Shown here: positions 1 to 35,337 of the stretch, one piece after another | Numbering within the stretch: position 1 is the stretch's first letter | Layout: every line of letters starts with the position of its first letter | Assembly: GCA_023954745.1 (NCBI GenBank) | Contig: JAGSHC010000039.1 | Location: forward strand, 1-35,337 | From: Deltaproteobacteria bacterium | GTDB lineage: Bacteria > Myxococcota_A > UBA796 > UBA9615 | DNA length: 35,337 nucleotides | Reading direction: 5' to 3' | Notes under the pieces: generated by a model | Databases searched by the model: none | What the model was told of the DNA's origin: nothing | The model's input: only the letters and a program-made list of their open reading frames with translations | Made by a program: the position numbers and the translations under genes

Positions 1-1416
1 ATCGACCCGGCGGCGGTGGCGCTGGCTGAGGAGAACCTGACCGGGGCGAAGCTGTCCGTGGGCTCGTTCCTGGATGCGCCGCCGGAGCCGGTGGACCTGC
101 TGCTCGGCAATCCGCCCTACGTGCGTCAGCGAGGCGCCAAGCGCGACCTCTACGTGGACTTCCTCGACGCATCGCCAGCGTGGTTGAAGGACGGTGGGCG
201 CGTCGCCCTGGTGCTGTCGGCCGCTTGGCTCGACGTGGGCTACGGGCGTGACGTGCGTCGCCGGCTGCTCGAGGACTTCGCCGTCGAGTGGATCGTGGAG
301 AGCTCCGCCGAGCGCTGGTTCCCCGGGGTGAAGGTCAACACGATGGTGTTGATCGCCCGTAAGGAGCCGTCGGCGCGGGCCCGGTCCATGGCCCGCGTGC
401 AGTGGGGTGAGGTGAGGTCTGCGTTGCCGGCCCGTCCGACCTTGGTGCGCACGATGCCGCAAGGCGCCTTGGACACCGAGCGGCCGTGGGGGCCCTGGCT
501 TCGGGCGCCACGGTGGTGGATCACCGCCTGGAATCGCTCCACCGCCGATCCGGTCGACGACATCGAGGAAGAGGACGACTTCGTGGACGACGAGTTCGCG
601 GAGGAGGAGGAGCCTGAAGACAGCTGGGAAGTCCCGGTGGTGCCCCTCGGAGCCCTGGCCACGATTCGGCGCGGCTGGACAACCAACGACAACGCCTTCT
701 TCTACCCCCCAGAACGCGCGGGCATCGAGCCCGAGTACCTCAAGCCGCTGCTCAAGTCCCCCAAGCGGGTGACGGGGGTACGTGGAGAGGCCGATGCGCT
801 GCCTCAGCAGGCGTTTGTGTGCGGACTCACGCGCGGCGAGCTCGAGCGCGTGAAGGCCCGGGGTGCGCTCCGCTGGATCGACGACGCCGACCGCACGTCG
901 TGGTCGCTCCAGGCCCAGGAGCCCACCACGCAGATGCTCGTGAAGGGCTACGGCAACAAGTTCCGGCAGCCGCGTTTCGACCGGCCCGTGCACTACGACC
1001 AGCAACTCTACGGCGTCTACCCCGCCCCGGGAGTCGACCCAGACGCGCTCGCAGGGCTGATGCACAGCAGCTGGTTCGGTCTCACTCTCGAGCTGCTCGG
1101 CCGGGTGAACTTCGGGGATGGGGTCCTGTGGCTTGGTCTGCGGGACGCTCGCGCGTTGCCGGTTCCCGATCTGCGCCGGGCCGATCGGTCCGTGCTTCGC
1201 GAACTCGGCGCCGCCTTCCGTGCGCTCCCCGAAGGGCCAGTCCCCCCAGTGAAGGAGCTGGTGCGGGATCCGGAGTGGACGCCGGCGCTTCAGCGAATCG
1301 ACGAACTCGTGGCGGACTTGATGGGCCTCGCAAACGCAGAGAGAACCCAGGTCCTGCCTGCGTTCAGTGCCCTCTGCGGTCGACGCCACCGGAAGGCAGC
1401 GAGCGTCGGACGCTAG
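1..1416 (+). CDS. N6-adenine DNA methyltransferase-like protein (5' truncated)
   Basis: The reading frame is open from base 1, so the N-terminus lies outside the window. The visible 471 codons begin just after the expected SAM-binding motif I (IDPAAVALAEENL fits the acidic strand after it). They contain LLLGNPPYVRQRG, the catalytic NPPY motif of amino-methyltransferases acting on adenine (Eco57I/TaqI-like class). The C-terminal half (GYGNKFRQPRFDRPVHYDQQLYG and WFGLTLELLGRVNFGDGVLWL, near 940-1140) resembles the target-recognition part of TaqI-like enzymes. A strongly acidic insert (about 550-630, runs of E and D) separates the two halves. No nuclease gene lies downstream. The partner could be upstream or fused at the missing N-terminus, or the enzyme may be solitary. 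The 3' end overlaps the convergent AraC-type gene by 53 bp. The methyltransferase call is solid; the target sequence is unknown. Confidence 0.85.
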   Translation: MDPAAVALAEENLTGAKLSVGSFLDAPPEPVDLLLGNPPYVRQRGAKRDLYVDFLDASPAWLKDGGRVALVLSAAWLDVGYGRDVRRRLLEDFAVEWIVESSAERWFPGVKVNTMVLIARKEPSARARSMARVQWGEVRSALPARPTLVRTMPQGALDTERPWGPWLRAPRWWITAWNRSTADPVDDIEEEDDFVDDEFAEEEEPEDSWEVPVVPLGALATIRRGWTTNDNAFFYPPERAGIEPEYLKPLLKSPKRVTGVRGEADALPQQAFVCGLTRGELERVKARGALRWIDDADRTSWSLQAQEPTTQMLVKGYGNKFRQPRFDRPVHYDQQLYGVYPAPGVDPDALAGLMHSSWFGLTLELLGRVNFGDGVLWLGLRDARALPVPDLRRADRSVLRELGAAFRALPEGPVPPVKELVRDPEWTPALQRIDELVADLMGLANAERTQVLPAFSALCGRRHRKAASVGR

Positions 1417-2389
1417 CGGGGGTCTTGCCGGTCCACCGCTTGAAGGCGCGGGTGAACGCGCTCTGTTCGCTGAAGCCGAGCAAGAACGCCACCTCGGCGA
1501 GGGACAGCGACGTGTCCGCGAGGTGCATGCGCGCCAGACGCTCGCGAACACCATCCACCACGGTCTTGTACGTGAGGCCGCGCTCTCCCAGGCGCCGCTG
1601 CAAGGTGCGCGCGCCGAGGCCCAGCCCCCGGCCGGAGTCGGCGATGGAGGGAGAGCCATCCGGGAGCGCGAGCGCCACATTCCTCTCCAGCTCGTCCAGC
1701 CAGTCTCCCTCCACTGGGAGGCGCTCGACGAGGAGGGCGGCGTGTTCCTCGAGGATGCGTCCCAGCGCGGCGTCTGCGCCCGGAACCTCGGCTTGCCACA
1801 CGCTTGGGGTGCACACGAGAGCGGCGCGGTTCGCGTCGTGACGCACGGGGCACGCGAACAGGTCTTGTGCCGCTCGATCTCCGGGGGCCGGGTAGGGCAC
1901 GTCGACTCGCACGAGCCGCAACGCGCCACCGGTTGCCTCTCGCATCCGAAGGGCCGTGACCCCGAGGGTGTAGTCGACCACCGGCCGAGGCAGTGGGTCC
2001 GGGAGACTGGGCACCCGGAACACGAGGGCGGGGGTGGGTTGCCGCTCGATGGTGAAGCTCACGTCGGTGTTCACCAGGGAGAACCAGCGGGCCACCCGGC
2101 TCAGCGCCTCGCCCACGGTGGCGCTGTGTCGGCCGAGCCACATGAGCACGCGGTAGTCCTCGCCTCGCACGAGGGAAGCGGCCTGGAGAGGGAGAGTGGG
2201 GTCCCCCGTGGCCTCGAGCGCCGCGGCCCAGACCCTCTGCTCCGCATCGGCGGGAATGCGGGCTTCGGGGTCGGCGAGCACGGCGGCGTCGAGGCCAACG
2301 CGGTCACGCAGCGCGCTCGGGTCCAGTCCTCGGGCGGTGCAGGCCTCCAGCAGGACGCGGGCTGCGATCGTGGGAACCGTGGGGGGCAA
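1364..2389 (-). CDS. AraC-family transcriptional regulator (Arabinose_bd-type N-terminal domain)
   Basis: About 341 residues. The N-terminal part (PTIAARVLLEACTARGLD, followed by GLDAAVLADPEARIP) matches the ligand-sensing domain of AraC regulators of the OruR/GadX-like Arabinose_bd group. The last about 100 residues form a double helix-turn-helix DNA-binding domain (SLAEVAFLLGFSEQSAFTRAFKRWTGKTPASVRRS). It probably binds a small carbon or lipid ligand and controls nearby transcription. The open frame reaches 2524, but family alignment puts the start near TTG at 2389. No good Shine-Dalgarno is visible there, so the start is uncertain. With this start the gene overlaps the last 86 bp of the upstream acyltransferase-like gene on the same strand, which suggests coupled expression. 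Its target is not evident. Confidence 0.85.
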   Translation of the reverse strand: MPPTVPTIAARVLLEACTARGLDPSALRDRVGLDAAVLADPEARIPADAEQRVWAAALEATGDPTLPLQAASLVRGEDYRVLMWLGRHSATVGEALSRVARWFSLVNTDVSFTIERQPTPALVFRVPSLPDPLPRPVVDYTLGVTALRMREATGGALRLVRVDVPYPAPGDRAAQDLFACPVRHDANRAALVCTPSVWQAEVPGADAALGRILEEHAALLVERLPVEGDWLDELERNVALALPDGSPSIADSGRGLGLGARTLQRRLGERGLTYKTVVDGVRERLARMHLADTSLSLAEVAFLLGFSEQSAFTRAFKRWTGKTPASVRRSLPSGGVDRRGH

Positions 2390-3818
2390 GGTGGCGAGCG
2401 TACCGGGCGGAGATGCCGGTCGCGATGAGTGCGAGGAGCAGGATGAGTCCCACGCCGCGCTCGCCGAGGGTTCCGAAGAGGGTCTGCCGCCCGTGGCGGG
2501 GCAGGCGAACCAGGAGGACTCCATCCTCGGTGTCGTCGAAGGCGCTTCGCTGTCCCAGGAGCCGCCCCATCGGGTCGATTCCGGCGGAGAGACCCCAGCG
2601 GGTGGAGCGCACGACGCTGTGCCCGCCCTCGATGGCGCGGACGGCGGCCATGTGGGTGTGTACCGGGTCGATGCCGGCCCAGTCGGAGCTGGGCAGGGCC
2701 ACGAGGTCGGCGCCGAGTCGGGCGTGGTTCACGGCGAGATACGGCGCGTCGTAGTCGTAGCAAATGGCTCCGCCGGCTCGGCCAAACGCGGTCTCGACGG
2801 TGGTCGGCGGCTCGGTGCCCCGGACGGCGGGCTCTCCGGGAACGGGCTCGTGCTTCAGGTAGGTGTGGTCGACCGTTCCATCAGGGCGAAGCCAGGCGTA
2901 CTTGTTTTCGTAGCGAAAGCTGTCGCCCGGGAGCGGGATGACGTAGGCAACGACGAGCTCCGTGGCGGTCTCCGCTGCGAGGTCTCCGAGCCATGCCTGG
3001 AAGGCATCTTCTTCATCCTGCATCACCAAGGTGGAGGCTTCGGTCCACACGACGAGGCGGGCTCCAGCGTCGGCTGCGCGGCGCGTCCGTGCGGCGAGGG
3101 TCTCGTTCCAGTCGGCCACGAGAGCGGGCTCGGGGAGGTCGGGGCTGCCGATGGTGGATGGCGTATCGATGGTGGCGACGAGGGTCGTCTCGGCCGGGGG
3201 CGTCTGGAGTCGCAGACCGCCCCACACGTGCGCCAGGACCACGATGGCGCCAAGGGCCACGGCGGGCCTGCGGGCCCGGGACTCCCCCGCGAGCAGGGCT
3301 TCGATGGTGGCGCCCACGCCGTGGATGAGGAGCGAGATGAACGAGAGGCCGCCCAGGGATGCCAGCTGCATCAGAGGCAGGTTGCTCATCTGCGAGTAGC
3401 CCGCCGCACCCCATGAGAGGAACGGTGTGCCGTTGCGCTGGAGCCACTCGGCGGCGGTGGCCAGCAGCGCGAAGACGAGGATGCGTCGGATGGGGTCGAG
3501 GCGGAGACGGGACAGAGCGAGGTAGGGGAGGGCCGCGAAGAACGCCAAGGGGACCCCGTAGAGCAGCGACATGACGAGGGGCAGCGGGTCCGAGACGATC
3601 CGGACCGTGGCCAGGGTCCAGCCCACGAGCAGAGCGAGGACCAGGCTGACCAGCCCGCGCCACCCTGGGCGAAGGCGCTGGTAGCGCAGGAAGGGTACGG
3701 CGGCGAGCCAGGCGAGCAGCGCGATGGGGCTCTGCACGTAGGTGAGGGCGATGATCCCGACTCCGAGTAGAAGCCAGGTGATGGGGGAGCGATCGAGGGC
3801 GGAAACGAGCTTGTTCAT
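2304..3818 (-). CDS. Apolipoprotein N-acyltransferase-like membrane protein (Lnt/CN hydrolase family)
   Basis: 504 residues. Several hydrophobic helices lie in the first about 200 residues, followed by a nitrilase-type domain, the architecture of Lnt, the enzyme that N-acylates the amino-terminal cysteine of lipoproteins in the inner membrane. The catalytic triad can be placed: Glu260 (VVWTEAS), Lys322 (TYLKHEPVPGE) and Cys353 (GGAICYDYDAP), in the order expected from E. coli Lnt (E267, K335, C387). The sequence after the cysteine (CYDYD) and the WGLSAGID segment differ from typical housekeeping Lnt, so this may be a paralogue with another acyl acceptor. The ATG at 3818 is preceded by AAGGAGAG at good spacing. 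A C-terminal helix (GVGLILLLALIATGISA) is followed by a tail overlapping the AraC-type gene. Other lipoproteins in the window (22.1, 24.3 and 28.6 kb) are plausible substrates of an Lnt. Confidence 0.82.
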   Translation of the reverse strand: MNKLVSALDRSPITWLLLGVGIIALTYVQSPIALLAWLAAVPFLRYQRLRPGWRGLVSLVLALLVGWTLATVRIVSDPLPLVMSLLYGVPLAFFAALPYLALSRLRLDPIRRILVFALLATAAEWLQRNGTPFLSWGAAGYSQMSNLPLMQLASLGGLSFISLLIHGVGATIEALLAGESRARRPAVALGAIVVLAHVWGGLRLQTPPAETTLVATIDTPSTIGSPDLPEPALVADWNETLAARTRRAADAGARLVVWTEASTLVMQDEEDAFQAWLGDLAAETATELVVAYVIPLPGDSFRYENKYAWLRPDGTVDHTYLKHEPVPGEPAVRGTEPPTTVETAFGRAGGAICYDYDAPYLAVNHARLGADLVALPSSDWAGIDPVHTHMAAVRAIEGGHSVVRSTRWGLSAGIDPMGRLLGQRSAFDDTEDGVLLVRLPRHGRQTLFGTLGERGVGLILLLALIATGISARYARHLAPHGSHDRSPRPAGGLHRPRTGPERAA

Positions 3819-3936
3819 GGGTCTCTCCTTCGCCGACTATCCTCGTCTTTCAGGCCGCCCGGTCTCTTGACCCCGCGCGCCACTCTCTGGACCGCGCGTG
3901 CCAGCGCCCGCCAGCGCGCGATGCCCCTGGCAGCGC

Positions 3937-3942
3937 TACATT
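3937..3942 (+). promoter_or_regulatory. -10-like hexamer for a leaderless start
   Basis: TACATT ends 6 nt before the GTG at 3949, so transcription would begin at about the start codon. No Shine-Dalgarno precedes the GTG and no -35 is recognisable. Confidence 0.4.
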
Positions 3943-3948
3943 CCCGCC

Positions 3949-4638
3949 GTGCTCAACAAGGTCCTCCGCAGTCGCCTCCTTGGCCTCCTCGTCTCAGTGA
4001 CCGGCGCGCTCCTGCTCGCTGCGGGCGCCTTCTTGTGGGTGCGTCCGCTCGCCGGACCGCCGGATGGAGCCGCCCTCGACGACTTCGAGCCCAAGGCGAC
4101 CTTGGCAGTCACGGCGGGCGACGAGGCAGTGACGTCCCCGCCCATCCCGGTGAATGCCCGGGCCCTTCATCGGGTCGTGGTGGAGGGCAGCCTCGCGTTC
4201 GACACGGCGAGAGCAACGCTCGACGGGGACATGCTCGTCACTGGCGCTGGCGAAGGCATGCCTCGCCTCGTTCTCGGCGCGGGCTCCAGCGCGTTGTTGG
4301 GTGTGGCGCAGCCCGGGCGCTGGGTCTTCGCGCTCCCCGACGGCATCAAGGACGGGGGCCATCTCGCTGTGTGGCTCGATCTGGCGCCCGCCGCTCGGCA
4401 CTACTCCATGAGCCCCGAGGACGTCGAGAAGGCGCTCAGCGGCGACCTGAAGGTCGAACTCTGGACGCGCACCGCGCCGGCCCGGGGTCCCATCGCGGCG
4501 GCGCCCTTGTGGTTCCCGGGGGGCATGCTGTTGGCTCTGGGGATCGCGCTCTCGGTGGTCGCGGGCCGCATCCGCACGATGGAGCAGGAGGCCGCGTCGA
4601 GGCAGCCGCCAGTGGGGGCCGCTCCGCGGGACGTCTAG
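3949..4638 (+). CDS. Hypothetical protein with two membrane helices
   Basis: 229 residues from the GTG at 3949 (the frame is open to a GTG at 3898). An N-terminal helix (LLGLLVSVTGALLLAAGAFLWV) and a C-terminal helix (GGMLLALGIALSVVAG) bracket a soluble domain of about 145 residues. The domain is rich in beta-type patterns and is probably extracytoplasmic. This N-in, C-in arrangement is reminiscent of TMEM43-like proteins, but I do not recognise the family. The start was chosen because the first helix follows a basic LNKVLRSRLL segment and a TACATT hexamer sits 6 nt upstream. The stop codon overlaps the stop of the opposite-strand thioesterase gene by 2 bp. Confidence 0.7.
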   Translation: MLNKVLRSRLLGLLVSVTGALLLAAGAFLWVRPLAGPPDGAALDDFEPKATLAVTAGDEAVTSPPIPVNARALHRVVVEGSLAFDTARATLDGDMLVTGAGEGMPRLVLGAGSSALLGVAQPGRWVFALPDGIKDGGHLAVWLDLAPAARHYSMSPEDVEKALSGDLKVELWTRTAPARGPIAAAPLWFPGGMLLALGIALSVVAGRIRTMEQEAASRQPPVGAAPRDV

Positions 4639-5075
4639 GCGAACTTTGCGGGGTCGAAGGCCTCGAGCACCTCGGGGGGCATGCGCAGCGGCCGGCCCGT
4701 GTCGATGGCGACGTACCCCCACACATTCAACCCGCGAGCGATGACCGCTCCGTCGCTCTGCCGCACCATCTCGTGGGCCCGATGGGCCGTGGCGGCGCGC
4801 ATCAGCGTCGGCCAGGTCTTCAGTTCGAGCACGTCGCCGGCGAAGGCTGGGAGCCGATAGTCGATCTCGTGCCTTCGCACCACGAACATCGCTCCCAGCG
4901 CGACGAAGCGCTGGTGGTCGAACCCCAAAGCGTGGGAATGGGCGATGGCGGCGACGTTCATCCACTGGATGTAGGCGACGTTGTTCGCCCTCCCTTGGGC
5001 GTCGATGTCGTCCTCGGTCACCGTGTACGGGAGCACGAAGGGCTTGGTGGCGGAGGGGGTGGGGGTCCGGCGCAT
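4635..5075 (-). CDS. Acyl-CoA thioesterase, hotdog fold (YbgC/FatA-like)
   Basis: 146 residues from ATG 5075. The pattern TEDDIDAQGRANNVAYIQWMN corresponds to the active-site region of 4HBT-type thioesterases (usually D-x-x-GHVNN-x-x-Y). It is followed by VVRRHEIDYRLPAFAGDVLELKTW, the second typical hotdog strand pair. The enzyme would hydrolyse an acyl-CoA thioester in the cytoplasm; chain length cannot be deduced. The histidine of the usual GH-NN motif is replaced by arginine (GRANN), while the aspartate two residues before the GR is kept. There is no Shine-Dalgarno. The divergent radical SAM gene starts only 45 bp away, so both promoters must lie in this short interval. Confidence 0.85.
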   Translation of the reverse strand: MRRTPTPSATKPFVLPYTVTEDDIDAQGRANNVAYIQWMNVAAIAHSHALGFDHQRFVALGAMFVVRRHEIDYRLPAFAGDVLELKTWPTLMRAATAHRAHEMVRQSDGAVIARGLNVWGYVAIDTGRPLRMPPEVLEAFDPAKFA

Positions 5076-5081
5076 GACGGG

Positions 5082-5114
5082 GGTGTAGCAGGGAATAGAA
5101 TCTGGATATATGTT
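5082..5114. promoter_or_regulatory. Divergent pair of -10-like hexamers for two leaderless starts
   Basis: On the minus strand TACACC (5087-5082) ends 6 nt before ATG 5075. On the plus strand TATGTT (5109-5114) ends 6 nt before GTG 5121. An alternative plus-strand -10, TAGAAT at 5096-5101, would give a leader of about 12 nt. The whole divergent control region is 45 bp, so the two promoters probably interfere with each other. Confidence 0.4.
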
Positions 5115-5120
5115 CAGTGA

Positions 5121-6209
5121 GTGACAGATCCAAACCTGAGACATCGGCGTGGTCGTGGCGCGGTGAGCGCCCGGGTCGGGCGATACGAGTCCGCGGGCCG
5201 CGAGCTGTTTGATGACGGCTGGGGCTCCATCGAAGAGGTGGTCGAGGAGGGAGGGCCTCGCACGCACGTGCAGCCGGAGCACCCTCGAAAGATCATCAGC
5301 CGCAACAACTCCCCCGACATCGGCTTCGACCGTTCGCTCAATCCGTATCAAGGCTGTGAGCACGGCTGCATCTACTGCTACGCCCGTCCCAGTCACGCCT
5401 ACAACGGGCTGGGGGCAGGCCTCGACTTCGAGACCCGCATCTTCAGCAAGCCGTCGGCGCCTGCTCTGCTCCGAAAGGAACTCAGCGCCAGGAACTATCG
5501 CCCGGACACCCTCGTGATCGGCGGAAACACCGACCCCTACCAACCGGTGGAGCGCATGTTGGGCATCACGCGGGGGGTGCTCGAGGTCCTCAACGAGTTT
5601 GGTCATCCCACCGGGCTCATCACCAAGGGCCGCGGCGTGCTGCGGGACATCGACCTCCTCTCCTCCATGGCCGAGCGAAACCTGGCGCGGGTGGCGGTGT
5701 CGGTGACCACGCTGGACCCCGCTCTGTCGCGGCGCCTCGAGCCCCGGGCGGCGTCGCCGGCGGCTCGGCTGAAGGTCATTGAGAAGCTGTCCGACGCCGG
5801 GGTGCCGGTCGTCGTGATGCTCGCGCCGGTGATTCCGGCGGTGAATGACGCGGAGATCGAGTCGATCCTCACCGCGGTCGCTGATGCGGGGGCGCGCTCA
5901 GCCGGCTACGTGCTCCTGAGGCTGCCCCTCGAGGTGGCCCCGCTCTTTGACGAGTGGCTGGAGGAGCACCTGCCCTTGCGACGCGAACATGTCCTGGAGC
6001 TCGTGCGCCAGTGTCGGGGCGGGGGCGTGTACCAGGCGCAGTTCGGAACCCGCATGCGGGGGACGGGTGCCTATGCCGATCTCATCGCCCAGCGCTTCGC
6101 CCTCGCCAAGCGACGCAACGGGTTTGGCCCCATCGAGAAGCTGTCGAGGGAACACTTCGCGGTTCCGCCGAAGGCGGGCGACCAGATGAATTTGTTTGGC
6201 TCTCCCTGA
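5121..6209 (+). CDS. PA0069-family radical SAM protein (spore photoproduct lyase-like)
   Basis: 362 residues. The 4Fe-4S/SAM motif is CEHGCIYC (Cys79, Cys83, Cys86), preceded by NPYQG and followed by YARPSHAY, as in the PA0069/SplB-like group. The N-terminal RGRGAVSARVGRYE and C-terminal QMNLFGSP segments are also typical of that family. It would cleave SAM to start a radical reaction. The family is widespread but its substrate is not settled, and spore photoproduct repair is only a structural analogy. The GTG at 5121 is chosen because RGRGA should lie near the N-terminus and a TATGTT hexamer sits 6 nt upstream. It is followed after 33 bp by the convergent amidohydrolase gene. Confidence 0.88.
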   Translation: MTDPNLRHRRGRGAVSARVGRYESAGRELFDDGWGSIEEVVEEGGPRTHVQPEHPRKIISRNNSPDIGFDRSLNPYQGCEHGCIYCYARPSHAYNGLGAGLDFETRIFSKPSAPALLRKELSARNYRPDTLVIGGNTDPYQPVERMLGITRGVLEVLNEFGHPTGLITKGRGVLRDIDLLSSMAERNLARVAVSVTTLDPALSRRLEPRAASPAARLKVIEKLSDAGVPVVVMLAPVIPAVNDAEIESILTAVADAGARSAGYVLLRLPLEVAPLFDEWLEEHLPLRREHVLELVRQCRGGGVYQAQFGTRMRGTGAYADLIAQRFALAKRRNGFGPIEKLSREHFAVPPKAGDQMNLFGSP

Positions 6210-6242
6210 GGGACGACCGGCGTCGATCGCTCTGGGCGGCGA

Positions 6243-7499
6243 TCAGGCGGCCTCGGCCAACGGGGGAGGCGCGGCGCGCACGAGCCAGCTCAGATCCGGG
6301 TTGCCTGCGCGCAGCAGCCAACCGCAGGGGTCGTCGGGCGTGTACCCGTGCGTGTCTACACGAAGGAGCCCGGGGGCGCGGCCCTGGGCGAGGGCTCCCA
6401 TGGTCTCGAGACCGAGGGCATCGGCGCCGCCAGAGGTGGCCGCCGTAATCAGCACCATGGAGGGCACCTCGGGGTAGGCCGCGTGCAGCTCGGCGGCTTC
6501 GCGAAGCACCGACATGTCGGGCGACGAGGAGCTGCTGTCGGTCCCCAGGGCCACACTGCAGCCGCTCTCGAGGTACGGAATGAGCGGCGGCAGGTCCCCG
6601 CTCACGTGCAGGTCAGAGCGAGGGCAGAGCACCACGGGAGCACCCGTGGAGGCGGCCTGCTCTGCGATCATCCGCCCGCCCCCGAGGGGGTGGATCAGGA
6701 GCATGCGGTCGTGGAGGAGGTCGAGGAACTCCTTGGCGACGGCCTCGCCGGCGCGTCGCAGGTCCCAGTCATCGTCGGAGCCGACCATCTGCACGACGGT
6801 CTCGGCGCCGGCTTCGATGGCGATTCCCGCCAGCTCCTTGAGGGCGCTCTTCGCCGTCGCGCGCAGCCCGTCGGGCGCGAGTCGGTAGCGAACTCCATCG
6901 GGCCACGGGATGATCCCAGCCTTCTGGACGGCGGCGGCGGCCAGGGCCTTCGCCATGCGTCGGGCGGTGATCAGCTCGTGGAACACCACTCCGTACATGC
7001 CTTCGCGACCCATGGCGGGGACGGGGCGAAGCGAGTGGGTGATCTCTCCCACCGCGGCCGTGCCTTCGGCCAGGGATGCGCGCACTGCGGTGCGGATCTG
7101 GGACTCCCGGGAGTCCTCGTCCAGTCCGTCCGTTTCTGCCCTCAGCTCGCTGAGCTTCCGCAGCCATCGGCGCAGGCCAATGCCGCTGGGCACGTCGACC
7201 TGAGCGCGGGTGAGAGAGGTCAGCTCCAACCGCGCGTTGGCGTTCACGAGTCCTGGCATCAGCATGCCGTCGAGGTCTGCCCGGCCCACACCCGCCCACA
7301 AGCGAGCGAGCTCGGCCCGTTCACCGACTCCGAGGATGGTTCCATCCTCGATGTCCATCACCACGGCGCCATCGCGGATGGGTGCGGAGTCCCCCGGGAT
7401 CACCCACGGGGCCGAGTACAGCCGCAGCCGGAACGGATCGCGGTCGGGGGATGGAAGCCCCGGGGCGCCTCTCCAGCGCCGCAAGCGGTCACGAATCAT
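6243..7499 (-). CDS. Amidohydrolase-family protein lacking metal ligands (probable pseudoenzyme)
   Basis: 418 residues. The order of motifs is that of the SsnA/TrzN/aminodeoxyfutalosine deaminase branch: an N-terminal beta sandwich with DGAVVMDIEDGTILGVG, then MPGLVNA, VVFHEL, LCPRSDLHVSGDLPP and ALGTDSSSSS. However, the first metal-binding motif H-x-H is replaced by Asn88-Ala89-Arg90 (VNANARLEL). The strand that usually carries H-x-A-E reads VVQMVGSDDDW, without histidine. Only His270 (LLIHPLGG) and Asp321 (GTDS) remain of the usual ligands. The fold is therefore kept while zinc-dependent hydrolysis is probably lost. ATG 7499 has GAGAGGA 8 nt upstream. A role in binding or regulation is inference. 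The frame is intact, so it is not a decayed gene. Confidence 0.85.
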   Translation of the reverse strand: MIRDRLRRWRGAPGLPSPDRDPFRLRLYSAPWVIPGDSAPIRDGAVVMDIEDGTILGVGERAELARLWAGVGRADLDGMLMPGLVNANARLELTSLTRAQVDVPSGIGLRRWLRKLSELRAETDGLDEDSRESQIRTAVRASLAEGTAAVGEITHSLRPVPAMGREGMYGVVFHELITARRMAKALAAAAVQKAGIIPWPDGVRYRLAPDGLRATAKSALKELAGIAIEAGAETVVQMVGSDDDWDLRRAGEAVAKEFLDLLHDRMLLIHPLGGGRMIAEQAASTGAPVVLCPRSDLHVSGDLPPLIPYLESGCSVALGTDSSSSSPDMSVLREAAELHAAYPEVPSMVLITAATSGGADALGLETMGALAQGRAPGLLRVDTHGYTPDDPCGWLLRAGNPDLSWLVRAAPPPLAEAA

Positions 7500-7549
7500 C
7501 TGTCTGTTCCTCTCGTGGGGTCAGTGCTCGAACCCCAACGTTGCCTCGA

Positions 7550-7602
7550 ATCGTCCAAACCGCCACCGAATATCTCGGCCAGCGGTCCAATATCGTCCAA
7601 AC
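7550..7602. repeat. Direct repeats in the divergent promoter region
   Basis: ATCGTCCAAAC occurs at 7550-7560 and 7592-7602, exactly 42 bp apart (four helical turns). A related GGTCCAATATC lies at 7584-7594. The repeats lie between the amidohydrolase (-) and DUF3050 (+) genes and could be operator sites for an unknown regulator. Confidence 0.4.
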
Positions 7603-7624
7603 GCCGTCATGTGACGGGGCGCGC

Positions 7625-7632
7625 TATACCTA
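7625..7632 (+). promoter_or_regulatory. -10-like element for a leaderless start
   Basis: TATACCTA lies just before ATG 7639. Either TATACC (gap 8) or TACCTA (gap 6) would place the transcription start at or next to the ATG. No Shine-Dalgarno is present. Confidence 0.4.
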
Positions 7633-7638
7633 TGGCCC

Positions 7639-8676
7639 ATGGAACTCGTCGATGAACTCCGAGCACACTACCCGGATCCGGGAAGTGACCCCTTCTTCCT
7701 CCTCGTGGCCCGACTCGAGCGGGCCCAGGCCGCGCTGCTCACCCATCCCCTCTACCAGCGTGTGAACAATCTCCCCGCGCTCCGCGTGTTCATGCGCAGC
7801 CACATCTTCGCAGTCTGGGACTTCATGACCCTGGCGAAGTCGCTGCAGGCCCACCTCACCTGCCTCGACCGCCCTTGGCTGCCGCCACGCGACATCGTCT
7901 CTGCGCGACTCATCAACGATATCGTGCTTGGCGAGGAGACGGACGAGGTCCGCCCCGGAGTCTTCACCAGCCACTACGACCTCTACCTGCAGTCGATGAT
8001 GGACATCGGTGCGGATGTCGCTCCCATGAAGGCGTTCGAGGCCTCGCTCCGGGCAGGAATCGCGCCGGTCCAGGGGTTGGCTTCCATCGACGTGCCGGAG
8101 CCCACCAAGGACTTCGTCGTCCACACGCTGCGGACTGCGGAGCAGGAGGTGCATGAGGTGGCGGCGGCGTTCTTGATGGGCCGTGAGGACATCATCCCCC
8201 GCATGTTCCAGTCGATCCTCGACAGTCTCGACCGCAGCGAGGACTTCGGCGTGCGCTTCGTCACGGGAATCGAGCGGGCCGAACGGCGGCTCCCTGAAGC
8301 CCTGCGCGGCCGAGTCCACGGGCGCTTCCGTGAGGCGATGCGGCGGGTTCAGAACACCACGGGGATCAAAGACCCGCGCGGCAACCTTCGGCTCTATCTG
8401 GAGCGCCACATCGAGCTGGACGGCGAGCACCACGGACCCATGGGTGAGAGGCTGCTTCGCGTGTTGTGCGGCAACGACGACGAGAAGTGGGAGGAGGCCT
8501 TCGTGGCGGCGCAGAGCGCCCTGGAGGTGCGGGTGGCCCTGTGGGACGGCGTCCTGCTCGAGATCTCGGGCGAGGGCCCTGGCAAAGGCCGCAACTTGCG
8601 TCCCGGGAAGGGGCGCCTCCGGTCGCGGCTCGGTTCAGCGCGGCCGAATTCCGAAGCCGACGGTCGCGGTCACTGA
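7639..8676 (+). CDS. DUF3050 family protein (haem-oxygenase-like fold)
   Basis: 345 residues. MRSHIFAVWDFMTLAKSLQ (around His55), RLINDIVLGEETDE (90-103) and SHYDLYLQSM (111-120) are hallmark segments of DUF3050. The RHIELDGEHHGPMG segment (His257, Asp261, His265) completes a His/Glu/Asp set. The set is suggestive of a diiron site, as in other helical haem-oxygenase-like oxidases. Enzymatic activity is not known for the family, so oxidase chemistry is inference. The last about 35 residues are basic, low in complexity and beyond the usual family end. They overlap the convergent gene by 42 bp, so the tail may be an extension through loss of an earlier stop. ATG 7639 is the only sensible start and appears leaderless. 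Confidence 0.85.
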   Translation: MELVDELRAHYPDPGSDPFFLLVARLERAQAALLTHPLYQRVNNLPALRVFMRSHIFAVWDFMTLAKSLQAHLTCLDRPWLPPRDIVSARLINDIVLGEETDEVRPGVFTSHYDLYLQSMMDIGADVAPMKAFEASLRAGIAPVQGLASIDVPEPTKDFVVHTLRTAEQEVHEVAAAFLMGREDIIPRMFQSILDSLDRSEDFGVRFVTGIERAERRLPEALRGRVHGRFREAMRRVQNTTGIKDPRGNLRLYLERHIELDGEHHGPMGERLLRVLCGNDDEKWEEAFVAAQSALEVRVALWDGVLLEISGEGPGKGRNLRPGKGRLRSRLGSARPNSEADGRGH

Positions 8677-10074
8677 CGCCTGGATTCCGTCGATCCAGCC
8701 AAAGGACGCTCCCACTCCGATGCGCAGCGGGGCCCGCGGAATCGGCGAGATGATGGCCCCAAACCGGGCGAGCCCACCGACGGCCACGGCGGTTGAGGTG
8801 ACTCCAGCCGTGGAGGTCGCCTGCTTCGCGACGAAGCCTACCTGCGCACCCGCGTACGGCTTCAGCGTGACGCCGGCGAAGGCCCACTGCAGACCCGCGC
8901 CCCAGGTGGGGACGATGCTGAGCGTGTCTGGGGCGAAGCTGCCCAGTCCGACGCGGGCGAAGACGGTGGCCTCGAGCACGCGCACGATGCCGACGTCCAC
9001 CTCCAGGGTGGGGGCGGCGTAGGTGAACGGCTTGCGGAAGGGAGCCTCGCGTACGAGCACCCCCGCGCCGAGGCGAATTCCCAGGCGGTCACCGACCGGG
9101 ATGAGGGGCCGCGTCGGCTTCTCGATTCCCAGCTCGGGCGTCCAACGCAGTACCCCGCGTCGACTGGCGATGTAGAGAGTGGGCACGCTCCAGGCGCCGG
9201 CACCGAGGGCGAGTAGCGAGGAGGCGGCTTCGCTGGCGGGCCCTTCGAGGGCGCCGTCCCGCACCGCCTCGGCGGCGGCCCTCGGATCGGCCCAGAGTGA
9301 GGGACCCGGCGGGAGATCGAGGCCCACGGCGCGAATGGCCCCCGAGGCAGTCTCGACGTGGATGACGTGGGTTCCTGCCTTGAGCTCGACCACCATGGCT
9401 CCGGGCTCGGCCGCCTCGGAACCGTCGAGCCAGACCCGCCGTGAGTCGGTGGGCGGCACGACCGAGAGCACCACGGGCTCCGCAGTCAGGGCCTGCTCCT
9501 TGCCGAGCAAGAAGAGCTGTTGGGCAGTGGGATCGTAGCTCTCGTTCCACCGGACGTCGGGCTTCAGGGCGGCGGCGCGAGCGAACTGGTCGATCGCATC
9601 CTCCCGCTCCTGGTCGTATGCGGCCATCAGCCCCGAGAAGAAGAAGAGGTCATGCAGCTGCCTGGCGGGGATCGCCGCGACGGAGCAGGGGAGGTCGGCG
9701 CGCAGTGCATTGAAGGCCTCGCTGGCCGCTCCGAGGTCCAGCTCATCGACCAGGCGGACCGCATCCCCGAGACGAGCCTGGAAGCCCGTCGCATCGAGCG
9801 CGGGTCCCTTGCAGGTGAACAGCTCGACACCCAGGGAGGTGAGGGCGCTGTATCCGGTCTCGGCCACGAGGTCGTCGAGGCCTCGGGTCATCTCCGGCCC
9901 GATCTCGACGCCCGTGAGAAGCTGAACCTTGCCTCGTGCGGATTCCGCCGCGCTTTCGTCCGTCGCGTCGGAGACGATCAGGACTGCGTCGTCGGCGGAG
10001 GCAGCGCCGGAGTGAGCAATGCTGAGCACCAGCGTGGCTAGAATGGGCACATGCCTGATCAGGGATCGACTCAA
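8635..10074 (-). CDS. Exported protein with PEGA-like domain and C-terminal beta-barrel-like region
   Basis: 479 residues from a TTG at 10074, supported by AGGAG 9 nt upstream and a coherent signal peptide (SLIRHVPILATLVLSIAHSG, cleavage after ASA). Residues about 90-190 look helical and TPR-like (DLFFFSGLMAAYDQEREDAIDQFARAAAL). Residues about 205-245 form a PEGA-type sandwich (RRVWLDGSEAAEPGAMVVEL, then GTHVIHVE). From about 320 onward alternating hydrophobic strands suggest an outer-membrane or surface barrel. This combination is common in myxobacterial envelope proteins of unknown role. The first 24 bp overlap the start of the divergent FG-GAP gene, so the two promoters lie inside each other's coding regions. 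The 3' end overlaps the DUF3050 gene by 42 bp. Confidence 0.72.
   Translation of the reverse strand: MSRSLIRHVPILATLVLSIAHSGAASADDAVLIVSDATDESAAESARGKVQLLTGVEIGPEMTRGLDDLVAETGYSALTSLGVELFTCKGPALDATGFQARLGDAVRLVDELDLGAASEAFNALRADLPCSVAAIPARQLHDLFFFSGLMAAYDQEREDAIDQFARAAALKPDVRWNESYDPTAQQLFLLGKEQALTAEPVVLSVVPPTDSRRVWLDGSEAAEPGAMVVELKAGTHVIHVETASGAIRAVGLDLPPGPSLWADPRAAAEAVRDGALEGPASEAASSLLALGAGAWSVPTLYIASRRGVLRWTPELGIEKPTRPLIPVGDRLGIRLGAGVLVREAPFRKPFTYAAPTLEVDVGIVRVLEATVFARVGLGSFAPDTLSIVPTWGAGLQWAFAGVTLKPYAGAQVGFVAKQATSTAGVTSTAVAVGGLARFGAIISPIPRAPLRIGVGASFGWIDGIQASVTATVGFGIRPR
10039..10044 (+). promoter_or_regulatory. -10-like hexamer for a leaderless start
   Basis: TAGAAT ends 6 nt before ATG 10051, placing the transcription start on the A of the ATG. 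There is no Shine-Dalgarno and no clear -35. The element lies inside the coding region of the divergent gene. Confidence 0.5.
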
Positions 10075-13000
10075 CGTCTGCTGCTCCTGTTGGCCACCAC
10101 TGCTCTCCCCCTCCTGGTGTCCTTACCGCAACCCGTCCATGCCCTGACCCCCGGTGAGAGGTCGCTCGCGTCCGCGCCGCGTCTCATCCTCGGGGGAGAG
10201 CCCGAGGAGGGGTTTGGCAAGGTGCTCGCGAGTCCCGGGGACATCACTGGGGATGGCCTCGGAGACCTGCTCGTAGGGGCGCCCTCCGCGAGGGAGGGCG
10301 CGGGACGAGTCTACCTCTTCTCGGGGGCCGACATTCTCAGTGGCGCAGCGCTCCGGGCGGAGGACGCCTGGGCGACGGTCGAAGGAGGCGTGGGCTGGGG
10401 TTACGGGTCTGAAGTCGAAGTCCTGGGGGACGTGGACGGCGACGGCTGGCCCGATTGGGGAGTCGGAGCTCCCGGGTTCCCCGGAGGAGACGCGCCCACT
10501 GGACGCTTGTGGGTGATCTCGGGGCGTCGGACCGTCGCGGACGTGCCCGTGGGCGAGTTGCTGTCCAGTGATGCCCTGGTTGCGTTCGACGGCCCGACCG
10601 AGAGCGCGCTTCTGGGAGAGGGGTTCGCCGCGGCCGGGGACGTCAACAACGACGGGCTCGGCGACTTCGCGCTCGTGCATCGAGACCCCGACACCAGCGC
10701 AGACTCTGGCTTGCTGCACGTGGTCCTGGGCCGAGCGCGCGGAAACTGGCCGCCGGCGCCGTCGCTCGCCGACGTCAGTGGCTGGAGCTATCTCGTCGAC
10801 GGTCTGGGCGACCCGGGGCTGGGCTTCACCTTGCAGGACACCATCGTGGCGGCGGGCGACCGGGACAATGACGGGGTCGGCGACCTCTTCTTCGGCATGC
10901 CCGGCTACACGTCGGCGGCGGCGGGATCGAGCGCGCGGACTGGTGCCTTGGCGCTGTTGCTCGGCCTCGCACCGGGCGAGCAAGGCGCGGCGGAAGCGGA
11001 GGCGGCGTTGTTCCTCGTGGCCGACACCACCCTTCTTGGCACCAACAGCGTCATCGACGCCCACTTCGGGCAGCCCCTCGCGGTGGCGGACACCGTGGGT
11101 GGTCAGGTCCTGTGGGTGGGCGCCGAGGGGCCGGATCGTGGGCGCTCCTTGGGGCTCGCCATCAGTGGAATCCAGCTCGGCACGGACGACCCCACCGTGC
11201 TCGTCGCGGGGACTGGCGTGCTCGGCGGCCTGGCTGTCTCTCGGGCGGATCTGGACGGGGACGGAACCCCGTCCCTGGTGGCGGCGTCACCACGTCTCGG
11301 TGAGGCGCCGGGAACTCCTGGTTCGGGCCGGGTGGCCGTGCTCCGCGCAGACGTCTCGGGCGTCGTCGAGATCTCCGACAGCTTCGCGGGCTTTGCCGGT
11401 GGGGACGAGTTCGCGGCCGGGAGCGCTCTCGCCGCGGCAAATGTGGACGCCGACGACTACGACGATGTCTTCGTGGGCGCGCCCGGGGCCTTCGGCGTGG
11501 GGGCGGTCTTCGTCTTGGTGGGGGCGGAGATGGCCGACGGCGATGGGGTCTCACCGGCGGGGGGCGACTGCGACGACGCGGTGGCGACCGTCTTCCCCGG
11601 AGCGCTCGAGATCGGGGACTGCGCTGACAACCTCGACAACGACTGCAATGGCCTCATTGACGAGGCGGATGAGCCTTGTGGGCTCGAGGGGTCGGGGATC
11701 GTGGTGGGGTGCTCGGCGGCTGGAGGCTCCGGTGGGAGCTGGCTCCTCGCCCTGCTCGTCTTCGGCCTGCGCCCCCGGGCTCGCAGGAAGGCGAGCGCGC
11801 CGCGGGCCGCGCGGGTCGGGGTGTTGCTCGTTGCCGGGCTCGGCTTGCTCGCAGGTTGCGTGGCGGGGCCGCTTCCCGAGGGAGTTGCGCCCGCGATTCG
11901 GATCGTGAGCCCCATCGATGAGGACCGCCTCCCAGAGACGTCGATTCTTCCGGTCGTGGTCGAGGTGGATGGAGTGCGACTCGCGGCGGAGTCAGCGGGG
12001 GAAGAGCCCGTTGAGCCGGGGGCCGAGGACCCACAGCTGTTGCCGAAGGCGCTGTGGGCCTTGTCGGTCGACGGGCTGTACCGGTCGACAGATGGGGGAG
12101 TGGTTCAGGTGGCTGAGGGCCTGGTGCCTGGGATTCACATCGTGAAGGCCGAGCTTCGGGACACGGCGGATCAGCCCTTCGTCCCCGAGGTCTCGGCGGA
12201 GATCTCGGTAGAGATCATCGCTGGCCAGCCCCTTCTCGCTCTCACCAACCCCATCGCTGACGCGGTGCTGCCTCCCGCGGGCTTCGAGGTGCGCTACGAG
12301 GTCGGGGGATTTCTGCTCAATACCGCGTCCATCGGTTCGCCCAACCAGCTCGGAGTGGGTCACGCCGTGGTGCGCGTCGACGATGTCACCGTCGCCACAG
12401 ATGGTGATGGGCGGGCGTTCCTCACTGGTGTCGCGGCTGGTGAGCACACGCTGATGGTGGAGCTGGTGAACAACGACGGCTCGTCGCTCTCCCCGGAGGT
12501 CTCCGAGTCCGTCGAGGTGACCGTGGCGGAGCCGGTGCTCACCGTGACCCAGCCGCTGCCGGACGAGGTGCTCGAGGGGCCGGACATCGTCATCGAGTAC
12601 GAAGTGAGCAACTTCACCCTCGACCCCATCAACGTGAACGGGACTCCTGAGGCGGGACGCGGGCACACCCACGTGTATCTGGATGGGCTCTACCAGGGGC
12701 TGAATGCGACCGGCACGTTCCCGGTTCCCGCGGTGACCGGCTGCGATCACACCCTGCGCCTCGAGCTGGCAGAGGCGGGCCACGCCGAGCTGGGAATCGG
12801 GGTCGAGGTCGGCTTCGAGGTGCATCCGTGTGTGAGCGTGGAGGGCCTCACCGGCGGGGATACGGTCGTGGGGCCACAGGTCACGATTCCCTTCGTGACG
12901 CCCGGCTTCGCGCTGGATGGGACGACCCCCGAGAACGGTGGTCTGTACGTGACGCAGTACCTCGACGGCGTCTACGTCGGCTTCACGACGCAGCCCGGAA

Positions 13001-13140
13001 ACGCGACGTACACCGGGGTCGCCGCCGGAGCGCACGTCTTCGAGCTGCGCCTCGCCGAGGGCCCCGTGGCGCCTGGCAGCGAGCAGGATGGCGAGCGGTC
13101 ACCGGCGGTGGTGAGCATGATCTCGCTGACGGTGCAGTAG
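10051..13140 (+). CDS. FG-GAP propeller protein with internal MYXO-CTERM-like tail fused to a four-repeat lipoprotein-like half
   Basis: 1029 residues in one open frame. A signal peptide (LLLLLATTALPLLVSLPQPVHA) is followed by seven FG-GAP-type blades, one degenerate, with DxDxDG calcium loops (GDVDGDGWPDWGVGAP, GDVNNDGLGDF, GDRDNDGVGDLFFG), a full integrin-like beta-propeller to about residue 490. Residues 496-543 are a MopE-type motif (DGDG, GGDCDD, FPGALE, DNDCNGLIDE). Residues 553-580 look like a MYXO-CTERM sorting tail: Cys554, a Gly-rich spacer, a hydrophobic helix 564-573 and a basic cluster ending RARRK. Only 10 residues later a second hydrophobic stretch ends in a perfect lipobox, Leu600-Ala-Gly-Cys603. 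The rest (615-1029) is four tandem beta-sandwich repeats built around H/Y-V-x-x-DG-x-Y (for example GHTHVYLDGLYQG). It reads like two adjacent genes joined in frame. No stop occurs in any forward frame near the junction. Confidence 0.85.
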   Translation: MPDQGSTQRLLLLLATTALPLLVSLPQPVHALTPGERSLASAPRLILGGEPEEGFGKVLASPGDITGDGLGDLLVGAPSAREGAGRVYLFSGADILSGAALRAEDAWATVEGGVGWGYGSEVEVLGDVDGDGWPDWGVGAPGFPGGDAPTGRLWVISGRRTVADVPVGELLSSDALVAFDGPTESALLGEGFAAAGDVNNDGLGDFALVHRDPDTSADSGLLHVVLGRARGNWPPAPSLADVSGWSYLVDGLGDPGLGFTLQDTIVAAGDRDNDGVGDLFFGMPGYTSAAAGSSARTGALALLLGLAPGEQGAAEAEAALFLVADTTLLGTNSVIDAHFGQPLAVADTVGGQVLWVGAEGPDRGRSLGLAISGIQLGTDDPTVLVAGTGVLGGLAVSRADLDGDGTPSLVAASPRLGEAPGTPGSGRVAVLRADVSGVVEISDSFAGFAGGDEFAAGSALAAANVDADDYDDVFVGAPGAFGVGAVFVLVGAEMADGDGVSPAGGDCDDAVATVFPGALEIGDCADNLDNDCNGLIDEADEPCGLEGSGIVVGCSAAGGSGGSWLLALLVFGLRPRARRKASAPRAARVGVLLVAGLGLLAGCVAGPLPEGVAPAIRIVSPIDEDRLPETSILPVVVEVDGVRLAAESAGEEPVEPGAEDPQLLPKALWALSVDGLYRSTDGGVVQVAEGLVPGIHIVKAELRDTADQPFVPEVSAEISVEIIAGQPLLALTNPIADAVLPPAGFEVRYEVGGFLLNTASIGSPNQLGVGHAVVRVDDVTVATDGDGRAFLTGVAAGEHTLMVELVNNDGSSLSPEVSESVEVTVAEPVLTVTQPLPDEVLEGPDIVIEYEVSNFTLDPINVNGTPEAGRGHTHVYLDGLYQGLNATGTFPVPAVTGCDHTLRLELAEAGHAELGIGVEVGFEVHPCVSVEGLTGGDTVVGPQVTIPFVTPGFALDGTTPENGGLYVTQYLDGVYVGFTTQPGNATYTGVAAGAHVFELRLAEGPVAPGSEQDGERSPAVVSMISLTVQ

Positions 13141-13234
13141 CCACACGAGGGCTCGGTGCGCCAGTCGAGTCCCACGTCAGTGGGGCTGACCAGGGTCGAG
13201 GCGTGTCGTGTTCACATGAGCCCTTGGGGCGAAA

Positions 13235-13310
13235 TGGTGGGCGGGACAGGGCTCGAACCTGCGACCCGCAGCTTGTAAGGCTGCTGCTCTACCAACTGAG
13301 CTACCCGCCC
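13235..13310 (-). tRNA. tRNA-Val (UAC anticodon)
   Basis: Full cloverleaf with acceptor GGGCGGG/CCCGCCC, anticodon loop CTTACAA (TAC), T-loop TTCGAGC and encoded CCA. A TACCAT hexamer at 13336-13331 is a plausible -10, with only a weak -35 (CTGCGA) 17 bp further upstream. Confidence 0.96.
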
Positions 13311-13346
13311 ACGGGTGCCGTCCGCGCGGGATGGTACTCCCCCACA

Positions 13347-13652
13347 TCAGTGCTCGCAGAGTGAGACCTCGCGCACATTGTGACTCTGCTTGTGTCGGCG
13401 CCGCTCCTCCATGAACTCCAGCCGTGCTGCGAGGGCCGCTTCCCGAGGAATCACCCTCTGTTGCCGAGGCACCTCTGTCGTCGAGAGAATCCTGACCTCC
13501 GGGTCGACCAACCAGAACACCACGATGCGCCGCCTCGCCCGGTCGCCGGACGCGCTGGTCATGGGGGTCAGCTTGTGGATTGGAACCAGGTACGGACTGG
13601 TTGATCCACGGATTCTCCACGGTGGGGGTCGGCGGGATCGGTCAACTTGTCG
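13347..13652 (-). pseudogene. C-terminal remnant of a DUF4246-like gene
   Basis: About 101 codons of open frame without a convincing start (first ATG at 13562, giving 71 residues). The sequence YLVPIHKLTP, then RRRIVVFWLVDPEVRILSTT, EVPRQQ, LEFMEERRRHKQ and the terminal SLCEH closely follow the C-terminal end of DUF4246 proteins as I know them (LFLVDP, ISTANVPPQ, LMEER and a final LCEH). DUF4246 proteins are several hundred residues long, so most of the gene is missing. An in-frame TGA at 13655-13653 closes the frame upstream. Beyond it, in the same frame, ATG 13691 with AAGGGGG upstream opens a 12-codon ORF (MSINNAVKSQVA). The remnant sits between two tRNA genes, a usual place for integration and decay. 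An expressed 71-residue protein cannot be excluded. Confidence 0.6.
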
Positions 13653-13707
13653 TCAGGCAACTTGGCTCTTCACCGCGTTGTTGATGCTCATTTTCTCTGC
13701 CCCCTTG

Positions 13708-13736
13708 TTGACACCGTCTCGCACCGCGCGTAATTG
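13708..13736 (+). promoter_or_regulatory. Sigma70-type promoter of tRNA-Asp
   Basis: TTGACA (13708-13713), a 17-bp spacer and TAATTG (13731-13736) lie 32 bp upstream of the tRNA-Asp gene. The -35 matches the consensus fully and the -10 in four of six positions. Confidence 0.75.
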
Positions 13737-13768
13737 TTCCGGCCCACGCGGAAGCGTGTCACCACATC

Positions 13769-13845
13769 GGGGTGGTAGTTCAGTTGGTTAGAATGCCGGC
13801 CTGTCACGCCGGAGGTCGCGGGTTCGAGTCCCGTCCATCCCGCCA
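13769..13845 (+). tRNA. tRNA-Asp (GUC anticodon)
   Basis: Cloverleaf with acceptor GGGGTGG/CCATCCC (one G-U pair), anticodon loop CCTGTCACG (GTC), T-loop TTCGAGT, discriminator G and encoded CCA. The body is nearly identical to E. coli tRNA-Asp. Confidence 0.97.
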
Positions 13846-13854
13846 TAAACAAGC

Positions 13855-13884
13855 AAAGCCGAGGTTTCGACCTCGGCTTTCTTG
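13855..13884 (+). terminator. Rho-independent terminator of tRNA-Asp
   Basis: An 11-bp perfect stem (13855-13865 with 13870-13880) closed by a TTCG tetraloop and followed by CTTG. It begins 9 nt after the tRNA CCA end. Confidence 0.85.
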
Positions 13885-13896
13885 CTTGGTCCGCTG

Positions 13897-13990
13897 GGCT
13901 CGCTGGTACGGCGTACGGGAGTGCGTCGCCGGCTCGCTGGTACGGCGTACGGGAGTGCGTCGCCGGCTCGCTGGTACGGCGTACGGGAGT
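13897..13990. repeat. Tandem 34-bp repeat, 2.8 copies
   Basis: Two identical 34-bp units (13897-13930 and 13931-13964) and the first 26 bases of a third (13965-13990). The unit starts GGCTCGCTGGTACGGCGTAC and contains the palindrome CGTACG. There are no spacers, so it is not a CRISPR array. It fills the gap between the tRNA-Asp terminator and the 3' end of lon. The identity suggests recent slippage duplication. Confidence 0.9.
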
Positions 13991-13992
13991 AC

Positions 13993-14019
13993 GCCTCCGC
14001 GCTCGTCTGCTGCGGAGGC
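13993..14019 (-). terminator. Hairpin downstream of lon
   Basis: GCCTCCGC (13993-14000) pairs perfectly with GCGGAGGC (14012-14019) around an 11-nt loop, 46 bp beyond the lon stop. No T-run follows, so it is either a weak terminator or an RNA-stabilising end. Confidence 0.4.
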
Positions 14020-14064
14020 CGACGCCGAGCCCGAGAGAGGCTCCTGGAGGGCCTGAGGCGGCTT

Positions 14065-17774
<3,710 letters not shown>

Positions 17775-17776
17775 GA

Positions 17777-18391
17777 TCAGTCCTCCTGCTTCTTCGTGAC
17801 GATCTGATCAATCAGACCGTACTCCAACGCCTCTTTGGGCGTCATGAAGAAGTCACGCTCGCAGTCCGACGAGACACGCTCGAAGGGCTGCCCTGAGTGT
17901 TCCACGAGAATGCTGGTGAGCAGCTTGCGCAGCCTCAGGATCTCGCGGGCATGGATCTCGATATCGGACGCCTGGCCGCGAACTCCACCCAGAGGCTGAT
18001 GAATCAGGATGCTGGAGTGGGGAAGCGCAGAGCGCATGCCCTTTTCACCGCCTGCCAGAAGTACCGCGCCCATGCTCATCGCACGACCAGAGCACAAAGT
18101 GGCTACCGGCGCGTTGATGTAGTTCATGGTGTCGTAGATCGCGAGGCCCGCGGTGACGTCGCCGCCAGGGCTGTTCACGTACAGGTGGATGGGCTTCTCT
18201 GGGTCCTCGGACTCGAGGAAGAGGAGCTGCGCGATGATGGCGTTGGCGACCTCGGCGGTGACCTCGGTCCCGAGGAAGACGATCCGGTCGAGCAGCAAGC
18301 GCGACCAGACATCCATGCTTCGAGCGCCGCGATGGGTCTCCTCATAGATACCTGGGAGCGGGAAGAGAGCCCGGAAATCGCTGGACGGCAT
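17777..18391 (-). CDS. clpP: ATP-dependent Clp protease proteolytic subunit ClpP
   Basis: 204 residues, full length. The catalytic triad is Ser106 ([11 protein letters not shown]), His131 ([11 protein letters not shown]) and Asp180 (CERDFFM), as in E. coli ClpP. It forms the tetradecameric serine-protease chamber that works with ClpX. ATG 18391 has AGGA 7 nt upstream. It lies first in the clpP-clpX-lon transcription unit and has its own promoter behind tig. Confidence 0.97.
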
Positions 18392-18429
18392 TCGGTGATT
18401 CCTGTTCGGTTTTGACTACTTAGGTCGAT

Positions 18430-18444
18430 GACCCGGCCCGGGTC
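18430..18444 (-). other. Hairpin in the clpP leader
   Basis: GACCCG and CGGGTC pair perfectly around a GCC loop, just at or after the predicted start of the clpP transcript. It could slow transcription, stabilise the mRNA 5' end or act as a weak end signal for tig transcripts. Confidence 0.4.
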
Positions 18445-18452
18445 GGTCACCT

Positions 18453-18481
18453 ATTCTAGACCGACGCTCAGGACCTGCCAG
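18453..18481 (-). promoter_or_regulatory. Sigma70-type promoter of clpP-clpX-lon
   Basis: On the minus strand CTGGCA (18481-18476), a 17-bp spacer and TAGAAT (18458-18453) stand in the 115-bp gap between tig and clpP. The predicted transcription start is near 18446, giving a leader of about 55 nt. Confidence 0.6.
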
Positions 18482-18506
18482 ACCAGGGGCGGTGGATCGC
18501 CCGAAC

Positions 18507-19895
18507 CTATTCGGCTGGAGCGGACTCTGCGGCGTCGCCACCCTCATCTTGGACAGGCTCTTCGGCGGCCTCTTCCTCGGCCACGTCGAAGTGTCCCCAC
18601 TCCACATCCACGATGTTCCCGCGCTCGAGGAGCAGGTCCATGGCCTTGTCCTCACGGAGACGCGAGCGAAGCTCGTCCATTCCGTGGTTCTTGTTGAGGA
18701 GGCCCTTCACCGCGGCGGGCTGCTGGCCCAGCTCTTCGGCGATCTCGGAGATCTTGTCGTCGACGTCGGAGTCCGTGACCTCGATCTCCGCCTGCGTGGC
18801 GATGGCCTCGAGAAGCAACGAACGACGCACCGAGAAGCGCGCCTGCTCCAACACCTGCTCCTGGGTCTCCTCGGGGAGCTGCTCCAGGCGCATGCGGGGC
18901 ATCTGCAGACCCTGGGCCCGCATCTGCTGGAAGTTCTGGTCGAGGATGGCCTGACCCTCGGCGCGGACGAGACCCTCGGGGAGGTCGAAGTCGTTCGACT
19001 CCGTCAGCACCTTGACCGCGTTGCCAGCCGCGCGGGCACGAGCCTCGTCGCCGCGACTCTGGCTCAGCCGGAACTGCGCATCGACACGCAGGGCGTCGAG
19101 GCTGTCGAAGCCAACGTCCTGAGCGAAGTCGTCATCGAGCTCGGGGAGCTTGGTGAACTTGATCTCGCTGACGACGACCTTGAGCTTGGCCTTCTTGCCA
19201 GTCCACTCGTCGTCCAGAGCGCCCTCGGGAATCTCGAACTTCTTGCGGAAGGTCTTCTTCTGGGTGGGCTTGAGGCCAACGACGTCGTCGGCGAGCAGGT
19301 CCGCGACGGGCACGCCCATGGGGCTCCCGGCCATGACCATCAGGCTCTCGAAGGTCTTGTCCTCGAGATCGTCGTGCGTGAAGGTCGCGTCCACCAGGAC
19401 GTAGTCGCCGGCCTTCGCCTTGTAGTCCTCGGGCGCGGCCTCGACCGTGCCGTGACGAGCGCGCTGGCCCTCGAGCTCGGCCTCGATCATCTCGTCGGGC
19501 ACATCGGCGGCTTCCCACTCGATGTCCATGCCTTCCCAGCCCTCGATGGTCAGCTCGGGGCGGACCTCGATGGTGACGGAGAAGCTGTATTCGGTGCCCT
19601 TCTTCAGGGTGCCCTGCTCGACGATGGGCTGGCTCACTGGCGTGATCTCATGCTCCTTGATGGCCTCGTCGAAGGCCTCGGAGATGAGCTGACCGCCAAC
19701 CTCTCCCTCGATGTGGCGGCCGAACCGCTGCTCGAGGATCCGGCGCGGCACCTTGCCCTTGCGGAAGCCGCGCATGTTCACGTCCTTGCCGAGGTTCCGG
19801 TACGCCTGGTCGAGCGCGGCGTCGATGCGCGCGGGCTCCAAGGTGAACTGGATCTTCTTCTGGACGCTGGAGAGCTCGTCGATCTGAACCTGCAT
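18507..19895 (-). CDS. tig: Trigger factor (ribosome-associated chaperone and peptidyl-prolyl isomerase)
   Basis: 462 residues from ATG 19895, which has GAGG 8 nt upstream. The open frame extends further, but into the tRNA-Leu gene. The N-terminal ribosome-binding domain has the signature GFRKGKVP (43-50). A central FKBP-type isomerase domain (AGDYVLVDATFTHDDLEDKT) and a helical C-terminal chaperone domain follow. The tail is very acidic (AEEEAAEEPVQDEGGDAAES). It binds nascent chains at the ribosome exit tunnel. The start lies only 44 bp after the tRNA-Leu gene, so it may be transcribed together with the tRNA cluster. Downstream clpP-clpX-lon completes a protein-quality block in a gene order found in many bacteria. 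Confidence 0.96.
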   Translation of the reverse strand: MQVQIDELSSVQKKIQFTLEPARIDAALDQAYRNLGKDVNMRGFRKGKVPRRILEQRFGRHIEGEVGGQLISEAFDEAIKEHEITPVSQPIVEQGTLKKGTEYSFSVTIEVRPELTIEGWEGMDIEWEAADVPDEMIEAELEGQRARHGTVEAAPEDYKAKAGDYVLVDATFTHDDLEDKTFESLMVMAGSPMGVPVADLLADDVVGLKPTQKKTFRKKFEIPEGALDDEWTGKKAKLKVVVSEIKFTKLPELDDDFAQDVGFDSLDALRVDAQFRLSQSRGDEARARAAGNAVKVLTESNDFDLPEGLVRAEGQAILDQNFQQMRAQGLQMPRMRLEQLPEETQEQVLEQARFSVRRSLLLEAIATQAEIEVTDSDVDDKISEIAEELGQQPAAVKGLLNKNHGMDELRSRLREDKAMDLLLERGNIVDVEWGHFDVAEEEAAEEPVQDEGGDAAESAPAE

Positions 19896-19939
19896 GAACA
19901 CTGCCTCGATGTGATGTGCGCGGGGCCTCGAAGGAGAAC

Positions 19940-20025
19940 TGGTGCGAGAAGAGGGACTCGAACCCTCACGGGCAATGCCCACTGGAACCTAAATCCAGCG
20001 CGTCTACCAGTTCCGCCATCCTCGC
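19940..20025 (-). tRNA. tRNA-Leu (UAG anticodon)
   Basis: 86-nt class II tRNA with acceptor GCGAGGA/TTCTCGC, anticodon loop TTTAGGT (TAG), a variable arm (TGGGCATTGCCCGT) and encoded CCA. It is the last of six tRNAs, 44 bp before tig. Confidence 0.97.
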
Positions 20026-20091
20026 TAGCACGACGTCAAATACACGAAACGCCGACAAAACGAGGTCTTGCCGGCGTGTCGAGTGAAGGAA

Positions 20092-20167
20092 TGGTGAGCC
20101 CACCAGGAATCGAACCTGGAACCGACGGATTAAGAGTCCGTTGCTCTGCCAGTTGAGCTATGGGCCC
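20092..20167 (-). tRNA. tRNA-Lys (CUU anticodon)
   Basis: Acceptor GGGCCCA/TGGGCTC, anticodon loop CTCTTAA (CTT), T-loop TTCGATT and encoded CCA. Confidence 0.97.
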
Positions 20168-20197
20168 ATGCCTAATTTCAAAAAGATCAGTCGCCGT

Positions 20198-20274
20198 TGG
20201 TACACCCGGCAGGATTCGAACCTGCGACCCACGGGTTCGAAGCCCGGTACTCTATCCAGCTGAGCTACGGGTGC
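20198..20274 (-). tRNA. tRNA-Arg (UCG anticodon)
   Basis: Acceptor GCACCCG/CGGGTGT, anticodon loop CTTCGAA (TCG; the A34 form ACG is not seen here), T-loop TTCGAAT and encoded CCA. Confidence 0.96.
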
Positions 20275-20348
20275 GCGGCGGTCGCGGAAGCTACCAGACC
20301 GTCTTGGACTGTCAAGACGCTGATTGCGACCGCTTTTTACGGTGAAAA

Positions 20349-20425
20349 TGGGGTGGATGATGGGGATTGAACCCACGACAACCGGGATCACAACCCGGTG
20401 CTCTGCCGACTGAGCTACACCCACC
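20349..20425 (-). tRNA. tRNA-His (GUG anticodon)
   Basis: Acceptor GTGGGTG/CATCCAC with an encoded extra G at position -1 opposite discriminator C, the identity element of histidine tRNA. Anticodon loop TTGTGAT (GTG), encoded CCA. Confidence 0.97.
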
Positions 20426-20461
20426 GCAAACTTTTAAAAGATCCTGTCGCCTCGAGCTCCC

Positions 20462-20538
20462 TGGTACGCCAGGCAGGGCTCGAACCTGCGACCTGCGGTT
20501 TAGAAGACCGCTGCTCTATCCAGCTGAGCTACTGGCGC
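20462..20538 (-). tRNA. tRNA-Arg (UCU anticodon)
   Basis: Acceptor GCGCCAG/CTGGCGT, anticodon loop CTTCTAA (TCT), T-loop TTCGAGC and encoded CCA. It reads AGA/AGG codons. Confidence 0.97.
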
Positions 20539-20572
20539 TTCCAGAGCTCCCGTTCTGAGGACACAACCGCGA

Positions 20573-20649
<77 letters not shown>

Positions 20650-20704
20650 CGAGCCATCGCGTTGTTGGCTGGTTCGGCCCTCAACAACCCGCGAGCGGCG
20701 CAAA

Positions 20705-20733
20705 CGTATACAGACCGTCCGCGCGGCGCGCAA
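20705..20733 (-). promoter_or_regulatory. Promoter of the tRNA cluster
   Basis: On the minus strand TTGCGC (20733-20728), a 17-bp spacer and TATACG (20710-20705), with TG just upstream of the -10. It lies between rdgB and tRNA-Pro, about 55 bp before the first tRNA, and could also serve tig by read-through. Confidence 0.65.
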
Positions 20734-20748
20734 GACCTGGGTTGCGGA

Positions 20749-21363
20749 TCAACCGCCCGTGAGGTCGTCGAGAAGTGGCAGGAGACCCGCCGTGGCTGCG
20801 CCTCGATGGGAGATGGCATGCTTTTCGTCCGAGCTGAGCTCCGCCATCGTCCGACCGCTCCCGTCGCCCACGAGGAACCACGGGTCGTACCCGAACCCCC
20901 CCTCACCGCGAGCTTCGTGACCGATGCCGCCCTCGCAGGTGCCGTCGGCGTATCGCGCCTCCCCGTCGGGGCGAACCACGGCGAGGGAGCAGCGGTAGCG
21001 CGCCGTACGCTGGGCGTCGGGCACCCCCGTCAACTCCTCGATCATCTTGGCGTTGTTGGCTGCGTCCGCGCCGGGACCTTCGACGCCGGCGTATCGCGCC
21101 GAGTACACGCCAGGGCGGCGGTCGAGCGCGTCGATCTCGATTCCCGAGTCGTCGGCGATCGTGATGTGCCCGCTGAACAGGGCGAGGGTGCGCGCCTTCT
21201 TGTCGGCGTTCGCCCGAAACGTGTCGCCGTCCTCCTCGACCTCGGGAGCCCCGGGGACTTCGTCGATGCTCACGAGGCGGTACTTCGTCCCCTCGAACAT
21301 CTCCCGAAACTCCCGCAGCTTGTGCGGATTGCGGGTCGAGACGAGGATCGCGATGTCGCTCAT
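20749..21363 (-). CDS. rdgB: RdgB/HAM1 family non-canonical purine NTP pyrophosphatase
   Basis: 204 residues. Family motifs are STRNPHKLREF (9-19), a central IADDSGIEIDAL, PGVYSARYAG, GFGYDPWF and a C-terminal SHRGAA. The enzyme hydrolyses dITP, dXTP and ITP to monophosphates and keeps deaminated purines out of nucleic acids. ATG 21363 follows the rph stop by 1 nt, so rph and rdgB are co-transcribed, an arrangement common in bacteria. Confidence 0.96.
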   Translation of the reverse strand: MSDIAILVSTRNPHKLREFREMFEGTKYRLVSIDEVPGAPEVEEDGDTFRANADKKARTLALFSGHITIADDSGIEIDALDRRPGVYSARYAGVEGPGADAANNAKMIEELTGVPDAQRTARYRCSLAVVRPDGEARYADGTCEGGIGHEARGEGGFGYDPWFLVGDGSGRTMAELSSDEKHAISHRGAATAGLLPLLDDLTGG

Positions 21364-21364
21364 C

Positions 21365-22108
21365 TCAGTATCCGGGGAACTGGGCGAAGTCGATGTCGGA
21401 GAGCGCAGCTTGCTGGGCGTCGCGGAGCTGGCCGCATCCGTGCACAGCGAGGTCGGTCAAGCTGTCCATCATCGCGCGGGAGAAGGGCGCCTGCTCCCCG
21501 GTGCCTTGGATCTCGATGAGGCCTCCAGACCCCGTCAGCACGAAGTTCATGTCCACGTCGGCGTTGCTGTCTTCGACGTAGGGGAGGTCGAGGACGGCCG
21601 TGCCGTCGACCACCCCGCAGGACACCGCAGCCACGGAGTCACGAAGCGGGACCTTGCTGAGGGTCCCTTCCTTCACGAGCTTCTGCATGGCGAGGGCGAG
21701 GGCCACGAAGCCCCCAGTGATGGACGCGGTCCGGGTCCCGCCGTCTGCCTGGAGTACGTCGCAGTCGACCCACACGGCGCGCTGCCCAAGGGCCGTCATG
21801 TCCGTGGCCATCCGCAGGGAGCGTCCGATCAGTCGCTGGATCTCCATCGTGCGCCCACCGGGGCGGCCGCGAGACACCTCGCGGGAGTTCCGCGTGTTGG
21901 TGGAGCCGGGGAGCATCGAGTACTCCGCGGTGACCCAGCCCTTGCCGGAGCTCATGCGCCAGCGAGGCACCTTCTCTTCGACCATCGCGGTGCAGAGCAC
22001 GCGCGTCTTGCCGAACTCCACGAGCGCGGAACCCGTGGCGAAGTCGAGGTAATTGGGGGTGATCCGCACGGGGCGGAGCTCGTCGTTCTGTCGTCCGTCG
22101 TGGCGCAT
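21365..22108 (-). CDS. rph: Ribonuclease PH
   Basis: 247 residues. Recognised by the N-terminal [22 protein letters not shown], the phosphorolytic-core segment [32 protein letters not shown] and [19 protein letters not shown]. It trims tRNA 3' ends by phosphorolysis, which suits its place upstream of a tRNA cluster. ATG 22108 has no Shine-Dalgarno. An extended -10-like TGCTAAAGC ends 7 nt before it, so the message may be leaderless. Confidence 0.97.
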
Positions 22109-22115
22109 GCGCGGC

Positions 22116-22121
22116 GCTTTA
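22116..22121 (-). promoter_or_regulatory. Extended -10-like element before rph
   Basis: TAAAGC on the minus strand, preceded by TGC, ends 7 nt before ATG 22108. The gap to the upstream cytochrome gene is only 34 bp. Confidence 0.35.
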
Positions 22122-22142
22122 GCAGCCAGCGCTGCCCGGGGT

Positions 22143-22595
22143 CTACCGGGCCGAGTCGTCGTCGTCGCCGGCCGAGTCGTCGTCGTCGCCGCTGTCCGAT
22201 GCGAGCTCGCAGTTCAGCCACTCGTTCAGCGTGGCCATCTCCTCGAGGTTCGGCACCCGGCCCATGGGCGGCATGTCGTAGGTCTTGACGCGGAACCAGG
22301 TCGCGGCGATTCGAGTGGTGGCCGCGTCTCGAGTGTCGTAGTCCACCCCCTCGGGGGCCCCGTGGCGATCGTCGCCCGCGGTGCTGTAGTGGCAGCGGCT
22401 GCAGTAGGGCTCGAAGATCGTCGGCTTGATCACGGAGTCGAAGTACTCGTCCGTGGCGATCTCGGCCTGCCGGGTGGCATCGCACGTGCCGGTCACCTCT
22501 CCAGGGACCTCGGGCTCACAGGCCGTCAGTCCAAGGGCTCCGACGGAGAGCAGTCCAGCGGCAAGCAGCATCACGCATCCAGGAAACGTACGCAT
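22143..22595 (-). CDS. Mono-haem cytochrome c-like lipoprotein
   Basis: 150 residues. The signal peptide ends in a lipobox, Leu-Thr-Ala-Cys26. A single haem-c site is Cys65-Ser-Arg-Cys68-His69 ([10 protein letters not shown]), with Met108 or Met111 (MPPMGRVP) as likely sixth ligand. The [10 protein letters not shown]...G.DYDT pattern is like small c-type domains of Planctomycetes and Myxococcota. The end is a repeated acidic tail, [16 protein letters not shown]. It would sit in the periplasm or on the outer surface as an electron carrier. ATG 22595 has TAGGAG 6 nt upstream, and this SD contains the stop codon of the preceding membrane-protein gene, so the two are translationally coupled. Confidence 0.8.
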
Positions 22596-22604
22596 CTCAG
22601 TCTC

Positions 22605-23303
22605 CTACAGGGTGTTGATGACGATGCCGGCGCCGATGACCATGGCGGCGGTGGCGTAGCCGACGGCGAGGTGGGTGACCATCAGGGGCTCCCATGCCTT
22701 GTTGTCCGCTGCGTTGGCGAGCAGGGCGCCGGTGATCATCATCGTGCCCATGCCGATGCCGTGGGCGACGGAGAGGGCGACGTGAGCGTCCCCGGAGTCC
22801 GCCTTCTTCTTCTTGCCGGGCGCCGAGGCCACGTTGGCCTTGTAGGCCGGGGGCATCGCCCAGGAGATGGCGCCCGTCGTCCAGTACGTGCCGATGGCTG
22901 CTCCGGCGAGGACCCGGTGCAGTGCCAGCGAAGGCTTCAGGTCGCGGTAGGGCGGGTCGCCCTCCTCGAGGGCGGCGAAGTTGATGGTGCCGATCACCTC
23001 GGCCGCGATGATGAGACCGGCCGACGTGAACGCCATCACTTGATGCACGTCCGCCATCGTCCGCCGCACCTTCAGGCGCTTCTGGATCGCACGCCGCTCC
23101 TCGACGCTCAGGTCGGCTTGGGAGCTGCGCGGCGCCTCGAGCTCCATCGCCACCGTGACGTCCGCGCCGGTCGGCGCGTGGACGGGCGGGGGGAGGTGGA
23201 ACTTGGCGGGGTCCGGGCCTGGGAGGTTCATGCCCGTGGCGAATGCCGCCGACGGACCGAGGAGGACTGCGAGCAGCAGCGGGAGGAGCAGACGGTGGTG
23301 CAT
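22605..23303 (-). CDS. Four-helix membrane protein with paired histidines (possible cytochrome b561-like)
   Basis: 232 residues. The signal-like N-terminus (LLLPLLLAVLLGPSAAFA) is followed by a soluble stretch and four predicted helices (about 85-110, 126-150, 172-196 and 207-230). A histidine lies near each helix: His87 (VHQVMAFTS), His129 (LHRVLAG), His181 (VAHGIGMG) and His211 (THLAVGYA). Two pairs of histidines in a four-helix bundle suggest bis-His haem b, as in cytochrome b561 or ferric reductase-like proteins, but I cannot assign a family. The loop between helices 2 and 3 is lysine-rich (GKKKKADSGDAH). ATG 23303 was chosen for the signal peptide; the open frame is longer. It is placed between the YceI-like gene and the cytochrome c lipoprotein, which supports a redox role. 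Confidence 0.7.
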   Translation of the reverse strand: MHHRLLLPLLLAVLLGPSAAFATGMNLPGPDPAKFHLPPPVHAPTGADVTVAMELEAPRSSQADLSVEERRAIQKRLKVRRTMADVHQVMAFTSAGLIIAAEVIGTINFAALEEGDPPYRDLKPSLALHRVLAGAAIGTYWTTGAISWAMPPAYKANVASAPGKKKKADSGDAHVALSVAHGIGMGTMMITGALLANAADNKAWEPLMVTHLAVGYATAAMVIGAGIVINTL

Positions 23304-23313
23304 GCGGAGAGGA

Positions 23314-24030
23314 TTACTCGTTCTTGGCGGGCTCATCAACCGGCTCGGCCGGGGCGTCGGTCTCGCTCGCCGCCGCGTCGGGCGCTGCCTCTTCACTGCC
23401 TTCGGGAGTGGAAGCGGGAGGCTCGGGCTTCGCGGCCGCGGCCGCGACGAGGTCCGGGTTCGGCTTGGTGTCGACCTTCACGATGATTGGAACCTCGTTC
23501 TCGATCGGCACGAAGACGAGGGTCGGCCGCTCGATGCCGTAGTCCTCGAGCCCGACGGTGAAGTTCGCGCCGAAGGTGATCTCACCCTGGCCCCCGATCG
23601 TGAACTCCACCGGAACCTCGATTGCCTTTGTCACGCCGTGCACCGTGATCGGGCCCTTCGCCTTGAAGCTGTGCACGCCGGGCGTCCACGGCCCCGTCGC
23701 CCCGCTCACGGACTGGACGTCCCAGTCGATGGTGGGGAACACCAGTCCCTCCATCACTTCGATCATGTGGCTGTCGCGGCGGGTGTTGTCCGAGTTGAAG
23801 TGATCGACCTTCAAGGAGAACGCGGCCTTCGTCGCCTCCATCGCCTGGGGGTCGATCGTGATCGTCCCCAGGCCTCCGTCGGGGAGAAGAAACGAGTCGA
23901 ACTCCTTTGCGGGGTGGGAGATGTGGAAGGTCACGTCGAGCTTCCGCGTCTCGATCGTCATCGGCTCGGCCGAGGCGGTCGACGGCAGCGTGAGCAGCGA
24001 GGCGAGGGCAAGAAACAACATCGACTTCAT
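23314..24030 (-). CDS. YceI family periplasmic protein
   Basis: 238 residues from ATG 24030, preceded by AGGAG at 6 nt and followed by a signal peptide (MKSMLFLALASLLTLPSTASA). The body has the YceI lipocalin-like signature: VTFHISHPAKEF, GTITIDPQAMEATKAAFSLKVDHFNSDN, RRDSHMI and GPITVHGVTKAIEVPVEFT. YceI proteins bind isoprenoid or amphiphilic ligands in the periplasm and are often encoded with cytochrome b561. The C-terminus carries an additional alanine/proline/glutamate-rich tail of about 45 residues (DLVAAAAAKPEPPASTPEGS and beyond), perhaps a linker. It is the first gene of a three-gene unit with the His-rich membrane protein and the cytochrome c lipoprotein. Confidence 0.88.
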   Translation of the reverse strand: MKSMLFLALASLLTLPSTASAEPMTIETRKLDVTFHISHPAKEFDSFLLPDGGLGTITIDPQAMEATKAAFSLKVDHFNSDNTRRDSHMIEVMEGLVFPTIDWDVQSVSGATGPWTPGVHSFKAKGPITVHGVTKAIEVPVEFTIGGQGEITFGANFTVGLEDYGIERPTLVFVPIENEVPIIVKVDTKPNPDLVAAAAAKPEPPASTPEGSEEAAPDAAASETDAPAEPVDEPAKNE

Positions 24031-24274
24031 CTTCTTCTCCTGGTCCCGGACGCGCTGCGAACCCCTGGCCCGCGCTCTCCCAAGGTGCAGCCGGTTCTCA
24101 GCTACGTCAAACGTCGGTCGATCCTGTGACGATCGTGTGGCTCCCTTTGTTCGACGGATTCCCTGCGGAGAGGGGGTCGGGCCGCTGGACGACGCCACCT
24201 CCTCCCTGTTATGACGGGCCTTCCGCGCGGACCAAGGTCCGCCCTCCCTGAACCAGGAAACAGGAGCCTCTTCG

Positions 24275-25393
24275 ATGGTTCGGACGACCCTGCTCGCGCT
24301 GTTTGTAGCGCTCCCTCTCGTACTCGTCGGCTGCGGCGAGCCCACCTCCCGCCCTATCGACTGTGACCTCGATTCCAGCGACCTCAGCGGTCAGTGGGTT
24401 TCCCTCAAGGGCGGCGGCAGCGGTGCTGACGTGCCCGACAAGTTCTCTCGCGTTGCGTTCGTCGAGAAGGACGGGAAGAAGCAGGCCGTCTACACGGCTG
24501 GCCAGCTCGCTCCTGGGAACCCCGCCACGAACAAGTACACGTATGAGTTCCGTGAGATCACGAACCTCAAGGAGGCGCTCTTCATCTCGGACACGATGAA
24601 GGAGGCCGGAAAGTCCAAGCAGCGCATCGAGCGTCTCAAGAAGGACAACCGTCGTCTCGACCTCAAGTTCGAAGGTCGGATGTACGTCAGCGTGAACATG
24701 AAGAACTGTTCCCTGACCATCAAGGACATGTACGCCACCTGGGTTCGCGGCGAAGAGGTCGAGGACAGCAACCCCTCCGGCGTGCGCACGTTCATCCAGA
24801 ACGACTACGAGAACGACGACCGCACGAAGGAGTTCTCGATGGTGCACTGCGACGATGTCGCGGGCATCTACTTCTTCGAGAAGGAAGAGATCAACCTCAA
24901 GGACGACGAGGCCCTCAACCAGAAGGAGGGCATCTACGCCAAGGACGACATCTGGATCCACTACCTGCCGGCGCTGCCCGAGGAGCAGGACGACGACGAG
25001 GAGAAGCTGAAGGCGGCCTACGCCAAGAAGCACATCACCTCCACCGAGGGCTGCACCTACGACGCTGAGCTCTGGATGCGCGACGTGCGCGTCGAAGACA
25101 AGCAGAAGGTCCCGGTGACCGTGGCCGAGGACGGCAAGGTCAACTGGAAGATGCAGATGGCATTCCAGAAGAGCTCCGCGGATGGCGTCTACGTCGAATA
25201 CCACCGGTACAAGACCTGCGCAGGCAAGCGCGAGGTCGTTGGCAACGCCTGCACGGTCGCCTGGCCGAACCGCAGCCGCGCCGAGTACGAAGAGGAAGAG
25301 AAGAAGGCCAAGGCCGAAGAAGAGGCCAAGAAGGCCGCCGGCGAGAAGACCGACGGCGAGAAGACCGACGGGGAGAAGAAGGACGGCGAGTAG
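24275..25393 (+). CDS. Hypothetical lipoprotein with charged C-terminal tail
   Basis: 372 residues. The signal peptide ends in the lipobox Leu-Val-Gly-Cys20. The mature part is hydrophilic, rich in Lys, Asp and Glu, with several cysteines (CDLDSSDLSGQWVS near the N-terminus, MKNCSLTIKDMY, MVHCDDVAGIYFFEKEE, STEGCTYDAELWMRD, YKTCAGK and NACTVAW) that could pair as disulfides. Two copies of a similar block are suggested by the WVS/IYFFEKEE-type strands, but I cannot confirm a domain. The end is a charged helix (YEEEEKKAKAEEEAKKAAGE) and a short repeat GEKTDGEKTDGEKKDGE. ATG 24275 has AGGAG 8 nt upstream. The 244 bp before it, shared with the divergent YceI gene, hold only weak promoter-like matches. 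Function is unknown. Confidence 0.8.
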   Translation: MVRTTLLALFVALPLVLVGCGEPTSRPIDCDLDSSDLSGQWVSLKGGGSGADVPDKFSRVAFVEKDGKKQAVYTAGQLAPGNPATNKYTYEFREITNLKEALFISDTMKEAGKSKQRIERLKKDNRRLDLKFEGRMYVSVNMKNCSLTIKDMYATWVRGEEVEDSNPSGVRTFIQNDYENDDRTKEFSMVHCDDVAGIYFFEKEEINLKDDEALNQKEGIYAKDDIWIHYLPALPEEQDDDEEKLKAAYAKKHITSTEGCTYDAELWMRDVRVEDKQKVPVTVAEDGKVNWKMQMAFQKSSADGVYVEYHRYKTCAGKREVVGNACTVAWPNRSRAEYEEEEKKAKAEEEAKKAAGEKTDGEKTDGEKKDGE

Positions 25394-25444
25394 CCGCTGC
25401 CCCGGACGAGGCCGGCGCCCCGCGCCCTCTCTTCCGAGACATTG

Positions 25445-25474
25445 CGAAGGCCGTCCCTTTGGGGGCGGCCTTCG
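25445..25474 (+). terminator. Rho-independent terminator-like hairpin
   Basis: A 13-bp stem (25445-25457 with 25462-25474) with loop TTTG, 51 bp after the lipoprotein stop codon. The T-run after it is poor (TCGTTCT). Confidence 0.65.
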
Positions 25475-25479
25475 TCGTT

Positions 25480-25542
25480 CTGGGGCGAGTCCCCGTCTAC
25501 CCGGTCTGTCTCTGGGGCGAGTCCCCGTCTACTCGGTCTGTC
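25480..25542. repeat. 31-bp direct repeat, two copies
   Basis: The 31-bp unit beginning CTGGGGCGAGTCCCCGTCTA occurs at 25480-25510 and 25512-25542, differing at one base. The second copy covers the last codons and stop of the minus-strand membrane protein gene, so the first copy is a duplicate of that gene's 3' end. Confidence 0.85.
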
Positions 25543-26107
25543 GGCCGCGCCGGCCCCGTGGAGGAGCCGGGGTTCCAGGCAGGGAGAGGTCGTAGTCGGG
25601 CGGAGAGCCCCGGAGGGCGGAAATCCCAAACCAGCACACGCTGAGCGCTCCCCACCCAAGCCCCACGACGACGCCTACGTCGACGAGGCCTCGCCACGGG
25701 GTCGGGAGCAGGCGCACCGCCACGATGATCCCCACGATGGCGCTGATGAGGATGACCCGCGCAATGAGGGTCGAGCGCCGCACGTGGACCAGCGCGAGGC
25801 AGACGAGCGGCGCCAGCAGGACCCGCATCACGGTCGGGTTCTCGGCCAGCCAGGCCGCGCGGGCCGCTGTGCGCGGCGCGAACCGCGTGTGGAAGCCGCG
25901 ATACCCCTCGGACCACGCCATGAAGGGCACCCACAGCCCCAGAAAGAGCCAGTGAACCCAGGTGAGCGGGCTGTCGAGGGACCGAGCCGCCTCTCCCGCC
26001 AGGGGGACGATCGGTCGAATCAGGAGGGCGACGACTCCGGCAATGCCCCAGAGGGCTGCCACGGTGCCCAGGGCGGTCCGTTCCGGCGCGCCTGGACGGT
26101 CCGCCAC
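25529..26107 (-). CDS. Hypothetical integral membrane protein next to CarD
   Basis: 192 residues with about four or five hydrophobic helices: ALGTVAALWGIAGVVALLI, WVHWLFLGLWVPFMAW, MRVLLAPLVCLALVHV, ARVILISAIVGIIVAVRLL and GLVDVGVVVGLGWGALS. A loop reads WSEGYRGFHTRFAPRTAARA, which may mark a family, but I do not recognise it. It begins 2 nt after the stop of the carD gene and is therefore in the same operon. The tail is Arg/Pro/Gly-rich and ends inside a duplicated 31-bp sequence. Confidence 0.75.
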   Translation of the reverse strand: MADRPGAPERTALGTVAALWGIAGVVALLIRPIVPLAGEAARSLDSPLTWVHWLFLGLWVPFMAWSEGYRGFHTRFAPRTAARAAWLAENPTVMRVLLAPLVCLALVHVRRSTLIARVILISAIVGIIVAVRLLPTPWRGLVDVGVVVGLGWGALSVCWFGISALRGSPPDYDLSLPGTPAPPRGRRGRQTE

Positions 26108-26109
26108 AC

Positions 26110-26595
26110 CTAGTCCTTGAAGATCTCGCCGAACTTCGCGTCGATGGTCTCTTCGGGCTGCTTGCTCGCGATGGCGAGCTCCTTGAGCAGGAGACCCTTG
26201 GCGGTGTCGAACATCTTTCGCTCGCCGAAGGAGAGAGCCTTGTCGCCCTTGAGGACGAAGAGATCGCGGAGCACCCGCGCCACCTCGTAGGGCGAGCCAG
26301 TCTTGATCTTCGCCATGTACTCGCGGTAGCGGCGGTTCCAGGTCTGCTTGTCGAGCTCGACGTCTCGCTCAGCGAGGACCTCGTAGATCTCCTCCACCTC
26401 GTCGGGCGCGATCAACTCGCGCATCCCGATCGCATCCGCGTTGGTGGTGGGTACCATGATGGTCATCCCATTCTCGAGGATCTTCAGCACGTAGAACGTC
26501 TGACGCGTCCCTGCGATGTCGCGGGTCTCGACCCCTTCGACGACTCCGACGCCGTGCCCCGGGTAGACCGCCATATCGCCGACCTTGAAAGCCAT
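26110..26595 (-). CDS. CarD family transcriptional regulator (CdnL-like)
   Basis: 161 residues, the size of housekeeping CarD/CdnL proteins. The N-terminal RNA polymerase-interacting domain is FKVGDMAVYPGHGVGVVEGV followed by FYVLKILENGMTIMVPTTNA. The C-terminal helical DNA-binding part has RRYREYMAKIKTGSPYEVARVLRDL and LSFGERKMFDTAKGLL. Such proteins bind the RNA polymerase beta subunit and stabilise open complexes, often at rRNA promoters. ATG 26595 has GAGGAG 4 nt upstream. A membrane protein gene follows in the operon, and an LptF/LptG-like pair diverges on the other side. Confidence 0.95.
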   Translation of the reverse strand: MAFKVGDMAVYPGHGVGVVEGVETRDIAGTRQTFYVLKILENGMTIMVPTTNADAIGMRELIAPDEVEEIYEVLAERDVELDKQTWNRRYREYMAKIKTGSPYEVARVLRDLFVLKGDKALSFGERKMFDTAKGLLLKELAIASKQPEETIDAKFGEIFKD

Positions 26596-26673
26596 GCTGC
26601 TCCTCTATTCTCTGGGAAATCGCCGCGTCCCCTCAGCGGCAACGGCCACCCACCTTAGCACGGTAGGTCCCTT

Positions 26674-27669
26674 TTGACCCGCCCCTCGGTGCTGATGGCG
26701 GTGGCATGCGACGCGCTGGTCATTGGCTCTCGGGTTCTCTTCGGAGCGATCCTGGCCGCCGTGGCCGCCGGCCTTCTTGCCGTGGCGGCCCGGCCGGAGA
26801 TCTGGGCGGCTGGGACAGGCTTCGTGGTGACCTCGACCCTCGCCGTCGCCGGAACTCAGGCCCTCGCGCTCCTTCTGGCAGCGGCCCTCGCCGGCGGCTT
26901 CCTCCTCCATCAATCCCTCGCTGAGAGCGGCCGGCTCGCGGCCCTCAGCAGCCTGGGATACGGGCCGGGCTCTCTTCTCCGGGCGATGGCTCCACTGCTC
27001 GTGGGCGGGGCGCTGGTCGCGGTGGTGGCCGCTTTTTGGGTCGAGCCCACCGCCTGGACGGCGATTCACGCCGTGCGTGGCTCCCCGGCGGTGACGGCGG
27101 CGGCGCTGGGGCGTCTCGACGCCGGCGAGGTCATTGCCCTCGGGGACGGCGCGGCGAGTCGCAGCGTCCATGGACTGGAGGTGGCCGTACCCGGTGCCGC
27201 CGCCACAATGGTCCGTGCGGCCCCAAGCGCCGGCGGCTGGCTCATCCAGGAGTTGGCCGTCGAGGGAGAAATCGCGCGTTGGAGCGCCGGGAGCCTGCGA
27301 TTGCGCCCCCTCGTGGAGCCCTCCCCGCCCACGAGCCCCCTCACCTTTGGGTGGGCGCGAGGACGGTTGGCGCTGCGAGATGCCGACGGTGGGGCGGACC
27401 GAGCGCGCCTCGTCTTTCACCGAAGACATGCCCTGGTCCTGCTGGCCCCGCTGCTGGTCCTTGGTGGCTTCCTGTTGGCCGCTCGTCGCCGCGGTGCCGA
27501 TCCCGGTCGTCCGTTGGTGCGGGTGGGAGTCCTCGGGATTGTCCTGTTCTTGTTGGTTCGGGTCAGTGATCAGGGCGCCCTCGCGGGAGCCCTGAACCCG
27601 GTCGTCGCGGCTTGGGTACCTCTCGCGGCCGCTCCGCTCGGCGTGTGGATACTTCGGGGACTGCGGTGA
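26674..27669 (+). CDS. LptF/LptG family permease-like protein
   Basis: 331 residues from a TTG at 26674 (GTG 26689 and ATG 26695 are alternatives). Three helices precede the segment ESGRLAALSSLGYGPGSLLR followed by APLLVGGALVAVVAAFWVEP, the typical coupling-helix/TM3 region of LptF/LptG permeases (E...ALrs.G.s). A periplasmic domain of about 130 residues then leads to LVFHRRHALVLLAPLLVLGG and further helices. LptF and LptG extract lipopolysaccharide from the inner membrane with LptB. The family call rests on topology and this motif, and sequence divergence is high. It overlaps the next gene by 4 bp (GTGA), as expected for a cotranslated pair. Confidence 0.7.
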   Translation: MTRPSVLMAVACDALVIGSRVLFGAILAAVAAGLLAVAARPEIWAAGTGFVVTSTLAVAGTQALALLLAAALAGGFLLHQSLAESGRLAALSSLGYGPGSLLRAMAPLLVGGALVAVVAAFWVEPTAWTAIHAVRGSPAVTAAALGRLDAGEVIALGDGAASRSVHGLEVAVPGAAATMVRAAPSAGGWLIQELAVEGEIARWSAGSLRLRPLVEPSPPTSPLTFGWARGRLALRDADGGADRARLVFHRRHALVLLAPLLVLGGFLLAARRRGADPGRPLVRVGVLGIVLFLLVRVSDQGALAGALNPVVAAWVPLAAAPLGVWILRGLR

Positions 27670-28346
27670 GCCGACTTCCCCGCGCGCTGGCCCTCGAGGC
27701 CCTGGCTTGGATGCTGTTGATGCTTGTCGTGGCGGGGGCGGCGGCGCTCGCCGTGACCATGGTGGAGAGCGGAGGCGGGACGCGACCACTGGGGTTGCTC
27801 GTGACGCTGGCTCCCATGGCCCTCGCCGCCGCGACGGGCTTGCGGTTCTCTCGGGCCCGCCTGGCGGGCGCTGTCGACGGCTGGGAGACCCTTGGTGGTG
27901 CGCCGGCTGGCCTGGTGGGACCCCTGATGCTGGCGGCGGTCGGCATCGGACTCTGCGTGCTTGTAGGCCCGGTCCCCTCGGCTCCGCTCCCTCTCTCCGC
28001 TCCGGTCGAGGCTGCGGCTTCGGTCTGGTGGGTGGAGGGCTGGACGGCCCCGCCCGGTGAACGCTGGACCGTCCCCCCAGGGGAACTCGGCCTCGGAGAA
28101 CTCTGGGATCGGTGGCTCGAGACGCCCCCGCCGGGGGCGCGCGGGGGCGTGGACGGAGCGGAGCTGCTGCGTCGCGTCAGTCTCGTGCTCGCGTGGCCCC
28201 TCGCTGTGCTCGCCGGCGCGTGGCGCCCACTCCAGGTCGGAGGCCGAGAACACAGCAGCACCTCTGCGGCCTTGTTCGCGTGTGCGGTGGTCGCTGGCTG
28301 GATGAGCTTCGGCGCGCTCGCTGTGGGCGCCTACTCGATGACGTAG
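27666..28346 (+). CDS. Shortened LptF/LptG-like membrane protein
   Basis: 226 residues from GTG 27666, which overlaps the upstream stop codon. It has two N-terminal helices (ALAWMLLMLVVAGAAALAVT and LLVTLAPMALAAATGL), the segment RLAGAVDGWETLGGAPAGLV followed by GPLMLAAVGIGLCVLVGPV, a short soluble part and two C-terminal helices. The arrangement echoes its neighbour but the periplasmic domain is much reduced (a normal LptG is about 360 residues). It may form a heterodimer with that neighbour. The last 16 bp overlap the convergent 77-residue gene. The LptG relationship is inferred mainly from position and topology. Confidence 0.6.
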   Translation: MSRLPRALALEALAWMLLMLVVAGAAALAVTMVESGGGTRPLGLLVTLAPMALAAATGLRFSRARLAGAVDGWETLGGAPAGLVGPLMLAAVGIGLCVLVGPVPSAPLPLSAPVEAAASVWWVEGWTAPPGERWTVPPGELGLGELWDRWLETPPPGARGGVDGAELLRRVSLVLAWPLAVLAGAWRPLQVGGREHSSTSAALFACAVVAGWMSFGALAVGAYSMT

Positions 28347-28564
28347 ACGTCGATCTTGCTGCCCGGCAGGAAGATGTGGGGCCACGGGGGCTCCACCAAG
28401 ACTCCCTTGTCGTTGTAGAGAGCGGAGACCTGGATATCGAGGCCTCCGTCGCGTGCCTCGGCTTCGCCGACGACTTCGACCACGGTGTCGTCGAGCTCGT
28501 ACTTGCGCGGGGCGACGACGCGGCCGCGATGCAGCGGAGTGCGTAGAAAGACTCGGACGTTCAC
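28331..28564 (-). CDS. Small conserved-looking hypothetical protein (77 residues)
   Basis: 77 residues from GTG 28564, which has AGGAG 6 nt upstream; the open frame is longer, but it runs into the cyclophilin gene. The sequence is beta-rich (VNVRVFLRTPLHRGRVVAPR, DDTVVEVVGEAE and FLPGSKIDVYVIE) with no signal peptide or helix. It starts 19 bp after the cyclophilin stop, so it is probably expressed with it. I do not recognise a family. Confidence 0.65.
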   Translation of the reverse strand: MNVRVFLRTPLHRGRVVAPRKYELDDTVVEVVGEAEARDGGLDIQVSALYNDKGVLVEPPWPHIFLPGSKIDVYVIE

Positions 28565-28583
28565 GATGGGCTCCTGAATGCGC

Positions 28584-29330
28584 TTAGAGCGGGCGCTTGC
28601 CGCGGTGAATGGTGACTCGTTCGAGGACGACGGGCTCCAGAGGACGGTTGTCCTTGTCGCGGTCGACTCGGGCAATGTCTGCGATCAGTGAGACCGGCTC
28701 GCAAGTACCGAATGCGGAGTGCTTGCCATCCAGCTGGGGAGTTGCGACCTCGGTGATGAAGAACTGGGCGCTCCCGGTGTTGGGCGCTCCGGCGTTTGCC
28801 ATCGAGAGGGTGCCGGGGATGTGCTTGAGCTCGGGGTCGATCTCGTCAGGGACGCGGTAGCCGACGTTCCCCAGCCCGGTTCCGGCGCGGTCTCCGCCCT
28901 GCACCATGAACTCGGGAATTACGCGGTGGAAGGTGGTCCCGTCGTAGTAGGCCTGCCCCGAGATGGGCGCCCGGGTCACGGGGTCGGTCCAGGTCTTCGT
29001 TCCCTCGGCCAGCCCCACGAAGTTGGCGACTGTCTCAGGGGCGGACTTCGGCAGCAGCTCGCAGAGGATCTCCCCGCGGGAGGTCTCCAGAATCGACCAG
29101 ACGCGCTGGCCCGGCTTCAGTCCGAGCGCTTCGGCGAGGTCGCGACGGGCGATCTCCGCTTCGAGGTCGTCGACGGTCAGCTTCAGCTGGGCGTTCTCTG
29201 TGGCGATGCTGGCGAGCTCCTCCTCCTGAGCCTCGAGGGCTCGTTCGAGTTCGTTGTTCTCCTCTTTCAGCTCGGCGGTGCAACCGGCGAGTCCAAAGGA
29301 GAGCAGCACGGGGAGGAGGGAGGAGCGCAT
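28584..29330 (-). CDS. Cyclophilin-type peptidyl-prolyl isomerase, lipoprotein
   Basis: 248 residues. The signal peptide has lipobox Leu-Ala-Gly-Cys17. A coiled coil (residues 21-64, rich in EEN, LERALEAQEEEL and DLEAEIARRD) separates the lipid anchor from the cyclophilin domain. The domain has YDGTTFHRVIPEFMVQGGD (catalytic Arg in FHR, Gln in VQGGD), GTLSMANAGAPNTGSAQFFI and a C-terminal KHSAFGTCEP. It would fold proteins in the periplasm, tethered to a membrane, the coiled coil acting as spacer or dimeriser. ATG 29330 lacks a Shine-Dalgarno. A TATAGT at 29345-29340 overlaps the stop codon of the upstream methyltransferase. Confidence 0.92.
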   Translation of the reverse strand: MRSSLLPVLLSFGLAGCTAELKEENNELERALEAQEEELASIATENAQLKLTVDDLEAEIARRDLAEALGLKPGQRVWSILETSRGEILCELLPKSAPETVANFVGLAEGTKTWTDPVTRAPISGQAYYDGTTFHRVIPEFMVQGGDRAGTGLGNVGYRVPDEIDPELKHIPGTLSMANAGAPNTGSAQFFITEVATPQLDGKHSAFGTCEPVSLIADIARVDRDKDNRPLEPVVLERVTIHRGKRPL

Positions 29331-29340
29331 GCGCTCGGGA

Positions 29341-30237
29341 CTATACCGAGGAGTGGGGCCGTCGACCGACCGTGACGACGAGGGGGCACGCGACGGTGCC
29401 GTGCCACTGGCCACGCCGCAGCTCCTCCGTACGAGACTCGGCCGCGCGCCGCTCGGCCTCCTCCAGCACGGTCAGTTCGCCATTGGGGAAGGCGTCCGCC
29501 GAGAGCCATCGCTGCATTGCGGCCTCGGCGGCGAGCGCGTCGAGGTCGGTCCAGGACAGCAAGGCCGCACGGACCTGCTCCTCAGAGGGGCTGTATGGCG
29601 GCGTGAGGCGTAGCAGGCCCTCTTCGGTCCGCGTGTGGGTCTCGACCAGTCCCGCGCTCTCGAGAAGCGTGTCCGCGGTCGCGGCGGCGTCCCAGGATCC
29701 GAGGCCTCGGCGGGCTGCCCCCTGGGTCGCCGTCTCCAGTCGGCGCAGAAGGCCCGCGCGGAGCAAGTCCGATTGGTGGCGGTCGTCGGTCGCCTGGATC
29801 GCGCCGGGCAGGTCTGGCTCGATCACGGCGACCAGGCCTCCGGGCCGGACGAGACGGACCATCTCGCTCACGACCTCTTCGGGCCGTGACACGTGGGTCA
29901 AGAGCGCCTGACACACGACGGCGTCATAGGTCGCGTCGCTCCGGGGGATCGAGCGGACGTCTGCCTCCTCGAAGCGGAGCTTGCCCGTGAGGCCCTCGGC
30001 CCGCGCTCGGCCTCGGGCCGCCTCGATCTGATCCGGATCGGCGTCGAATCCATCGACGCGGGATGCGACGTGCCCGGGGGCATCGGACCCCACCCCGAGC
30101 AGGAGACGCCCCAGTTCTCCGCGCCCGCATCCCAGGTCTGCGATCACGCCGGGCCCCAGAACGAGCGAGGCGCGCAGAGCCTGAGCCCGCGCGCCTCGCC
30201 AGATCTGTTCGCGAAGAACGTGGACTAGAACGCCCAA
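29341..30237 (-). CDS. Class I SAM-dependent methyltransferase
   Basis: 298 residues from a TTG at 30237 (no alternative start fits better). Motif I is VIADLGCGRGELG, followed by VDGFDADPDQIEAAR (acidic end of strand 2), FEEADVRSIP (motif for adenine) and YDAVVCQALLTHVSRPEEVVSEMVRLVRPGGLV. It methylates an unknown small molecule or lipid. The start overlaps the end of the Ig-repeat outer-membrane protein gene by 13 bp, so it follows it in an operon. The C-terminal 120 residues are unusual for the core fold and may decide substrate choice. Confidence 0.85.
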   Translation of the reverse strand: MGVLVHVLREQIWRGARAQALRASLVLGPGVIADLGCGRGELGRLLLGVGSDAPGHVASRVDGFDADPDQIEAARGRARAEGLTGKLRFEEADVRSIPRSDATYDAVVCQALLTHVSRPEEVVSEMVRLVRPGGLVAVIEPDLPGAIQATDDRHQSDLLRAGLLRRLETATQGAARRGLGSWDAAATADTLLESAGLVETHTRTEEGLLRLTPPYSPSEEQVRAALLSWTDLDALAAEAAMQRWLSADAFPNGELTVLEEAERRAAESRTEELRRGQWHGTVACPLVVTVGRRPHSSV

Positions 30238-33200
30238 CCAGCGCTGATGCGCACCGTGTTCGACATCTCATTGATGCGGCCACGCTGAGTGATGTTGTCC
30301 TCGTTCGGGTAGCGGAGCGACAGCGCCCGCGTGGTCAGGTCGTAGCTGATGTCCAGCAGGAGGCCCTTCCACGGGAAGATGTTCACACCCACGTTCAGGT
30401 TGTGGTTCGTGACGCCGGCCAGGTTGAAGGTCTGACCCTGGAACGCACCGACGAGACCGATGGTCATGTTGTAGTCGATGTGCGGACGGAGCATGGGGAG
30501 CACCGTGTAGCGCACGCCCAGTCCCCAGCGGAGACCGTGCAGGTTGACGGTGTCGAACTGCGGCTTCTTCACGTTGTCCGTGGTGTCGAGCACCCGGCGG
30601 AACATCACCACGTCCTGCGCCATGTATCCGACGCGGGCGAGGATATCGAGGGGGCCGACCTTCTTGAGCAGCGGCAGGCGACCCTGCAGGTCGATGTTCA
30701 GGAAGTTCATGCCGTCGCAGAAGTGGTTGCTGCAGTGCGAGCCACCGGCGGTCGAGCTCGTCTCGAAGTCCGTGGAGTAGGCGAGGCGCGTGTAGCTGAC
30801 CGCCGCACCGACGTACTCGATGGGGAAGATCTCGCCGCGAATCTGGAAGGAGCCGAGGGTCGCCGCCCGGGCCTCGGTCTTCAGGAAGTCGTAGTCGCCG
30901 AGGAGCGAGTCGGCGACGGGGTTGCAGTCGCCGTCACCGGTGTTCGCGCAGGGCGTGCTGTCGTAGCTGTAGGCGCCGGGCGCCCAGCCAACCGCGATCT
31001 GGGCGAAGCGGTTCTTCATGCGCGCGTCGTCCCCAGCCGGCGGCTGCTTCTTCGGCTTCTTCTCCTTCACTGGCTTCGTGGTCGCATCCGCCACGGGCTC
31101 GACGGCGCCGATGCGGATGGTGGCGAAGCCTGCGAGGTCACCGGCGGGGCGGGTGGCTGTAAGCCGGACCGACTCCTTGCCCGAGTTCGGCGGGATGGTC
31201 AGAAGCGCCGACGTTGTGCCGTCGCCGTTGTCGACCTTGTTGGAGATCGTGCCGCCGTCGGCGAGGAGGATGACCGTCTCACCGGCGACGAGGATTCCGC
31301 CGCTGTCGATGACGCGAACGAGGATGTTCACGCTGCCACCGTTGGCGGCGACGTTGCCGGGCACCGCGCTGACCTGAATGGAAGTCGGGGTTCCGGGAGG
31401 CGCCGCCGAACCGGAGTCCGTGGTCACTTCGCTGGTCTCACCACCGCCATCCGCACCCCAGACGGCGGTTCCGCCGCCGGCGGGAGGAGCGACTTCGGCA
31501 GCCTGGTCAGCGCCGAGAGAGACGGACGCGCGGAGCTTGCCCCAGCGCGCGACGAGGCGACCCTGGTCCTGACCGCCGGAGACGGGGAACTTGAAGCCCT
31601 TGACGGGCTCCTGCGACTGCCAGAGCGGAGCCTCGAAGGTCGTGCCGTTGCCTGCGTCGAAGCGCACTGTGGCGAGACCCGGAAGGGGGCCAGCGGCGTA
31701 GAGCACCGTGCCGAGGCCGTACTCGTTGGTCTGCACCGAGGTGGTGACCGAGCCTCCGCCGGAGGTGACGCTGACGTTGAGCGGAGCGTTGGCGACCGGG
31801 TTGCCGTCCTTGTCGACGGACACGATCGTCACCGGCATGTTCTGGCCGGTCAGGACGACGTCATCGAGGGCGAAGGCCACGAGGCCAGCGACGGGGCGCT
31901 TGTTGCCCCGGATTCCCGCTGTCGCGGAGATGGTCTTCTTCACGTTCCACTGGACCGGAACATCGGCCTTGAAGACACCCGGCTGGGGGCGCGTCGGGTT
32001 CGCGACGAGGCCCTCGAGGGCGCGGAACTCGATGTTGTAGGTCTCGCTGGGCGTGCCCGACTTCTCCTTGATTGAGGCGGTCAGGGTGCTCTTCGTCACC
32101 GACGAGGTGATGTTGGAGGGATCGGCCGTCAGCGTCAGCGCCTCGGGCAAACCGCGCTCGAGGCCGATGGACACCGTGTCGGCCGACGTGGCCTCCTGGC
32201 CCGCGATGGTGGCCGTGATGTCGGCCCGCGAGGAGCCATCGAGGCGCGGCGCCGTGTAGATGGCCTCGTACACCCCGTCACGCACGAAGCGCACTGGAGA
32301 GAGCGTGCCCTGGGTCGCGCTCACATTGATGGTCTGCCCGTCCGCCGGGCGGCCGCGGCCGTCGACCGCGAAGATGCGGACCTTGGCCTTGTTCTCACCG
32401 TCGGCGGTGATGAACTCGGAGACGCCGCCGATGGCAATCCGGTTGAACGGGGGAACCTGGAGGTCGATCTTCTGGGTCGAGCGCGAGCCCGACGACTGGA
32501 TGAGCTCCACGTCGGCGTACTTGACGCCCGGGGGCACCGTGATCGGCACGCTGGCCTTGCCGTCGGGGCCGGTCACCGAGGGCGGGAACGTGGTCTCGCC
32601 GACCTTGAAGATGAGGGTCACGCCGGGGGCGCGGGCATCGACGGGGTAGTTCACCTTCCCGATGAGGGGCACCGTGAAGAAGCCGTTGGTTCCGGGGCGG
32701 TTCTTGTCCCAGACGCTGATGATCGCCACCTGCGGAAACGGCGTGGTCGGCGGCACGAAGACGGCTGAGTAGTTGCCGCCGGTCAGCGGCGTCAGCGCCT
32801 GCACCTCGCCCACGTTGGAGCTGGCGACGAGGTTTGCATTGTCGATGGGGTTCCCGGCCTTGTCGGCCACCGTGAACATCAGGGTGGATGTGGGGTCCTG
32901 ACTCAGCACGATGCGATCGGGCGTGGCGTTCATCGACACGCGGCCGCGAGCGGCAGACACGATGTTCAGGGGGAAGGAGGCCTCGAGGTTCGTTCCGCTC
33001 TCGAGGCGGGCGCGAATCTTGAGGTCGGCGATCTGCGCTCCGCGCTCGGGGGCTGTGTACGCGCAGTTGTAGAGGCCAGGGCCTACCTGGGAGCACTCGG
33101 AGTCGAAGCGTCCTGCGCTGGCCGCCGAGCCCTTGAAGCGCACCCCGTTGGCCAGCTTTCCACCGGTGTCGGAGACGACGAGCGTCAGGCCAACGCGGGC

Positions 33201-33338
33201 TCCGTCCGAGCTGATCGTCCCCGGGGGGACCAGAGAAACGCTGCCGGCGGCACCCAACTGGAGAGTGGGGACCTGGCCAGTGGCCGGAGCGGCCATCAGG
33301 AGCAGCAATGTCAGCGGAAGCAGGAAGCGACGAATCAT
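30225..33338 (-). CDS. Outer-membrane protein: Ig-like repeat passenger and C-terminal beta-barrel
   Basis: 1037 residues from ATG 33338; the frame is open upstream, but a signal peptide starts here (MIRRFLLPLTLLLLMAAPATG). Six to seven tandem bacterial Ig-like (Big_1/invasin-type) domains cover about residues 25-790. Typical segments are VSEFITADGENKAKVRIFAV and VSVDKDGNPVANAPLNVSV. A lysine/proline linker (KEKKPKKQPPAG) follows, then a domain of about 225 residues with alternating strands (LGSFQIRGEIFPIEYVGAAV, LHGLRWGLGVRYTV) ending in the aromatic signature RISAGWAF of outer-membrane barrels. It would insert the barrel and display or hold the Ig repeats. The order is that of classical autotransporters, opposite to intimin/invasin, which has the barrel first. 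It has the strongest promoter in the window. Confidence 0.8.
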   Translation of the reverse strand: MIRRFLLPLTLLLLMAAPATGQVPTLQLGAAGSVSLVPPGTISSDGARVGLTLVVSDTGGKLANGVRFKGSAASAGRFDSECSQVGPGLYNCAYTAPERGAQIADLKIRARLESGTNLEASFPLNIVSAARGRVSMNATPDRIVLSQDPTSTLMFTVADKAGNPIDNANLVASSNVGEVQALTPLTGGNYSAVFVPPTTPFPQVAIISVWDKNRPGTNGFFTVPLIGKVNYPVDARAPGVTLIFKVGETTFPPSVTGPDGKASVPITVPPGVKYADVELIQSSGSRSTQKIDLQVPPFNRIAIGGVSEFITADGENKAKVRIFAVDGRGRPADGQTINVSATQGTLSPVRFVRDGVYEAIYTAPRLDGSSRADITATIAGQEATSADTVSIGLERGLPEALTLTADPSNITSSVTKSTLTASIKEKSGTPSETYNIEFRALEGLVANPTRPQPGVFKADVPVQWNVKKTISATAGIRGNKRPVAGLVAFALDDVVLTGQNMPVTIVSVDKDGNPVANAPLNVSVTSGGGSVTTSVQTNEYGLGTVLYAAGPLPGLATVRFDAGNGTTFEAPLWQSQEPVKGFKFPVSGGQDQGRLVARWGKLRASVSLGADQAAEVAPPAGGGTAVWGADGGGETSEVTTDSGSAAPPGTPTSIQVSAVPGNVAANGGSVNILVRVIDSGGILVAGETVILLADGGTISNKVDNGDGTTSALLTIPPNSGKESVRLTATRPAGDLAGFATIRIGAVEPVADATTKPVKEKKPKKQPPAGDDARMKNRFAQIAVGWAPGAYSYDSTPCANTGDGDCNPVADSLLGDYDFLKTEARAATLGSFQIRGEIFPIEYVGAAVSYTRLAYSTDFETSSTAGGSHCSNHFCDGMNFLNIDLQGRLPLLKKVGPLDILARVGYMAQDVVMFRRVLDTTDNVKKPQFDTVNLHGLRWGLGVRYTVLPMLRPHIDYNMTIGLVGAFQGQTFNLAGVTNHNLNVGVNIFPWKGLLLDISYDLTTRALSLRYPNEDNITQRGRINEMSNTVRISAGWAF

Positions 33339-33430
33339 TGATCGGCCTCGGGGAGGAGGAGGGGGTGGGCGGCTGCCCGTACGAGTCTCTCGCACTGTCT
33401 GGCTTCCCTCGCGTGGGCCAGAGTGCGCGC

Positions 33431-33460
33431 ATTCTATGAATGGCCCGAAAACGGTGTCAA
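33431..33460 (-). promoter_or_regulatory. Sigma70-type promoter of the Ig-repeat outer-membrane protein operon
   Basis: On the minus strand TTGACA (33460-33455), an 18-bp spacer and TAGAAT (33436-33431). The leader would be about 85 nt to ATG 33338. The rest of the 229-bp gap to the dehydrogenase gene shows no other feature. Confidence 0.8.
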
Positions 33461-33567
33461 CGCGGGGCGGATCTACCCGGCCGGGCGGGAGGCCTGGCTG
33501 GCTATCAGGCACCAACGCGCCCGAACGACCCGCGGTTTCATCCGAGAGCCGAAGGTTTTCTTTCTGG

Positions 33568-35337
33568 CTACCAGGCGAGGAGGTCTTCGAGGGCGAGGTG
33601 CACGTCGTCCACCTGGGGTGTCACGGCGCGCTCCAACCCCTTGTTGGAGGGGATGGGAATGTCTTCGGCGGCGACCCGTTTCACGGGTGCATCGAGCCAC
33701 TCAAAGAGATGCTCCGATGCCCAAGCCGCGATCTCGGCCCCGAATCCGAGGGTCCGGCGGGCCTCGTGCATCACGAGCAACCGTGAGGTCTTCCGGACGG
33801 ACGCTGCGACCGCCTCCTTGTCCCAAGGAACGATGCTGCGCAGATCGATGATCTCGACGTCGGCTTCATCCCCGAGGCGATCTGCCGCTTCGGTGCAGCG
33901 CTCCACGCCGAGTCCCCAGGTGACGACGGTGATGTCGCTTCCCTCGCGCGCCACCCGCGCCTTCCCCAGGGGGGTCCGATGGTCCCGAGGAGGCAGAGAC
34001 CCCTTGAGACGCCGATAGAAGTACTTCTGCTCGAGGAAGAGGACGGGATCGCCATCGTCGATGGCGGTGTTCATGAGCCCCCAGGCGTCCTCGACGGTGG
34101 CGGGGATGACGATCTTCAAGCCGGGCGTGGCGGCGAACCAGCCCTCGGGATTGAGGCTGTGGAAAGGGCCAGCGCCGACGCCGCCCGCCGACGGCAGTCG
34201 CACCACCATGGGAATGCCGCAGCCGATGCGGTACCTGAAGGTGGCGGCGTTGTTGACGAGCTCGTTGAAGCCCGAGGCGACGAAGTCCGAGAACTGCATC
34301 TCTGCGACGGGCCTGAGTCCGCGAAGGGCGAGGCCGATCGCTGAACCAACGATTGCCATCTCCGAGATGGGCATGTCGACGACGCGCTGGTCGCCGAACT
34401 CTGCGAGGAAGCCTTCCGTGACACGGAAGGCACCGCCCATGCCGCCCACGTCCTCGCCGAGAGCAACGACGCGCGCGTCCTCCTTCATGCGCCAGCGGAC
34501 GCACTCGCGGATCGCTTCGAGGTAGGTGGCGGGAGAGCCGGGCTCGGGGACCGGCGTGACCTTGGAGTCTGCGCCGGGTCGGGAGCGCACCTCGACCGAG
34601 TGGGCCCGGGCGCGCTCGGCGATCTGGCCGGGGGATGGGGCGAGGCTCACGTTCGAGCCGTTGTCGGGGATGGGGAGGTCCTCGCCGCCATCTCCCTCGT
34701 AGAGCCCGAGCAGTGCGGTCTCGAGGCCCGGCTCCGGGGCATGGCGCGCGTTGTCGACCGAGGCGAGGACTGCTTCGTCGATCTCCGCCTTCATGGCATC
34801 GACATCCACCCCGGGGAGCCGGTTGCCGTCGCGAAGCCAAGCCAAGAACTGGTCGACGGGGTCGCGCTTCGCCCACGCCTCGAGAACGCTTTGGGGCACG
34901 TAGTGCTGGTCGTCGTGCTCGGCATGACCACGCATGCGCATCGTGAGAGATTCGATCAGCGTCGGACCGCCGCCGGCTCGGGCTCGTTCCACGGCCTCGC
35001 GGGTCGCTTCGTACATGGCTGCGAGGTCGGTTCCGTCCACGCGAAGCCCGGGCATCCCGTAGCCGATTCCGCGGTGCGCGAGCATCTCGCATCCGAATTG
35101 TTGATCGTTTGGGGTGCCATATGCCCACTGGTTGTTTTCGATGACCGTGATCACCGGAAGACCCCGCGCACCGATGAAGTTGATGGCTTCGTGGAACGCT
35201 CCCGTCGACGTTCCGCCGTCGCCGATGTACGCCAGCACGACGCTGTCCTGGCCCATCAGTTGCTCGGCCCAGGCGATGCCCGCGGCGACCGAGTTCATGG
35301 ACCCCAGCGGCGAGATCATTCCGACGATGTTGGTCCC
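33568..35337 (-). CDS. 2-oxoacid dehydrogenase E1 component, fused alpha and beta subunits (5' truncated)
   Basis: The frame is open to the window edge, so the N-terminus is missing; 589 codons are visible. The alpha part has the thiamin diphosphate motif GDGGTSTGAFHEAINF and, about 15 residues later, ENN, then RMRGHAEHDD. After a linker (near PVPEPGSPATYLEAI) comes the beta part: ALGEDVGGMGGAFRVTEGF, VVDMPISEMAIVGSAIGLAL, KIVIPATVEDAWGL and DIEIIDLRSIVPWD-like VEIIDLRSIVPWD. Such enzymes decarboxylate pyruvate, acetoin or branched-chain 2-oxoacids and acetylate the lipoyl group of E2. Alpha and beta are normally separate chains, and fusion is known for branched-chain-type E1. The substrate cannot be decided. 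No E2 or E3 gene is in the window, but they may lie upstream. Confidence 0.92.
   Translation of the reverse strand, partial: GTNIVGMISPLGSMNSVAAGIAWAEQLMGQDSVVLAYIGDGGTSTGAFHEAINFIGARGLPVITVIENNQWAYGTPNDQQFGCEMLAHRGIGYGMPGLRVDGTDLAAMYEATREAVERARAGGGPTLIESLTMRMRGHAEHDDQHYVPQSVLEAWAKRDPVDQFLAWLRDGNRLPGVDVDAMKAEIDEAVLASVDNARHAPEPGLETALLGLYEGDGGEDLPIPDNGSNVSLAPSPGQIAERARAHSVEVRSRPGADSKVTPVPEPGSPATYLEAIRECVRWRMKEDARVVALGEDVGGMGGAFRVTEGFLAEFGDQRVVDMPISEMAIVGSAIGLALRGLRPVAEMQFSDFVASGFNELVNNAATFRYRIGCGIPMVVRLPSAGGVGAGPFHSLNPEGWFAATPGLKIVIPATVEDAWGLMNTAIDDGDPVLFLEQKYFYRRLKGSLPPRDHRTPLGKARVAREGSDITVVTWGLGVERCTEAADRLGDEADVEIIDLRSIVPWDKEAVAASVRKTSRLLVMHEARRTLGFGAEIAAWASEHLFEWLDAPVKRVAAEDIPIPSNKGLERAVTPQVDDVHLALEDLLAW

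Follow-up and report, generated by a model that had tools for sequence, protein, structure and literature searches.

A single open reading frame in the window, the 35,337-nucleotide stretch of deltaproteobacterial DNA analysed here, probably encodes a secreted polyprotein. Myxosortase would cut the chain after Cys554 and signal peptidase II would cut it before Cys603; the two products would be a propeller protein at the surface and a lipoprotein with Ig-like domains. The topology, the lipidation, both cuts and the partnership of the products are what we infer. A preliminary description of this DNA had suggested a natural polyprotein. This suggestion is well supported with regard to the structure of the gene and the conservation of its design: the fused frame is found in three genomes of two genera, the second half occurs elsewhere as an apparent stand-alone lipoprotein, and the join recurs in other proteins. 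That the chain is processed we strongly infer.

Layout of the probable polyprotein gene

The open reading frame of 1029 amino acids, located at 10051..13140 on the plus strand, was delineated by frame reading, Pfam and a structural model, and has orthologues at loci L002 and L003. The order of its parts is a signal peptide, an FG-GAP propeller, a MopE-type motif, a MYXO-CTERM-like tail, a lipobox and about four Ig-like domains, all on the same strand. The N-terminal export signal (aa 1-31, 10051..10143) was read by eye and ends in PVHA at a presumed cleavage site. It is followed by an FG-GAP beta-propeller region whose outer limits are estimated (about aa 33-490, 10147..11520; Pfam PF01839, E 1.2e-19, four stretches) and by a putative metal-binding motif of the MopE type (aa 506-538, 11566..11664; Pfam PF11617, E 4e-07).

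The MYXO-CTERM-like tail comprises aa 553-580 (11707..11790) and reads GC-SAAGGSGGS-WLLALLVFGL-RPRARRK. In this layout Cys554 (11710-11712) is followed by a Gly-rich spacer, helix 1 (aa 564-573) and an Arg-rich end, the basic turn RPRARRK (aa 574-580). A further 449 residues are in frame past the tail, which therefore is not at the C terminus. The internal lipoprotein signal (11770..11856) consists of the same, shared basic turn together with ASAPRAAR, helix 2 (aa 589-602) and the lipobox LLAG before Cys603. As the lipobox cysteine is residue 603 of the protein, this signal is not N-terminal. The predicted mature lipoprotein (aa 603-1029, 11857..13137) would have Cys603 as its first residue, with 426 more residues to the end of the protein; its model consists of Ig-like beta-sandwich domains in series, of which about four were counted by eye. 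The full-length AlphaFold model of the protein has a mean pLDDT of 49.3 and is too poor to reveal a hairpin.

The 1029-residue frame, Cys554, the RARRK cluster (576-580) and LLAGC with Cys603 all lie where the preliminary description had placed them. Its statement that no forward frame has a stop between about 11780 and 11900 is also correct, and the stop-free span is in fact 11673-11905, the nearest forward-frame stops being at 11670 and 11906. The resemblance of residues 553-580 to a sorting tail holds as well, in that the layout of cysteine, spacer, helix and arginines is present and is kept in the orthologues of two other genomes, G001 and G004. The match to TIGR03901 is borderline: residues 553-579 score 15.3 bits in the whole protein, 20.0 in a junction fragment and 18.1 in a genome search, with a cut-off of 20. 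The match is nevertheless not regarded as fortuitous, since the tail recurs in both orthologues together with a lipobox-like end and both cysteines are invariant. The lipoboxes of the window protein and of the G001 protein fit a PROSITE-like pattern, and the G004 lipobox, LPAC, fails this strict pattern.

Orthologues, the second half and competing readings

A whole-protein search of 58 genomes detected two full-length relatives, one in G001, which is of the same genus as the window genome G000 (53% identity), and one in G004, which belongs to another genus of the family (45%). Orthologues had been proposed as a check for a stop near codon 580. Both relatives are single, stop-free frames with the same junction, ACSNGGSRAPTLFSALLLGLLIARRRRWWGLALATAAVGLAGC in G001 and GCGIAGGSAGLGALLLLLLLARHRPWLLLLVLPAC in G004. 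Cys554 and Cys603 are invariant across the three orthologues and the helices between them vary, as expected of signals. From the MYXO-CTERM-like cysteine to the predicted Lgt site there are 33-49 residues in this family. The proposal that the basic cluster serves both signals agrees with the orthologues, where only one such cluster is present between the helices (ARRRRWW in G001 and ARHRPW in G004). A contig scan with A1 found at least 66 relatives, and none among the matches listed extends past query residue 551.

A profile of the second halves was searched over 377 genomes of the phylum. Matches are found in 21 genomes, and full-length ones only in the same three (the window genome, G001 and G004). 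The other matches lie on 26 contigs, all of which were read, and one of them, L409, is cut off by the contig end. In 25 of the 25 non-fused homologues that could be judged, a lipobox-like motif is located just before the repeats, at the N terminus and preceded by a possible start codon. The weakest lipoboxes among them are those of L317 (LPFGC) and L316 (LPAC); two others, L410 (SLAC) and L411 (SLGC), were missed by the search expression for the lipobox and were recognised by eye. Because all 25 judged homologues have the appearance of stand-alone lipoproteins, the second half looks like a lipoprotein gene captured behind a MYXO-CTERM protein. Alignment A5 was set to begin at the lipobox cysteine, and possession of both cysteines was the criterion for selecting the rows of A6; the invariant cysteine columns in these alignments are therefore not taken as evidence. 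A model of the second half built with 17 sequences has a mean pLDDT of 90.2 and displays serial beta-sandwiches. The best Foldseek matches of this half are tandem Ig and cadherin chains; E-values are small, but the TM-scores normalised by query length reach only 0.17-0.32 among the 50 matches listed. Pfam gives only a sub-threshold match to DUF4399.

Were the chain to remain uncut, the propeller and the Ig-like half would stay joined and a hairpin of two helices would keep them in the inner membrane, with the two cysteines as relics. This is unlikely. The strict lipobox has been lost in G004 and the MYXO-CTERM score is weak, both of which would suit an uncut chain; invariant cysteines between variable helices would not, and neither would the lipoprotein-like appearance of the non-fused homologues. 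The same pair of signals also aligns in 14 hairpins of varied proteins, although these hairpins were chosen for having both.

Less probable still is a single cut, for example one by signal peptidase II that frees the lipoprotein and leaves the first half tethered, or the reverse. In its favour, the window lipobox fits the PROSITE-like pattern while the MYXO-CTERM match is borderline. Against it, both orthologues preserve every element of the first signal (cysteine, Gly-rich spacer, helix, basic turn), and the window genome does have a protease of the myxosortase family. This protease, L135, scores 104.2 bits with NF040914 (Mrt_core; cut-off 100) and is below the cut-offs of the named types MrtP, MrtX and MrtC (MrtP, 147 of 250). 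For signal peptidase II (PF01252) there are three matches in G000 and two in G001, and none was found in the G004 assembly, which is 79% complete.

Separate synthesis of the lipoprotein from an internal start codon, with the long frame incidental, is highly improbable. The window has in-frame GTG and TTG codons at aa 591-592, yet both fall within helix 2, so that a product started there would lack a basic n-region. There is no start codon in G001 from the beginning of helix 1 (TTG at aa 557) to the lipobox; near the G004 junction the only ones are TTG and GTG, both inside helix 2. In G001 and G004 the stretch from the basic turn to helix 2 is free of start codons, and the first frame is without a stop of its own in all three genomes. 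As neither G001 nor G004 offers a usable start, this reading was rejected. An assembly error or frameshift that joins two genes, or a very recent stop loss as entertained in the preliminary description, might be suspected in a genome of 481 contigs with no forward-frame stop across 11673-11905, but is scarcely credible and was rejected, as the orthologues at 45-53% identity, which come from two other assemblies, are all fused in the same frame with the same junction and the design is also present in genomes of one contig (G076 and G190) or two contigs (G338).

Recurrence of the fusion in the class and the phylum

Run-on tails were surveyed with TIGR03901 in two genomes, and the run-on rates given here come solely from these surveys. 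In the window genome 110 of 120 matches were examined, the ten left out being two on the window contig and eight elsewhere. There are 67 tails of 20 bits or more, of which 63 stop within 30 codons and four run on. A second hydrophobic stretch is present in 4/4 run-on tails compared with 7/63 of the in-frame sequences past the stop of terminal tails, by a hydrophobicity cut that was set after the fused cases had been seen. Below 20 bits there are four more convincing fusions (C119, C117, C12 and C111), and five run-on matches that are false by appearance (C47, C472, C269, C98 and C397).

The second sample, G006, is from the same order and was chosen with the knowledge that two fusions are present in it. 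It has 47 MYXO-CTERM tails: 40 end, and seven run on. A lipobox follows in six of the seven and an AxA-type signal in the other. With three terminal tails dropped at contig ends, the lipobox pattern is found in 6/7 run-on tails vs none of the 37 usable terminal tails (Fisher p 1e-6). The corresponding values for the window genome are 1/4 and 4/63, which is not significant (p 0.27), and those for the two genomes pooled are 7/11 and 4/100 (p 2.8e-6). By the hydrophobicity cut, 4/7 run-on and 2/37 terminal tails of G006 are positive.

A hairpin profile was run over 71 searched genomes of the class and followed by direct reading. Together with the eight fusions of the window genome survey, this gives at least 34 fused open reading frames in 18 genomes, the window gene and its two orthologues included. 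The profile contained the second signal and the matches are only those listed, so the fused frames selected with it represent occurrence and not a rate. A simple rule assigns the second signal to the signal-peptidase-I type in 22 of the 34 frames and to the lipobox type in eight, with four unclear. In 18/34 the stretch that links the basic turn to helix 2 contains no start codon.

Homologous second halves are common to several fused frames across genomes, as found by blastp of the second halves only. Two lipobox sets with related second halves are G001_C459 with G006_C103 and G039_C84 with G048_C58. A large set comprises L261 and L276 and, by blastp, L268, L274, L278, L257 and L271. The two members tested, L261 and L276, have an OmpA domain and a resemblance to TraB (NF033763, E 9e-57 and 1e-39) that is in both cases far below the model cut-off. 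Located behind MYXO-CTERM proteins, this set displays a single-chain, TraA/TraB-like arrangement. Another locus, L266 (G006:C125), has in one frame a glycoside hydrolase family 15 match, a MYXO-CTERM tail, a lipobox and an alpha-amylase domain, that is, two starch-type enzymes in one precursor.

The 14 lipobox-type hairpins were made into profile A6, which was run over the 377 genomes of the phylum and, at E 1e-6, missed the orthologue in G004. Twenty new loci without a stop were read. The design is present in 19 of them, and the other, L398, is non-coding by appearance. All but one of the 19 are outside the class, in 16 genomes, and three are those in the genomes of one or two contigs referred to above. 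In its first half the G190 protein matches FG-GAP and, below threshold, MopE, and in this it is like the window protein. One fused protein is common to seven genomes outside the class (G076, G089, G120, G132, G248, G285 and G289) and is homologous on both sides of the junction; it is the only one for which both halves were compared.

At two loci, L280 (G027:C14) and L405 (G270:C79), a MYXO-CTERM tail ends in a stop and is followed a few codons later by a lipoprotein start at an ATG of the same frame. These loci possibly represent the state before fusion.

The gene divergent from the polyprotein gene (8635..10074, minus strand) encodes a predicted exported protein, and is found divergently upstream in G001 (61%) and G004 (47%) too. 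Members of its family also occur as second halves in two other fusions of the window genome, G000:C243 (L158, L293) and G000:C12 (L225, L295), with 27-29% identity by blastp, hinting that this family is a regular partner of MYXO-CTERM surface proteins. The TTG start listed for this neighbour overlaps the start of the polyprotein frame by 24 bases (10051-10074); a GTG eight codons in, located by eye, is a possible true start. Genes for tRNA-Val (13235-13310, minus strand) and tRNA-Asp (13769-13845, plus strand) closely follow the polyprotein gene, and a cluster of six tRNA genes is found further on (19940-20649, minus strand).

Proposed processing and related systems

In the published model, as given in the available text of its source, a MYXO-CTERM protein is exported and held by its helix, its Arg end being cytoplasmic, its cysteine is presumably lipidated, and myxosortase cuts just beyond this cysteine (PMC11980579). 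Applied to the window polyprotein, the N-terminal signal would start export of the propeller half, and helix 1 of the MYXO-CTERM-like tail would stop transfer. The short basic turn would stay cytoplasmic and helix 2 would cross back, such that the second half would be exported as well. The hairpin would thereby put Cys554 and Cys603 at the outer face of the inner membrane. Once Cys554 is lipidated as in the model, myxosortase would cut just after it, and Lgt and signal peptidase II would lipidate Cys603 and cut before it. Processing would leave an FG-GAP protein anchored at the surface and a lipoprotein with Ig-like domains, and the hairpin between them, some 48 residues long, would be discarded. 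The fusion would yield both partners in equal amounts and in the same place.

A chain that runs past the Arg end must recross the membrane if the remainder is to be exported, and a second signal directly after it would achieve this. As the second signal recrosses and the Arg turn suits an n-region, MYXO-CTERM and lipoprotein signals appear compatible back to back, and for this reason the loss of a stop between two adjacent genes could be harmless.

A polyprotein cut at an internal signal sequence is known from FbcH of the bacterial cytochrome bc1. FbcH differs from the window protein in the use of signal peptidase I, and in a polytopic first half, and is not known to have a sorting tag or a lipobox.

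MXAN_5598 of Myxococcus xanthus has MYXO-CTERM in the middle of the reading frame; the authors suggest a fusion of two genes, call it atypical, and put forward processing and surface anchoring for its N-terminal part (PMC11980579). The protein is found in a vesicle proteome as an OmpA domain protein (PMC4158809). The window frame likewise has an internal MYXO-CTERM followed by a second part with predicted export. However, the second half of MXAN_5598 is an outer-membrane barrel with an OmpA domain, whereas that of the window protein is Ig-like, and no lipobox or second signal is named for MXAN_5598 in the available text of the source (PMC11980579). Second halves of the OmpA type are found in some of the fusions described here, a likeness at the level of domains.

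The traA and traB genes of M. xanthus overlap by four bases, and there too an exported partner from the same pathway comes immediately after a MYXO-CTERM surface protein, albeit as two genes and not, as in the window, as a single frame (PMC3325183, available text). An archaeosortase substrate with a tripartite signal that is not at the C terminus is known from a title cited in PMC11980579. As far as the title tells, it is alike in that a C-terminal-type sorting signal works inside a protein, and different in that enzyme and signal are archaeal.

The window gene is the lipobox version of a fusion type with one described example, MXAN_5598. Internal MYXO-CTERM is thus already on record (PMC11980579); as judged from the literature available, the lipobox partner and its spread seem to be new. 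A literature search with subscription papers largely outside its reach found no paper on the lipobox version or its spread.

With somewhat less assurance than the reading of the window gene itself, the cases on balance appear to form a class that extends throughout the presumed Myxococcota, in which a sorting tag and an export signal share a basic turn in one cleavable hairpin. The genomes are assigned to this phylum on the strength of their MYXO-CTERM and myxosortase content. Surface proteins and their lipoprotein or outer-membrane partners would be made one-to-one and released by two distinct membrane proteases, myxosortase and a signal peptidase. Automatic annotation probably calls such genes single odd proteins, and surface proteomes may consequently be miscounted.

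Lgt is regarded by the authors of the MYXO-CTERM model as the leading candidate for lipidation of the MYXO-CTERM cysteine (PMC11980579, available text). The window family bears on this question, as both cysteine sites are in one molecule. If both cuts occur, the fusion would represent a bacterial polyprotein strategy for the delivery of pairs of surface proteins, and two lipid-anchoring pathways would be linked in one substrate.
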